Shown here in pieces: positions 1 through 64,000 of a DNA stretch of 64,000 bases; within the stretch, counting starts at the first letter, position 1, and every line of letters begins with the position of its first letter. The stretch is from contig CANLYJ010000003.1 in NCBI GenBank assembly GCA_947495295.1, forward strand, positions 1 through 64,000, in the 5' to 3' direction. The position numbers were made by a program, and so were the translations under genes. The notes under the pieces are model-generated. The model was not told the origin of the DNA. It did no database searches and was given only the letters and a program-made list of their open reading frames with translations. Origin of the DNA: an uncultured Paracoccaceae bacterium. GTDB lineage: Bacteria > Pseudomonadota > Alphaproteobacteria > Rhodobacterales > Rhodobacteraceae.

Positions 1-510
1 TAATCAAACCAACCAGATGAGCCAAACTCTCTCTCAGTTTAGGCCGCCATTGGTCCCAAAAACCCTGACGACGGACAATGGTACCTTGATAGGCAAAGAA
101 CTCATTCTTTGTCCGTATAGTAAGTTCGTTGAAGCCATATGCAATATATGTGACACCAACGCCTTTGTTTCCACGCGTCTCCAAACCGGACTTAAAAGAT
201 ATACTCGGGGCCAGGAAAGCCGCGAACTCTGTCTCCTCAAAACCGCATCCATTGTCCACTACTTCAACGGAGTTCTCCTTTAGGTTGATCGCTATTTGAT
301 CTTGGCTTTGTCGGAGCCATCTTGGCCAAAGCGCTTCTCAACTGCGTCCATTGCGTTCTGAATGAGTTCGGAAAATGGGTCATAATTACTGACATATAAC
401 TTTAGAATATTCCTAATTTCACGCTTTTTGGCTGAGGCAAGAACGTTCGCATCAATGGCTCCCGCTGCTTCCAGCGGGTCCCAAGTGATTTGTTGTTGCG
501 CGGCTACCAT
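1..510 (-). pseudogene. GHKL/HSP90-like ATPase, N-terminal part, interrupted by an apparent 1-nt frameshift and truncated by the window edge
   Basis: ORF 292-510(-) has an N-box-like ELIQNAMDAVEKR and ends ...KAKIK-TAG. In a neighbouring frame, 1-291(-) is fully open and continues as AINLKENSVEVVDNGCGFEETEF...SISFKSGLETRGNKGVGVTYIAYGF, giving the DxGxG and GxxGVG motifs of GHKL ATPases. Confidence 0.8.
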
Positions 511-880
511 TTTTGTTCTCCTACCTCGACGTGCTAGGTATCGCAGTTTTTGGAGGATGTATGCTAGCCCTTTTGTTGGTGATGCTGGTTGCTGGCTGAT
601 GATTTAAGACACTAGTTGGAGACCTAGTCCAGGCAGTATCTCCAAAGTAGTCAGCCACTCATAAAGGACATGTGGTGGCCTAAAAGGTGGTCTATAAAAA
701 TACACTCTCCGTTAATAATCTGAATTAATTATATAACTTGTCTATTGCTTGCTTCGTGTGGGGCACCATTTAAATCAATAAAAACAAACACTTAATGCGT
801 TTACGGGCGGCCGGCCGAGGTGCTGATCTTGTCAGTTACAACATAAACACAGTTTTTCTTCATAAAACCGGCTTAGGGGA

Positions 881-1042
881 TTACTCAAGGTGCTTTGGTG
901 AGGTTGCCCCGATTGCCTCGTCCCGCGCCTTGGCTGATTGCCAAAGAACAGGTTCGTGCCTAGCATTCATCTCAGCCAGGCTCAGTTCAATCTCACGCAA
1001 AAGTCGAAGAACATCTTCATCCGAATACCGGTTTCGCGCCAT
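881..1042 (-). mobile_element. Remnant of IS3-type transposase OrfA (N-terminus only), 53-aa ORF
   Basis: Manual translation MARNRYSDEDVLRLLREIELSLAEMNARHEPVLWQSAKARDEAIGATSPKHLE*; the first ~24 residues resemble IS3-family OrfA N-termini and the rest does not. Confidence 0.5.
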
Positions 1043-1111
1043 AAATCCATCTCCAAAACCAAACCAGTTTTGGCACGGTCCTGGGACGCCAAGACACTTA
1101 AGAGGGAAAAT

Positions 1112-1186
1112 TGGCTCCGACGGTAGGGATCGAACCTACGACCAATTGATTAACAGTCAACTGCTCTACCGCTGAGCTACGTCGGA
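1112..1186 (-). tRNA. tRNA-Asn (anticodon GTT), CCA encoded
   Basis: Reverse strand TCCGACGTAGCTCAGCGGTAGAGCAGTTGACTGTTAATCAATTGGTCGTAGGTTCGATCCCTACCGTCGGAGCCA; acceptor stem TCCGACG/CGTCGGA, T-loop GGTTCGATCC, anticodon loop CTGTTAA. Confidence 0.95.
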
Positions 1187-1399
1187 CCAACACCGGCCAT
1201 ATATCAACGGCATTTGGCCACGTCCAGAGGCTTTCTTATAGTTTTCAGATGATTTTCTGGTCACAGACCAGACCAGTCGAAAACACTTGCAGCAGGAACC
1301 AAAACCCGCCTTCAAAGCGGTTGATCTAAAAGGCACTTTCCGTCAGCCAATACCCTTAGGCAACGGATATCGGCTCAAGGACAAAGGCACCAAATCCGG

Positions 1400-2323
1400 T
1401 CATTGCTCCCGGCCTAGTTCAAGCATGAACACCGCATCGACAGCCAGCTTCGGGCTTGCCGTGACGATGCCGCGCTGTACAAGGTCGACCAGATGGGCAA
1501 ACACATTACGTGCCGCGGCGGGGTACATTGCTTTTGGCACATCCGTATAAACCGCCGCCGTCAGCGTTTGGGCAGTGTGGCTGCGTTCTCGCAGCGCATC
1601 GCAGATCTGCGCCTCGCGCCCCTTGCGATGTTCAATCAGCCAATGCAGCCTTCCGCCAGGATCAGTAATCGGCGCACCATGGCCTGGATAGAACGCGGCA
1701 GCCGCAATCCCTTTGAGCTTTTCACAAGACGCCATAAAATCGGTCAAGTCGCCATCAGGAGGCGAGACCAGCGAACTGGCCCACCCCATCACATGATCGC
1801 CGGTAAAAACGATATCATTCCAGCGAAAGCACAGGTGGTTGCCGATATGTCCCGGTGTATGCAGCGCCTCAAGTTGCCAATCCATACCGGTAATCAGATC
1901 ACCATCAACCAGACAATGATCAAGCTGAAAATCCTTGTCGATCCCTTCACCACCACCCGCCAATCCGGCAGACGCCAATTGCTGCATGATCGTGCTTTGA
2001 CCCGCGTGACTTGGGCCAAAAGCGGAAACGGGCGCCCCTGTCCTTTCGGCCAGTGACCGGGCCAAAGGCGAGTGATCCAGATGGCTATGCGTCAACAGGA
2101 TATGGCTTACCCTCTGCGTGCCAATGGCATCCAACAAGGCATCCAGATGCGCCGGGCTGTCCGGCCCAGGATCGATAACAGCAACGTCTGATGAACCAAG
2201 AATATATGTATTTGTTCCCAGATAAGTCATTGGTGACGGGTTGGGTGCCAAAACCAGCCGTAGCCCCGCCGCCAATGTGATCGGCACGCCTGGCACTGGC
2301 GCAAATGCCGCCTCGTCAATCAT
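1400..2323 (-). CDS. MBL-fold metallo-hydrolase
   Basis: THSHLDHSPLA metal motif, TPGHIGNHLCF, FTGDHVMGW; likely start MIDEAAF. Confidence 0.9.
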   Translation of the reverse strand: MIDEAAFAPVPGVPITLAAGLRLVLAPNPSPMTYLGTNTYILGSSDVAVIDPGPDSPAHLDALLDAIGTQRVSHILLTHSHLDHSPLARSLAERTGAPVSAFGPSHAGQSTIMQQLASAGLAGGGEGIDKDFQLDHCLVDGDLITGMDWQLEALHTPGHIGNHLCFRWNDIVFTGDHVMGWASSLVSPPDGDLTDFMASCEKLKGIAAAAFYPGHGAPITDPGGRLHWLIEHRKGREAQICDALRERSHTAQTLTAAVYTDVPKAMYPAAARNVFAHLVDLVQRGIVTASPKLAVDAVFMLELGREQ

Positions 2324-2367
2324 GATATCTTCTTTCCGTTCGCAAGCCGAGCCGATAGGTTTGCGCA

Positions 2368-3684
2368 ATGTTGTTTCGTTGGATCAAGAACTACCTGCCC
2401 CGCGGCCTTTATGGCCGTGCCGCTTTGATTCTCATCCTGCCCGTCTTGCTTTTGCAACTATTGGTATCCGTGGTCTTCATCCAACGGCATTTTGACGGGG
2501 TAACCCGCCTGATGACAAGTGCGGTGAATATCGAATTGCGGTTCCTCCTTGATACAGTCAACAACGCCGCCGATTTACAACAGGCCCAAGCAGAGCTTGC
2601 CCGGCTTGATGCCCCGCTTGAAATTCAGACCGCATTACCGGCTATCCCGGGGCAAGAGGATATCAAGCCATGGATCGACCTGACCGGTCAGATGGTCATT
2701 ACCTCCATCCGCAACGGCGTGGCCAATGTCATTGCGGTGTCGCTGGCTGACCGGCGCAGGGTGCAAATGTGGGTCGACACCAACCATGGGGTGCTTGAGA
2801 TGGAATTCTCACGCCGCCGGGTCTCAGCCTCCAATCCGCATCAGCTGCTCGTCATCATGGTGGTCATGGGCGCGCTGATGACCGCAATCGCCTATCTGTT
2901 TTTGCGCAACCAATTGCGCCCGATCAAACGCATGGCTGTCGCGGCGACAGAATATGGCAAAGGGCGCACCGTCCCATTCAACCCAACCGGAGCAGTGGAA
3001 GTACGTGCCGCAGGCATGGCCTTTCTCGATATGCGCAACCGTCTGGAACGGCAAAGCCAAAGCCGGACACTGATGCTCTCGGGTGTCAGTCACGACCTGC
3101 GCACGCCACTGACGCGTCTGCGCTTGGGGTTGTCGATGCTGGATGGTCAGGATGTCGAACCCTTGCTGCATGATGTGGACGACATGCAGCGTCTGGTCAG
3201 CGCGTTTCTTGATTTTGCGCGCAGTGATGCGGGTGACAGCCTTGAACCGACAATCCCACAAGACCTTGTGCGGGACGTCCTGCAGGATGCGGCGCGTATG
3301 GGTCAGGCTGCCAGCGCAGGCGTGATCGAGGGGCCAGAGGATGCGGTCGGCTTGCGCCCATTGGCCATCCGACGTGCGTTGGAAAACCTGCTGAGTAACG
3401 CGTTGCGCTACGGTAAAAAAGCAGAGGTTGGGGTCAGCGTCACCGAACGCGCGGTCCGGTTTTATGTAGAGGATGACGGGCCCGGCATCCCGCCCGAACA
3501 GCGCGACGATGCCATCAACCCGTTTGTCCGGCTGGACCCGGCCCGCAACCAGGACCAAGGCAGCGGCGTCGGTCTGGGTTTGTCCATCGTATCAGACATC
3601 GCCAGAACCCATGGCGGCGTCTTGCGGCTTGGCGACAGCGAAAAACTGGGTGGGCTGAAGGCGGAACTTGTACTCGCCCGTTAG
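2368..3684 (+). CDS. Sensor histidine kinase, EnvZ-like (TM-HAMP-HisKA-HATPase)
   Basis: H-box SGVSHDLRTPLTRLRLGL; N/G boxes NLLSNALRYG, VEDDGPGIP, GSGVGLGLSIV. Confidence 0.9.
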   Translation: MLFRWIKNYLPRGLYGRAALILILPVLLLQLLVSVVFIQRHFDGVTRLMTSAVNIELRFLLDTVNNAADLQQAQAELARLDAPLEIQTALPAIPGQEDIKPWIDLTGQMVITSIRNGVANVIAVSLADRRRVQMWVDTNHGVLEMEFSRRRVSASNPHQLLVIMVVMGALMTAIAYLFLRNQLRPIKRMAVAATEYGKGRTVPFNPTGAVEVRAAGMAFLDMRNRLERQSQSRTLMLSGVSHDLRTPLTRLRLGLSMLDGQDVEPLLHDVDDMQRLVSAFLDFARSDAGDSLEPTIPQDLVRDVLQDAARMGQAASAGVIEGPEDAVGLRPLAIRRALENLLSNALRYGKKAEVGVSVTERAVRFYVEDDGPGIPPEQRDDAINPFVRLDPARNQDQGSGVGLGLSIVSDIARTHGGVLRLGDSEKLGGLKAELVLAR

Positions 3685-3686
3685 GA

Positions 3687-5171
<1,485 letters not shown>

Positions 5172-5256
5172 CTATTGCATGGATGCAACCTGTCCGAAAG
5201 GGCCAATTAAAGGAAACGTGACTTGCAGCCATGCAAGCAGGCCCGCAAGGTGTGGC

Positions 5257-5943
5257 ATGACAGACAAAGCAGGCACAGCAACACCTAAGGCGCGCGGCAC
5301 CATCACGCGCGGCATTTTGCAGCTGATCTGCATCATGTTTGCCGTCATTGTTGCCAAGCTGGGATTTGACTGGCTGACAACACAGATCAACACGCTCGAA
5401 ACCGATCAGGCAAAACAGGCCATGACTGGGCTGATTGTGGCGATCCTGCTGGGCTATGCGGTACTGATCGCAATTCCTTTCGTACCCGGGGTCGAAATCG
5501 GGGCCACAGTGCTGATGGTACAAGGGGCAGAGGCGGCACCGCTGGTCTATCTGGCCACCATGCTGGGAATGTCACTGGCATTCCTGACGGGGCAATTCCT
5601 GTCCTTGGACTGGATGATCGCGCGCTGTGATACGTGGCGCATGGTGCGTCTTTGCAAACTGATCCACCGGATCAAGGAAACGCCGATGGATGACCGGCTT
5701 GCATCGCTCAAGGATCGGCTGCCACGCTGGCTTGCGCCTTTTGTGGTGAATTACCGCTATCTGAGCGTCGCGATCATCATCAACACCCCCGGTAGTGTCG
5801 CCATTGGCGGTGGCGGCGGGATCATGCTGGCATCCGGGCTCAGCCGTTTGTTCAAAACTGGCTGGATGATGGCCACCATCGCGCTGGCCACGCTGCCCAT
5901 CCCACTGGCGGTCTGGATCATGAGCACAGACATCCTGCATTAG
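5257..5943 (+). CDS. Polytopic membrane protein of unknown function
   Basis: In-frame ATG at 5257 gives a 228-aa product with several hydrophobic segments. Confidence 0.75.
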   Translation: MTDKAGTATPKARGTITRGILQLICIMFAVIVAKLGFDWLTTQINTLETDQAKQAMTGLIVAILLGYAVLIAIPFVPGVEIGATVLMVQGAEAAPLVYLATMLGMSLAFLTGQFLSLDWMIARCDTWRMVRLCKLIHRIKETPMDDRLASLKDRLPRWLAPFVVNYRYLSVAIIINTPGSVAIGGGGGIMLASGLSRLFKTGWMMATIALATLPIPLAVWIMSTDILH

Positions 5944-6052
5944 GGCCGCGACTAACCCAATGTGCCGCTCTGCATATTCATTATGACGGATACGAACCTT
6001 CCTTTCAGCACACAGACTTATATCTTGAAATCAAACAAGACAGGCATGGTTC

Positions 6053-8080
6053 ATGAGCAACGACCCTTTGGTGATTTTCACGCCGTCCGGCAAGCGGGGC
6101 AACTTCCCCGTCGGCACGCCCGTACTGACAGCAGCGCGGCAATTGGGGGTGGATCTTGATTCCGTCTGCGGCGGGCGCGGGATTTGTTCCAAATGCCAGA
6201 TCACGCCGTCCTATGGTGAATTTTCCAAACACGGGGTCACCGTGGCCGATACGGCCCTGTCAGAATGGAACAGCGTCGAAGCACGCTATGACGAAAAGCG
6301 AGGCTTGAAAAAAGGGCGGCGGCTGGGCTGTCAGGCGACAATTCAGTCCGACATCGTCATCGACGTTCCCGCCGAAAGCCAGGTGCATAAACAGGTCGTG
6401 CGCAAACGGGCCGAGGCACGCGATATCATCATGAACCCCTCCACCCGGCTTTATTATGTCGAGGTGGCCGAACCCGACATGCACGACCCGTCCGGTGATC
6501 TGGAACGGCTGGTGATCGCCCTGAAACGCGACTGGGACCTCCCCGATCTTGAGGCTGATCTGGGGGTCCTGAAAAAGCTACAACCGGCCCTGCGCAAGGG
6601 CCAATGGAAAGTCACGGTCGCCGTGCATCTGGGCGATGCGGTATTCAGCCCCCGGATCATCGAAATCTGGCCGGGATTCTACGAAGGCACGATCTACGGC
6701 CTCGCGGTCGATCTCGGCTCCACCACCATCGCCGCGCATCTTTGCGATTTGCGCTCAGGCGAAGTCGTGGCATCTTCCGGGATCATGAACCCGCAAATCC
6801 GGTTCGGCGAGGATCTGATGAGCCGGGTCAGTTACGGCATGATGAACCCTTCCGGCTCGGATGAGATGACAACGGCAGTCCGCGAAGGGATGAATGCGCT
6901 GTTCGTGCAGATCGCGTCCGAAGCTGAAATCGACCGCAACCTGATCGTGGATGCCGTCTTTGTCTGCAACCCGGTCATGCACCACCTGTTCCTTGGCATC
7001 GACGCCTATGAGCTGGGGCAAGCGCCCTTTGCTCTGGCCACATCAGAGGCCATCTCGCTCCGCGCCAGCGAATTAGACCTGAACCTGCACCCCGCCTCGC
7101 GGGTCTACCTACTGCCTTGCATTGCCGGGCATGTGGGCGCTGATGCGGCGGCGGTGGCGCTCTCCGAAGCACCCGACAAATCCGAAGACCTCGTCTTGGT
7201 CGTGGATGTTGGCACCAACGCCGAAATCATTCTGGGCAATAAGGAAAAGGTGCTCGCCTGTTCCTCCCCCACCGGCCCGGCATTCGAGGGCGCACAGATC
7301 AGCAGCGGCCAGCGCGCAGCCCCCGGTGCCATCGAACATGTGCAGATCGACCCGGTCACCAAGCTGCCGCGCTTTCAGGTCATCGGCTCGGAACTCTGGT
7401 CAGATGAGGAGGGCTTTGATGCAGCCATCGCCCAGACCGGGATCACCGGCATCTGCGGATCGGGGATTATCGAGGTAATTGCCGAAATGCGCATGGCTGG
7501 CATCGTTGACGGGCCGGGTTTGATCGGAACCGCCGAACAAACCGGATCGCCGAACTGTTTCGCTGATGGGCGGACCAATTCCTACCTGCTTTATGACGGG
7601 ACCGCCAATGATGGGCCCAAAATAACGGTGACCAATACCGACATCAGGCAAATCCAGATGGCCAAGGCTGCGCTCTATTCCGGCGCGCGTTTGTTGATGG
7701 ACAAATTCGAAGTCGACAGCGTCGACCAGGTCGTGCTCGCTGGAGCCTTCGGCGCGCATATCAGCCCCAAACACGCGATGGTACTTGGCATGATCCCCGA
7801 CGCGCCGCTGGACAAGGTGACCAGCGCAGGCAACGCGGCAGGCACCGGCGCGCGCATCGCGTTGCTGAACACCGATGCACGACGCGAGATTGAAGAGGTC
7901 GTTCACAAGATCCACAAGATCGAAACCGCCATTGAACCGCGCTTTCAGGAACATTTTGTCAACGCCTCTGCGATGCCAAACGCGGTGGAACCCTTCCCGA
8001 TCCTCAACAGCATCGTGACGATCCCAGATGTGATCCATAATACGGGCGGCGAACGGCAAGGACGGCGGCGCCGCAGATAA
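6053..8080 (+). CDS. ASKHA-domain/RACo-like protein with N-terminal [2Fe-2S] ferredoxin domain (corrinoid-activation type)
   Basis: CGGRGICSKCQ ferredoxin cysteines plus later Cys; GLAVDLGSTTIAAHL and VVDVGTNAEIILG ASKHA phosphate motifs. Confidence 0.88.
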   Translation: MSNDPLVIFTPSGKRGNFPVGTPVLTAARQLGVDLDSVCGGRGICSKCQITPSYGEFSKHGVTVADTALSEWNSVEARYDEKRGLKKGRRLGCQATIQSDIVIDVPAESQVHKQVVRKRAEARDIIMNPSTRLYYVEVAEPDMHDPSGDLERLVIALKRDWDLPDLEADLGVLKKLQPALRKGQWKVTVAVHLGDAVFSPRIIEIWPGFYEGTIYGLAVDLGSTTIAAHLCDLRSGEVVASSGIMNPQIRFGEDLMSRVSYGMMNPSGSDEMTTAVREGMNALFVQIASEAEIDRNLIVDAVFVCNPVMHHLFLGIDAYELGQAPFALATSEAISLRASELDLNLHPASRVYLLPCIAGHVGADAAAVALSEAPDKSEDLVLVVDVGTNAEIILGNKEKVLACSSPTGPAFEGAQISSGQRAAPGAIEHVQIDPVTKLPRFQVIGSELWSDEEGFDAAIAQTGITGICGSGIIEVIAEMRMAGIVDGPGLIGTAEQTGSPNCFADGRTNSYLLYDGTANDGPKITVTNTDIRQIQMAKAALYSGARLLMDKFEVDSVDQVVLAGAFGAHISPKHAMVLGMIPDAPLDKVTSAGNAAGTGARIALLNTDARREIEEVVHKIHKIETAIEPRFQEHFVNASAMPNAVEPFPILNSIVTIPDVIHNTGGERQGRRRRR

Positions 8081-8211
8081 GCCCGACGTCGCGCCGACGC
8101 TTTGCCGACGTGATGCCGACCGCCTAAAACGCAACGACAAACACGAAACCCCCTATACAAGAGGACGCAACAGGCGTAGTGGCCGGGGCCGATACCCCAG
8201 AAAGCCGCCCC

Positions 8212-10263
8212 ATGCTCCAGACACTTGCCGATGCCCTTGCCAAACAGGGCTATAATGACCTGACCCCTGTCCAAACCGCCGTGACCGAACCCGAATTGGA
8301 AGGCCAGGATCTGCTGGTCTCAGCCCAGACCGGATCAGGCAAAACGGTCGGTTTCGGCCTCGCCATCGGGCCAACAATTCTCAATGATGACGGCAGCTTA
8401 GACGCCGCCTCTCATTCTCTTGCCCTGATCATCGCGCCGACCCGCGAACTGGCCCTGCAGGTGAAACGAGAACTGCAATGGCTCTATGCCGGTGCCGGGG
8501 CAACGCTGGCCTCTTGCGTTGGTGGGATGGATTTCCGGGACGAACGGCGCAGCCTTGAACGTGGGGCACATATCGTGGTGGCCACCCCGGGGCGGCTGCG
8601 CGATCACATCATGCGCGGCACGATAAACCTCAATGAAATCAAGGCAGTGGTTCTGGACGAGGCCGACGAAATGCTTGATCTGGGCTTTCGCGAGGACCTC
8701 GAGTTCATTCTTGATCAAGCGCCCGAAACCCGGCGCACCCTGCTCTTTTCCGCCACCGTGCCGCCGATGATCGCAACGCTGGCAAAATCCTATCAACGGG
8801 ATGCGGTACGGATCAAAACAACCACCAAAGAATCCCAGCACGCTGATATCGAATATCGCGCGCTCAGCGTGGCCAATCACGACATAGATGCGGCCATTAT
8901 CAATACGTTACGCTTTTACGACGCGCCCAACGCCATCGTCTTTGCCAACACCCGCGCTATGGTCACGCGGCTAACAACCCGGCTGTCAAACCGTGGTTTC
9001 TCGGTCGTGGCCCTCTCTGGTGAACTCACCCAATCGGAACGGTCCAACGCGCTGCAAGCGATGCGCGACGGGCGCGCACGGGTCTGTGTCGCGACAGACG
9101 TGGCCGCCCGTGGCATCGACCTGCCAAATCTGGAACTTGTGATTCACGCCGAACTGCCGACCAATGCCGAAACCCTGCTGCACCGTTCGGGCCGCACGGG
9201 CCGCGCAGGCCGCAAGGGCATCTCGGCGATGATCGTTCCGGCCAAGATGAAACGGCGCGGTGAAAACCTGCTCAAATGGGGCAAGCTGTCCGCCACATGG
9301 GCCACACCACCCACCGCTGAAGACGTGACAAAAAAGGACGAAGAACGCCTTTTGACCGATCCGGTCTGGTCTGAAGATTTCAATGACGACGAACAGAAAT
9401 TCGCACAACGCCTGCTGGCCGAACACGCGCCGGAAAAAATCGCCGCGGCCTATCTGCGGCTTTATGCGGGCAAACAATCCGCACCTGAATTCATCTCTGA
9501 ATATAAGGACGGCCCAGCCTCCAAAGAACGCAAACCGCGCGAAACCAAAAGCTTCGGCCCCTCCAAATGGTTCAGCGTCGATGTGGGCCGCGAAGGCAAA
9601 GCCGAAGCACGCTGGCTTTTGCCGATGATCTGCAAGGCAGGTGGGATCACGAAAAACGAGATTGGGGCGATCCGTATTCAGCCCAATGAAACCTTCGTCG
9701 AAATCGCTGAACCCGCTGTTAACGGTTTCCTCAAGTCTATCGGCAACGATATGCGGCTGGAAAACCAGGCGAGCCTGCGCGCATTGGATGGGCCGCCGCA
9801 ACTGGGCGAACGGGGACCGCGCAAGACAAAACGGGATTACGACAAACCCAAGCGGGACCATGACAAACCCAAACGGGCACCGCGTGACCGGTCCACCCCG
9901 CCACCTTCCCGACAGCAGGATGTCGCGGCTATTCAGCCAATTCCAGGTGCGGCAGACGATACATCAAACCGCAAGCCACGCAGCAAACCCGCGCGGCGCG
10001 ATCACGGCGACGCATTGGTCGAAAAACGCGCAAAACCGCCACATAAAGGTAAACCGGGTGGCAAGAAGCCCTCACAAAAAGGGAAATCTGGTTACAACTC
10101 CGAAACAAAACCCGGCAAACCGAGAGCAGGCAAATCAGGCGAAAAACCAGCGGGTAACGCAAAAGATACGTCAAAGCGTTTCACACCGCCCGGCGGAAAA
10201 TCCAAACCTCGCAAAGGTTTAGGCAAAGGTGGCAATGCGACACCACGTCGAAAAAGCAAATAA
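8212..10263 (+). CDS. DEAD-box RNA helicase with long basic low-complexity C-terminus
   Basis: AQTGSGKT, PTRELALQ, VLDEADEML, SAT, HRSGRTGRAGR; an upstream GTG at 8179 is an alternative start. Confidence 0.93.
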   Translation: MLQTLADALAKQGYNDLTPVQTAVTEPELEGQDLLVSAQTGSGKTVGFGLAIGPTILNDDGSLDAASHSLALIIAPTRELALQVKRELQWLYAGAGATLASCVGGMDFRDERRSLERGAHIVVATPGRLRDHIMRGTINLNEIKAVVLDEADEMLDLGFREDLEFILDQAPETRRTLLFSATVPPMIATLAKSYQRDAVRIKTTTKESQHADIEYRALSVANHDIDAAIINTLRFYDAPNAIVFANTRAMVTRLTTRLSNRGFSVVALSGELTQSERSNALQAMRDGRARVCVATDVAARGIDLPNLELVIHAELPTNAETLLHRSGRTGRAGRKGISAMIVPAKMKRRGENLLKWGKLSATWATPPTAEDVTKKDEERLLTDPVWSEDFNDDEQKFAQRLLAEHAPEKIAAAYLRLYAGKQSAPEFISEYKDGPASKERKPRETKSFGPSKWFSVDVGREGKAEARWLLPMICKAGGITKNEIGAIRIQPNETFVEIAEPAVNGFLKSIGNDMRLENQASLRALDGPPQLGERGPRKTKRDYDKPKRDHDKPKRAPRDRSTPPPSRQQDVAAIQPIPGAADDTSNRKPRSKPARRDHGDALVEKRAKPPHKGKPGGKKPSQKGKSGYNSETKPGKPRAGKSGEKPAGNAKDTSKRFTPPGGKSKPRKGLGKGGNATPRRKSK

Positions 10264-10405
10264 AACCTGCATGAACGGTCACATTTTTGTCACGTCACAA
10301 GCATGCTATCGGCCATACAGGCTGGTCTGAATGACAGTAAGCTGGCTACACTATCAACCATAGTTAGTCGTTTATTGTATCAGTATCAGAACAAGGACCA
10401 GAAAA

Positions 10406-10534
10406 ATGGCCTCTTCTAAACCACCAAGCGAAACACCAAAGCCCGAAGCAAAGCCACAGGCACCGACAGCAGCAACTTTGCAGTCAAATGGCAAACCAAC
10501 GGCCCCGGTTTTCACCGACTACGCGAGCATTTAA
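10406..10534 (+). CDS. Small Pro/Ala-rich protein (42 aa)
   Basis: ATG at 10406 preceded by AAGGACCAG; MASSKPPSETPKPEAKPQAPTAATLQSNGKPTAPVFTDYASI*. Confidence 0.45.
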   Translation: MASSKPPSETPKPEAKPQAPTAATLQSNGKPTAPVFTDYASI

Positions 10535-10647
10535 GCCCGCAACACAACGTACGAATTTGGTCAGTGGGGTATGCTGCCGCCGGATCGCCCTCCCCGATCC
10601 TGCCTCGCCCCTCTGGCCCTTTTTTTAGCCAGTGCTATCATGCAGCC

Positions 10648-10980
10648 ATGGCAGCACTCACAACCATCCGCAATATCGGCCCCGCTTTTGAAAAAGCGTT
10701 GATCGAGGTCGGGATCACCAGCGCCGAACAGCTGCATGAACTGGGCGCGGATGCTGCATATCGCAAACTTCTCGAAAATGGATCAAAGCCGCATTTCATC
10801 GGCTATTACGTGTTGCACATGGCGCTTCAGGGTCGTCCCTGGAACGACTGCAAGGGCGAAGAAAAGAAGACGCTGCGCAAGCAATTTGACAAGATCAAAG
10901 CGACAAGTTTCGACACCGAACGATCCGAGTTGGAAGCGTTCATGAACCAGATTGGCGTGGTCGCCGTCGACAAGAAGTAA
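10648..10980 (+). CDS. TfoX C-terminal-domain protein
   Basis: TTIRNIGPAFEKALIEVGITSAEQLHELGADAAYRKL. Confidence 0.85.
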   Translation: MAALTTIRNIGPAFEKALIEVGITSAEQLHELGADAAYRKLLENGSKPHFIGYYVLHMALQGRPWNDCKGEEKKTLRKQFDKIKATSFDTERSELEAFMNQIGVVAVDKK

Positions 10981-11021
10981 ATACCCTTCACATTGGCGCG
11001 AGAATCGTATATGTTAATGGT

Positions 11022-11441
11022 ATGAACATAGAAACGAACATTGATTTTGAACTCGACCGCCTACGCAGACTGGCATGGCGGATGGACGCAATTTTCCAAA
11101 TTCCGCGCACGCCGATTAAAATCGGCCTCGACAATATTGTGGGATTTATCCCCGTTGCGGGTGACCTTTTGACCGCTTTGCCGGGGCTATGGATGATCAA
11201 TCAGGCGCGCAAGCTTGGCGCCTCACCCGGCACGCTGGCCTATATGGTGCTGAACACGGTATTTGATACTGCCATCGGAATGATCCCGATTTTTGGCGAT
11301 TTATTCGATATGTTCTATTGCGCAAATATTCGTAATTTCAAAGCGTTAGAGCGTAACTTGAACAAAAAAGCCGCCCGCGCCAAACCGGTGCGGACGACCA
11401 TCAGAACTGTTGCGTGGTCAAACCCTAACCTGCTTGCGTAG
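11022..11441 (+). CDS. DUF4112-type membrane protein
   Basis: RLAWRMDAIFQIPRTPIKIGLDNIVGFIPVAGDLLTALPGLWMI...VLNTVFDTAIGMIPIFGDLFD. Confidence 0.85.
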   Translation: MNIETNIDFELDRLRRLAWRMDAIFQIPRTPIKIGLDNIVGFIPVAGDLLTALPGLWMINQARKLGASPGTLAYMVLNTVFDTAIGMIPIFGDLFDMFYCANIRNFKALERNLNKKAARAKPVRTTIRTVAWSNPNLLA

Positions 11442-11459
11442 GTCGGGGTTCACCCCAAT

Positions 11460-11882
11460 TTATCCAACCAGCTCAAGCCCGGAAAAGAAGAACGCGATTT
11501 CTTCGGCAGCCGTTTCGGGCGCATCTGATCCGTGAACAGAGTTTTCGCCGATCGACAGGGCAAATTCCTTGCGAATCGTGCCATCAGCCGCATCCGCAGG
11601 GTTTGTCGCACCCATAACTTCGCGGTTCTTGGCAATCGCATCTTCGCCTTCCAGAACCTGCACCACAATCGGCTCTGAGATCATGAATTCGCACAATTCG
11701 CCAAAGAACGGGCGCTCAGAATGGACGCCGTAGAACTGCTGCGCCTGTGCCAGTGTGAGCTGGATCCGCTTGGAGGCGACGATGCGCAGACCGGCCTCTT
11801 CGAATTTGGCGGCGATTTTGCCGGTCAGGTTACGCTTGGTTGCGTCGGGTTTGATAATGCTGAATGTACGCTGGATCGCCAT
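11460..11882 (-). CDS. ndk: Nucleoside diphosphate kinase
   Basis: [43 protein letters not shown]. Confidence 0.97.
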
Positions 11883-12025
11883 GTTTTCAGGGTCTTTCAT
11901 TGCTAAGGTTATGCTTTGCCAGCCCCCTAACATGGCCCCTTCGCCATGAAAAGGGGGCAGATTTTGCTTTGCACCCGACGCAAACGCGCGCAATGCTCCG
12001 CCGCAAGCGATGAAAGGACCATGGA

Positions 12026-13081
12026 ATGCGATCCACCCGCATGATCACCGCCGTTGAGGCCCATGCCGAAGGCGAAGGCGGACGTGTGATCACCGGCGGG
12101 ATGCCACACCTGCCCGGCGACACCGCGATGGCAAAGATGCAGTATATGCAGAAACATCACGACGACATTCGCACGCTGATGCTGCAGGAGCCGCGCGGCA
12201 ATCCGGCGCTGTGCTGCAACGCGCTTGTCCCGCCCTGCGACCCGACCGCTGATGCGGGGTTCATCATCATGGAACAAACCGAATACCCGCCGATGTCCGG
12301 CAGCAACGCGATTTGCGTGACGACGGTCCTGCTCGAAACCGGGATCATTCCGATGCAGGAACCCGTCACGACACTGCGGCTTGAAGCCCCTGCCGGTGTC
12401 ATCGACGTCACTGCCACTTGTAAGGATGGCAAGGTCGAGCGGGTCGCATTCGAAAACGTCCCCGCGTTCGCGATACATCTGAATGTCCCCCTAGATGTGC
12501 ATGGCCACGGTACAATCCAGGTCGATATCGCTTGGGGTGGTATGTTCTATGTCATTGCGGATGCAGCGCAATTCGGGATTGATCCGATTGCCGCAAACGG
12601 TACCGCCATTACCCGCGCATCCGAGGCGATGCGTGTTGCCGCCGCAGCGCAATATCCGGTCACCCACCCCGATAACCCCGACATCACCGGCCCGACAATC
12701 GCGCAGCTGACAGCACCGCCGACTGATCCTGCAACCAACGGACGCGGGGCAATCACCCTGTCTTCAGGCAGGTTCAATGCTGACGATCCTCATGCGATTT
12801 CTGGCGCGCTTGACCGGTCGCCCTGCGGCACGGGCACCTGCGCGAAAATGGCAGTGCTGCATGCGCGTGGACAGCTTGATCTTGGCGAGGCTTACGTCAA
12901 TGCAGGCCCGCTTGGCACGACGTTTACCGGCAGGATAGAGCGGACAACAAAAGTCGGGCCCTATGACGCCATCGTACCCAGCCTGTCAGGACGCGGCTGG
13001 ATCAGCGGCCTGTCGCAATATCTGCTCGACCCGACCGATCCATTCCCGACCGGTTTTACCATCGGCGACATCTGGGGTTGA
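12026..13081 (+). CDS. Proline racemase-superfamily protein (Ser/Cys catalytic pair; hydroxyproline dehydratase/epimerase type)
   Basis: [13 protein letters not shown] and [22 protein letters not shown]. Confidence 0.88.
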
Positions 13082-13116
13082 TTGCGCGCAAGCCATCCCG
13101 AGGCTAGCCTAAGCTG

Positions 13117-14427
13117 ATGTGGCAACTCATCTTCCACCCCATTTTTGGACGGCTCTTTGCTGCCCAGGTCGTGGCATTGCTTGGCACCGGCCTGCTGACT
13201 GTGGCGCTCGGGCTACTGGCCTATGATCTGGCAGGGGCGTCAGCAGGCGCTGTCCTTGGGATGGCCTACGCCATCAAAATGATCGCCTATGTCGGGCTGG
13301 CGCCAATCGCTGGGGCGTTGGTGGCCAACCTGCCCCGCAAGCCCGTGCTGATCGGGGCGGATATGATCCGGGCAGGTGTCGCGCTCATGCTGCCCTTCAT
13401 CTCAGAAATCTGGCAGATCTATATCGCGATCTTCTTGCTCCAGACTGCCTCCGCGACCTTCACGCCAACATTTCAGGCGACGATCCCTGATGTGCTGAAA
13501 GACGAAGACGACTATTCTCGCGCCCTCTCTTTGTCGCGACTGGCCTATGATATCGAAAACCTGATCAGCCCCGCCATTGCCGGGCTTCTTCTACTTGTCA
13601 TCAGCTATCACTGGCTCTTTGGCGGCACCGTGATTGGCTTCATGATTTCGGCCCTGCTGATCGGGGCCACATCGCTGCCGAAAAGGCAACAAGGCAAGGA
13701 TCGGCCATTCCGCGACCGGCTGACCCGCGGCATCCGCATCTACCTTGCCACACCACGACTGCGTGGCCTTTTGGCGCTCACGCTCACGGCTGCTGCGGCG
13801 AGTGCCTTTGTCATTGTGAACACAGTGGTTGTGGTGCGCAGCGGATTTGGCGGCAGCGATGGGGACGTGGCCATAGCTTTGGCCTGTTTCGGCGGTGGAT
13901 CCATGCTGGCAGCACTCGTGCTGCCGGCACTGCTGAAAAAGCGCAGTGACCGGCCCGTCATGATGACCGGCGCTGCATTGCTGACACTCGTGATGGGGCT
14001 CCAGGCAGTCTTTACACCGACATGGATCGTTTTCCTTGCTTTCTGGGCGCTTATGGGCCTGGGCTATGCGACCACGCTGACACCGCAGGGGCGGTTGATC
14101 CGGCGTTCTGCCCATCGCGAAGACCGCCCCGCAGTCTTTACCGCGCAATTTGCGCTGTCCCATGCTGGCTGGCTTGTGACCTACCCGCTTGCCGGTGGTC
14201 TGATGACTGCCTACGGGGCAAAAGTTACATTCTGCGTTCTCGGGGCACTGGGCCTGCTTGGCGTTGTCTCAGCATACAGACTTTGGCCGATGGGTGACCC
14301 GGTCATTGTCGCCCACAGCCACCCGGAACTGCCCAAGGATCACCCACACCTGCAGGGTGATGGTCGCCGACATGCCCATGCGCTGATCATTGATGATGAA
14401 CACCACCACTGGCCAACGCAGGGCTGA
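13117..14427 (+). CDS. MFS transporter with His-rich C-terminal tail
   Basis: 12-TM-like hydrophobic pattern; tail VAHSHPELPKDHPHLQGDGRRHAHALIIDDEHHHW. Confidence 0.88.
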   Translation: MWQLIFHPIFGRLFAAQVVALLGTGLLTVALGLLAYDLAGASAGAVLGMAYAIKMIAYVGLAPIAGALVANLPRKPVLIGADMIRAGVALMLPFISEIWQIYIAIFLLQTASATFTPTFQATIPDVLKDEDDYSRALSLSRLAYDIENLISPAIAGLLLLVISYHWLFGGTVIGFMISALLIGATSLPKRQQGKDRPFRDRLTRGIRIYLATPRLRGLLALTLTAAAASAFVIVNTVVVVRSGFGGSDGDVAIALACFGGGSMLAALVLPALLKKRSDRPVMMTGAALLTLVMGLQAVFTPTWIVFLAFWALMGLGYATTLTPQGRLIRRSAHREDRPAVFTAQFALSHAGWLVTYPLAGGLMTAYGAKVTFCVLGALGLLGVVSAYRLWPMGDPVIVAHSHPELPKDHPHLQGDGRRHAHALIIDDEHHHWPTQG

Positions 14428-14472
14428 CAAAGTTTTACAAAAACTTTGACCAAAATCCTTGGAAGGATTTTG
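14428..14472. repeat. Twin-hairpin element, copy 1
   Basis: CAAAGTTTT-ACA-AAAACTTTG (14428-14448) then CAAAATCC-TTGGAA-GGATTTTG (14451-14472). Confidence 0.75.
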
Positions 14473-14522
14473 CGTCGCGCCATCAATTGACCTGACACTC
14501 CAGATGAAGCATAGCGCCTCTT

Positions 14523-16376
14523 ATGCTCAAGATTTCAGACATCACCTACTCCGTCGAAGGCCGCACGCTGGTCGAAAACGCGACCGTCACTATTCCGACC
14601 GGGCACAAGGTTGGTCTGGTCGGACGTAACGGCTCTGGCAAGACGACGCTGTTCCGCGTGATCCGTGGCGAAATGGTGCTGGACACGGGCAATGTCAGCA
14701 TACCAAAGGGTTGGAAGATCGGCGGCGTCAGCCAAGAGGTACCGGGCAATGAGGTATCGCTGATCACCACCGTCCTGCGCGCCGACACCGAACGCGAGGC
14801 ACTGCTGGCCGAGGCCGAAACCGCCACAGACCCTGAACGGATCGCCGACGTGCAGACCCGGCTTGCCGATATCGACGCCTGGTCCGCCGAAGCCCGCGCG
14901 GCTACGATCCTCAAAGGCCTCGGTTTCACCCATGACGAACAACAAATGCCCTGCTCTGCCTTCTCAGGCGGTTGGCGGATGCGGGTCGCACTGGCAGCCG
15001 TCCTGTTCAGCGAACCCGATCTGTTGCTGCTGGACGAACCGACCAACTATCTCGACCTCGAAGGGGCCCTGTGGCTTGAGGCGTATCTGGTCAAGTACCC
15101 CCACACCGTGCTGATCGTCAGCCACGACCGGGAACTGCTGAACCGCTCTGTCGGTGGTATCCTGCATCTCGAAAACAAGGGTCTGATTTACTACACAGGG
15201 CCCTACGACACGTTCGCCAAGCAGCGTGCAGCCAACCGCGCTGTACAAGCTGCTGCCGCGAAAAAACAGGATGCGCAACGCGCCCATCTGCAAGCCTTTG
15301 TTGACCGCTTCAAGGCCAAAGCCTCCAAAGCCAAACAGGCCCAATCCCGGGTCAAGATGCTGGAAAAGATGGAAACGATCCGCGCGCCCGAAGATGCCGC
15401 GCGCACGGTCTTCACCTTTCCCGAGCCTGAAGAGCTTTCGCCCCCCATCATCGCCACCGAAGGCGCTGCCGTCGGCTATGGCAACCACATCGTGCTGCAT
15501 GATCTGAACCTGCGCATCGACCAGGACGACCGTATCGCCCTGTTGGGGCGCAATGGCGAAGGCAAATCGACGCTGTCAAAAATGCTGTCGGATCGACTGC
15601 CGGTTGCGCGCGGCAAGATGGTCCGTTCCAACAAGCTGCGCATCGGTTTTTTCGCCCAACATCAGGTCGAGGAGTTGCGCGTCGAAGAAACCCCGCTCGA
15701 CCACCTGTTCCGGGAACGACCGACCGAAGGCCAAGCCAGGCTGCGCGCCCGCCTCGCCGGATTCGGACTTGGCGCCGATCAGGCCGATACCGAAGTCGGG
15801 CGGTTATCTGGCGGGCAAAAGGCGCGGCTCTCGCTGTTGCTGGCTACACTGCCCGCCCCGCATCTGTTGATCCTTGATGAGCCGACCAACCACCTTGATA
15901 TCGAATCCCGCGAGGCATTGGTCGAAGCGCTCACCGCTTATTCGGGTGCGGTGATCCTCGTCAGCCATGATATGCACCTGCTAAGCATGGTGGCTGACAG
16001 GCTTTGGCTGGTGAAAGACGGGCATGTGAAACCTTACGACGACGACCTGCCCGCCTATCGCAAGATGCTGCTAACGCCCGACAAACCGGCCGAAAAGGAC
16101 AAGCCGAAACCTGTCAAAGCAGCCAAGCCCACCCGCGAGGCATTGCAAACCCTCCGCGCGGACGTTCGGCGGAACGAAGAGCGGGTCAAGAAAATCAACG
16201 ATATGCGCGACAAACTTGCTAAGAAGCTCGCCGACCCCGTCCTTTACGAGGACGGCAAAGCAGGCGAGTTGGCAACATGGAACAAGAAATACGCCGAGAT
16301 CATGGATGGGCTGGCACGCGCGGAGGCGCTGTGGATGGCAGCACTCGAAAAGCTTGAAGAGGCGCAAAAGACATGA
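14523..16376 (+). CDS. ABC-F family ATP-binding protein
   Basis: Two Walker A (GRNGSGKTT, GRNGEGKST), two signature motifs (SGGWRMR, SGGQKAR), no TM region. Confidence 0.93.
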   Translation: MLKISDITYSVEGRTLVENATVTIPTGHKVGLVGRNGSGKTTLFRVIRGEMVLDTGNVSIPKGWKIGGVSQEVPGNEVSLITTVLRADTEREALLAEAETATDPERIADVQTRLADIDAWSAEARAATILKGLGFTHDEQQMPCSAFSGGWRMRVALAAVLFSEPDLLLLDEPTNYLDLEGALWLEAYLVKYPHTVLIVSHDRELLNRSVGGILHLENKGLIYYTGPYDTFAKQRAANRAVQAAAAKKQDAQRAHLQAFVDRFKAKASKAKQAQSRVKMLEKMETIRAPEDAARTVFTFPEPEELSPPIIATEGAAVGYGNHIVLHDLNLRIDQDDRIALLGRNGEGKSTLSKMLSDRLPVARGKMVRSNKLRIGFFAQHQVEELRVEETPLDHLFRERPTEGQARLRARLAGFGLGADQADTEVGRLSGGQKARLSLLLATLPAPHLLILDEPTNHLDIESREALVEALTAYSGAVILVSHDMHLLSMVADRLWLVKDGHVKPYDDDLPAYRKMLLTPDKPAEKDKPKPVKAAKPTREALQTLRADVRRNEERVKKINDMRDKLAKKLADPVLYEDGKAGELATWNKKYAEIMDGLARAEALWMAALEKLEEAQKT

Positions 16377-16389
16377 GCGTCTGCGCAAA

Positions 16390-16435
16390 CAAACTTTCAA
16401 CGAAAGTTTGGTGTCAAATCCTTGGTAAGGATTTG
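16390..16435. repeat. Twin-hairpin element, copy 2
   Basis: CAAACTTTC-AAC-GAAAGTTTG (16390-16410) then CAAATCCTT-GGT-AAGGATTTG (16415-16435). Confidence 0.75.
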
Positions 16436-16476
16436 CATCCTTGCCCCCGTGCCCAAAACCAACCAACGTCCCGCCC

Positions 16477-17106
16477 ATGACCGAAATTCCCGCCCTTATC
16501 GCCGCTTTCACGACGATGTTCATTATCATCGACCCGCCCGGTCTCGCACCGGTGTTCATCGCGCTCACGCAAGGGATGTCCGCCGCCCAACGACGTGCCA
16601 TTGCGATCCGGGCCTGTGTCGTCTCTGCCGTTTTGATGATCCTCTTTCTGTTTCTGGGCGAAACAGTGTTGGGCTTTATCGGCATTTCGATGGATGCGTT
16701 CCGGATCGCTGGTGGTATTCTGCTTTTCCTCACGGCCCTCGACATGCTGTTCCAACGCAGGCAGGCGCGACGCGAAGACAGTGCAGCCGAAGGTCAGGCC
16801 GAACATCACGACGATCCGTCGGTCTTCCCCCTCGCCCTGCCCCTGATCGTGGGGCCCGGTGCGATCACGACGATCATCCTTTTGGCGGGTCAGGCCGAAG
16901 GTGCCCGCGATTTCGGGGCGATTGCTGGCGTGTTGATGGCGGTTCTGCTGATCGTCTTTGCAGCCTTCCTTGCAGCACCCGCAATTGAACGGGTCTTGGG
17001 CAAGACCGGGTTGAACATTGTCACCCGCGTGCTTGGGATGCTTCTGGCCGCGCTGGCGGTCCAATTCGTGCTGGACGGATTGCGGGGTTTCGGGATCGGC
17101 GGTTAG
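16477..17106 (+). CDS. MarC-family membrane protein
   Basis: FTTMFIIIDPPGLAPVFIALT; LPLIVGPGAITTIILLA. Confidence 0.9.
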   Translation: MTEIPALIAAFTTMFIIIDPPGLAPVFIALTQGMSAAQRRAIAIRACVVSAVLMILFLFLGETVLGFIGISMDAFRIAGGILLFLTALDMLFQRRQARREDSAAEGQAEHHDDPSVFPLALPLIVGPGAITTIILLAGQAEGARDFGAIAGVLMAVLLIVFAAFLAAPAIERVLGKTGLNIVTRVLGMLLAALAVQFVLDGLRGFGIGG

Positions 17107-17122
17107 TGCCTATATCAAAACC

Positions 17123-17701
17123 ATGAGCACAGATCAGATCATGCAACTGACATATCTCGTCCTGTTGGGCGCGGCGATTGGTGGATCGGCTATCGTGGCC
17201 GGACGAAACAATATGGGCAAGATGGCCCAACAGGCAGCGATCTGGGCGTTGATCTTTGTCGGGGTTGTTGGGGCCTACGGATTGTGGGACGAAATTGGGC
17301 GCGATGTGACGTCGCGCCAAAATGTGATGGATGATGGCCGGGTCAGTGTGCCGCGCAGCCCAGATGGCCATTATTACCTGACACTTGATGTCAATGACGT
17401 CCCTATCCGTTTTGTGGTTGATACCGGGGCCAGTCAGGTTGTGCTGACGCAAGATGACGCACGGCGGATCGGGATCGACCCTGAAACGCTCAGCTATTTT
17501 GGCTCTGCCAACACGGCCAACGGAATTGTGCGGACGGCACCCGTCAGGCTTGATACGGTCACACTTGGCGACATGCGCGACCGCGATCTGCCTGCTGTGG
17601 TGAATGAAGGGGCGATGACAGAATCGCTGCTGGGCATGACTTATCTTGATCAGTATGATCGGATCGAGATTAGCCGTGGCGAACTGGTACTGACGCGATG
17701 A
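17123..17701 (+). CDS. Clan AA retropepsin-like aspartic protease (TIGR02281 type)
   Basis: FVVDTGASQVVLTQDDARRIGID; ESLLGMTYLDQYDRIEISRGELVLTR. Confidence 0.9.
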   Translation: MSTDQIMQLTYLVLLGAAIGGSAIVAGRNNMGKMAQQAAIWALIFVGVVGAYGLWDEIGRDVTSRQNVMDDGRVSVPRSPDGHYYLTLDVNDVPIRFVVDTGASQVVLTQDDARRIGIDPETLSYFGSANTANGIVRTAPVRLDTVTLGDMRDRDLPAVVNEGAMTESLLGMTYLDQYDRIEISRGELVLTR

Positions 17702-17808
17702 TCCGATTGATCCCGATTCTTGTCCTGCTGGGCGCTTGCGCGCCCACGCCAACGGAACTTCCTGCGGATTTCGACCCGACCTTCCAGTTCTTCCTGCCGC
17801 CTGAATAA
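17698..17808 (+). CDS. Small predicted lipoprotein (36 aa)
   Basis: ATGA overlap with upstream stop; MIRLIPILVLLGACAPTPTELPADFDPTFQFFLPPE*, lipobox LLGAC. Confidence 0.55.
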   Translation: MIRLIPILVLLGACAPTPTELPADFDPTFQFFLPPE

Positions 17809-18666
17809 TCAGGCGATCAGGTCAGGCCAGATCGCCTGGTTTTTGGCCGCAAACGGGCCGATATGACCAATGTCACGCAGACCATACCGCGTCGGGTCCA
17901 CGACCAACTGGGTTTTTGCGGCACCTTGATAGAATTGCATCAAACGCCAGACTACCGCAGGTGGGACCATCACGTCATCCTTCATGGCGACAAATTTCAT
18001 CGGGGCCTTCAACCCGTTCCAATCCGGCATCGGCAGGGTGTAGCCGATATCGCGCGCAAATGAACTGCGCGAGGTACACCAGCGGCGCCATTGCCAGAAC
18101 ACGCCCGACGGGATGTTACTGCCAAAACGCAGACGCTTGCCCGGCATATACCCGGCGACAGCCGTGGCAGGCGGCCCCATAAGATACCAATAGGCCGCCG
18201 CCGTCAGACGATACGGGAACGGATGGTCCATGACATGGGCCGGACCGGATGCAACGGCGATTACCCGGTCAATCCGGTCCAGATCGGTCTGGAATGACAA
18301 CAACATTCCCCCAAGTGAATGACCTATGACCCACAGCGGCAAATGCGGGAACATACAGCGCAGATGATCACGCGCGACCTGCTGGTCATGCACACCCCAA
18401 TCAGCCATCGTGGCCTTGGACGCCTTCATTGGGCCGCGGGCGGATGCCCCGAAATCCCGGTAGTCATAGGTCATGCAGGCGATGTTCTGCGTGGTGGCCA
18501 GCCAGCCCGCGAAATCCGCATAATAGCGTTGCGGGACACCCGTGGCACCATGCAGGACAGCGACAGCCTTTGGCGGTGTTGCGGTCAGATAAAGACGGCC
18601 CCGCAGCTTGTAACCGCCAGAGTAGAACCACTGATCCTCGAAACCGATACCCACATGCATGTTCAT
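17809..18666 (-). CDS. Alpha/beta hydrolase
   Basis: VLHGATGVPQRYYADFAGWLA; nucleophile elbow VIGHSLGGMLLS. Confidence 0.88.
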   Translation of the reverse strand: MNMHVGIGFEDQWFYSGGYKLRGRLYLTATPPKAVAVLHGATGVPQRYYADFAGWLATTQNIACMTYDYRDFGASARGPMKASKATMADWGVHDQQVARDHLRCMFPHLPLWVIGHSLGGMLLSFQTDLDRIDRVIAVASGPAHVMDHPFPYRLTAAAYWYLMGPPATAVAGYMPGKRLRFGSNIPSGVFWQWRRWCTSRSSFARDIGYTLPMPDWNGLKAPMKFVAMKDDVMVPPAVVWRLMQFYQGAAKTQLVVDPTRYGLRDIGHIGPFAAKNQAIWPDLIA

Positions 18667-18684
18667 CACGTGCCCTCCAAATAA

Positions 18685-18700
18685 TAGACCGGTCGGTCTA
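18685..18700. promoter_or_regulatory. Putative TetR-family operator 1
   Basis: TAGACC-GGTC-GGTCTA inverted repeat in the divergent intergenic region. Confidence 0.7.
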
Positions 18701-18713
18701 TTTGATATAGCAG

Positions 18714-18729
18714 TAGACCAGTCGGTCCA
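18714..18729. promoter_or_regulatory. Putative TetR-family operator 2
   Basis: TAGACC-AGTC-GGTCCA, near copy of operator 1, 29 bp start-to-start. Confidence 0.65.
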
Positions 18730-18749
18730 ATCATGCAATACCTGATTGC

Positions 18750-19301
18750 ATGGCATCGACACGCACCGAATTGGCGATCAAGGCAGGCTATCTGTTCCAG
18801 CAAAGGGGCTATCACGGCGTTGGGCTGTCCGAGATATTGGAAAGCGCGGGCGTCCCCAAAGGCTCGCTTTACCACCACTACCCCAACGGCAAGGCCGATC
18901 TGGCGCTGGCAGCAGCCGAAATCGCCGCCACCGAAGTGCTGCGGATCATTGATGCCTCATTCGATGAGGCCGCGACCTACCGGGATGGGGTGACGACCTA
19001 TTGCTACAAACTGGCCAAGTATTTCGACATTCACGAAGGCAAGATCGGCTGCCCGGTTTCAGCAACCCTACTGGGCGGGCCCGATAACGCAGTATTCCGC
19101 GAAACGCTCAGCGCGATCTATAGCAGATGGATGGACCGGCTCGCCGAACACGCGGTCCGCTTCGGGCAATCGGCAGCACAGGCAGATCACAACGCAAGGC
19201 GGCTTTTTTTGTCCTTGGAAGGATCATGGACCCTGGCCCGCGCACGCGGCGATTCAAACGTGATCCGGGAACTGCCATCGCTAGTCTGCGAGGCGACGTA
19301 A
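18750..19301 (+). CDS. TetR/AcrR-family transcriptional regulator
   Basis: HTH YHGVGLSEILESAGVPKGSLYHHYPNGKADLA. Confidence 0.93.
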   Translation: MASTRTELAIKAGYLFQQRGYHGVGLSEILESAGVPKGSLYHHYPNGKADLALAAAEIAATEVLRIIDASFDEAATYRDGVTTYCYKLAKYFDIHEGKIGCPVSATLLGGPDNAVFRETLSAIYSRWMDRLAEHAVRFGQSAAQADHNARRLFLSLEGSWTLARARGDSNVIRELPSLVCEAT

Positions 19302-19462
19302 TAGCTTCCAAGTTAACCGGCGGCAGCTTAGCGGACAAAATGAGCTTTCGGGATGATCTTAAGAGCGGCCGCTTTGGCAGTTCATCGCCGTCGGCCCCGA
19401 AAATCTCTTTTGCACGCCAAGTGCCAAGATAGGTCATGTCAACGCATCATGCCGTCACTGGG

Positions 19463-19843
19463 TTAGGCATCCTCAAGAACTTTTCGTGCTGCGCGAAAGC
19501 ACTCTAGCGCTTGGGGGACGCCGCAATAGATGCCGATGACATGAATAATTGCCCGAATTTCGTCTGGCGTGACCCCATTGTTGATCGCGCCACGGCAATG
19601 GATTTCCCACTCGTGCATTTTGCCCAATGCACCGATCATTGACAGATTCATCATCGAACGCGTTTTGGCGTCAATCACATCGTCGCCCCAACCAAACCCC
19701 CAGCACCAAGCTGTCATCGCTTCTTGGAAGGGACGCGTAAAGTCATCTGCCGCCGCAAGGTTTTTTTCGACGTATTCCGCGCCCAGCGTGGATTTGCGTT
19801 GCTCTAACCCCTTGAGGAACAGCTCTTCATCAAATGCGCTCAT
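19463..19843 (-). CDS. Carboxymuconolactone decarboxylase-family protein
   Basis: AWCWGFGWGDDVIDAKTRSMMNLSMIGALGKMHEWEIHCRGAINNGVTPDEIRAIIHVIGIYCG. Confidence 0.88.
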   Translation of the reverse strand: MSAFDEELFLKGLEQRKSTLGAEYVEKNLAAADDFTRPFQEAMTAWCWGFGWGDDVIDAKTRSMMNLSMIGALGKMHEWEIHCRGAINNGVTPDEIRAIIHVIGIYCGVPQALECFRAARKVLEDA

Positions 19844-19847
19844 GTCT

Positions 19848-21293
19848 TCAGTTTCTCAATTTAATTGCGACGTTCTTCGTCTGCACGTAGTTCCACAAGG
19901 CCTCGCGCCCCTTTTCACGGCCATAGCCAGATTTACCGTAGCCACCAAAGGGCGTCTCAACCCCGCCTGCGTACCATTCATTCACAAAGACCTGACCCGC
20001 CCGCAGTCGCTGTGCGGCCCGCGTGGCCCGATCCAGCTTGCTGGTAAAGACACCGCCAACCAATCCATAAGGTGTGCCATTGGCTATCTTGATCGCTTCT
20101 TCGTCGGTTGAGAATTTCAGAACCGAGAGTACAGGACCGAACACTTCTTCATTGGCGATGGTCATGTCAGGTGTCACGCCCGTCAGGATGGTTGGTTCAA
20201 GGAATGCTCCGGGGATGTTCATTTTGCGCCCCCCAGTTGCCACAATGGCCCCTTGTGCCTGTGCATCGCTCACCATTTGTGCTGCACGGTCACGCTGGCC
20301 TTCGGAAACCATTGCTCCCATTGTTGGGCCAAACTCCGGTTGGTCGATGCCCGGTTTCACTGCTAGCGACTGCGCCACGCCGACCATGCGATCGAACAGT
20401 TCATCATGCACGCTATCATGAACAATCACGCGGCTCATCGCCGAGCAAACCTCACCTGCGTTGAAATAGATGCCCCACCTTACATCATTCTCAAACGCTT
20501 CAAGGTCAGCATCTTTATGGACGATAGCGGCGGACTTACCCCCAAGTTCCAACACGCAAGGCACGACATTCTGGGCGGCAGCCGTCGCGATGGCGATCCC
20601 TGTTGGCACTGATCCAGTAAAGACAATCTGGTTTACATGAGGATGCGCAGACAAGGCGGCCCCCGCCTGATGGCCCAAACCGCACAGGATGTTCACCGCA
20701 CCTTTGGGAAAGCCCACGGCCTCGGACGCTTGGGCGAACCACGCATTACTAAGCGGCGTCAGCTCCGGTGTCTTGATGACACATGTGTTTCCAGTTGCCA
20801 GTGCCGCAGACAGCGAACGGGCCGTCATTTCGACGGGGTAGTTCCACGGGATGATCTGGGCAGAGACGCCAAAGGGTTCGTAGGTGGTGAAATCAAAGTA
20901 ATCCTTGCCAAGCGGTATCGAACGCCCTTCGACGGTTTCAGCCTGATTGCCATAATATTCGAAATACCGTGCAGCGCCTTCGACTTCGATCCGCGCCTCC
21001 CAAAGCGGCTTGCCTTGTTCCAACGTCAGAACCTTTGCAAGTTCGTCGATGTGATCGAGCAGATAGCGCCCCATGGCTTGCACCATGCGCCCGCGTACGA
21101 CGGGGCGCAGGCCAGACAGCGCACCGGATTGATGCACGCGATGTGCCGCCATCACCGCACGGTCTACATCGCCCTCATTGGCAAGTGCTTGTTCCGCCAG
21201 CTTTTCACCCGTGCCAGGGTTGATGACATCGATCCACCCCGCGCCACCGTCGATCCAAGTGCCGTCAATGTAGTTTTGCCAACAGGTCTTCAT
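19848..21293 (-). CDS. NAD(P)-dependent aldehyde dehydrogenase
   Basis: FTGSVPTG, LELGGKSAAIV, NAGEVCSA catalytic Cys, EEVFGPVLSV. Confidence 0.95.
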   Translation of the reverse strand: MKTCWQNYIDGTWIDGGAGWIDVINPGTGEKLAEQALANEGDVDRAVMAAHRVHQSGALSGLRPVVRGRMVQAMGRYLLDHIDELAKVLTLEQGKPLWEARIEVEGAARYFEYYGNQAETVEGRSIPLGKDYFDFTTYEPFGVSAQIIPWNYPVEMTARSLSAALATGNTCVIKTPELTPLSNAWFAQASEAVGFPKGAVNILCGLGHQAGAALSAHPHVNQIVFTGSVPTGIAIATAAAQNVVPCVLELGGKSAAIVHKDADLEAFENDVRWGIYFNAGEVCSAMSRVIVHDSVHDELFDRMVGVAQSLAVKPGIDQPEFGPTMGAMVSEGQRDRAAQMVSDAQAQGAIVATGGRKMNIPGAFLEPTILTGVTPDMTIANEEVFGPVLSVLKFSTDEEAIKIANGTPYGLVGGVFTSKLDRATRAAQRLRAGQVFVNEWYAGGVETPFGGYGKSGYGREKGREALWNYVQTKNVAIKLRN

Positions 21294-22033
21294 TTGGGTG
21301 TGATCCGATGCTGGAAAAGGTGATCGTAATGTGGCTTCATCCGTCTGTGGACAAGCCGAACGCGTTCTGGGGCATCAGCGACTTCGACATAACGGCGCAC
21401 TTGCGGTTTCAGACCTGTGGATAGTGCGAGATTGGTGTGAAACGATCCGCCGTCCCACCAGCTATGCGCGGACGGATCACCGCCCGGTTGCCACGACATC
21501 GCCTCTGGCACGAACGGGATGCCGACAGCATCGCAGAATGCCGCGACCATTTTGTCCGGGTCTTCAAGCAGATCGTCGCTGTCGATCACAGGCGGTCGTG
21601 TGCCATTCAAAGCCGTCAGCAGATCGAATAACGCGCGTTGTTCTGGAAAACCAACTTCAAGCTCGTCGAAATCGGGCCATTTGTTGTACATGCTTGAGAT
21701 CGTCTTGGCCGGATCGCGGATTAAGAAGGCATGGGTGAAATGCCCCAGAAATTCTGGCGTCCACATGTGGTTGATATAGCGAGGGAAGTCCTTGAGGAAA
21801 ACGGGGCCTTTCGCGGCGCGTGTCTGAATATCTTCCCATACGCTTTGGATGCTCAGGCCTTTGATCGTTTTCTCGCCCTCTTTGAAACGGGGCCAAAGCG
21901 GGTCTGCGCCTTGATACCAAGCCTCTCCAAAGGGTTCGTGCAGGCAGTCGAGATCGCCTCGCTGGCGCATCATCCATTCAAACGCGGTGGAGGTAGAGCG
22001 TGGAATTGCCCAAAGCGCGATGATTTTATGCAT
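21290..22033 (-). CDS. Sulfotransferase-family protein
   Basis: N-terminal PAPS-binding-type loop ALWAIPRSTSTAFEWMM; FLIRDPAKTISSMYNKWPDF. Confidence 0.82.
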   Translation of the reverse strand: MHKIIALWAIPRSTSTAFEWMMRQRGDLDCLHEPFGEAWYQGADPLWPRFKEGEKTIKGLSIQSVWEDIQTRAAKGPVFLKDFPRYINHMWTPEFLGHFTHAFLIRDPAKTISSMYNKWPDFDELEVGFPEQRALFDLLTALNGTRPPVIDSDDLLEDPDKMVAAFCDAVGIPFVPEAMSWQPGGDPSAHSWWDGGSFHTNLALSTGLKPQVRRYVEVADAPERVRLVHRRMKPHYDHLFQHRITPK

Positions 22034-22859
22034 GGAGGCTCTCCAACAACATGCTCTGCGGTGTCGTTGGCGCGATACCGAGATCCTTCATGATCCGCCA
22101 GTAAAGTGCTGTATCATGGCCAATGACCGGTTTGCCCAGGTTTGCCTCCGCCGCGCGGGCCAGATGCAGCGGGCGTTGCGGCAAGCCGTTCGGACCACTG
22201 CGAAAATTGCACATGCCGTTGATCAGATAAGCGTCAGCATTGGGGGCCTGTTCAGCAACGAAAGAAAAGCTGCGATCAAACAGATCGCCATCAAATATCC
22301 AGCGTTTTGCATTCACAGCCTTTTGGTCAGGGAACCAACCCTGGTCGACGAAATTCCCCGCCCACAGCACGTCAAAGCCAGCCTCTCGCAAGAACCCAGT
22401 GGCGCCCTGCCACCAAGCAGGCCAATGATAGGCGGCATTCAACGCGACCTTTTCGACATTCATTGCGCGCAAGGCTTCGACCATCGCATAGCCGGCCATA
22501 TGAAAACGAGTTTCATATTTCTCGGACAGATCGGCGCAATGCTGGCGGATACCATCAACACCCAATCCAACGGCATGAACCCAATTGGACCCGACCTGAC
22601 CGCAGACATCGACGCCATTGCGGGCCATACAATGCACAAAGTCTTCCATCATCCCGAAGTTCTTTTTGCGCTGGTTCAACCCATGCACGTAGTTTGGCAC
22701 ATGCAGCATCCAGCCATGCACGCCGACACTTTCGGGCGACAGGCGCAGGAAATCAGACGGGGCTGCGTCGTAATCAAACGGCGGGCAAGTAAATCCGACT
22801 TGATGTGGGAACAGCTTTTGGTCTGGCGTCCATTTCTCAGGCATTGCGAAATCAGCCAT
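22026..22859 (-). CDS. Asp/Glu racemase-superfamily protein, arylmalonate decarboxylase/maleate isomerase-like
   Basis: Two-domain pattern; QVGSNWVHA, GYAMVEALRAMNVEKVALNAAYHWP, NADAYLINGMCNFRSG, KPVIGHDTALYWRIMKDLGI. Confidence 0.65.
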   Translation of the reverse strand: MADFAMPEKWTPDQKLFPHQVGFTCPPFDYDAAPSDFLRLSPESVGVHGWMLHVPNYVHGLNQRKKNFGMMEDFVHCMARNGVDVCGQVGSNWVHAVGLGVDGIRQHCADLSEKYETRFHMAGYAMVEALRAMNVEKVALNAAYHWPAWWQGATGFLREAGFDVLWAGNFVDQGWFPDQKAVNAKRWIFDGDLFDRSFSFVAEQAPNADAYLINGMCNFRSGPNGLPQRPLHLARAAEANLGKPVIGHDTALYWRIMKDLGIAPTTPQSMLLESLHA

Positions 22860-23964
22860 CAATCGCCTCCTTCATCCATCCTTGCAGATGCATGACGGGA
22901 TGCTCTGAATTAACACCGCCTTTGGGATCAACGACCAACGGGCCGGGTTTGTAGCCGCGCGAACGAAGGCCCCGTTGCACGCTTTCGACCAGATAAATGT
23001 CTTCTTCAACCGTCGTTTCACGGTCTTGCACGGCTAGTTGGCGGACCTTGTCGTCCTCCACACCACCGACAGAATACCACCCACGCCACACCACCACATG
23101 ATCGGCATCAATCGCACGCCAATGATAGGTGTTCAGCACATTGCCCGGATAGACTTGGAACGAGAACATCGGCCAGAGGAACCAGCTGGAGTATTCATAT
23201 TGGTGGGCAAACCCTGAATGGACATCATAGGTCATGTCTTCAAGGCTTTGACACTCGGTTGTATGGCGCAAGCACCTGCCTTGCGGCTGGATGTCATAGG
23301 TTTCTGGTTTGATCACGCCGTTGGCAAAGGTCGGATGGTTGAGCGAACAATGATAACACTCAGAGTAGTTTTCGACCGAGATTTTCCAATTGCACCTCTC
23401 TGGGATGTCGACCCATTCAAGCGGTTTCAACTCAGCCCAGTTTGGCACCCAATCCTCCAACTCAGCGCGTGCTTTCGGGAACCAGTCTTCCATTGGGGCA
23501 GCGTCTGGATCGAGGTTCACAAAGACGAAGCCAACGAACTCTTCTGCGCGCACTTCGGTTAGGCAGATGCCGGATTTATCAAACCCTTCAACAGCAATGA
23601 TGTTTGGCCCTGCACGCAACTCACCCGTCAGCTCGTACGTCCAAGCGTGATAGGGGCAGACCACGACGCGGGTCGTCCCGGTACCACTCACCAACTGGTG
23701 CGCGCGGTGCTGGCAGACGTTGTAGAAAACGCGGATTTTGGCGTCGCGTCCACGGATCGCAAAAAGGCTCTCTCCCGCAATTTCAAACGTGGCGTAGTCG
23801 CCCACTTTTTCAAGCTCTGACGCATGGCACCCAAACTGCCATGTCTGCGCAAGAAGGCCCGCGCGCTCGACCTCAAATACCTGTGGATCGGTGTAGTACC
23901 GCGCGGCCAATGATCTGATTGGATCTTTTTTTCGGCCAACCGCTTCGCTGCCAGAGGCCATCAT
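22852..23964 (-). CDS. Rieske [2Fe-2S] oxygenase alpha subunit (betaine/carnitine oxygenase-like)
   Basis: Rieske CQHRAHQL...CPYHAWTYELTGEL; mononuclear-iron region NYSECYHCSLNHPTF. Confidence 0.92.
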   Translation of the reverse strand: MMASGSEAVGRKKDPIRSLAARYYTDPQVFEVERAGLLAQTWQFGCHASELEKVGDYATFEIAGESLFAIRGRDAKIRVFYNVCQHRAHQLVSGTGTTRVVVCPYHAWTYELTGELRAGPNIIAVEGFDKSGICLTEVRAEEFVGFVFVNLDPDAAPMEDWFPKARAELEDWVPNWAELKPLEWVDIPERCNWKISVENYSECYHCSLNHPTFANGVIKPETYDIQPQGRCLRHTTECQSLEDMTYDVHSGFAHQYEYSSWFLWPMFSFQVYPGNVLNTYHWRAIDADHVVVWRGWYSVGGVEDDKVRQLAVQDRETTVEEDIYLVESVQRGLRSRGYKPGPLVVDPKGGVNSEHPVMHLQGWMKEAIDG

Positions 23965-24848
23965 TTCTCCTCCGCATAGTAAAGGCCAAGTTGGTGGCGG
24001 CGTTTGTGGAAGGTCTCGACACGTTTCGGGATTTCATCGCTGGCCACAGCGATCACGAACGACAAAAGCGTTTCAAGAAGCGCTATGATGCTTACCGACG
24101 AAGAAAAGAACTGAGGGGTTTCAACAGCGACGACGAAGCGATGATCGGCCATGCGAATGATCGGGCTGGCGGGGCTGTCAGACAAGGCCACGATTGTCAT
24201 GCCTTGCTCTTTCGCAATAGCGACGGCTTCCACGACCTCGGATCGATAGGGCTTGCAGGTCACTGCGATCAGAATGTCGTTGTTGTCCGCCCAAGCCAGG
24301 TCATCAACAGGTGTCGAGCCGGGGCGCGGTATCGCGTGAAATTCTGTCATACCGGTCGAGGCCAAGTAGGTGAAATTTCGTGCGACCGAGTTGTTGACCC
24401 CAACACCCAAGGTGAACACTCGCCGCGCGTTCCAAATCGCGTCGGCGGCCGTTTTTAGGTCATCCGTTGAAATGCCAGCGAAGGTATCTTCGATGTTGGA
24501 CATCACATCGCGCACCATGTCGGCATAAAGGCCACCAAGATCGCCAGATTTTGAGATGTCCTGCAACCACCGTGCGCGGTCGGGAAAATCCGCAGCCCCA
24601 CTGCGAATTGCGTCACGGAAAGGCGCGCGGAAATCTTCGTAGCCCTCAAATCCCACCTGCCGCGCCATGCGCACAACAGTGTTGGGTTTTACATTCGCAG
24701 CTTGCGCAATTTCGCGCACAGTTGAAACACCCACATCGCGCGGGTTTTCTAACACGTAAGTTGCGGCCTTGCGGGCCTCTGGCGTCAATTCTGACAGCTC
24801 ACCCGCGAGGCGGTGCAGAATCGTGTTTGATACATCTGTCCCATTCAT
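23961..24848 (-). CDS. MurR/RpiR-family transcriptional regulator (HTH + SIS)
   Basis: STVREIAQAANVKPNTVVRMARQVGFEGYEDFR; SIS region GVGVNNSVARNFTYL. Confidence 0.9.
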   Translation of the reverse strand: MNGTDVSNTILHRLAGELSELTPEARKAATYVLENPRDVGVSTVREIAQAANVKPNTVVRMARQVGFEGYEDFRAPFRDAIRSGAADFPDRARWLQDISKSGDLGGLYADMVRDVMSNIEDTFAGISTDDLKTAADAIWNARRVFTLGVGVNNSVARNFTYLASTGMTEFHAIPRPGSTPVDDLAWADNNDILIAVTCKPYRSEVVEAVAIAKEQGMTIVALSDSPASPIIRMADHRFVVAVETPQFFSSSVSIIALLETLLSFVIAVASDEIPKRVETFHKRRHQLGLYYAEEK

Positions 24849-24916
24849 GATTGACGATGGTACTTTTGTCCGCTTAGCCTGTCGAGAGAAAATGCGACTC
24901 AAAAAGGAACGTTTCT

Positions 24917-27352
24917 TTGGCCACTGATTTCCCGACCACTGCGCGCGTTGTCATTGTTGGCGGTGGCGTCATGGGTGTTGGGCTTGCCTACCATCTTGGC
25001 CACGAAGGCTGGGGCTGTGAAACTGTCCTGTTGGAAAAAGCAGAGCTGACATCAGGCAGCACATGGCATGCGGCAGGGCAGATTACGCATTCGACTAGCA
25101 GCTTTGGTTTGGGCAAATGTGTCGACTATAACATCGGTCTCTATTCCGGAGGACTAGAGACCGAGACCGGCCAACCAGTCACTTGGCACGGCTGCGGTTC
25201 GTTCCGGCTGGCCTATACGACAGATGAGATGGACTGGCTGCGCCATACCCTGTCGGTCGGGCGTTCTTTGGGCTTCAACATCGCATTGGTGGGGCCTGAA
25301 AAAGTGGCTGAACTGCACCCGTTCTACAATCTCGATGGTGTTCTGGGCGGGCTGCACACGCCTGATGACGGTCACGTCGATCCGACCAACGTTACGATGG
25401 CGATGGCAGCTGGAGCGCGCCAAAAAGGTGTTAAAATCATCCGCCAGTGCCGCGCAACCAATATCACGCAATTGCCGTCTGGCGAATGGCAAGTCGAGAC
25501 GGACAAGGGCACGATCACCTGCGAACACGTGGTCAACGCAGGCGGTACTTATGCACGGCAGATGGGGGAATGGTCAGGGCTGCAACTGCCCATGACTTCT
25601 ATGACGCACCATTATTTTGTTACCGAACCTGTGCCAGAATTTGAGGCGCTGGAGACAGAATTGCCAGTGATCCGCGACGACAAGAAGGTGTCCGGTTATA
25701 TCCGTATGGAACAAAAGCGCGGGCTGATCGGGATTTACGAAAAAGAGAACCCGAACTCCGTCTGGCACGATCATTGCCCTTGGGATTATGAAAACTGGCT
25801 GTTTGATGCCGACTATGACCGCGTCATGCCCTATCTTGAGGAAAGCCTGAATCGCATGCCTATTTTTGCGGAACTCGGCATTCAACGCGAAGTCCACGGC
25901 GCGATCAGCCACCCACCTGACGGCAACCCATTGATTGGTCCAGCACCCGGCATGCGCAATTACTGGTGCTGCTGTGGCACGCAGATCGGCATCGGCTGGG
26001 GCCCTGGCCTGACGCGCGAACTGGCGCGGTGGATGGTGCACGGCGCGGCAGATATTTCCATGCGCGACTACGATCCGCGCCGCTTTGGCAGTTATGCCAC
26101 GAAGGACTGGCAGGTGGTGAAGGCCGAAGAAGACTACTGCTTGCGCCACGAAATCCCGTTCCCGCATTTCAACCGCCTCGCAGGGCGACCAATAAAACCT
26201 TCGCCACTGCATGACCTGCTGACCTTCAAAGGGGCGGTGCACGAGGAAGTCTATGGGTTCGAGCGTCCCCGCTTCTTTGCCAAAGGCATCGCGCAGGAGG
26301 ATCACTATTCATTCAACCGCACCCCAGTGGACGACATGGTCGCCGCTGAGGTGAAGGCGGTGCGCAGATCCGTCGGCATCATGGACGTGACCGCATTCAC
26401 CAAGGTCCTCGTTGAAGGGCCGGATGCCTATGCCTTGTTGGATCGTCTTACAGCGAACAGGATGCCGCAAATGGTCGGCTCCATCACGCTGACGCACATG
26501 CTTAATCGCGCGGGTCGGATTGAGTTGGAAACGACAATTATACGCATGGCGGAGGATCAGTTTTATCTGGTCTGTGCTGCATTCTTTGAACAAAGATTGC
26601 TCGACCATCTCGCGCAACACCGGGCGGGTGAGGACGCAAAGATCACTGCGCTATCCTCTGATTGGTCCGCCCTTTCGCTCAATGGTCTAAAGGCACGGGA
26701 TGTTCTCGCCGCTTGCACAGATGCTGACCTGTCAAACGCTGGGTTCCGCTGGCTGTCTGCGCAGAAAATCACTGTGGCAGGCCACGATATCTGGGCCTTC
26801 CGCATGTCTTATGCGGGTGAATTAGGGTGGGAATTCCACATGCCAAATACGGCCTGTCTGGACGTCTACAACGCATTATGGACGGCAGGTGAGGCGCACG
26901 AAATTGCCGACTATGGCTCATTCGCTATGAACGTGATGCGGATGGAAAAGGGTTTTAAGGGTGCGGGAGAGCTGACCAACGAAGTCACACTGGCCGAAGC
27001 GGATGTGTTGCGGTTTGCTCGCACGGACAAAGACTATCTGGGCCGCGACAAGACGTTGAACACCGACCGCAAGTGGGTCTGTGCCTACCTTGAAATCGAA
27101 CCGGACGGCAAAGCGGATGGCCACGGTGGCGAAGCGGTGATGCTGAACGGGAACGTCGTGGGCGCAACGGCATCTGTGGTGTACGGCCCGACGGTGGGTA
27201 AAATCCTCGCTTTCGCCTATATCAAACCCGCCGCCGCCGTTCCCGACACCGCGCTGTCAGTGGTCATACACGGCGAACCCAGAGACGCACGCGTCTTGGG
27301 CGCACCCGCTTATGACCCGGACAGCCTGAAACCTCGAATGGATGCGCCATGA
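24917..27352 (+). CDS. GcvT-family FAD-dependent oxidoreductase (dimethylglycine/sarcosine dehydrogenase-like), TTG start
   Basis: FAD motif VVIVGGGVMGVGLAYHLG; LTSGSTWHAAGQI; C-terminal aminomethyltransferase-like domain; AAGGAAC upstream of the TTG. Confidence 0.92.
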   Translation: MATDFPTTARVVIVGGGVMGVGLAYHLGHEGWGCETVLLEKAELTSGSTWHAAGQITHSTSSFGLGKCVDYNIGLYSGGLETETGQPVTWHGCGSFRLAYTTDEMDWLRHTLSVGRSLGFNIALVGPEKVAELHPFYNLDGVLGGLHTPDDGHVDPTNVTMAMAAGARQKGVKIIRQCRATNITQLPSGEWQVETDKGTITCEHVVNAGGTYARQMGEWSGLQLPMTSMTHHYFVTEPVPEFEALETELPVIRDDKKVSGYIRMEQKRGLIGIYEKENPNSVWHDHCPWDYENWLFDADYDRVMPYLEESLNRMPIFAELGIQREVHGAISHPPDGNPLIGPAPGMRNYWCCCGTQIGIGWGPGLTRELARWMVHGAADISMRDYDPRRFGSYATKDWQVVKAEEDYCLRHEIPFPHFNRLAGRPIKPSPLHDLLTFKGAVHEEVYGFERPRFFAKGIAQEDHYSFNRTPVDDMVAAEVKAVRRSVGIMDVTAFTKVLVEGPDAYALLDRLTANRMPQMVGSITLTHMLNRAGRIELETTIIRMAEDQFYLVCAAFFEQRLLDHLAQHRAGEDAKITALSSDWSALSLNGLKARDVLAACTDADLSNAGFRWLSAQKITVAGHDIWAFRMSYAGELGWEFHMPNTACLDVYNALWTAGEAHEIADYGSFAMNVMRMEKGFKGAGELTNEVTLAEADVLRFARTDKDYLGRDKTLNTDRKWVCAYLEIEPDGKADGHGGEAVMLNGNVVGATASVVYGPTVGKILAFAYIKPAAAVPDTALSVVIHGEPRDARVLGAPAYDPDSLKPRMDAP

Positions 27353-28419
27353 CCCTGCCCAAAACAATGCGCGCGATGGTCACAATGGGGCATGGTGACC
27401 TGGACCAAATGGTGCTGCATGACGACTGGCCGCGGCCCGACCCCGCTGCGGGCGAGGTTTTGATCCTCGTTGGCGCTTGCGGTCTGAACAATACAGACGT
27501 GAACACGCGCTCGGGCTGGTATTCCAAAACCGTAACCGACGCCACATTCGCGGAAGTGGGCGAGGATGACCCCACTTGGGGCGGTGCGCCGATTACATTT
27601 CCGCGCATCCAGGGGGCCGATGTCTGCGGAAAGATCGTCGCAGTTGGCACGGGTGTTGATCCTGCGCGCATTGGTGAGCGGGTCATCACCGATGGCTGGT
27701 TGCGCGATGCCACTGACCCCGACAACATGGACAAGACAGGCTATTTCGGATCGGAGCGTGATGGCGGTTTCGCCGAATTCACCACGACGCCTGCCAACAA
27801 TGCACTGGCGGTCACCTCTGACCTTTCGGATGCAGAACTCGCGACCTTTTCGTGCTCCTATTCGACAGCTGAAGGTATGTTGACCCGCGCGCAAGTTGGG
27901 CCAAACGATACTGTCCTCATACCCGGTGCATCCGGTGGCGTTGGCGGTGCATTGGTGCAGCTGGCCAACCGGCGCGGCGCACGTGTGATCGCAATGGCAT
28001 CGGACGCGAAACACAAAGACGTCGCGGCCCTTGGCCCAGACAAGATTTTGCCCCGCGCGCCCGAAAATCTACGGACGAGATTAGGCGATGAAAAGGTCAC
28101 TGTTGTGGCGGACGTTGTTGGCGGCCCATATTGGCCGACCTTGATCGACATTCTTGAACGCGGTGGCCGTTATACATGCTCTGGCGCGATTGCGGGGCCG
28201 ATGGTCGAACTGGACTTGCGTACCTTCTATCTGCGCGACCTGACCTTTACCGGTTCAACCGTGATCTTGCCCGAGGTCATGCCAAACCTGATCCGCTACA
28301 TCGAACAGGGCGAGATCAAGCCGGCGCTTGCGGAGACATATTCGCTGGATCAACTGCACGAGGCGCAAGCCGCTTTTATCGCAAAAACGCATACAGGTAA
28401 CATTGTAGTAGTCCCATGA
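27349..28419 (+). CDS. Zinc-type/quinone-oxidoreductase-like alcohol dehydrogenase
   Basis: GACGLNNTDVNTR, GADVCGKIVAVG, IPGASGGVGGALVQLA. Confidence 0.9.
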   Translation: MTLPKTMRAMVTMGHGDLDQMVLHDDWPRPDPAAGEVLILVGACGLNNTDVNTRSGWYSKTVTDATFAEVGEDDPTWGGAPITFPRIQGADVCGKIVAVGTGVDPARIGERVITDGWLRDATDPDNMDKTGYFGSERDGGFAEFTTTPANNALAVTSDLSDAELATFSCSYSTAEGMLTRAQVGPNDTVLIPGASGGVGGALVQLANRRGARVIAMASDAKHKDVAALGPDKILPRAPENLRTRLGDEKVTVVADVVGGPYWPTLIDILERGGRYTCSGAIAGPMVELDLRTFYLRDLTFTGSTVILPEVMPNLIRYIEQGEIKPALAETYSLDQLHEAQAAFIAKTHTGNIVVVP

Positions 28420-29522
28420 AGGTCACACGCATCTCTGTCTACCATGTGTATCTTCCGCTTGAGCATCCCTATTGGCTGTCTGGTGGGCGGTTGAAGTTTG
28501 AAATGCTGGACGCGACGCTGGTCAAAATCGACACCGATGCAGGTATCATCGGTTGGGGTGAAGGCACGCCGTGGGGTCACACCTATGTGCCCGCGCACGG
28601 CCCCGGTATCCGTGCTGGCATTGGCACGATGGCGCCTTTTGTCATGGGGCTTGATCCGCGCCGGGTGCTGGACGTGGAACGCGCGATGGACAGTTCGTTG
28701 CCAGGGCATCTTTATGCAAAGAGCCCGATTGATATGGCGTGCTGGGACATTGCAGGGCAAGCAGCGGGCATGCCGATTGCCGATCTCATGGGGGGTGGAT
28801 CACGCACACCGCGCCCCATCGCGTCCTCCGTCGGGGCCAAAACTGTGGAAGAAACCCGCGCTGTGATCGACCGCTACCGCCAACGGGGCTATACCGCGCA
28901 TTCGGTCAAGATCGGCGGTGACGTTGCCCGTGACATCGCAAGAGTGCGTGACGTCGAGGACATCCGACGGGACGGCGAAATCATCCTTTATGATGTGAAC
29001 CGTGGATGGACCCGCCAACAAGCGTTGCGGGTCATGTCCGCGACCCAAGACCTAAGCGTGATGTTCGAACAGCCTTGCGAAACGTTAGACGATATCGCGG
29101 CGATTTCCGGCAAGCACGCGGCCCCAGTGTCGGTGGATGAGGCGTTGGTGAACCTGCAAGATGCCACGTGCATCGCGCGTGATGGATTGGCCGAGATCTT
29201 TGGCATCAAACTCAACCGCGTTGGTGGCTTGACCAAAGCTGCCCGCATGCGAGACGTCGCCTTAGCGCATGGCATCGACATGTTCGTCATGGCGACCGGC
29301 GGCTCGGTGCTTGCTGATACCGAAGCGCTTCATTTGGCCGCCACGATCCCGGATGCAAACTGCCACGCGGTCTGGGCCTGTCAGGATATGCTGACCGTTG
29401 ACATCGCTGGCGGGCGTGGGCCCCGGAACGTGGACGGTCATTTGCACCTGCCCGAAGTTCCGGGTCTTGGGGTGCACCCGGATGAAGATACCCTGGGTGA
29501 TCCCGTGGCGATCTATACATGA
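28416..29522 (+). CDS. Mandelate racemase/muconate lactonizing enzyme family protein (enolase superfamily) 1
   Basis: HSVKIGGD, LYDVNRGW, MFEQPCETLD, VSVDEAL, GIKLNRVGGLTKA. Confidence 0.9.
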   Translation: MKVTRISVYHVYLPLEHPYWLSGGRLKFEMLDATLVKIDTDAGIIGWGEGTPWGHTYVPAHGPGIRAGIGTMAPFVMGLDPRRVLDVERAMDSSLPGHLYAKSPIDMACWDIAGQAAGMPIADLMGGGSRTPRPIASSVGAKTVEETRAVIDRYRQRGYTAHSVKIGGDVARDIARVRDVEDIRRDGEIILYDVNRGWTRQQALRVMSATQDLSVMFEQPCETLDDIAAISGKHAAPVSVDEALVNLQDATCIARDGLAEIFGIKLNRVGGLTKAARMRDVALAHGIDMFVMATGGSVLADTEALHLAATIPDANCHAVWACQDMLTVDIAGGRGPRNVDGHLHLPEVPGLGVHPDEDTLGDPVAIYT

Positions 29523-30622
29523 AGGTTAGCCGCCTCACGCTTTGGTCGCTCGATCTGACAAGCCATGAAACCTACTACATGGCCGAAGGGAAAACCTGTG
29601 ACACGGTCAAGACCCATGTGCTGTGTCTGGAAACGGATACCGGTTTGAAAAGCTGGGGCGAGGTGTGCCCGATCCCGCATTACCTGCCTGCTTTCGCGGA
29701 TGGTGTGCCAAGTGCGATCCGGGAAATGGCTCCTGAAATTCTGGGCATCACCCCCACTGGAATCGACGCCCCTATGCGCAAACTTGATGGGTTCCTGCAG
29801 GGACATCTCGCGGCAAAATCAGTCGTTGATATGGCGCTGTGGGATCTCTTTGGCAAAGCGACCAACCTTCCGCTATACCAGCTTTTGGGCGGACGAACCC
29901 GTCGCGACATGCCGCTCTATCATTCGATCACCTGTGTAGCGCCCGACGACATGGCACGGATCGCGAAAGAAGCTCACGCCACAGGCATTCGGCAGTTTCA
30001 GGCAAAACTCGGGGCCGACGCCGATTGGGAAGCGGACGCGGAACGACTGACGAAGGTGCGCGAAGCTGTAGGTCATGGGCCGTTGGTTTATGGCGACTGG
30101 AATTGCGGGGCCACAAAACTGCATGCCACACGCACAGGTCGCGCCGTTGCGCATCTGGATGTGATGCTGGAACAGCCCTGCAAAACGCTGGAAGACTGCG
30201 CCGCTGTCCGGCAAGCGACTGGCTTGCCCATGAAAATCGACGAAGGGGCTTATGATCTCGCATCCCTCATGCGGGCTTCTGAGCTTGGCGTATTAGACGC
30301 AGTCGCGCTGAAGCTGTCGAAATTCGGGGGGCTTTCGGCTATGCGCCGTGCGCGTGATCTCGCGGTGCATCTGGGAGCTGAAATCTGCGCCGAATGCACA
30401 TGGGGCTCGGACATCGTCACAGCCGCCGCGCTCCATTTCGCGGCCTCGACGCCGCAAGGTGTGTTGTTCAACACTTGTGATCTGTCGTCCTATGTCGGAC
30501 CACGGATCGCACCCGATTGCCCGACACGCGAAAACGGCCGCATCGCCCCGCCAACCGGCGCAGGATTAGGCGTTACACCTGACTTGGAGCACCTTGGCAA
30601 TCCGATTTTGGAATTGGACTAA
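29519..30622 (+). CDS. Mandelate racemase/muconate lactonizing enzyme family protein (enolase superfamily) 2
   Basis: FQAKLGAD, VYGDWNCG, MLEQPCKTLED, MKIDEGAYD, ALKLSKFGGLSAM. Confidence 0.9.
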   Translation: MKVSRLTLWSLDLTSHETYYMAEGKTCDTVKTHVLCLETDTGLKSWGEVCPIPHYLPAFADGVPSAIREMAPEILGITPTGIDAPMRKLDGFLQGHLAAKSVVDMALWDLFGKATNLPLYQLLGGRTRRDMPLYHSITCVAPDDMARIAKEAHATGIRQFQAKLGADADWEADAERLTKVREAVGHGPLVYGDWNCGATKLHATRTGRAVAHLDVMLEQPCKTLEDCAAVRQATGLPMKIDEGAYDLASLMRASELGVLDAVALKLSKFGGLSAMRRARDLAVHLGAEICAECTWGSDIVTAAALHFAASTPQGVLFNTCDLSSYVGPRIAPDCPTRENGRIAPPTGAGLGVTPDLEHLGNPILELD

Positions 30623-30625
30623 GAC

Positions 30626-31903
30626 ATGCAAAAACTGACATCTCAATCCGATTGGATCGCGCGCGCACAAACCGTCCTGCCGGCTGGCGGTTTTGGAAAT
30701 TTTGACCCCGGCATCATGATTGCCCGTGGGGAAGGCAGCCATGTTTGGGACGAGGACGGAAACGAATACATAGACTACCTGATCGGATCTGGCCCAATGC
30801 TTTTGGGCCATGGCCACCCCGAGGTCATGGAAGCGGTTCTTGAACAGCTTCCTAAAGGCATGACATTTTTCGCCAACAACGCCAAAGGCGTTGAGCTGGC
30901 AGAGGCCATCGTGGAGGCTGTGCCGTGCTGCGAGCAGGTTCGCTTCGTCGCATCTGGTGGAGAGGCCGATATGTATGCCATCCGCCTTGCCCGCGCCTAT
31001 ACGGGTCGTAACAAGATCCTGAAATTTGAAGGCGGCTATCACGGCATGAGCGCTGAAGCGCAAATGAGCCTCGCGCCCTCCGCCCGAGTAAATTTCCCCC
31101 AGGCCGTCCCGGATAGCGCGGGGATCCCGCAGGGTGTAGCGGACCAAATGCTGATTGCGCCTTACAATGACTTGGTTGCGGTCGAAGCGCTTTTGAATGA
31201 TCATAAGGACGTCGCGGCCATTATCGCAGAACCGTTGCAACGGATCATTCCCCCCGAACCAAAGTATCTGCAAGGCTTGCGTAACTTGTGTGACAAACAC
31301 GCAGTGTTGCTGATCTTTGATGAAATCGTCACCGGATTTCGACTGGCCTATGGCGGCGCGCAGGAGCGCTATGGCGTGACGCCTGACATTTGTACTTTGG
31401 GCAAAATCGTCGGCGGCGGCTTCCCACTTGCGGCCCTTGGGGCCAGCGCCGACATCATGCGGCATTTTGACAAGTCTGTTGTCGGTGCTGACAAATGGCT
31501 CATGCAACTCGGGACCTTGTCCGGGAACCCCGTCGCAGCAGCTGCGGGGCTCAAAACAATGGAGGTTCTGCGTCGGGCGGGAAGCTATGACAAGCTGCGT
31601 GCCATCGGCAAATCCCTTCAAGACATGCAAAGTGACGCCCTGAACACAGCTGGTGTCCCGCATCAAATTTGCGGCGATGAAACCCTGTTTGATATCTTTT
31701 TCACTCAGGCCGCATGCAGGGACTATCGTTCAGCAAAACACGATCACCCTGCGCAAAATACCGCATATAACGCCGCGCTGCGCAAACATGGTGTCTTCAA
31801 ATCGCCCGGTAAACTCTATCCATCTCTCGCGGTCACAGAAGCGGATCTGGAACACACACAGGACGCCGTTTCGAAAGCAGTGCATGCAATTTTCTTGGGC
31901 TAA
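30626..31903 (+). CDS. Class III aminotransferase / glutamate-1-semialdehyde aminomutase-like
   Basis: LLGHGHPEVMEAV, VRFVASGGEADMYAIRLARAYTGR, IFDEIVTGFR, TLGKIVGGGFPLAALG. Confidence 0.92.
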   Translation: MQKLTSQSDWIARAQTVLPAGGFGNFDPGIMIARGEGSHVWDEDGNEYIDYLIGSGPMLLGHGHPEVMEAVLEQLPKGMTFFANNAKGVELAEAIVEAVPCCEQVRFVASGGEADMYAIRLARAYTGRNKILKFEGGYHGMSAEAQMSLAPSARVNFPQAVPDSAGIPQGVADQMLIAPYNDLVAVEALLNDHKDVAAIIAEPLQRIIPPEPKYLQGLRNLCDKHAVLLIFDEIVTGFRLAYGGAQERYGVTPDICTLGKIVGGGFPLAALGASADIMRHFDKSVVGADKWLMQLGTLSGNPVAAAAGLKTMEVLRRAGSYDKLRAIGKSLQDMQSDALNTAGVPHQICGDETLFDIFFTQAACRDYRSAKHDHPAQNTAYNAALRKHGVFKSPGKLYPSLAVTEADLEHTQDAVSKAVHAIFLG

Positions 31904-32001
31904 GGCCTTTGGGGCGCGGCGGGAGTGTCCTGCAGCACGTGCTCCTCGAGCGTGAACTCATAGAATAACACCGCTTGCGCTTCCTGCATTGTTCCCATCA
32001 T
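31900..32001 (-). mobile_element. Transposase N-terminal remnant (IS1182/IS5-like)
   Basis: Manual translation MMGTMQEAQAVLFYEFTLEEHVLQDTPAAPQRP*; the LFYEFTLEEHVLQD segment resembles IS1182-type transposase N-termini. Confidence 0.6.
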
Positions 32002-32012
32002 CGTCGTCAATC

Positions 32013-32030
32013 TTCGGTACGAATACCGAA
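32013..32030. repeat. Short inverted repeat TTCGGTA-CGAA-TACCGAA
   Basis: Read directly; 7-bp perfect arms with 4-nt spacer. Confidence 0.6.
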
Positions 32031-32148
32031 ATTGAACCAGCGTTCAGCGCACCAGACAAGCCGAGTTTTTCAACACAATCAGCTCAACACGGTCATGCCG
32101 CCGCCCTTTCCAAAGGACCCAACGTCCGCCGGGTCCCAAAATACGACC

Positions 32149-32601
32149 CTATTTCTCAGCCTTCATGACCCAACGCCCGCCTTCCTGCGCCCAGTATTGG
32201 GCGGCGCATCCAGCGTCCGTCAGCGCCTTCCACTGGCCGCGCGCCTGCTGCAACGCGTCACCATCATGGCCATCAAACAGAATGCAGACACGTTCCAGCG
32301 CGCTGACCTCATCTGGGCTTACATCCGCACCGTCAACGCTCATCACACAGGCGAACCCATCGCTTTGCCCATCCCCTAACAGCACCGGCTGATCAGCATC
32401 ATGTGGGCCGCCCGCCATGCCATGCGGCACAAACCCGTCCTCCGGGCCCTGCCACAGCACATCGTCCAATCGTTTGAGCAAGGCAGCATCACGCCCCCGC
32501 ACCAAAACACGCCAACCCGCGCCACGCGCCTTGCCGATCAGCATCGGCAAGGTCACCTCAAGCGGGCTATCGGTCAGGTGATAGAAGAACGCGGCGCCCA
32601 T
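32149..32601 (-). CDS. holC: DNA polymerase III subunit chi
   Basis: FYHLTDSPLEVTLPMLIGKARGAGWRVLVR; immediately upstream of pepA in reverse orientation. Confidence 0.9.
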   Translation of the reverse strand: MGAAFFYHLTDSPLEVTLPMLIGKARGAGWRVLVRGRDAALLKRLDDVLWQGPEDGFVPHGMAGGPHDADQPVLLGDGQSDGFACVMSVDGADVSPDEVSALERVCILFDGHDGDALQQARGQWKALTDAGCAAQYWAQEGGRWVMKAEK

Positions 32602-34071
32602 CTAGCCCTCGTAATGGTCGGCAATTAGCCGGTTGAGCGCCATAACACCCCAGCCCGTCGCACCGGCGGGGGCAAATGCCGTTTCGGCCTTCACACTGGC
32701 CACGCCCGCGATGTCCAGATGGCACCATGGCACATCATCTTTGACAAAGCGTTGCAGGAACTGGGCGGCAGTAATTGATCCGGCATTGCGGCCACCAACA
32801 TTTTTCATGTCTGCAATTTTTGATTTCAGCAAGGCATCATAGGCTGGGCTCATCGGCAGACGCCAGGCGCCCTCACCCTCGGCCTCGGCCGCTTTGATGA
32901 AGTCCCTGCTCAGCGCATCAGAATTGGAAAAAACACCTGCGTTCTCATGGCCCAATGCAACCAGAATAGCCCCGGTCAGCGTGGCAAGGTTGATCATGCC
33001 CACCGGCTTGAACCGCTCTTGCGCGTACCACATCACATCGGCCAGAACCAATCGGCCTTCGGCATCGGTGTTGATGATCTCTACGGTGTCACCCTTCATT
33101 GATTTGACGACATCACCGGGGCGTGTGGCAGAACCCGATGGCATGTTCTCAACCAGCCCGACCAACCCCACGACATTCGCCTTGGCTTTGCGCATGGCCA
33201 AGGTCCGCATGACACCTGCGACGACCCCCGCACCGCCCATATCCATGGTCATGCTTTCCATGCCCGCGGCTGATTTCAGGCTAATCCCACCGGTGTCAAA
33301 CACAACGCCCTTACCGACCAGGGCGAACGGGGCATCACCCTTCTTTCCGCCATGCCACGACATCACAACGACCTTTGTCGGACTGTCGGACCCCTGCCCC
33401 ACGCTCAGCAATGTGCGCATGCCCAGCTTGGTCAATTCCGCCTCATCAAGGATTTCGACCTCTAGGCCAAGTTCCTGCATGGCGGCCAGACGCGCCGCAA
33501 AATCTTCGGTGGTCAACACATTGGCCGGTTCGTTGGTCAGATCACGGGTAAAAAACACGCCCTCGGCAATTGCGCCCATTGTTTTTGCCGATTTTGCCAT
33601 CTCTTCGGGTTTGGACACCATGAATGTCGCCTTGCCAGCTTTCGATTTCGCACCGGTTTTGTGGGTGTCAAAGTCATAGGCGCGTAGGGCCAGCCCCAGG
33701 GCAATTTCGTCGGCCCGACCCATTGTCCCCGCGAGCACCAGCAGGTCCTCTTCCCCCAATAGTTTTGCCATTTGTGCGCCAGTCTTGCGGGCCTCCTGAA
33801 CCGATGGACGCTTTTCCAGTTTCGCAACCAAAACCGCCTTCGCCGCCATGCCAGCAGGATAGGCCATGGATCGTACATCACCGGCAGACATTTTTGCAAA
33901 TGCATCGCTTTCCACAAACCGTGCCAATGCCTTGCGGGTCAGGCGATTTACGCGCCGCGCACCCGCATCAAGACGGCCATTCTCACCTACAAAGACGACC
34001 ACCTTGCCCCCGGCATCAGCAACCGGATCAAGATCAACATCTTTGAAGTGAATTTCGATGGGCATTGGCAT
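32602..34071 (-). CDS. pepA: Leucyl aminopeptidase (M17)
   Basis: VGKGVVFDTGGISLK, NTDAEGRLVLAD, TLTGAILVALG. Confidence 0.96.
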   Translation of the reverse strand: MPMPIEIHFKDVDLDPVADAGGKVVVFVGENGRLDAGARRVNRLTRKALARFVESDAFAKMSAGDVRSMAYPAGMAAKAVLVAKLEKRPSVQEARKTGAQMAKLLGEEDLLVLAGTMGRADEIALGLALRAYDFDTHKTGAKSKAGKATFMVSKPEEMAKSAKTMGAIAEGVFFTRDLTNEPANVLTTEDFAARLAAMQELGLEVEILDEAELTKLGMRTLLSVGQGSDSPTKVVVMSWHGGKKGDAPFALVGKGVVFDTGGISLKSAAGMESMTMDMGGAGVVAGVMRTLAMRKAKANVVGLVGLVENMPSGSATRPGDVVKSMKGDTVEIINTDAEGRLVLADVMWYAQERFKPVGMINLATLTGAILVALGHENAGVFSNSDALSRDFIKAAEAEGEGAWRLPMSPAYDALLKSKIADMKNVGGRNAGSITAAQFLQRFVKDDVPWCHLDIAGVASVKAETAFAPAGATGWGVMALNRLIADHYEG

Positions 34072-34209
34072 GGTGGCTCCTGTTCGCAAATCATCCTTGC
34101 GCAATAGGTAGCCCGGGCGCGTCAACTTGACCAGTTAGCTGTTCAATCCATCGAACCAATCGGCTAGTTTGCAGCAAATCAGGCGCGCAGATCGGCAAAG
34201 GACGCATCA

Positions 34210-35340
34210 TTGGCAAAATTTGACAGGTATATGCTGTCGCAACTGATGGTGCTGTTTGGCTTTTTCAGTTTGGTGCTGGTGCTGATCTATTGGATCAACC
34301 GGGCGGTCGTGCTGTTTGATCAGTTGATCGCAGATGGGCAATCGGCGGGGGTGTTTCTGGAATTCACCGCGCTGACGCTGCCCACCGTGATCCGGCTTGC
34401 GCTGCCATTGGCGGCATTTGCCGCCTCGGTCTATGTGACCAACCGAATGACCACGGAATCCGAACTCGTCGTGGTGCAGGCCACCGGCTATTCGGCCTTC
34501 CGGCTCGCTCGCCCAGTCTTGTATTTTGGTTTGATTGTGGCGTTGTTGATGTCGGTATTGATGCACTTTCTGGTCCCGCTCAGCGCCGCAAGACTGGCCG
34601 AGCGGGAAGATGACATTGCCCAGAATGCCACTGCGCGCCTGTTGATCGAAGGACAGTTCATCGAACCGATCGCCAACCTGACGGTCTATATCCGCGAGAT
34701 TAGCCCATCAGGCGAGTTGTTGGACATCTTTCTGGCCGATACGCGCGACCCTGCTGAACAGGTAACTTACACCGCGTCAAAGGCATTTGTGGTGCGTGAT
34801 GCGGGGCAAACGCAGCTGGTGATGATCGATGGCATGGCACAGACACTGCGGGTCGAAAACCAACGATTGTTCACCACATCATTCAGCGATTTTGCCTATA
34901 ATATCGGGACACTTGTCGGCCAAAGCGAACGCACGGGCCGTCACGCCCGCGAAGTTTCGACATGGGAATTGCTGAACCCGACACCAGAGCTGATGGCAGA
35001 AACGCGCCGTTCAGAGGCAAGGCTGAAATCACGCGCCCATGACCGGTTCAGCCAATCCATCCTTGGCACGGTTGCCGCTCTTCTGGGCTTTGCCACCTTG
35101 CTTGTTGGTGGCTACAGCCGGTTCGGGGTCTGGCGGCAAATCGTTGCGGCCATTTTGCTGATTGTCGTGGTCAAGGCGATGGAAACGGCTGGGTTGAACA
35201 TGGCACGGTCAAATGCAGAACTATGGTTTGCAACCTATCTGCCCAGTTTGGCCGGGTTTTTCATTGTCTGGTGCCTGCTGTTTCTGGCGGGACGGCCTTA
35301 TCTGTTCAAACGCAGGATCAAGGACCCGGTACCAACATGA
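34210..35340 (+). CDS. lptF: LPS export ABC transporter permease LptF
   Basis: FDRYMLSQLMVLFGFFSLVLVLIYWINRAVVLFDQL; synteny with lptG/lptD. Confidence 0.92.
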   Translation: MAKFDRYMLSQLMVLFGFFSLVLVLIYWINRAVVLFDQLIADGQSAGVFLEFTALTLPTVIRLALPLAAFAASVYVTNRMTTESELVVVQATGYSAFRLARPVLYFGLIVALLMSVLMHFLVPLSAARLAEREDDIAQNATARLLIEGQFIEPIANLTVYIREISPSGELLDIFLADTRDPAEQVTYTASKAFVVRDAGQTQLVMIDGMAQTLRVENQRLFTTSFSDFAYNIGTLVGQSERTGRHAREVSTWELLNPTPELMAETRRSEARLKSRAHDRFSQSILGTVAALLGFATLLVGGYSRFGVWRQIVAAILLIVVVKAMETAGLNMARSNAELWFATYLPSLAGFFIVWCLLFLAGRPYLFKRRIKDPVPT

Positions 35341-36431
35341 TCCTGCACCGTTACTTCGCCCGCCGCTTTCTGATGATCTTTCTGGGGATCTTTGCCGTTT
35401 TTCTACTGATCATGGTCTTTCTTGACCTGGTCGATCAATTGCGGCGCTTTGCCCGGGTCGATGCAGGTTTTGTGGATATCCTGTCATTGACCATGCTCAA
35501 CGTGCCAGAGGCGCTTTATCGGATCATGCCGCTGATCATGATCCTGTCTGCCATCGCGCTGTTTCTGGGATTGGCGCGATCATCCGAAATGGTTGTCACC
35601 CGTGCGTCTGGCCGATCGGCCTTGCGCGCCCTGCTTGCACCACTTGGGGTTGCGCTGATGATCGGCGTTCTTGCCGTGGCCATCTTCAACCCCGTCGTGG
35701 CTGGCACTTCCAAACAGTTTGAGGCGCGCAGCAACGCCTTGCGCGGTGAAAGCTCTGTTTTGTCTATTGCGGATTCAGGGCTTTGGCTGCGACAGGGCAC
35801 GCCGGAAAGTCAAACCGTGATCCGCGCGCAAAGCGCCAATCTTGATGGGACGGAACTGACGCGTGTTACCTTCATCACCTTTGGACCTGACGGTGGCCCG
35901 GCAGAGAGGGTGGATGCGGACAGTGCCGTTCTGGTGGATGGCGCCTGGAACATCAGCAAGGCCAAAAAATGGAACTTGGTCGATGAAACAACGCCAGAGG
36001 CGGCCGCGACCCTGCATGACAGCATGCAGATCCCATCGACCCTGACGGCCGATCAGATCCGCAACAGTTTCGGCACCCCATCATCCATCCCCATCTGGGA
36101 ATTGCCCGCTTTTATCGACCGGCTGCGCACGGCTGGATTTTCGGCGCAACGGCATCTTGTGTGGTTCCATACAGAACTGGCCTTGCCGATCTTTCTGGTC
36201 TCTATGGTGATGATCGCCGCCAGCTTTACGCTACGCCACCAGCGCGGCGGGCGGACAGGGTTGATGGTGATCTCAGCGATCATGCTGGCCTTCATCATCT
36301 ACTTCATTCGGAACTTCGCACTGGTTCTGGGCGAAAATGGGCAGCTTCCGGCAATATTGGCCGCTTGGGCACCACCCTTTGCAGCGATAGGCCTGTCGCT
36401 GGGTTTCCTGCTGCATAACGAGGACGGCTGA
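35337..36431 (+). CDS. lptG: LPS export ABC transporter permease LptG
   Basis: MILHRYFARRFLMIFLGIFAVFLLIMVFLDLVDQLRRF; ATGA overlap with lptF. Confidence 0.93.
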   Translation: MILHRYFARRFLMIFLGIFAVFLLIMVFLDLVDQLRRFARVDAGFVDILSLTMLNVPEALYRIMPLIMILSAIALFLGLARSSEMVVTRASGRSALRALLAPLGVALMIGVLAVAIFNPVVAGTSKQFEARSNALRGESSVLSIADSGLWLRQGTPESQTVIRAQSANLDGTELTRVTFITFGPDGGPAERVDADSAVLVDGAWNISKAKKWNLVDETTPEAAATLHDSMQIPSTLTADQIRNSFGTPSSIPIWELPAFIDRLRTAGFSAQRHLVWFHTELALPIFLVSMVMIAASFTLRHQRGGRTGLMVISAIMLAFIIYFIRNFALVLGENGQLPAILAAWAPPFAAIGLSLGFLLHNEDG

Positions 36432-38530
36432 TGCGAATTCTGGCCCTTCTTCTCATGCTTTTGCTGCCCAGCCTCGCGCTGTCGCAAGGGGCGGCCTCAT
36501 TGGTCGCGGACAATGTGACGATCAATGAAGACAGACAACTAATCGCCAATGGCAATATCGAAGTGTTCTACCAAGGCAGCAGCTTGCGGGCGTCACAGAT
36601 CACCTATGATCAAGCCAGTGACCGGCTGACGATCACCGGGCCAATTGTGATTCAGGCTGCCGACGGCACGATCCTGACGGCAGACACGGCCTCATTAGAC
36701 CCGCAATTGCAAAACGGCATTCTGCAAAGCGCGCGGCTTGTCCTCGCGCAACAGCTACAGGTCGCCGCCAACCAGATTAACCGGCAGGAAGGTCGATATA
36801 CCCAACTTTATCGGACCACAGCGTCTTCATGTAACGTCTGTAATGGGCAAGCTCCGCTCTGGAGCATTCGGGCAGAACGGGTTGTCCATGATCAACTTGA
36901 AAAACAACTCTATTTTGAAAACGCCACCTTTTTGATCCGGGACATCCCGGTTTTTTGGATCCCACGTATGCGCCTGCCCGACCCGACACTGCGGCGGTCA
37001 GCCGGTCTGCTGATCCCAAAACAGCGAAACACCAGCCAATTGGGCTCTGGGGTAAAGCTGCCCTATTTCATTCCGCTGGGGGATCATGCCGACGTAACAC
37101 TCACCCCTTATCTGTCTCCCGAAACACGGACATTGGAACTGATCTATCGACAGGCATTTGCCAACGGGGATCTGCGCGTCCAAGGCGCCGCCACCGACGA
37201 CACGCTGATCGAGGACAATCGATCCTACCTGTTCGTCAACGGCAACTTTGATTTCGCAAATAGCTATCAGTTGCGCTTTGATATCGAGGCGACAAGCGAC
37301 CCCGCCTACCTGCTGGATTACGACTATTCGGACAAAGACAGGCTGGACAGCGCAATTAACATGCTGCGGGTGACAGACACGACAATGACCCAGGCCAACC
37401 TGACCTATTACCAGACGCTGCGTGACGACGAATCCAACGCATCACTGCCGCCAATCGTGGCAGAGCTGTCTTATGACGGGCGGATCAATCCGGGCTTTGG
37501 CGGAACACTCAGCTACAAGGGTGATCTGGACACGGCCTATCGCTACAGCAATCAGGACGGGGATACAGGGCGCGATGTCACCCGCGCCGGGGCATCGGGC
37601 ATGTGGCAACGCAACTGGATCACCAGCGATGGCATCGTTGTGACCACCCAAACAGGGCTGCGCGCAGATATTTATGACGTCCGCGATGATCAGGCATTTG
37701 CGCAACGGGACTTGCGGGTCGTGCCCGAAGCTGCGGTCACATTGCGCTGGCCATGGGCAATGACAACGGACACCGGAACATCCCATTTAATCGAACCGAC
37801 CATCCAGATTGCGTCATCACGCGCACTTGGCGGCACGCCCCCGATCGAGGACAGCACCCGCAATGAACTTGATCAGGGCAATCTATTCAGCCTGTCGCGG
37901 TTTTCCGGCGATGATGCGGTCGAAACCGGCACGCGTGCGGCATGGGGCGTCACATGGACGCGGATCGGCAGCAGCGGCACCGATTCAACCCTGTCATTCG
38001 GACGAATCTACCGGCAAGACGCCGATACCAGATTTACACCATCATCCGGGCTGGACGGTGAACAATCCGATTGGCTGATCGCCGGGCAGTTGCGGATACC
38101 CGACGGCTTTGTGCTTGATGGTCGGGCCTTGTTTGACGATCAGTTCGAAGTCAACCGTGCTGCGGGCTTGCTGCGCTGGCAAAACAACGACATCTCGCTG
38201 TCAGCGGCCTATATTTGGCAATCGGACGACGTCGCAGAAAATCAACCAGAATCGCTCTCGGAATGGAGCTTTGACGGTGATTTCCAGCTCAACGAGGCGT
38301 GGTCATTGGGGATGGAAGCACGTTATGATGTGGCCGCTGACAGCCCTGTTCGGGCAGGTCTGGGCCTGGAATGGCGGAACGAATGCGTGACCATCGACGT
38401 TTCCGTCTCGCGCAGGTACACGTCTTCCAGTACGATTGATCCGACAACAAGTTACGGCATCAGCGGATCAATCAACGGGTTCTCCGCAGGGCGATCCCGG
38501 GGCGGCCCCGCCGCAAGCTGTAACAACTGA
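36431..38530 (+). CDS. lptD: LPS-assembly protein LptD
   Basis: Signal peptide; LVADNVTINEDRQLIANGNIEVFYQGSSLRASQITYD; LPS assembly domain and barrel C-terminus. Confidence 0.93.
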   Translation: MRILALLLMLLLPSLALSQGAASLVADNVTINEDRQLIANGNIEVFYQGSSLRASQITYDQASDRLTITGPIVIQAADGTILTADTASLDPQLQNGILQSARLVLAQQLQVAANQINRQEGRYTQLYRTTASSCNVCNGQAPLWSIRAERVVHDQLEKQLYFENATFLIRDIPVFWIPRMRLPDPTLRRSAGLLIPKQRNTSQLGSGVKLPYFIPLGDHADVTLTPYLSPETRTLELIYRQAFANGDLRVQGAATDDTLIEDNRSYLFVNGNFDFANSYQLRFDIEATSDPAYLLDYDYSDKDRLDSAINMLRVTDTTMTQANLTYYQTLRDDESNASLPPIVAELSYDGRINPGFGGTLSYKGDLDTAYRYSNQDGDTGRDVTRAGASGMWQRNWITSDGIVVTTQTGLRADIYDVRDDQAFAQRDLRVVPEAAVTLRWPWAMTTDTGTSHLIEPTIQIASSRALGGTPPIEDSTRNELDQGNLFSLSRFSGDDAVETGTRAAWGVTWTRIGSSGTDSTLSFGRIYRQDADTRFTPSSGLDGEQSDWLIAGQLRIPDGFVLDGRALFDDQFEVNRAAGLLRWQNNDISLSAAYIWQSDDVAENQPESLSEWSFDGDFQLNEAWSLGMEARYDVAADSPVRAGLGLEWRNECVTIDVSVSRRYTSSSTIDPTTSYGISGSINGFSAGRSRGGPAASCNN

Positions 38531-38533
38531 ACG

Positions 38534-39772
38534 ATGATGAGGAATCGCATGCGCGCACGTCTTTCACTGGCCACAATTCTGGCTCTGATGCTCAGCTTTT
38601 TCGTCAATGGGGCGGTGATGGCCCAAGGGCAGTTTGCGCCCGTCATCACGGTCAATGACAGCGTGATCACGCAATATGAACTGGATCAGCGCAAGCGCCT
38701 GCTCACCCTGTTCCGCACCACCGGCGATATCGACAAACAGGCGCGTGACGGCTTGATCGAAGACCGGCTAAAGCAGCAGGAACTCGCCCGGTTCGACCTG
38801 ACCTTGTCCGAAGAGGCGCTTAACACCGCGCTAGAGGAATTCGCAGGTCGCGCCAATCTTGATCTGGCTCAGTTTACCCAAGTGCTGCAGCAAAACGGTG
38901 TCGCACCCGAAACGCTCCGTGATTTTGTCCAGGTTGGCGTCAGCTGGCGCGACTACATCCGGTCACGCTTCGGCCGGCAGGTGGTGATCACTGACGCCGA
39001 TATCGAACGGGCCATTGCGCAACAAGGCAACCGCGCCACGGGGGTTGAGGTGCTATTGTCCGAGATCATCATCCCTGCCCCGCCAAACCGGGCACGTCAG
39101 GCGCAGGCCACCGCCGACCGGATTGCGCGGATCACATCCTTTGGCGCATTTGAAAATGCCGCACGCGAATACTCCGCCCTGCCCACCCGCACCCAGGGCG
39201 GGCGCTTGCCATGGCTGCCGATCACAAACTACCCGCCGCAAATTCAGGGGCTTTTGCTTGATCTAAGCCCTGGTGAGGTGACCGATCCGCTCAACATCAC
39301 CAATGGTGTTGCCCTGTTCCAGATGCGCGGCGTGCGTGAAGTGGCGCGATCCGTCGCCCCCCCCGCCAGCATCGACTACGCCGCCTATTACATCCCAGGT
39401 GGGCGCAGTGAGGCCGGTTTGCAGACAGCCGCAAACGTCGCGGGATCAGTCGATACATGCGATGACCTTTACGGTGTCGCGCGCAACCAACCACCCGAAG
39501 CCTTGGACCGCAATGATCTGGCACCGTCCGAAATCCCAAGCGATGTGGCGCTCGAACTGGCCCGGCTCGATCCCGGCGAAGTGTCTACCAACCTGACGCG
39601 GAATAACGGACAAACGCTGGTCTTCCTGATGCTGTGCAGCCGCACCACCGTCGGACAAGGCGAAACCGACCCGGACGCTGTGCGCAACCAGATCCGTGGT
39701 CAGCGGCTGGCCGGAATGGCAGAGGCGCTTTTATCTGATCTGCGTGCCGGGGCGGTGATCACCAACCGATGA
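38534..39772 (+). CDS. surA: SurA-type periplasmic peptidyl-prolyl isomerase
   Basis: VITVNDSVITQYELDQRKRLL; LLDLSPGEVTDPLNITNGVALFQMRG; synteny. Confidence 0.88.
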   Translation: MMRNRMRARLSLATILALMLSFFVNGAVMAQGQFAPVITVNDSVITQYELDQRKRLLTLFRTTGDIDKQARDGLIEDRLKQQELARFDLTLSEEALNTALEEFAGRANLDLAQFTQVLQQNGVAPETLRDFVQVGVSWRDYIRSRFGRQVVITDADIERAIAQQGNRATGVEVLLSEIIIPAPPNRARQAQATADRIARITSFGAFENAAREYSALPTRTQGGRLPWLPITNYPPQIQGLLLDLSPGEVTDPLNITNGVALFQMRGVREVARSVAPPASIDYAAYYIPGGRSEAGLQTAANVAGSVDTCDDLYGVARNQPPEALDRNDLAPSEIPSDVALELARLDPGEVSTNLTRNNGQTLVFLMLCSRTTVGQGETDPDAVRNQIRGQRLAGMAEALLSDLRAGAVITNR

Positions 39773-40722
39773 AACCCGTCGCCATCAGCTGCGGCGAACC
39801 GGCTGGCATCGGGCCGGAGATTGCTGTCACGGCCTGGGCCGCGATCAAGGACACCATCCCCCTGCTCTGGATCGGTGATCCAGCCCATCTGCCCGATGGG
39901 ACGCCGACCCATGTCACCAACGGCGGCGATCTCAAGGCAGGCCATTTCAACGTGCTGGCACGGGACTTTGGCGGGCCAGCAGTCGCAGGACAGGCCAATC
40001 CAGCACATGCGCAAGGGGTGATTGATGCCATCGCCACCTGCGTTGAACTGGTCAAAGACGGCACCGCCAGTGCGCTCTGCACAGCGCCCATTCACAAGGC
40101 CGCGCTGATTGACGGGGCCGATTTTCCTTATCCGGGCCATACCGAATATCTGGCTGCACTGGCGGGAACCGATCAGGTCGTGATGATGTTGGCCTGTGAC
40201 GCCCTGCGCGTGGTGCCAACGACAATCCACATCCCGCTATCTGACGTTGCAGAAAAACTCACCGCAAGCTTGCTGACCGACACAATCCTGATCACCCATG
40301 CCGGGCTGCGGCGCGATTTCGGAATCAAGACACCACGCATCGCCGTGGCTGGCCTGAACCCACACGCGGGCGAAGACGGCAAGATGGGCAGCGAAGAGAT
40401 CGAGATGATCACGCCTGTACTGGATGCGCTGCGTGCCCAAGGGTTGGATATCGCCGGGCCACTTTCGGCGGATACGATGTTCCACGCCGGTGCGCGCGCA
40501 CGCTATGACGTCGCAATCTGCATGTATCACGACCAAGCGCTAATCCCGATCAAGACGCTGGATTTTTCGGGCGGCGTGAACGTGACGCTGGGCCTGCCCT
40601 TCATCCGCACCTCACCCGATCACGGCACCGCATTTGACATCGCGGGCCAAGGAAAGGCCGATGCGACATCCATGATCGCAGCAATCCGTATGGCGGCAGA
40701 TATGGCAAAGGCCCGGGGATGA
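39769..40722 (+). CDS. pdxA: 4-hydroxythreonine-4-phosphate dehydrogenase
   Basis: [47 protein letters not shown]. Confidence 0.95.
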
Positions 40723-41555
40723 GCGGGATCGACACCCTGCCCCCCTTGCGAGAGGTCATTGCCAAACATGATCTGGCGGCCAAGAAATCACTGGGCCAAA
40801 ACTTCCTGCTGGATCTGAACCTGACCGCAAAAATCGCACGGCTGGCCGGTGATCTGAGCGGGGCGGACATCCTCGAAATCGGGCCCGGCCCCGGCGGGCT
40901 CACACGCGGATTGCTGGCCGAAGGGGCGCGGCGGGTGCTGGCCATCGAAAAAGACCCGCGCTGCATGCCAGCCCTCGCCGATATCAGTGAAGTTTATCCA
41001 GGGCGGTTACAGACCATCAATGGCGACGCGCTAGAGGTCAACCCGCTGGACCATCTACAAACCCCGATCAAGGTCGCGGCCAACCTACCCTATAATGTGG
41101 GCACCGAATTGCTGGTACGCTGGTTGACGCCACCCGAATGGCCACCTTTCTGGGATAGCCTGACATTGATGTTCCAGCGCGAGGTGGCGCAGCGGATCGT
41201 CGCAACACCGGGCAGCAAGGCCTATGGGCGGCTGGCGCTGCTGGCGCAATGGCGCAGCGACCCGCAGATCGTGATGGAACTGCCGCCCGAGGCATTTAGC
41301 CCACCCCCCAAAGTGAACTCCGCCGTGGTTCACCTGACCGCCCTACCCGCACCCCGATATCCAGCCGATCCGGGCGTGCTAAATCAAGTGGTCGCCGCCG
41401 CTTTCAACCAGCGGCGCAAGATGCTGCGGTCTGCACTCAAATCCGTCAGCCCGGATATCGAAGATCACCTGATCGCCGCAGGTATCAAACCCACCGACCG
41501 GGCCGAACAAGTCGGGCTGGAGGCGTTCTGCGCCCTCGCCCGCAGCCTCGGATAA
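40719..41555 (+). CDS. rsmA: 16S rRNA dimethyladenosine transferase
   Basis: [41 protein letters not shown]. Confidence 0.95.
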
Positions 41556-41558
41556 CCC

Positions 41559-41624
41559 GTCCCGGACCTGATCCGGGACCTCGTGGTCACGGCAAAGGGT
41601 GAGGTCCCGGGTCAAGCCCGGGAC
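41559..41624. repeat. Pair of palindromic repeats, REP-like
   Basis: GTCCCGGA-CCTGA-TCCGGGAC (41559-41579) and GTCCCGGG-TCAAG-CCCGGGAC (41604-41624). Confidence 0.85.
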
Positions 41625-42177
41625 AGGTAAGCCAGTTCACCACCGCATCACGGCTGCACAGACGCATTACAGGAACAGATGATCCACGCAATGCCTGCTC
41701 AATAGCCGCGCCAAACCGATCGCCTGACAACAAGGCGCGCCGGGCAAATCGCCATTGGCGCAGCCCCGGACAGTCACGATTGCCCTGCGGCAACTCTGGC
41801 CGAACCCGCCCCGCATAGCGCAGACTGCGCCACAAAATACGCCAGACCCGCAAGCGGGCCGGAATATCAAGCCAGATGACCAGATCAGCCCGGTCCAAAA
41901 CGGCCTCGGTCAGGATTGACGGCCCACCTTCCAACACCCAGTCATCCGCCTTGATCCTTGCCGCGATGCCAGCCTGCACCTCCGCGCGCGGACGTTGCCG
42001 CCAACCGGTGGTCAGGGCCAATGCATCCTTGTGGATCAGCGCCGCCTCAATACGGTCGGCCAATCGGGTCGCAAGCCAGGTCTTGCCCGCCCCGTTCGCC
42101 CCAACCACAACAACCCTGCGGATCGCAGCACCCTCCAAAAACAAAGCCCCCCGAAAATCGGAGGGCTCATCCATCAC
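41587..42177 (-). CDS. P-loop AAA/kinase-like protein (FlaR-like)
   Basis: Walker A VVVGANGAGKTWLA; VIWLDIPARLRVWRILWRSL. Confidence 0.85.
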   Translation of the reverse strand: MMDEPSDFRGALFLEGAAIRRVVVVGANGAGKTWLATRLADRIEAALIHKDALALTTGWRQRPRAEVQAGIAARIKADDWVLEGGPSILTEAVLDRADLVIWLDIPARLRVWRILWRSLRYAGRVRPELPQGNRDCPGLRQWRFARRALLSGDRFGAAIEQALRGSSVPVMRLCSRDAVVNWLTCPGLDPGPHPLP

Positions 42178-42734
42178 TCTGCCGCCTCTGGCGCGCTACC
42201 CCCATCCGGGGCGGCACCGCCGCCGCCACTATCGGGGTCTTGCTGGCGTGGCTTACGCGGGGCGCGCGGTTTGCGCGGGCGTTTTGGCTTTTCCTCCGGG
42301 GTTTCAACAAGGCCACTATCCTGACCTTCGGGCATCACAACATCAGGCTGGTCAGTTCCCGGCTGAACCGGGGGCTGCTCATTCGCAGCAGCCTCTTGTG
42401 CCTTCATGCGTTCATTGCGCTCACGATCACGTTCGGCCTGACGCTGACGGTTCTGTTCTTCCTGCTCTTCACGCTTGGCCTCAACCTCGCGCTGCGCTTC
42501 AGCAAGCAATCTCGTATAATGCTCGGCATGCTGGGCAAAATTTTCGGCATCAACGCGATCACCGGACAAAACAGCATCGCGATGCAGTTGATTGTACTTC
42601 TCAATGATCTGCTGCGGCGTGCCGCGTACTTTGCCATCAGGTCCCTGGCTGTCAAACACCCGGTTGATGATATTCCCGCCCGAGGGACGGTTGTTGCGGT
42701 TCTTATTCCGCGACCGTGACTTCGATGATCTCAT
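42174..42734 (-). CDS. DUF4167-type RNA-associated basic protein
   Basis: MRSSKSRSRNKNRNNRPSGGNIINRVFDSQGPDGKVRGTPQQIIEKYNQLHRDA; downstream of prfA-prmC. Confidence 0.9.
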   Translation of the reverse strand: MRSSKSRSRNKNRNNRPSGGNIINRVFDSQGPDGKVRGTPQQIIEKYNQLHRDAVLSGDRVDAENFAQHAEHYTRLLAEAQREVEAKREEQEEQNRQRQAERDRERNERMKAQEAAANEQPPVQPGTDQPDVVMPEGQDSGLVETPEEKPKRPRKPRAPRKPRQQDPDSGGGGAAPDGGSAPEAAE

Positions 42735-42936
42735 TGATGTGCTTTCAAGCCTTTGGCTGTCATTACGCTGGCCGCGCGTCGCGGCATGTCCGCGTCTTAT
42801 ATCTGTGGCCTTGCGATGTTTGGCGACTGATCTGCAGGAGGTCCAATTCCGGACTCTGTCCCGCTGATATCTTTGAATAAACATGCAGACGGGGACAAGA
42901 CAAGTACAAATTCGTGAAAATGCAGGTTTTCGGCAC

Positions 42937-43803
42937 TTATCGGCGTGTTGAGGTCGCAAATCCAACCATTTGGCCCTGCACAACGCGATCACGGCCATCC
43001 AGATCGGGCACTACCGACACGTTGCGCAAATCCACATCGCGCATCAAACGTGACACAGCGGCACCCTGCGTCGGACCGATTTCCACCATCAACGTGCCGC
43101 CGGGGATCAATGCCGGGACAGCATGGGCAATAATCGCGCGATATGCAGACAGACCATCAGCTTCATCCGTCAAGGCCATGCGCGGCTCCCATTTTTGCAC
43201 CTCCGGGGATAGATCATCCATTTCCGAGGCCGCGATGTAGGGCGGGTTTGACACGATCAGGTCAAAGGGCTGCGGAATGGCATTCATCCAATCGCTCTGG
43301 ACAAAACTGACCCGGTCACTGACGCCATGGCGTTCAGCATTGCGCGCCGCGACGTCCAGCGCGGGCGCAGACAGATCACCGCCCACCCCAACGGCTTGCG
43401 GCATCTCGGCCAACAAAGTGACTACAATACAGCCCGACCCGGTGCCCAAATCCAGTACGCGACTGAAATTCGTGCGCAAAGCCGTCTCGATCAATGTTTC
43501 TGTCTCCGGGCGCGGGTCCAGCACATCGGGCGAGACCTCAAAAACCCGGCCGTAAAACTCCCTTGTGCCAATCAGATGCGATACCGGCTCGCGGTCCGCC
43601 CTGCGCACGATCAACGCATCAAAGCGGCCCTGTACATCCGATGGCACAGGTTCTGGCAAGGTCAGGCTCAGCCGCCATGCCTCGACGCCCGAGGCATAGG
43701 CAAACAGTTTGCGGGCATCACGCGCGGCGTCCGGTACGCCTGCCTCGGTCAGTATTCTGGTCGCTGCAAGCAGCGCCTGGCTGCCTGTCAGCGGATCACT
43801 CAT
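42937..43803 (-). CDS. prmC: Peptide chain release factor N5-glutamine methyltransferase
   Basis: [30 protein letters not shown]. Confidence 0.95.
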
Positions 43804-44855
43804 GCGCCCATCTCGGCCAGTGACGTCGCCTGCGCATCCGCCTGCAGGGCAGTGATGATCTCTTCCAGATCGCCCTGCATCACCTGCGCCAGACTATACA
43901 GGGTCAGGTTGATGCGGTGATCCGTCATCCGGCCTTGCGGGAAATTATAGGTGCGGATGCGCTCGGACCGATCCCCGGATCCAACTTGTGATTTGCGGTC
44001 CGCCGACCGTTCGCTGTCGACCCGCTGACGTTCCAGATCAAACAACCGGGTCTTAAGGACCTGCATCGCTATGTCACGATTGCGGTGTTGGGATTTTTCG
44101 GAACTGACAACAATGATGCCCGTGGGTTCATGTAGGATACGCACCGCGCTATCGGTTGTGTTGACATGCTGACCACCTGATCCCGACGCACGCATGGTAT
44201 CAATCCGCAGATCGCCGGGGTTGATCTCAATATCCACATCCTCGGCCTCGGGCAGCACGGCAACGGTCGCAGCAGACGTATGAATACGGCCCCCGCTTTC
44301 GGTCTCGGGGACACGCTGCACCCGATGCACACCGCTTTCGTACTTCATCTTGGCAAAAACACCATCACCGGCAATCCGGGCAACAACTTCCTTGATGCCA
44401 CCCAGCTCGGTATGGCTTTCCTCCAGGATTTCAAACTTCCAGCCCTGCCCCTCGGCATAGCGCTGATACATGCGCAGCAGATCGGCGGCGAATAGTGACG
44501 CCTCATCGCCGCCCGTACCGGGACGGATTTCCAACAAGGCAGGCCTGCCATCGGCGGCATCCTTGGGCAGCAAGGCAAGCTGCACCTCGTCCTCTGACGC
44601 AGCCAATGCCGCCTTCAGTTCCGGCAGCTCGGCCTCGGCCAGTTCTTTCATTTCGGGGTCGGCCAGCATCGCCTCGGCATCGGCAATCTGCGACACCAGA
44701 TCCTTATAGGCTGTGACAGTTTCAACCACTGGGCGCAGCTCGGCATATTCACGGCCCAGTTGCGCGATTTCACTGCCTGCGGCCCCATCAGCCATCTTTG
44801 CTTCCAGAAACTGGAAGCGGTCGATGATTTGTTCAATTCTTTCGGACGCGATCAT
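43800..44855 (-). CDS. prfA: Peptide chain release factor 1
   Basis: [41 protein letters not shown]. Confidence 0.97.
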
Positions 44856-44873
44856 AAGCCCCCGCTTGGCCGA

Positions 44874-45305
44874 TCAAAGCGGCACGGTCAAGGGGCCAAG
44901 CGTTTCCAACCAATCGGCAACGCGGCCCCGATTGACCCCCAAATCCGACTTGCCAAAGCGCAAGCGGCCATGGATCACCAGCAAATCCCCTTTGACCGCG
45001 ACGGTTGTGTGATCAGGAAACCCCATAACCAGCGACCGGGTTTGAAAGGTCATCATCCCTTCGGCCACGCTGCCTTTTAGCAGCGTCGTGCGAGGTGTGG
45101 CCAGCGCGCGTTGTTCAATCGCCGAAAGGACCTCTGCCGCAGGGGCAGTCACACGGCGTACCGCCAGAAAACCACCCGGTTCGGACACATCCCCCGGTTC
45201 AGTCACATCAGGCAAAGCGTGCCATCGCACCTTGCTTGTCGGGGCAAGGCGGACATAGGCCATCAGCGCAAGGATCAATAGAAAAAGCAAAGCCAGAAAG
45301 CGCAT
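44874..45305 (-). CDS. DUF1499-type protein
   Basis: ARTTLLKGSVAEGMMTFQTRSLVMGFPDHTTVAV...RLRFGKSDLGVNRGRVADWL-like pattern. Confidence 0.75.
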   Translation of the reverse strand: MRFLALLFLLILALMAYVRLAPTSKVRWHALPDVTEPGDVSEPGGFLAVRRVTAPAAEVLSAIEQRALATPRTTLLKGSVAEGMMTFQTRSLVMGFPDHTTVAVKGDLLVIHGRLRFGKSDLGVNRGRVADWLETLGPLTVPL

Positions 45306-45468
45306 GGATCAACAAGCCCTCGGTCAGGTGGGTTCAACTTAAGGGAGGTTTACGCATTCTGAGCTGGAGCTGCCAGCCCTATCCGACCCACATAGCACCA
45401 GCAACAAAAACAGACTGGGCATTGGCGGATGCGCAAGTTATCCAAGGGAAAACAAAAAAGGTCATATC

Positions 45469-45756
45469 ATGCAGCGCCCTACCCTTTACACCCTGATCGC
45501 CCTGACACTGGTCGCTGGTTGCGCCACGCTTGGCGGGGACCGGGTCACCGTCACCGGCACAGGGCCGGACGAATTGCTAAAGCTGCGGTCCGGACCTGGG
45601 CTTGGGTTCAACATCATTATGGGGCTGCCCGATGGGACAGTTCTCAACCGGCGGACATGTGTGACCGAAGTCGGTCAACTCTGGTGCGATGTGTCATTGG
45701 CCGACAATCCCGGCGTCACAGGCTACGTGTCGGCGGATTACCTGACAGAGCGGTAG
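45469..45756 (+). CDS. SH3-domain lipoprotein
   Basis: LVAGCATLGG lipobox; ELLKLRSGPGLGFNIIMGLPDGT...GYVSADYL. Confidence 0.85.
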   Translation: MQRPTLYTLIALTLVAGCATLGGDRVTVTGTGPDELLKLRSGPGLGFNIIMGLPDGTVLNRRTCVTEVGQLWCDVSLADNPGVTGYVSADYLTER

Positions 45757-45794
45757 TGCCGGTGGTCAAGTGACGCAACCAGCGCCGACGGACC

Positions 45795-46613
45795 TCACCC
45801 TTCCGTTGGCAACACAGCCCGCTGATAAAGATGCCATGTCGTGTGACCCAGAATCGGCAGCGTAAAGATCAGGCCCAGAAACGCTGGCGCAAGCGACAAC
45901 AGCATAGTGACCGTGATAATCGCCGCCCAACCCAGCATGACCGCCGGATTCTCCTGAACCACGCGCAGGGACGTCAACATGGCCGTGATGAAATCGATAT
46001 CCCGGTCAAGCAACATGGGCATGGCGACAACAGTCACAGAGAAAAGGACAGCCGACAAAAACGCCCCAACGCAGGTACCAATCACAAGAAAGGTCCAGCC
46101 CTCTGCTGTGAAGAACACAGTGTTCACAAACCCTTCGAGATCCGAAAAAGACGCATTCTGCAGCACGACCACCAGCACCGTCCGAAACTGGTAGAACCAC
46201 ACCCACAAAATGAACAGAGTAACAAAGGCCATCCAGCCCATCTCGCGCTTGCGCTGATGGGCCATGACGGTCAGGATGTCCGACCAGCCGAAGCTCTCCG
46301 CATTCTGCAAACGCCGCGACATCTCATAAAGTCCGGCGGCCGCAAATGGCGCGACCAGCGGAAATGCGATAGCTGCGGGAATAACCATCCAAATCTCGCC
46401 GATCCCGAACAGGCACCAGACAAACAGGATGCCGAACAGCGCATAAAACAGGCCGAAAAAACCGCTCATGATCGGGCGCGCTAGAAAATCGGAAAACCCG
46501 GCTTTTAACGAGGCGGTGATGTCATAGGCAGTCACCTTGTTGACCACGGGCCTGCCAGGCTGCTTGCGCGTCAGTTTGCTATGTTGCGTGGAATTTACGG
46601 TCTTGGATGCCAT
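45795..46613 (-). CDS. DUF2189-type membrane protein
   Basis: DITASLKAGFSDFLARPIMSGFFGLFYALFGI; multiple TM segments. Confidence 0.85.
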   Translation of the reverse strand: MASKTVNSTQHSKLTRKQPGRPVVNKVTAYDITASLKAGFSDFLARPIMSGFFGLFYALFGILFVWCLFGIGEIWMVIPAAIAFPLVAPFAAAGLYEMSRRLQNAESFGWSDILTVMAHQRKREMGWMAFVTLFILWVWFYQFRTVLVVVLQNASFSDLEGFVNTVFFTAEGWTFLVIGTCVGAFLSAVLFSVTVVAMPMLLDRDIDFITAMLTSLRVVQENPAVMLGWAAIITVTMLLSLAPAFLGLIFTLPILGHTTWHLYQRAVLPTEG

Positions 46614-46678
46614 GACACATACCCCCGCCTACAGTCTGCATCAGCTGCGATACTGGGACAAGGGCGCGCTTTGCCTAC

Positions 46679-47620
46679 CTACCGATATGGCACATCCGGC
46701 AGGATCGACAGCATCTCGAACATCAGATTTGCGCCCGTCAGGGCCGTGTTCCCCGATGGATCATAAGGCGGCGACACCTCAACCAGATCGCAGCCAACAA
46801 TATTCAACCCCCGCAACCCCCGGATCAATTCCATTGCCTGCGGCGTGGTCAGGCCACCGATTTCGGGCGTGCCCGTACCGGGGGCATAGGCCGGATCAAG
46901 GCTGTCGATATCATAAGTGATATAGCAAGGCTGATCACCGATTTTCGCTTTTATATCAGCGGCCAAAGGGGTCAGCGACTTATGCCAAAGCTCCGGCGCG
47001 AGGTATTGATTGAACCCCCAACCGGCAGCCTCGGTAAAATCATCCGCCGTATAGCCTGTACCCCGCAAACCGATCTGGAACACCTTGTTCGCAGTAATGA
47101 TGCCTTCCTCATATGCCCGGCGAAACACAGTGCCATGTGTCTCACGCTCGCCAAACATCTCGTCATTCACATCCGCATGGGCATCGATATGGACCAGTGC
47201 CAAGGGCCCATGTTTCGCCGCCACCGCACGCAGCACCGGCAAGGTCAGCGTATGATCCCCGCCCAGCGTCATCGGGATGAAATCATGCTTCAAATGTGCG
47301 GCATAAGTATCTGTAATAATACGGATACTGTCGCTCAATGAAAACGTATTGATCGGGACATCACCCAGATCAGCACATTGCAACGCATCAAACGGGGCAG
47401 CACCGGTTTGGATATTGTAAGGGCGGATCATCGCCGATTGTTCGCGCAGCTGTTTCGGCCCCATCCGGGTGCCCGACCGCCAGGAGGTTCCGATATCCAT
47501 CGGAATACCGATAAAGCCAACATCAAGGCCTTCCGCCGACGCAACCTCCGGCAAACGCATGAAACTTTGCGGGCCGGAAAACCGGGCCAGATCATTCCCG
47601 CTGATTGGCATATTCGGCAT
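46679..47620 (-). CDS. Agmatinase-family ureohydrolase 1
   Basis: GGDHTLTLP, HIDAHADVND, DIDSLDPAYAPGTGTPEIGGL. Confidence 0.93.
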   Translation of the reverse strand: MPNMPISGNDLARFSGPQSFMRLPEVASAEGLDVGFIGIPMDIGTSWRSGTRMGPKQLREQSAMIRPYNIQTGAAPFDALQCADLGDVPINTFSLSDSIRIITDTYAAHLKHDFIPMTLGGDHTLTLPVLRAVAAKHGPLALVHIDAHADVNDEMFGERETHGTVFRRAYEEGIITANKVFQIGLRGTGYTADDFTEAAGWGFNQYLAPELWHKSLTPLAADIKAKIGDQPCYITYDIDSLDPAYAPGTGTPEIGGLTTPQAMELIRGLRGLNIVGCDLVEVSPPYDPSGNTALTGANLMFEMLSILPDVPYR

Positions 47621-48588
47621 CACGTCTTCCTCTTGTTCCACAGCGCAAGGCAGCAAAGCTCCATCGCCACATGTGCGCCGGCAATCGCCGTGGCTCCGGT
47701 TGTATCATAAGGCGGCGACACCTCGACCACATCACCGCCCACCATATTGATTCCGGCCAGATCACGCAGCATCGCCGCCGCTTGCCACGACGCCAGCCCA
47801 CCCCAAACAGGCGTGCCGGTTCCGGGGGCAAAGGCCGGGTCCAGCGCATCAATGTCAAAGGTCACATAGGTCGGATGATCGCCCACCCGGTCCTTAATCT
47901 GCGCGGCCACCCAAACGGACCCCTTTTCATGGCAGGTCCGGGCATCGATATAGGGCATGCCCAGATAATCCTCGCATTCGGTACGAATACCGATCTGAAC
48001 CGACCGTGTCACATCAACAATGCCCAGCTTCACCGCCTTATACATCATCGTGCCATGATCGATCCGGGCCATGTCCTGATCTGGCCACAGGTCCGAATGG
48101 GCATCAAACTGCACCACCGACAAGGGGCCATATTTCTCGGCATAAGCACGCAGGATCGGCAAGGTGATGAAATGATCACCGCCAAGGGTGATCGTCCCGC
48201 AACCCTGCGCCAACATCCCGGCAATATGCGCCTGCAACAGCCCCGGCACGCCCGGCACATCAGCGTAATCAAACGGCATATCGCCATAATCGGCGATAGC
48301 AAATTCACCCAGCGGATCAAACCCATCCCAGCCATATGGCGGATCAAAGGTCTGCAATGTCGATGCCTCGCGGATGGCACGCGGACCAAACCGGGTGCCC
48401 GGCCTATGGGTCACCGCCTGATCAAACGGCACGCCAGTTACCGCCAAATCAAAGCCGGTCAAGTCCTTGGTATAGGTGCGGCGCATGAATGATGTCGCCC
48501 CGCCAAAGGCGTTTTCATATGACAAGCCGCGCCGATCCTGCCGGGTAAACGCGGTATCAACAACTTCGCGCGCTTTATCCAATGTCAT
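47620..48588 (-). CDS. Agmatinase-family ureohydrolase 2
   Basis: GGDHFITLP, QFDAHSDLWPD, DIDALDPAFAPGTGTPVWGGL. Confidence 0.93.
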   Translation of the reverse strand: MTLDKAREVVDTAFTRQDRRGLSYENAFGGATSFMRRTYTKDLTGFDLAVTGVPFDQAVTHRPGTRFGPRAIREASTLQTFDPPYGWDGFDPLGEFAIADYGDMPFDYADVPGVPGLLQAHIAGMLAQGCGTITLGGDHFITLPILRAYAEKYGPLSVVQFDAHSDLWPDQDMARIDHGTMMYKAVKLGIVDVTRSVQIGIRTECEDYLGMPYIDARTCHEKGSVWVAAQIKDRVGDHPTYVTFDIDALDPAFAPGTGTPVWGGLASWQAAAMLRDLAGINMVGGDVVEVSPPYDTTGATAIAGAHVAMELCCLALWNKRKT

Positions 48589-48623
48589 AATCGACCCTCA
48601 TCATTTTGCCCAAAATACTCCCG

Positions 48624-48645
48624 CCGGAGGCATCTAAATCTCCGG
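48624..48645. repeat. Small hairpin CCGGAG-N10-CTCCGG between M20 and ureohydrolase genes
   Basis: Read directly; preceded by CCCAAAATACTCCCG. Confidence 0.5.
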
Positions 48646-48653
48646 AAATCTGA

Positions 48654-49811
48654 TCACGCCACTGGTAAAGCCCGTTCGACCAAACGCGCAAAGAACGACG
48701 CGCCCGCAGGGGCCGCCTCGTCATCAAAATCAAATCCGGGATGATGCAGGCCCGCCGTATTGCCATTGCCCACAAAAAGATAAGACCCGGGGCGCTTTTC
48801 CAGCATATAGGCGAAATCCTCTGCACCCATCTCACGCCCCGCATCATCGGTGACGTCAGCTGAAATCTCGCGGGCCACGTCGGCGGCAAAGGCGGTGCGA
48901 TCAGCATCATTCACCGTTGCGGGATACCCCACCTCGTAACGCAATTCTGCCTCCACACCATATGCGGCGGAATGCCCCTCCACGATCTGCTCCAACCGGG
49001 CCATGACCATGCCCTGCACTTCGCGCTTGAAGGTGCGGACCGTGCCATTCACATAGGCCGTGTCAGGCACAATATTGTCGGCCGTGCCGGTATGGATCTG
49101 GGTCACAGAGACCACCAGATCATCCTGCGCATAATGGTTGCGGCTGACGATGGTCTGGATCGCATTTACCATCCCCACGGCAGCCACAATCGGGTCCGCG
49201 GTTTCATGCGGCATGGCACCGTGGCCACCGCGCCCGGTGATATCAATATGAAACGTATCGACCGCCGCCATGATTGGGCCGGGCGTGGTGTAAAACGACC
49301 CGACAGGCACACCGGGCGCATTATGCAGCGCATACACCTCGGCAATCTCGAAACGGTCCAGCACGCCCTCCTTGACCATCACCTCAGCCCCGCCACCGCC
49401 CTCTTCGGCGGGTTGAAAAATCAATGCGACGCGGCCCGCAAAATTCCGGGTCTCGGCCAAGTATTTGGCCGCACCCAACAGCATCGTCGTGTGGCCGTCA
49501 TGGCCACAGGCATGCATGCGGCCCGGAATGGTCGAGGCATGTTCAACACCCGTCTGCTCCATAATCGGCAACGCATCCATATCCGCACGCAAACCAATCG
49601 TGGGGCCTGCACCCCTGCCCTCGATGATGGCAATGACACCTGTGGTCGCGATCCCCTCGTGAATCTCATCGACGCCAAAGGCGCGCAACTGTTCGACCAC
49701 AAATGCCGCCGTTTGATGGCATTCAAACTGCAACTCAGGATGCGCATGCAAATGGCGACGCCAGGCGGTCATCTCCTCGGCAAAATCGGCAATACGGTTG
49801 ATGACAGGCAT
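48654..49811 (-). CDS. M20 amidohydrolase (hippurate hydrolase-like)
   Basis: ADMDALPIMEQTG, HACGHDGHTTMLLGAAKYL, FQPAEEGGGGAEVM. Confidence 0.94.
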   Translation of the reverse strand: MPVINRIADFAEEMTAWRRHLHAHPELQFECHQTAAFVVEQLRAFGVDEIHEGIATTGVIAIIEGRGAGPTIGLRADMDALPIMEQTGVEHASTIPGRMHACGHDGHTTMLLGAAKYLAETRNFAGRVALIFQPAEEGGGGAEVMVKEGVLDRFEIAEVYALHNAPGVPVGSFYTTPGPIMAAVDTFHIDITGRGGHGAMPHETADPIVAAVGMVNAIQTIVSRNHYAQDDLVVSVTQIHTGTADNIVPDTAYVNGTVRTFKREVQGMVMARLEQIVEGHSAAYGVEAELRYEVGYPATVNDADRTAFAADVAREISADVTDDAGREMGAEDFAYMLEKRPGSYLFVGNGNTAGLHHPGFDFDDEAAPAGASFFARLVERALPVA

Positions 49812-49961
49812 CGGGGCGCTCCTGGGACAAATGATAACAGCGCCACTTGACCGCAACTTGCGAAATTACGCAATGGGCCAAGCAACTTGCCTCAACAATT
49901 CCCCAACCCTTGGCCCCGCCTGCCGGTTTCGCTAGCGTGCGCAAAACCAAGGCGAGGCACC

Positions 49962-50780
49962 ATGAACGACGATCCCCTGATCCACGACCCAAATGGCGGC
50001 ATGCCGCGCTTGCTGGAAATCATGCGGCGGCTGCGCGATCCTGATACCGGCTGCCCATGGGATATCGAACAGGATTTCAACTCTATCGCCCCCTACACAA
50101 TCGAAGAGGCATATGAAGTGGCCGACGCCATCGCCCGCAGTGACTGGGGCGAGCTTGAGGGGGAACTGGGCGATCTGTTGTTACAGACGGTCTATCACAC
50201 CCAAATGGGGTCGGAAGCCGGACATTTCACCTTTGACAGCGTGGTCAAGGCCATCGCGGATAAGATGGTCGCGCGTCACCCGCATGTCTTTGGCGACGAA
50301 TCGCGCAATAAATCCGCCGAACAACAAACCGCCGACTGGGAAAAGATCAAAGCGGCCGAACGGGCGGGCAAGGCGCAGACCCGGGCACTTGATGGGGTAG
50401 CTGCCGGCCTCCCTGCCCTGACACGGGCGGTCAAATTGCAAAAACGGGCAGCGCGGGTTGGTTTTGACTGGCCGGACACCAGCAACGTGATCGACAAGAT
50501 CGTCGAAGAAGCGGGCGAACTGGTCGAAGCGCGCGACACCATGACCCAGACAGAGGTTGAGGAGGAATTCGGCGATCTGCTTTTTGTGGTGGCCAACCTC
50601 GCCCGGCATCTGGACATCGATCCCGAAGCGGCATTGCGCGGCACCAACGCGAAATTCACCCGCCGATTCAACGCGGTCGAAGACGCGCTCGCCGCCAAGG
50701 GTAAAACACCCGCTGACAGCGATTTGGCTGAGATGGACGGGCTGTGGGATCAGGTGAAAGCTGCTGAAAAAGCAACCTAG
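49962..50780 (+). CDS. mazG: Nucleoside triphosphate pyrophosphohydrolase
   Basis: LRDPDTGCPWDIEQDFNSIAPYTIEEAYEVADAI; EEFGDLLFVVANLARHL. Confidence 0.95.
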   Translation: MNDDPLIHDPNGGMPRLLEIMRRLRDPDTGCPWDIEQDFNSIAPYTIEEAYEVADAIARSDWGELEGELGDLLLQTVYHTQMGSEAGHFTFDSVVKAIADKMVARHPHVFGDESRNKSAEQQTADWEKIKAAERAGKAQTRALDGVAAGLPALTRAVKLQKRAARVGFDWPDTSNVIDKIVEEAGELVEARDTMTQTEVEEEFGDLLFVVANLARHLDIDPEAALRGTNAKFTRRFNAVEDALAAKGKTPADSDLAEMDGLWDQVKAAEKAT

Positions 50781-50883
50781 TCAGCCCGCGTACAGGGTTA
50801 CCGAATTGTCGCTATGCCTTTGCTTACCAAAAGCACAAATTGATCTTTGTCCGTTTTTGCGAAACAATCTCCCCACCACAATT

Positions 50884-51945
50884 ATGGGGAATATCATGTC
50901 ATCATTTCTAAAAAGCATAATCGCAACATCACTTGTCCTTGGCATCTGGACACCGTCAACGACCATGGCGCAAGACGCCTGCCAGACCATTACACCCGTC
51001 AATGACCCTCGCGACCCTGACGATCCCGAAGGCGAAGGGCCGGTCATTATCGGTGAACCGACAGAACTGGCCGATGGGGCCAATAACTGTTTTCTGGGCG
51101 GGCGCGCAGCGGCGATCCTGTCCAACCAGCCCGATCTGCAAAACCGGCGCAGCGCGCAAAGCTATGGCATCTATGCCAGTCAGGCGGGCGGTGTTGCGGA
51201 TACCGAAGGTTTCTCTGGCCCGCTTTGGGTGACATTATCTGCACGGCAGTCTGAACTGGACGGGGCCGAACTGGACCAAGGGATCGCCACGGTTGGCGGC
51301 GATCTTTATTTCACGGATACCAGCATTTTTGGGGTCATGCTGCAAAGTGACTTTGCTTATCAGGACGGGCCCAGCGGCACCAGCTTTGACGCAACGGGCT
51401 TCATGGCCGGGGCCTATGCGATCTATATCAGCGGCGACCTGGCCTTTGACGCCAGGCTTCTGGGTGGGAAATCATCAACAGATGTCAGCGGTAGCGGTGA
51501 CCGGGTCGATGATGTCGACAGCACACGCTGGCTGGCCGCAGCGCAGGTGTCCAAACAAACACAATTGGATAACGGGCATCTGATCATCCCACATGCGTCG
51601 GTCGGCTGGTTCGAGGACAAGATGGACGCCTACACGCTCAACGCCGTCCCGGTCGAGGAAAAGACGATCCGTTACGGGCAGGCAGATCTGGGCGGGACAT
51701 GGCTGATCCCGATCACCATGGGCAACTCTGACGGAAACGTCATCCTCGGGGCCAGCGCGATCATCGGATTTGGCGACGCGGCGGGCGAGGAAGTACCAGA
51801 TGACCTGCGCGGTCGGCTTGATCTGGGGGTCGAACTGTTCCGGGGCGATGCATGGTCGGTTTCGGCGATGGTGTTCAGCGACGGGATTGGGCAGGATAAT
51901 TTCGAATCCTATGGCGCCGACCTGGGTGTAACGCTCTGGTTCTAA
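50884..51945 (+). CDS. Secreted/outer-membrane protein with autotransporter-type beta-barrel
   Basis: Signal peptide LVLGIWTPSTTMAQ; YGIYASQAGGVA...LWVTLSARQSELDG... amphipathic strands, terminal ...GADLGVTLWF. Confidence 0.75.
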   Translation: MGNIMSSFLKSIIATSLVLGIWTPSTTMAQDACQTITPVNDPRDPDDPEGEGPVIIGEPTELADGANNCFLGGRAAAILSNQPDLQNRRSAQSYGIYASQAGGVADTEGFSGPLWVTLSARQSELDGAELDQGIATVGGDLYFTDTSIFGVMLQSDFAYQDGPSGTSFDATGFMAGAYAIYISGDLAFDARLLGGKSSTDVSGSGDRVDDVDSTRWLAAAQVSKQTQLDNGHLIIPHASVGWFEDKMDAYTLNAVPVEEKTIRYGQADLGGTWLIPITMGNSDGNVILGASAIIGFGDAAGEEVPDDLRGRLDLGVELFRGDAWSVSAMVFSDGIGQDNFESYGADLGVTLWF

Positions 51946-51963
51946 AGACGAAAACATAGCGAA

Positions 51964-51993
51964 CCGCCTGATCAGATCATAACGATCAGGCGG
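51964..51993 (+). terminator. Strong hairpin, likely terminator
   Basis: CCGCCTGATC-AGATCATAAC-GATCAGGCGG, 10-bp perfect stem just after the barrel ORF. Confidence 0.7.
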
Positions 51994-52131
51994 CTTGCCT
52001 TGGCCTATAACCACCCACTTACGAAAAAAAAATCGAACTGGCCGGGAATAGAACGAAACCCCGGTGCGTATTCCCTCTGAAATCCCCGGCCATGGTGGCC
52101 GCAAGGGCATTTTCAACAGAGGAAATACAAA

Positions 52132-53112
52132 ATGATCACTTTTTCAAAAAGCATTCTTCTCAGCGGCCTGATTTGCGGGCTTGGTGCATGCAGCTATGGC
52201 GGCGGCGGTGGGAATGGCGGCGCAGACGACCCTGTCGCGGCGGGCGATGTTGCCCCGCAAAACCCATTCACTTCCGGCACCGAAAGCACCGATCAGGGCG
52301 GAAACGGGTTGGGATTTGCTGCCGCACATTCCGCTCTCACCGATACAAATGGCCAAACGCTCAGCGTGCGCATGGTCCGCCACATCACCGATGCGCAAAC
52401 GGGTGAGGTTCGGCTCGAAGTGACCACCGAAACCATCAACATGGAGGACATCGACGACGAAACACTCACCGCCACGATCGGCGGCGAGACCGTGGCGTTC
52501 GTGGATGGCAATGGTGAACGGCTGGACGGATCAGAACTCAGTGTCGATAACTTCTTCGAAGGCGACTTCTCGACGGTCCGGTCACTCTTTGGATATCCTG
52601 ACGAAGGCGAGCAGACAGAAGCTGTCTTCGTCGTCGGGCTCGAAACCAACCCAGAGGTGATCCAGGCACTCACCGGTCAGGTGACCTATAGCGGAGGCAT
52701 CTCGGGGTTTGGCACAGAGGTGACAAATGGCGGTGAATCCTTTGTGTCCGAGGCTTTCTTTGAAGGTGATGTTGAAATCATCGCCGATTTCGCCAGCGAA
52801 CAGATTTCAGGCACAACCAACGTCACACTCGACGAATCCGGGCTGGACTTTGAATTCGACGTCGTTGATGCGCAGATCATCGGCAACGGCTTCGGCACGG
52901 AACTGGAACTGGTCTCTTGCAGCGACGGGCTGACCTGTACCTCCAACTCCAACATCGGCGGGGCCTTCCACGGACCCAATGGTGAAGAACTGGCTGGGAT
53001 TGCAGGGCTGGACCTGTCGACAACCGATGCTGACGGCAACACGCTCGATTATATCGGGTCCGGCGGGTTCATCGCGAATGAGGGCGGTACAATCGGCGGC
53101 GGGGCTGATTGA
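52132..53112 (+). CDS. Predicted surface lipoprotein, transferrin-binding-protein-B-like barrel
   Basis: Lipobox LGAC followed by Gly-rich linker; C-terminal SNIGGAFHGPNGEELAGIAGL typical of TbpB-like barrels. Confidence 0.65.
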   Translation: MITFSKSILLSGLICGLGACSYGGGGGNGGADDPVAAGDVAPQNPFTSGTESTDQGGNGLGFAAAHSALTDTNGQTLSVRMVRHITDAQTGEVRLEVTTETINMEDIDDETLTATIGGETVAFVDGNGERLDGSELSVDNFFEGDFSTVRSLFGYPDEGEQTEAVFVVGLETNPEVIQALTGQVTYSGGISGFGTEVTNGGESFVSEAFFEGDVEIIADFASEQISGTTNVTLDESGLDFEFDVVDAQIIGNGFGTELELVSCSDGLTCTSNSNIGGAFHGPNGEELAGIAGLDLSTTDADGNTLDYIGSGGFIANEGGTIGGGAD

Positions 53113-53177
53113 TACTGCCCCCCTTCCCATTTGTGCCTGCCTGATACAGGCTGCGCGCAAATGGGATCGGAGCAGTC

Positions 53178-53906
53178 ATGGACATCACACAAACCAAAGC
53201 AATCGTCACCGGCGGCGCCTCAGGTCTTGGCGCCGCCGCAGCAAAGGGACTGATCGATGCCGGTGCGCTGGTCACGATCTTTGATCAGAACCCCAAGGGG
53301 GCGACATATGCCGAAGATATCGGCGCTTACTTCGCCCAGGTTGATGTGACCGACGAAGACAGCGTCACCAGGGGCCTCGACAACGCCATCGACGCAATGG
53401 GCGGGCTAAATACAGCGATCAACTGCGCAGGCATCGCCACAGCCGAAAAGACGCTGGGGCGCGACGGGCCGCATACTCAAGCCAGCTTCAACCGGACCAT
53501 CAACATCAATCTCAACGGCACATTCAACGTGGCCCGGCTTGCAGCAGCCCGGATGGCCACAGGCAGCGTGATCATCAACACCGCCTCAGTCGCGGCGTTC
53601 GACGGCCAAAAGGGTCAGACAGCCTATGCTGCCTCCAAGGCCGGGATTGCGGGCCTGTCACTCCCCATGGCACGCGATCTCGCCCGCAACGGCATCCGGG
53701 TCATGGCCATTGCACCGGGCATCTTTCGGACACCAATGTTGGAAAGCCTGGGGCAAGAGGTCATGGACGGCCTCGCCGCCGACGTCATCTACCCTGCCCG
53801 GCTTGGCGAACCATCCGAATTCGCAGCGCTGGCACGGTTCATCGTCGAATGCGACTACCTGAACGGCACAACCATCCGGCTGGATGGCGCGTTGCGCATG
53901 CCATGA
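53178..53906 (+). CDS. SDR-family oxidoreductase (type-2 3-hydroxyacyl-CoA dehydrogenase-like)
   Basis: VTGGASGLGAA, NCAGIA, NTASVAAFDGQKGQTAYAASKAG. Confidence 0.9.
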   Translation: MDITQTKAIVTGGASGLGAAAAKGLIDAGALVTIFDQNPKGATYAEDIGAYFAQVDVTDEDSVTRGLDNAIDAMGGLNTAINCAGIATAEKTLGRDGPHTQASFNRTININLNGTFNVARLAAARMATGSVIINTASVAAFDGQKGQTAYAASKAGIAGLSLPMARDLARNGIRVMAIAPGIFRTPMLESLGQEVMDGLAADVIYPARLGEPSEFAALARFIVECDYLNGTTIRLDGALRMP

Positions 53907-53928
53907 CCCCATGACGAAGGACCCAGAT

Positions 53929-54351
53929 ATGCATCCTTTCCACCTCGCCTTCCCTGTCACCGACCTCGACGAGACGCGGCGCTTCTACATCGGCAAGCTC
54001 GGCTGCGAACCGGGGCGTGAAAGCGCTGGCAAATGGCTGGATTTCAGCCTGTTTGGGCACCAGATGTCCGCCCATCTGCATCAACCGTCAGACAATGCGG
54101 TCACGGCATCCGGGGCGGTCGATGGTGATACCGTGCCCATCCCGCATTTCGGGGTCGTTCTGGATACGGCCACTTTCGATGATCTGGCGGCACGGCTCAG
54201 CGCCGATGACAGCACCGACTGGATCATGCGCCCCAAACACCGAATGCGCGGCGAACCGGGCGAACAGGCTACCATGTTCGTGCGCGACCCGTCCGGCAAC
54301 GCCATCGAATTCAAAGCCTTCGCCGACCGGGCAGCGCTGTTCGCCAGCTAG
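53929..54351 (+). CDS. VOC-family (glyoxalase-like) protein
   Basis: HLAFPVTDLDETRRFYIGKLGCEPGRES; MFVRDPSGNAIEFKAF. Confidence 0.9.
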   Translation: MHPFHLAFPVTDLDETRRFYIGKLGCEPGRESAGKWLDFSLFGHQMSAHLHQPSDNAVTASGAVDGDTVPIPHFGVVLDTATFDDLAARLSADDSTDWIMRPKHRMRGEPGEQATMFVRDPSGNAIEFKAFADRAALFAS

Positions 54352-55247
54352 GGCGTCTGCAACCCGTTTGTGACCAGTGTCACGCGATAAAGGCTGGTCG
54401 TGGCCGTGATGTAAAGCTCATGCTTGGCCCGCCCGCCGAAACAGACATTCGACACCAGTTCCGGCACAAGGATCTTACCCAGCAGCTTGCCCTCGGGCGA
54501 AATGCAATGCACGCCATCCGCCGCCGACGACCAGACATTGCCATCCACATCCACGCGAAAACCATCTGAAACACCGGGAGCGATCTTGTGAAAATGCGCG
54601 CCCTCGCCGACGCTATTGTCGTCGGCCACCGGATAGACCCGCATATGTTGCGGATCATCCTCAAACATGCGGCCCGTATCCGCGACATATAACTGGCTCT
54701 CATCCGCCGAAAACGCCAGCCCGTTCGGGCAATTCATATCGGTCACCATCGGGGTCAGGCTGTCATCCCTGGGGTCAAAGCAATAGACAACACAAGGGTT
54801 TTCCTGTTCAGCCTTGAACCCCTCATAATTCGTCATGATGCCGTAATGCGGATCAGAAAACCAAATTGTGCCATCTGATTTGACCACAACATCATTAGGC
54901 GAATTCAATGGTTTACCGTCAAACTGATCCGCAATAACGGTGATATGCCCGTCCAGCTCCGTCCGCGTCACGCGCCGTGTGCCATGTTCGCAAGTGATCA
55001 ACCGGCCCTCACGATCACGGGTCTGGCCATTGGCAAAATGCGACGGCGCGCGATAGGTCGACACGCCGGTATCTGGCGACCAGCGCATAATCCTGTTGTT
55101 GGGGATGTCCGAGAAAAGCAGACAATTGGCATCGCCAAACCAAACCGGCCCTTCGACCCAGTCAAACCCGGTGGCCAGTTGCTTGACCGGCGCATTGCCA
55201 AGAACGTAGCGTCCAAATACCGGGTCAATGATTTCGAAAAATGACAT
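54348..55247 (-). CDS. SMP-30/gluconolactonase/LRE-family lactonase
   Basis: EGPVWFGDANCLLFSDIPNNRIMRW; NSPNDVVVKSDGTIWFSDPHYGI. Confidence 0.93.
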   Translation of the reverse strand: MSFFEIIDPVFGRYVLGNAPVKQLATGFDWVEGPVWFGDANCLLFSDIPNNRIMRWSPDTGVSTYRAPSHFANGQTRDREGRLITCEHGTRRVTRTELDGHITVIADQFDGKPLNSPNDVVVKSDGTIWFSDPHYGIMTNYEGFKAEQENPCVVYCFDPRDDSLTPMVTDMNCPNGLAFSADESQLYVADTGRMFEDDPQHMRVYPVADDNSVGEGAHFHKIAPGVSDGFRVDVDGNVWSSAADGVHCISPEGKLLGKILVPELVSNVCFGGRAKHELYITATTSLYRVTLVTNGLQTP

Positions 55248-55273
55248 CTGGTTGGCCTCCCGCCCTATACAAA

Positions 55274-55289
55274 ATGTTATCGTTAACTA
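55274..55289. promoter_or_regulatory. Putative LacI-family operator A
   Basis: ATGTTATCGTTAACTA between the divergent lactonase and GlcG-like genes. Confidence 0.65.
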
Positions 55290-55319
55290 TTCTACGCGTC
55301 AAACCGAAAGGATGGCGAC

Positions 55320-55736
55320 ATGCAAGCAACCCAGGATACCAGGACGCTGACCCATGCGGGCGCGATGCAGATGCTGGCGGCAGCCGTCGCAAAGGCCGAT
55401 GATCTGGGCCAACCGCAATGCATCGTCATTGTGGATGCAAGTGGCGCATTGATTGCAGAGCTTCGCATGACCGGCGCGAAATTCCTCAGCCGCAAATCGG
55501 CCCGGGCCAAGGCGCTGACAGCGGCCTCTATCGGTGCGCCGTCAGCACAAATCCCCGAAGCCGTGCGCCCTGCCATCGCTGCAGCAACCGGTGGCGCTGT
55601 GACCGGCCTGCCCGGCGGGCTGCCAATTATCGTTGCCGGCCATCTGCTTGGCGGGATCGGCGTGGGATCAGGCACAGGACACCAGGATATCGCCGTGGCC
55701 GAGGCGGCGCTCAATGCCATCGGGGCGCAGGGATGA
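55320..55736 (+). CDS. GlcG/HbpS-family protein
   Basis: QCIVIVDASGALIAELRMTGAKFLSRKSARAKALTA; GGLPIIVAGHLLGGIGVGSGTGHQDIAVAEAAL. Confidence 0.9.
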   Translation: MQATQDTRTLTHAGAMQMLAAAVAKADDLGQPQCIVIVDASGALIAELRMTGAKFLSRKSARAKALTAASIGAPSAQIPEAVRPAIAAATGGAVTGLPGGLPIIVAGHLLGGIGVGSGTGHQDIAVAEAALNAIGAQG

Positions 55737-56590
55737 AAATCGCCTTTCTCGGAACCGGGCTGATGGGTGCGCCAATGGCGCGGCGTCTGGCTGGCACTCA
55801 TGATGTCACCGTCTGGAACCGCAGTGCTGACAAGACAGCACCCCTTGCCGACACATGCACCGTCGCGCCCGACCCCGTTTCCGCCGTGCAAGACGCCAAG
55901 ATCATCATCACGATGCTGCTGGATGGGGCCGCAGCACGGCAGGTTCTGAATGATGCAACACGTGCCGCCATGCCGCCCGGCGCACTGATCGTGAATATGG
56001 GGTCGGTTGATCCGCAAACAGATCGGGATCTGGCCGGGCAGGCAAACGGACATGGACTATCCTATCTGGATGCCCCCGTCTCGGGCGGGGTTGTCGGGGC
56101 CAAGGCAGGATCGCTCGCCATTCTGGTCGGGGGTGATCAGGCGGATTTCGCCAAAGCCAAACCCATATTCGATCAACTTGGGCACGCGACCCTGCTGGGC
56201 GATGTGGGCGCGGGGCAAGTGGCGAAGCTGGCCAATCAATTGATCGTCGGGATCAGCATCGGCGCGGTAGCAGAGGCGTTCCGCCTGGCGCAGGCTGGCG
56301 GCTGCGATCCGGCCGCCCTGCGCAACGCATTGCGCGGCGGTTTTGCAGATAGCCGGATCCTTGATCTGCATGGGGCGCGCATGGTGACCGGGGATTTCAC
56401 ACCCGGCGGGCGATCCGTCGCACAACTGAAAGACCTCGACAATGCGCTGGCGTTGGCCAAGACCGCTGACCTCGACCTGCCATTATCACAAAAGATCACC
56501 GCTGGTTTTCGGGACCTTGTTGAAAACTACAATGGCGGCGAAAAAGACCACGCCGCCTATTATGAGTGGCTAAAGATCAGGCAAAGCTGA
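55733..56590 (+). CDS. NAD(P)-dependent beta-hydroxyacid dehydrogenase 1
   Basis: MKIAFLGTGLMGAPMARRLAG; LDAPVSGGVVGAKAGSL; GQVAKLANQLIVG. Confidence 0.93.
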   Translation: MKIAFLGTGLMGAPMARRLAGTHDVTVWNRSADKTAPLADTCTVAPDPVSAVQDAKIIITMLLDGAAARQVLNDATRAAMPPGALIVNMGSVDPQTDRDLAGQANGHGLSYLDAPVSGGVVGAKAGSLAILVGGDQADFAKAKPIFDQLGHATLLGDVGAGQVAKLANQLIVGISIGAVAEAFRLAQAGGCDPAALRNALRGGFADSRILDLHGARMVTGDFTPGGRSVAQLKDLDNALALAKTADLDLPLSQKITAGFRDLVENYNGGEKDHAAYYEWLKIRQS

Positions 56591-57608
56591 TCTGAGCCTT
56601 CATCGCCTGCATGCGGTCCGACGCAATTTCAAACCCTGCTACGGCATCGTCCAAAGCAACCGTATGGGTGATCAGCGGTTTTACATCGATCAACCCCTGC
56701 TGCATCAGACTGACCCCGGTATGGAACTCCTTGTGAAACCGAAACGACCCCTTCAGCGACAATTCCTTGGCCGTGATCGCCATCATCGGCAGGGTCATAT
56801 CCCCACCCAACCCCAGTTGCACGATCGTGCCACCCGGACGCATCGCATGGATACCAGCGGCCAAGGCAGGGGCAGCGCCGGAACATTCGTACAGGACGTC
56901 AAACACCCCCTTTTCCGCCGCGAACTGGTCCAATCCATCAGGCTCCTGCCCCATATTGACGGTCAGATTGGCACCCGCAGCGCGGGCCATGCCCAGCGTG
57001 AAATCAGACAGATCGGTCGCCACAATAAAATCCGCACCCGCGCGGCGCGCACAAAGGATCGACAGAACGCCAATCGGGCCGCAACCGGTGACCAGAACAG
57101 ATTTGCCAACCATGTTTCCGGCACGGCGCGTGGCATGCAGGCAAACGGCCAGCGGCTCTGCCATCGCCGCCTCGCCCGCAGTCAGCCCATCAGCAATCGC
57201 ACATTGGCTGGCATCCGCATTCAGCACCTGCCGAAATGCGCCCTGAATATGCGGGAACGGCATGGCAGAGCCATAAAACCGCATGTTCAGGCATTGGTTC
57301 TGCATGCCGAACAGGCAGAATTTGCAAGCATGACAGGGACGTGATGGCGAAATCGCAACCAACTGACCAATCTCATACCCGGCAACACCCTGCCCCAGCG
57401 CGGTGATATAACCAGCAACCTCGTGACCCAGAACCATCGGCTCCCGCAGCTTGATCGCGCCAAACCCGCCATGATTGTAGTAATGCAGATCAGAGCCGCA
57501 AATTCCCCCGGCGGCCATAGCAACTTGCACCTCACCCGGCTCCGGCGGGCCGACCTCCTGATCCCCGATACGCAGATCCTTTGGGCCATGAATGACAATC
57601 GATTTCAT
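56577..57608 (-). CDS. L-idonate 5-dehydrogenase-like zinc dehydrogenase
   Basis: AAGGICGSDLHYYNHGGFGAIKLREPMVLGHEVAGYI; CHACKFCLFGMQNQC. Confidence 0.88.
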   Translation of the reverse strand: MKSIVIHGPKDLRIGDQEVGPPEPGEVQVAMAAGGICGSDLHYYNHGGFGAIKLREPMVLGHEVAGYITALGQGVAGYEIGQLVAISPSRPCHACKFCLFGMQNQCLNMRFYGSAMPFPHIQGAFRQVLNADASQCAIADGLTAGEAAMAEPLAVCLHATRRAGNMVGKSVLVTGCGPIGVLSILCARRAGADFIVATDLSDFTLGMARAAGANLTVNMGQEPDGLDQFAAEKGVFDVLYECSGAAPALAAGIHAMRPGGTIVQLGLGGDMTLPMMAITAKELSLKGSFRFHKEFHTGVSLMQQGLIDVKPLITHTVALDDAVAGFEIASDRMQAMKAQISFA

Positions 57609-58555
57609 CAATTCACCAGCGTCAAAAGCGGCTGGCCCGCAAAATGGGCGGCCAGATTATCAAACACCAGCTTGCCCATCGCCTTGCGGGTTTCAAAAGT
57701 GCCAGAGGCGTGATGCGGCTGCACCATCACATTATCCAAGGCCAGAAAACGGGGGTTCAACGCAGGCTCACCCGCAAACACATCCAATGCGGCAGCACCA
57801 ACCGTCTTACTTTCCAGAGCGTCCAAAAGCGCGTCTTCGTCGATATTTGACGCGCGCGACACGTTGATGACCATTCCCTCTGGCCCCAAGGCATCCAATA
57901 CAGGCTTGTTCACAATATGCCGGGTTTCAGCCGAGGCCGCGAGCGTCACAAATAGGAAATCCGCATGACGGGCCAGCGCAACCGGATCGGGGATAAACGT
58001 CCAATCGGGTGCGTAATCCTTGGCCGTGACATCGCTATAGGCAATGTCCAGATCAAAACCAGCCAGACGTTTGGCGACCTCAAACCCGATACGGCCAAGG
58101 CCCAGAACCCCGGCCTTCTTGCCCCAGACACGGGACTGCAACGGGTACAGCCCCTGCGCCTCCCATGACCCGTCGCGCACCCATTGCGACGCCCCAATCA
58201 TACCGCGTGCCTGCGCCAGCATCATCGCAACGCCAAGGTCGGCCACATCCTTGGTCAGCACATCGGGGGTATTGGTCACATGAATGCCCCGCGCCGTGCA
58301 GGCCGCCACATCAACAGCATCATACCCGACGCCGTAGACAGACACGACTTCCAGATTGGGGCACGCATCCAGCATGGATTTATCTGCCCCCAATTCACCC
58401 CGTGTCGCGATACCCCTGACGGCCGGACCAACCTGCGCCAGAAACGCCGCCTTATCATCCGCCTCAAAGTATCGGTGCATCGTGAATGCAGCATCCAGCG
58501 GCCCCTGATCCCATTCAGGATAGTAGCCGACTTGAAGAATTTCGGGTTTCGTCAT
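57608..58555 (-). CDS. D-isomer-specific 2-hydroxyacid dehydrogenase
   Basis: GVLGLGRIGFEVAKRLAGFDLDIAYSD; HHASGTFETRKAMG. Confidence 0.92.
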   Translation of the reverse strand: MTKPEILQVGYYPEWDQGPLDAAFTMHRYFEADDKAAFLAQVGPAVRGIATRGELGADKSMLDACPNLEVVSVYGVGYDAVDVAACTARGIHVTNTPDVLTKDVADLGVAMMLAQARGMIGASQWVRDGSWEAQGLYPLQSRVWGKKAGVLGLGRIGFEVAKRLAGFDLDIAYSDVTAKDYAPDWTFIPDPVALARHADFLFVTLAASAETRHIVNKPVLDALGPEGMVINVSRASNIDEDALLDALESKTVGAAALDVFAGEPALNPRFLALDNVMVQPHHASGTFETRKAMGKLVFDNLAAHFAGQPLLTLVN

Positions 58556-58582
58556 CTGGCCACCTCGGTTTATCGCGAATAA

Positions 58583-58598
58583 ATGTTATCGATAACAT
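58583..58598. promoter_or_regulatory. Putative LacI-family operator B
   Basis: Perfect palindrome ATGTTATCGATAACAT. Confidence 0.8.
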
Positions 58599-58661
58599 AT
58601 GTGAGTCGCTACCGCCCGTCCAGCCGTAACTTCGCGTTTCGGCACGTTCCCTTGACAAGCC

Positions 58662-58677
58662 ATGTTATCGATAACAT
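58662..58677. promoter_or_regulatory. Putative LacI-family operator C
   Basis: Perfect palindrome ATGTTATCGATAACAT. Confidence 0.8.
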
Positions 58678-58719
58678 AACACATGTGACAGCACCGGTTT
58701 CGAACGAAGGGCACCGCGC

Positions 58720-59487
58720 ATGAGCTTGAAATTATTCGATCTGACCGGGCGGCGCGCGCTGATAACAGGGTCCTCGCAAGGGATTGGCTTTGCGCTGGCG
58801 CGCGGACTGGCGGCGGCAGGCGCTACAGCCGTGCTTAACGGGCGGGACAGCGCAAAATTGCATACCGCCGCCGAAACGCTCAGCGCCGAAGGGGCAACTG
58901 TCGATACCCTCCCCTTTGATGTCACAGATCACGACGCCGCCAAACAGGCCGTCGACTGGTTCGAGGCTGAAACCGGCCCCATCGACATCCTCGTGAACAA
59001 TGCAGGCATGCAGCATCGGACAATGCTGGAGGATTTCCCAGCCGACGCCTTTGAACGGCTGCTGCAAACAAATATCGCCTCTGTCTTTCACGTGGGACAA
59101 GCCTGCGCGCGGCATATGATCAAGCGCGGCAAAGGCAAGATCGTCAATATCGCCAGCGTGCAAACCGCCCTCGCCCGCCCCGGGATCGCACCTTACACGG
59201 CGACCAAAGGGGCCGTTGCGAACCTGACCAAAGGCATGGCAACGGACTGGGCGCAGCACGGGCTGCAATGCAACGCATTGGCCCCCGGCTATTTCGACAC
59301 ACCGCTCAATGCGGCCCTTGTCTCCGATCCGGAGTTTTCCGCGTGGCTCGCAAAACGAACCCCGGCCGGCCGCTGGGGCAATGTCGACGAACTTGTCGGA
59401 ACCTGCATATTCCTGTCCTCCGAAGCATCATCCTTCGTGAATGGTACAACTGTGTTTGTTGATGGCGGGATCACCGCGTCGCTATGA
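58720..59487 (+). CDS. SDR-family oxidoreductase (gluconate 5-dehydrogenase-like)
   Basis: ALITGSSQGIGFALARGLA; VNNAGMQHR; ASVQTALARPGIAPYTATKGAV. Confidence 0.92.
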   Translation: MSLKLFDLTGRRALITGSSQGIGFALARGLAAAGATAVLNGRDSAKLHTAAETLSAEGATVDTLPFDVTDHDAAKQAVDWFEAETGPIDILVNNAGMQHRTMLEDFPADAFERLLQTNIASVFHVGQACARHMIKRGKGKIVNIASVQTALARPGIAPYTATKGAVANLTKGMATDWAQHGLQCNALAPGYFDTPLNAALVSDPEFSAWLAKRTPAGRWGNVDELVGTCIFLSSEASSFVNGTTVFVDGGITASL

Positions 59488-59538
59488 TAAAACGGCTGCG
59501 CCTGATCGGCGCAGTCGATCAACCAGAAAGAAAAGCCT

Positions 59539-60423
59539 ATGACAGTCAAAGTTGCACTCATCGGCGCAGGTGCCATGGGCGGTGCCATCGGGACACGGCT
59601 GGCCCAGACCGGCAATCAGGTCAGCGTTTTTGACCTCGACAACGCGCGGGTTGCCGAACTGGTCAGCCATGGCGCGATTGCTGCGGACACAGCCGCCGCT
59701 GCTGCCGCCGCAAGCGACTATATCATCACCAGCCTGAACGCCCCCCACATCGTGGATATCGCGGTCTTTGGCAAAGACGGGGTCGCGACCGGGGCCAAGC
59801 CCGGAACGCTGATTATCGATATGTCATCCATCGATCCCGAGGCGACCAAAACCCTTGCCGCCAAAGCGGCTGAAAACGGGCTGCGCTGGGTCGATAGCCC
59901 GCTATCGGGCGGCGCGCCAAAGGCATTGATTGGTGAGCTGACATTGATGGCCGGTGGCGATGCCGCTGATGTGGCCGACGCACATAACGTGCTGCAACAT
60001 GTGGCCAGCAACTATACGCATATGGGACCGGTCGGCGCGGGACAAACAACCAAGCTGATCAATCAAGTGCTGTGCGGTCTGAACTTTCTGGCCGTGGCAG
60101 AAGCCACGCAACTGGCGCTTGATGCGGGTGTTGATGCGGCCAAAATCCCAACTGCCCTGAAAGGCGGACGGGCTGATAGCGCGATCTTGCAGGAATACAT
60201 GCCGCGCTACGTGGCCAAGGATTACCGGCGCACCGGACGGATCGACAACATGGTCAAGGATTTGAATGGTGCCCAAGACCTCGCCCGCCGGACCAATACC
60301 GCCATGCCCATGACTGCGATCTGCGCAGAGGTACACCGGTTGCTGACTGCGGCCGGATTGGGCGGTGAAGATCAGGCCGCGCTGATGGAATATTTCAAAG
60401 GGCCAGAGGAATTGTCGCAATGA
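59539..60423 (+). CDS. NAD(P)-dependent beta-hydroxyacid dehydrogenase 2
   Basis: VALIGAGAMGGAIGTRLAQTG; VDSPLSGGAPKALIGELTLMAGG; GAGQTTKLINQVLCG. Confidence 0.93.
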   Translation: MTVKVALIGAGAMGGAIGTRLAQTGNQVSVFDLDNARVAELVSHGAIAADTAAAAAAASDYIITSLNAPHIVDIAVFGKDGVATGAKPGTLIIDMSSIDPEATKTLAAKAAENGLRWVDSPLSGGAPKALIGELTLMAGGDAADVADAHNVLQHVASNYTHMGPVGAGQTTKLINQVLCGLNFLAVAEATQLALDAGVDAAKIPTALKGGRADSAILQEYMPRYVAKDYRRTGRIDNMVKDLNGAQDLARRTNTAMPMTAICAEVHRLLTAAGLGGEDQAALMEYFKGPEELSQ

Positions 60424-60493
60424 CCGCCGCACGCAACGTCAGCCCCCTATTGGACCTTGGGATGGTTGCAAGCAAAGCGCGAACGCGGCAAGG

Positions 60494-60509
60494 ATGTAAA
60501 CGCTAACAT
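60494..60509. promoter_or_regulatory. Putative LacI-family operator D upstream of the lacI-type gene
   Basis: ATGTAAACGCTAACAT. Confidence 0.6.
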
Positions 60510-60522
60510 CAAAGGGATCTCG

Positions 60523-61530
60523 ATGAAGCGCAGTCCAACGATGAAAGATGTGGCATACGCTGCGGGTGTATCCGTCATGACCGTCAGCCGCGCGTTCAAA
60601 CAAGATGCGTCCGTCGGTGAAAAAACCCGCCAGATGATACGCGAAAAGGCGGATGAACTGGGCTATGTGTTTGACGCAACCGCCGCCAATCTGCGATCCC
60701 AGCGCAGCGATTTTGTCGCCGTCACCATCCCGTCACTGAACAATGCAAATTTTGCAGCGACCGTCGTTGCCCTGACCGGCAAGCTCAGCCAGGCAGGCTA
60801 TCAGGTGCTGCTGGGGCACACCAATTACGATATGATGCGCGAGGAGGAACTGATCGGTCAGTTCCTGCGGCGACGACCTGAGGCGATTATCGTCACCGGC
60901 GGGCGGCATACAGAACGCGCAAGGCAAATGCTGAAAAACGCAGGTGTGCCTGTGATCGAAACCTGGGACATTCCGCCCGAACCGATCGGCCATGTCGTTG
61001 GATTTTCCAATGCGGACACGATGCAGCTTTTGGTCGATCACCTTGTTGGCATGGGCCGCAAACGGATCGCGTTCATGGGCGGCGATTCAGAAAGTGACAC
61101 GCGCGGGCAAGACCGGCGCGATGGGTTTCTGGCGGCCATGTCGGGGCATGGATTGCAGGCTGACCGGCTTGTCGGATCGGGTGCGCCGCAAAAACCGATG
61201 CAAAAAGGGGCCACTGCCATGGGCGCATTGCTGGACCAGTTCCCAGATACAGATGCGGTGATCTGCGTCTCTGACCTTGTAGGGTTTGGCGCGCTATCCG
61301 AATGCCAACGCCGGGGGATCGCCGTGCCCGACCAAATCGCAATGGCCGGTTTCGGGGCCTATGACATTGCAGAGGTTTGCGTGCCTCGCCTGACAACAAT
61401 TGACCCCAAACCAACAGAGATTGGCGAATGTGCCGCCGGGCTGGTGCTGCAACTGCTGTCAAACGCCAGCACAGCAGAAAACAAAATGATTGCGCCGGCA
61501 CTGATACCGGCGCAATCGACGTCTGCTTAA
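60523..61530 (+). CDS. LacI/GntR-type transcriptional regulator
   Basis: PTMKDVAYAAGVSVMTVSRAFKQDASVGEKTRQMIREKADELGYV. Confidence 0.95.
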   Translation: MKRSPTMKDVAYAAGVSVMTVSRAFKQDASVGEKTRQMIREKADELGYVFDATAANLRSQRSDFVAVTIPSLNNANFAATVVALTGKLSQAGYQVLLGHTNYDMMREEELIGQFLRRRPEAIIVTGGRHTERARQMLKNAGVPVIETWDIPPEPIGHVVGFSNADTMQLLVDHLVGMGRKRIAFMGGDSESDTRGQDRRDGFLAAMSGHGLQADRLVGSGAPQKPMQKGATAMGALLDQFPDTDAVICVSDLVGFGALSECQRRGIAVPDQIAMAGFGAYDIAEVCVPRLTTIDPKPTEIGECAAGLVLQLLSNASTAENKMIAPALIPAQSTSA

Positions 61531-62663
61531 CGGTCGAGCGCGTCCACGCCAGAGAACCGGAATGCTTCCATCTCAAGCGCGTCGATTTCCTCGGCACTCA
61601 TCTGATCATGGGCAATCGTGATGCGCCCAAGAAAGACAAACGGCAATTCCCCCGCGCGGTCTTCCAAATGATATTTGATCGCCTCGGCGGTGGCCGCCCC
61701 TACATCATCACCCATTCGCATCGGCGTGGCATCCAGCTCACCCCGGCGGATGGCATCCAGTTCCAGCCCCGTACCACCCCACCCGGTAGAAAAGATGTCT
61801 TTTTCAGCACCAACAGCAACCTGCGCCTCAACTGATCCCATCGCCATGGCGGTATTGGCATTATGGATCACCTTGGCCTCCTGATAGGCCTGCAAAATCA
61901 GGCTGGTGCCTTCGAACCCGCCTTCGCGCTGGTATTCGCCATAGTGTTCGTAGACGGCATTCCAGTTACCTTTCTCGGCAACGCAATCCTTGAAATCACC
62001 GGATCGCTGATTGTCGGTAATCCCCGGGATGCCCCGGTTCATCGCATAGACAACATCATTTCCCAGCCGTTCCAGCATATAGTCGCACATCTTCAGCGCG
62101 CCAAAAGCGGATGAGAAATCAAACCAGTTGGCGGGCTGATTTTCGAGGTATTTCAAAGGCGTATGAAACGCCCAGACAAATGTGGTCAGATCAGCATTGC
62201 CTGCCAGCTTGTCGATATTGTCGGCTTGTGTCGCCAGTTCAGACGGGCCAAAGATCACAAAGTCATACAGGTCGGCATCCTGATCGACCTGTGTCGCATA
62301 GGTCGCCTGCAAGGAATGCTCGATCTGGCGACTTGCAAACTCGGTCGTTTCATAGGCGATGCCCAACTCATCAAGACGCTTGATCAGGGCAAGATAGTTC
62401 CGGGCCCAGAAGTCTGACGTATCAGCAGAGGGGTAGATCAGCGCGATCTGGATCGGGTTTTCCAACGTCCCCTTGAACGGCACCGCCTCTGCCCCGACAA
62501 CGGCCTGTAACGCATCCAGCGTACCATCCGCATTGACCTGCTCTGGCACCCAGTAATCGCGATCTGCGTCATCGGGCAGTGCAACCAGCGGCAGATGACC
62601 ATCGGCAAAGGCAGCCGTGCCCAGCACGGCGCAAAGCGCCACAGAACTTAAGGTATATTTCAT
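61527..62663 (-). CDS. Sugar-type ABC transporter periplasmic substrate-binding protein
   Basis: Signal peptide MKYTLSSVALCAVLGTAAFADG; IALIYPSADTSDFWARNYLALIKRLDELG. Confidence 0.9.
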   Translation of the reverse strand: MKYTLSSVALCAVLGTAAFADGHLPLVALPDDADRDYWVPEQVNADGTLDALQAVVGAEAVPFKGTLENPIQIALIYPSADTSDFWARNYLALIKRLDELGIAYETTEFASRQIEHSLQATYATQVDQDADLYDFVIFGPSELATQADNIDKLAGNADLTTFVWAFHTPLKYLENQPANWFDFSSAFGALKMCDYMLERLGNDVVYAMNRGIPGITDNQRSGDFKDCVAEKGNWNAVYEHYGEYQREGGFEGTSLILQAYQEAKVIHNANTAMAMGSVEAQVAVGAEKDIFSTGWGGTGLELDAIRRGELDATPMRMGDDVGAATAEAIKYHLEDRAGELPFVFLGRITIAHDQMSAEEIDALEMEAFRFSGVDALDR

Positions 62664-62710
62664 CGTATTTCCTCCCAGAAATGATGTGGATTGATCCACG
62701 TTTGAATGGC

Positions 62711-63823
62711 TTAAACAGGTGGGCTGGCCAGCAGCAGACCCAGCACCACCAACACGATCAGCGCGGCCATCAGACCGGCCGTCAGCACAGCGATTTTGCG
62801 AAAATCAGGATTTGCCAGCAGACTGCCCAACCCGGCAGACCCATCGCGATCCTTCTTTTGCATCCATGTGTAAATGGCCACTGACAGGATGATCACGACG
62901 CCGGATGCCACGGATTGCCAGAAAAACTCGATCCGCAGGGTGACCAGCGCATTGATCATCATCGACAACAGCAGCACCCCGGCCAGTGACCCCAGGATCG
63001 ATGCCCGCCCGCCAAACAAGGAGGTGCCACCAACAACCACAGCCGCAATCACATGCAGGTTGAAGTAAGGGGCGGATGTGGCCTGCACCGCGTTCAGTTT
63101 GCCTGTCAGCATCAGACCACCAAGCGCGGCCATCGCCCCCATCAGCACATAGGCATAGATGCGGTGGCGGTTCACGCTGATTCCGGTCATCGCGGATGCT
63201 TCGGGGTTTGACCCGATGGCAATCGTGTAGCGGCCAAAATGACTGAACTTCAGCAAGGCGTAGCCAGCAACCAATGTCAGCAGACCAATCACCACAGGGG
63301 TCGGCAGAAACAGGAACACCTGACCGCGGCCAATCTCGGTAATCAAATCGGGAAACCGCGCAAGGACCAAACCTTTGGCCAGCACCAGCGCAAAACCGCG
63401 ATAGACCAGATCCATCGCCAGCGTGCCGATCAGATCAGGCACGCGGAACACGGTAATCACCAACCCGTTCAACAACCCCATCGCCGCCCCCAGCAGAAGG
63501 CAGATGATCACGGCAATCCCCGCCGGAACGTCATATTGCTTGATCAGGAAGGCCATGATGATGGCCGAAAGGGCGGCAATGGACCCGATAGACAGATCAA
63601 TACCGCGCTGGGTAATGACAAATGTCATCGCCATCGCCATCGGCATATACAGGGCGGCATCCAGCAAAATCTGATTGATATTGGACACCCGGAAGTAACG
63701 GGCAGGTTCAACAATGCCCATGAACAGGGCGATCATGGCAATCATCACCAGCGGGCCAAGAATCCCGATAAAGGGCTCGATGCGGCCAAACAGCCCGTTT
63801 GAAGATTCTGTCGTGCTTGTCAT
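62711..63823 (-). CDS. RbsC-type ABC transporter permease
   Basis: VITQRGIDLSIGSIAALSAIIMAFL; IGSNPEASAMTGISVNRHRIYAYVLMG. Confidence 0.94.
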   Translation of the reverse strand: MTSTTESSNGLFGRIEPFIGILGPLVMIAMIALFMGIVEPARYFRVSNINQILLDAALYMPMAMAMTFVITQRGIDLSIGSIAALSAIIMAFLIKQYDVPAGIAVIICLLLGAAMGLLNGLVITVFRVPDLIGTLAMDLVYRGFALVLAKGLVLARFPDLITEIGRGQVFLFLPTPVVIGLLTLVAGYALLKFSHFGRYTIAIGSNPEASAMTGISVNRHRIYAYVLMGAMAALGGLMLTGKLNAVQATSAPYFNLHVIAAVVVGGTSLFGGRASILGSLAGVLLLSMMINALVTLRIEFFWQSVASGVVIILSVAIYTWMQKKDRDGSAGLGSLLANPDFRKIAVLTAGLMAALIVLVVLGLLLASPPV

Positions 63824-63834
63824 GCGCGGGCTCC

Positions 63835-64000
63835 TCAGGCGGCTTTATGGGCACCGGTGATCAGGCCGAGGACCTCCTCACTGGTGGTTTCGGCGGTTGT
63901 GACAACGCCAGCGCATTCGCCCCGGCGCATGACGTGGATGCGATCTGAAATTTCAAAAACATCATCCAGCGCATGGCTGATCACGATGACGGCCAACCCC
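63835..64000 (-). CDS. Sugar ABC transporter ATP-binding protein, C-terminal fragment (truncated by window)
   Basis: Manual translation GLAVIVISHALDDVFEISDRIHVMRRGECAGVVTTAETTSEEVLGLITGAHKAA*. Confidence 0.9.
   Translation of the reverse strand, partial: GLAVIVISHALDDVFEISDRIHVMRRGECAGVVTTAETTSEEVLGLITGAHKAA

Follow-up and report, generated by a model that had tools for sequence, protein, structure and literature searches.

Eleven open reading frames were verified, by coordinates and strand, between positions 19463 and 31903 of the window, the 64,000-nucleotide stretch of DNA that was analyzed. They form two divergent operons with overlapping genes, six on the minus strand and five on the plus strand (Table 1). 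In the minus-strand operon, a gap of 4 nucleotides separates CMD from ALDH, and overlaps are found between ALDH and ST (4), ST and AMD (8), AMD and Rieske (8, given the AMD ATG at 22859), and Rieske and RpiR (4). In the plus-strand operon, DMGDH/ADH, ADH/MLE1, and MLE1/MLE2 overlap by 4 nucleotides each, and MLE2 and GSAT are 3 nucleotides apart. RpiR was started at the ATG at 24848 (MNGTDVS...), as in its homologues, and an upstream TTG was set aside. With this start, the intergenic stretch between the operons is 68 bp (24849-24916). The gene number, divergent order, overlaps, and gaps of a preliminary description were all recovered when coordinates and strands were rechecked, and its 68-bp promoter region holds with the conserved ATG, not with the TTG. 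Its family labels agree with Pfam except for the AMDase-like protein, which scores 20.5 bits against a cut-off of 25.9 and owes its label to its fold. No transporter gene is found among the cluster's genes in the window.

Table 1. Genes and regulatory element of the divergent cluster, with positions in the window
Feature	Position	Strand	Basis
Carboxymuconolactone-decarboxylase-like protein (CMD)	19463..19843	-	PF02627 68.5 bits
Aldehyde dehydrogenase, betaine-/aminobutyraldehyde-DH-like (ALDH)	19848..21293	-	PF00171 503 bits
Sulfotransferase (ST), second gene of AMD-ST module	21290..22033	-	PF19798 67.9 bits
Arylmalonate-decarboxylase-fold protein (AMD), first gene of AMD-ST module	22026..22859	-	Fold match 4ix1, E 1e-18
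Rieske oxygenase, carnitine-monooxygenase (CntA)-like	22852..23964	-	6y8j E 4.9e-63; ENYSECYHC including bridging Glu
RpiR/MurR-family regulator (HTH_6 + SIS)	23961..24848	-	PF01418, PF01380; start at conserved MNGT
Conserved divergent regulatory element	24828..24872	.	Two TG[AG]TACA-like half sites, 30 bp apart
Dimethylglycine-dehydrogenase-like FAD/folate enzyme (DMGDH; DAO + FAO_M + GCV_T)	24917..27352	+	4pab/5l46 E about 1e-142
MDR-family reductase ("ADH")	27349..28419	+	PIG3/crotonyl-CoA-reductase-like; QGAD..G replaces GHE
Enolase-superfamily MLE1	28416..29522	+	About 88% identical to 3eez; cis-3-hydroxyproline dehydratase model 316 bits
Enolase-superfamily MLE2	29519..30622	+	cis-3-hydroxyproline dehydratase model 323 bits; 4mgg E 7e-76
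Class III aminotransferase, GSA-aminomutase type (GSAT)	30626..31903	+	PF00202; PLP-Lys motif LGK.IGGG

A conserved element of roughly 45 bp spans the divergent promoters. Its half sites start at 24828 and 24858 in the window, and a TTGAC box lies between them. The element is near-invariant across 67 loci, and it has a single zero-mismatch match in this genome; the remaining matches carry three mismatches and look like background. Thus, joint control of the two operons, as the preliminary description had proposed, is likely. Two BCCT genes of this genome were also examined, and the element precedes neither.

Of 80 loci, 54 combine the genes for RpiR, Rieske, and DMGDH in the same divergent order, and these represent many genera. 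The arrangement is therefore not due to chance. In relatives, the cluster usually contains one to three genes for DddQ, a cupin of the DMSP-lyase family. There are two to four enolase genes per cluster, often including a third type (MLE3). In a Ruegeria-like genus, the distance to the cluster's first enolase gene is at most 1.4 kb for 43 of 45 dddQ genes. The window cluster possesses the MDR, DMGDH, RpiR, Rieske, and enolase genes in the divergent order seen around dddQ, while dddQ itself has no match in this genome at 1e-8. Clusters of this kind are widespread in marine Rhodobacterales, and the eleven-gene set is a copy without dddQ. It had been described as a candidate undescribed system, which cannot be kept: the locus was known before as the dddQ gene neighborhood, mentioned in passing, with one MDR neighbor noted (PMC3338564). 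A full-text literature search returned no paper naming this gene combination and none linking dddQ with mandelate racemase. A published pathway role for the remaining genes of the dddQ cluster was not found either, in a search that covered the primary DddQ literature in part.

Several of the encoded enzymes point to the breakdown of a methylated amine. The Rieske protein carries the motif CxHR...CxYH, and its bridging residue is Glu rather than Asp, as in the CntA/GbcA-type oxygenases of quaternary amines. The three domains of the DMGDH-like enzyme are accompanied by a flavin-linking His motif, as in DMGDH-type N-demethylases, and GSTWHAAG is present in 73 of 75 homologues. Demethylation of glycine betaine in Roseobacters has been assigned to MtgBCD instead (PMC12478193). 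In the protein first labeled "ADH," the GHE motif typical of zinc alcohol dehydrogenases is absent. The protein resembles MDR enzymes of the quinone/enoyl-reductase type, and in family and position it corresponds to SPO1593/ISM_14095 beside dddQ. The aminotransferase scores 387 bits with the GSA-aminomutase subfamily model, whose cut-off is 398.

Both enolases have the Mg ligands of the MLE subgroup (DVN/DWN, EQPC, and DE motifs) and a catalytic Lys pair, VKIGG and KLNRVGG in MLE1 and AKLGA and KLSKFGG in MLE2. MLE1, MLE2, and the relatives' MLE3 all score best with the family model NF043002, cis-3-hydroxy-L-proline dehydratase, although all three scores (Table 1; 392 bits for MLE3) are under its equivalog cut-off of 500 bits. 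Among structures, the HpbD group (2pmq and 4h2h) ranks below 3eez, 2qdd, and 4mgg, the last of which is probably a cis-3-hydroxy-L-proline dehydratase; for MLE1 the scores are 165 bits for the HpbD group and 268 bits for the hydroxyproline-dehydratase-like structures. By model and by structure, the enolases are therefore nearer to cis-3-hydroxy-L-proline dehydratase than to HpbD, with which they had first been compared. The protein 3eez is an ortholog of MLE1, and 2rdx is about 80% identical to MLE3; we take these to be proteins of Ruegeria pomeroyi and Roseovarius nubinhibens. The cluster provides a genomic home for these generically named structural-genomics enolases, and probably for 2qdd and 2pce.

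The other minus-strand genes are less constant. Among 43 loci with enough right flank, CMD is present in 33 and ALDH in 24, the latter being frequent and not universal. CMD scores 117.6 bits with the PcaC model (cut-off 155.7), and ALDH scores 411 bits with the BADH model (cut-off 669). AMD and ST are an optional, separable two-gene module of the cluster. The predicted AMD structure (pLDDT 91.8) matches 4ix1, whose function is not known, ahead of arylmalonate decarboxylase and maleate isomerase. Its first Cys site reads GSNW. Of 82 homologues, 80 keep the Cys of GMCNFR and the two most divergent ones have another residue there, and the idea that AMD has no catalytic Cys at all was dropped for this reason. 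In a plasmid collection, only distant Planktothrix matches to AMD were found. ST has the features of a PAPS-dependent sulfotransferase, a 5'-phosphosulfate loop and a 3'-phosphate R..S motif; PRSTSTAFE is present in 79 of 79 homologues and IRDP..T..S in nearly all. The top fold matches of its model (pLDDT 78.6) are sulfotransferases, including CurM/OLS ST, with a TM of about 0.5. A link to CurM-type sulfonation-elimination chemistry is not claimed from this weak fold ranking. The preliminary description held that ST and the AMDase-like enzyme fit no standard betaine pathway. This is accounted for by the two genes being an optional module, one that probably feeds a further substrate into the pathway.

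Taken together, the eleven genes are probably one RpiR-controlled divergent unit that degrades an amino-acid betaine, the dddQ-less form of a marine "dddQ cluster." The cluster itself, its conservation, and its shared regulatory element are observed, as is the fact that dddQ belongs to the cluster elsewhere. A catabolic role, as first proposed, is supported, and an N-methylated, chiral, amino-acid-like substrate fits the CntA-type Rieske protein, DMGDH, the hydroxyproline-type enolases, and the BCCT carriers that three relatives (L020/L098, L025, and L101) encode in the cluster or next to it. No enzyme of the window cluster passes the equivalog cut-off of any family model, and so the reactions are all inferred from subfamily resemblance. 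Uptake of the betaine could be by a BCCT-type carrier, the gene for which lies elsewhere in this genome. The Rieske protein would then remove one N-methyl group as formaldehyde; many relatives have a gene for a GFA-family protein between Rieske and AMD. The DMGDH-like enzyme may move the next methyl group onto folate. MLE1 and MLE2, with MLE3 or DddQ elsewhere, could abstract the alpha proton, leading to epimerization or elimination of a beta substituent. Lastly, GSAT would remove the nitrogen and ALDH would yield a dicarboxylate. Put concretely and as economically as possible, the route would run from 3-hydroxyproline betaine to 3-hydroxyproline, pyrroline-2-carboxylate/5-amino-2-oxopentanoate, 2-oxoglutarate semialdehyde, and 2-oxoglutarate, and it is doubtful that this exact route is the one used. 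CMD and the MDR reductase are common in the cluster, yet they have no role in it. A homarine pathway, suspected at first, was set aside when the literature search gave nothing that matched. With the cluster, a small number of candidate betaines can be tested through knockouts in genetically tractable Roseobacters.

CMD could instead indicate a larger N-methylated C6 skeleton, such as a lysine- or pipecolate-type betaine, that is converted to an unsaturated or lactone C6-C7 dicarboxylate. The enolases would act like cycloisomerases, CMD would decarboxylate a carboxylactone, and BKACE would cleave 3-oxoadipate. In seven Roseovarius-like loci a BKACE gene adjoins CMD and passes the 3-oxoadipate model (478.6 bits against 350), which points to a C6 dicarboxylate; genes for HCCA-isomerase-like and FrhB proteins are present in some loci. 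However, BKACE is confined to these Roseovarius-like loci, CMD does not reach the PcaC cut-off, and the enolases score 87-143 bits for muconate cycloisomerase, far under hydroxyproline dehydratase. This makes such a product unlikely, despite the frequency of CMD.

The cluster could also serve DMSP or another sulfonium compound, with DddQ-type lyases for cleavage and the Rieske, GcvT, and enolase enzymes for analogues such as gonyol. DddQ, a demonstrated DMSP lyase, is in the cluster of many strains. It acts on DMSP in the cell, since a dddQ mutant of R. pomeroyi makes 97% less DMS, and DMSP induces dddQ (PMC5395565). However, the Km of DddQ for DMSP is 22 mM (PMC5395565). The MDR reductase beside dddQ is divergent from AcuI, did not complement, and gives no relief of acrylate toxicity (PMC3338564). 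No acrylate-handling genes (acuI, acuK, or prpE type) or DMSP genes were seen in the conserved set, dddQ is missing from the window cluster and the genome, and the amine-type FAD/folate demethylase and the aminotransferase point to nitrogen. A sulfonium pathway is thus quite unlikely. Rather, the data suggest that dddQ, a marker gene for DMS, may belong to a nitrogen-compound pathway. Tentatively, and with less than even confidence, the native job of DddQ could be the beta-elimination of an intermediate of a nitrogen-betaine pathway, with DMSP cleavage as a side activity and another enzyme covering the step in the window. Ocean surveys place dddQ among the top two DMSP-lyase genes by abundance (PMC5395565). 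It is counted as a DMSP lyase in metagenomes and used to infer DMS production. This inference merits a direct test, because dddQ sits in, and shares the presence pattern of, an amine-demethylation cluster without acrylate genes.

The HpbD pathway of Pelagibaca combines Rieske and FAD-type N-demethylation with an MLE-subgroup enolase that acts on the betaine. A variant of it, in which an enolase epimerizes 4-hydroxyproline betaine before N-demethylation and D-hydroxyproline oxidation, is very unlikely here: although the kinds of enzyme are the same and HpbD-group structures are among the enolase matches, the window enolases are from another branch, no D-hydroxyproline oxidase or deaminase gene is among the eleven, GSAT, CMD, and MDR are present, and relatives have two to four enolases. 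The window Rieske protein matches CntA (6y8j) over its full length and shares its bridging Glu and LVESVQRGL.SRGY tail. However, CntA works with CntB, and no CntB-like reductase gene is found in the cluster; CntA releases trimethylamine from carnitine, whereas the window cluster has a DMGDH partner instead. That partner matches dimethylglycine dehydrogenase (4pab and 5l46) over all domains, with WHAAG conserved. Two features of cis-3-hydroxy-L-proline dehydratase are kept in the enolases, the second-strand motif with a single Lys and the Lys of the sixth strand. In the dddQ clusters of Ruegeria pomeroyi (SPO1593-1596) and Roseovarius nubinhibens (ISM_14085-14095), an MDR gene is co-transcribed beside dddQ. 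The window copy differs from these in lacking dddQ and MLE3 and in having the AMD-ST module, and its relatives carry DddQ beside the same MDR, DMGDH, and enolase genes.

The eleven open reading frames of the cluster and their overlaps are positioned as the preliminary description had them, and Pfam bears out nearly all of the family labels that it gave. One arm encodes an RpiR regulator (HTH_6 and SIS), a Rieske protein with a ring-hydroxylating alpha domain, a sulfotransferase (ST), an aldehyde dehydrogenase (ALDH), and a carboxymuconolactone-decarboxylase-like protein (CMD). The plus strand encodes a DAO/GCV_T protein (the dimethylglycine-dehydrogenase-like enzyme, DMGDH), an MDR dehydrogenase, two MR_MLE enzymes (MLE1 and MLE2), and a class III aminotransferase (GSAT). 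The protein that had been called AMDase-like (AMD) scores under the Pfam cut-off, but the fold of its predicted structure (pLDDT 91.8) matches arylmalonate decarboxylase. The top fold match is 4ix1, which has no assigned function, with arylmalonate decarboxylase and maleate isomerase next. Adjoining the cluster, a gene for an alpha/beta-hydrolase overlaps head-to-head with one for a TetR regulator; the TetR matches the AcuR model weakly (39.7 bits, cut-off 247).

The cluster is conserved among relatives. A scan of the whole collection with an AMD protein alignment identified 229 relatives and returned 80 loci, most of them from marine Rhodobacterales and some under the labels SAR116, Rhizobiales, and Granulosicoccaceae. 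Comparison of their reading frames gives a recurring plan, GSAT-MLE2-MLE1-(MLE3)-(cupin)-MDR-DMGDH, with the divergent arm RpiR-Rieske-(GFA)-(HCCA-like)-AMD-ST-(ALDH)-(FrhB)-CMD-(BKACE), where MLE3 is a further enolase. RpiR, Rieske, and DMGDH are jointly present in 54 of the 80 loci, and contig ends cut many of the rest. Where left-side coverage is good, MLE1 and MLE2 are found in 21/21 loci and GSAT in 16/21. The Boseongicola-type loci (L078, L087, L090, and L091) possess neither RpiR nor DMGDH and have a DAO-type oxidase nearby; two of them also contain Liv-type ABC transporter genes.

Between RpiR and DMGDH lies a regulatory element, TGATACATTTGTnnCATTCATGATTGACGATGGTACAnnTGT, that is nearly invariant across 67 loci. 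It overlaps the RpiR start codons in part, and conservation runs on through the non-coding part. Within it, two TG[AG]TACA-like half sites are spaced 30 bp apart, and a TTGAC box lies between them. Since it is so well conserved and has one zero-mismatch match in the window genome, joint local control of both operons is supported; it identifies no wider regulon. RpiR presumably binds to it.

Coordinates of the element and of side features
Feature	Location
Element half sites	window 24828 and 24858
Alpha/beta-hydrolase and TetR genes	window 17809-19301
Partial AMD N-terminus copies (L014, L015)	G098:C123:24886-25578
LysR-to-BCCT gene run (L165)	G000:C4:82500-102400
Third and fourth enolase paralogues	L028:3361-4467 and L047:2282-3409

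AMD and ST form a module and occur together in 78 of the 80 loci. The rest of the cluster occurs without them (L144, L148, L149, L154, L158, L206, and L210-L214), and the pair occurs without the rest beside a TRAP-type permease (L018), Liv-type ABC genes (L026), or a BCCT carrier and an Ldh_2 gene (L024; the main cluster of that genome lies apart from the pair, at L145). A single Cys (GMCNFR) is retained in 80 of 82 AMD homologues, the first Cys site being GSNW, and PAPS-type motifs are conserved in ST. TRAP-type transporter genes adjoin the pair in L018 (directly upstream) and L051, which suggests that its substrate is an imported acid. In genome G098, the N-terminus of AMD recurs in two additional partial copies next to a full AMD gene, possibly tandem-duplication remnants or an assembly effect. 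In the genome to which the window belongs, L165 contains a run of LysR, ALDH, a peptidase-like protein (324 aa), an uncharacterised 565-aa protein, a 216-aa protein, and BCCT; the last three are similar to genes beside the pair of L024 (genome G073).

The Rieske enzyme is closest to carnitine monooxygenase and has the bridging Glu, and the FAD/folate enzyme is closest to dimethylglycine dehydrogenase. The cluster very probably carries out N-demethylation. BCCT carriers within or beside it in three relatives (L020/L098, L025, and L101) point to betaine as the substrate class; the two BCCT genes examined in the window genome are both on contigs other than the cluster's. The best model for MLE1 (316 bits) and MLE2 (323 bits) is cis-3-hydroxy-L-proline dehydratase (cut-off 500), on which MLE3 scores 392 bits. 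MLE1 is ~88% identical to structure 3eez, and because MLE3 is ~80% identical to 2rdx, several structural-genomics enolase structures appear to derive from this cluster. Additional enolase paralogues (third and fourth) occur in L028 and L047. The aminotransferase belongs to the GSA-aminomutase type (387 bits, cut-off 398).

In the proposed pathway, the Rieske enzyme would take one N-methyl off as formaldehyde and DMGDH would transfer the next onto folate. The enolases could then epimerise or dehydrate, the aminotransferase could remove nitrogen, and ALDH could oxidise a semialdehyde. 3-Hydroxyproline betaine might thus yield pyrroline-2-carboxylate and, by ring opening, 5-amino-2-oxopentanoate and then 2-oxoglutarate. 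5-Amino-2-oxopentanoate is plausible for a GSA-type enzyme because it is an isomer of 5-aminolevulinate. In Roseovarius-like loci (L047, L049, L060, L064, L068, L080, and L081), a BKACE gene adjoins CMD, and after it come a porin-like gene and two additional genes for sulfotransferases. The one BKACE tested passes the 3-oxoadipate:acetyl-CoA acetyltransferase model, and such an enzyme beside CMD speaks for a longer skeleton, at least in the Roseovarius strains. Because of this, and because CMD and MDR have no role in the 3-hydroxyproline-betaine route, that compound is only a possible substrate; the order of steps is likewise tentative.

The cluster is also linked with dddQ, which encodes a DMSP-lyase-family cupin. 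In a Ruegeria arenilitoris locus, the cupin gives a full-length alignment to DddQ of R. lacuscaerulensis (4la2, E 6e-94). Cupin copies of other loci, up to three in tandem, contain PF16867 and keep the Y..H.H...E.Y motif. Among 20 dddQ loci examined, from genomes mostly without AMD, dddQ lies inside the cluster in 10, and a further 2 have the MDR gene as their sole cluster neighbour. In 54 genomes of the R. arenilitoris genus, MLE1 is present in 47 and DddQ in 45, and 43 of the 45 DddQ are within 1.4 kb of MLE1. The two genes show a strong association in their presence: both occur in 44, MLE1 only in 3, DddQ only in 1, and neither in 6 (Fisher p = 2e-5, which overstates the evidence since related genomes are not independent); the physical linkage is a stronger fact than this association. 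A search of the window genome found no dddQ. The cluster may affect how DddQ's native role is viewed; the strongest form of that claim is countered by the 97% decrease in DMS production in R. pomeroyi dddQ mutants (PMC5395565). In R. pomeroyi and R. nubinhibens, dddQ probably shares a transcript with an MDR028 gene (SPO1593 and ISM_14095), and the R. nubinhibens MDR does not relieve acrylate sensitivity (PMC3338564). The window's MDR gene, labelled 'ADH' in the preliminary description, is the counterpart of these dddQ-adjacent genes in both family and position.
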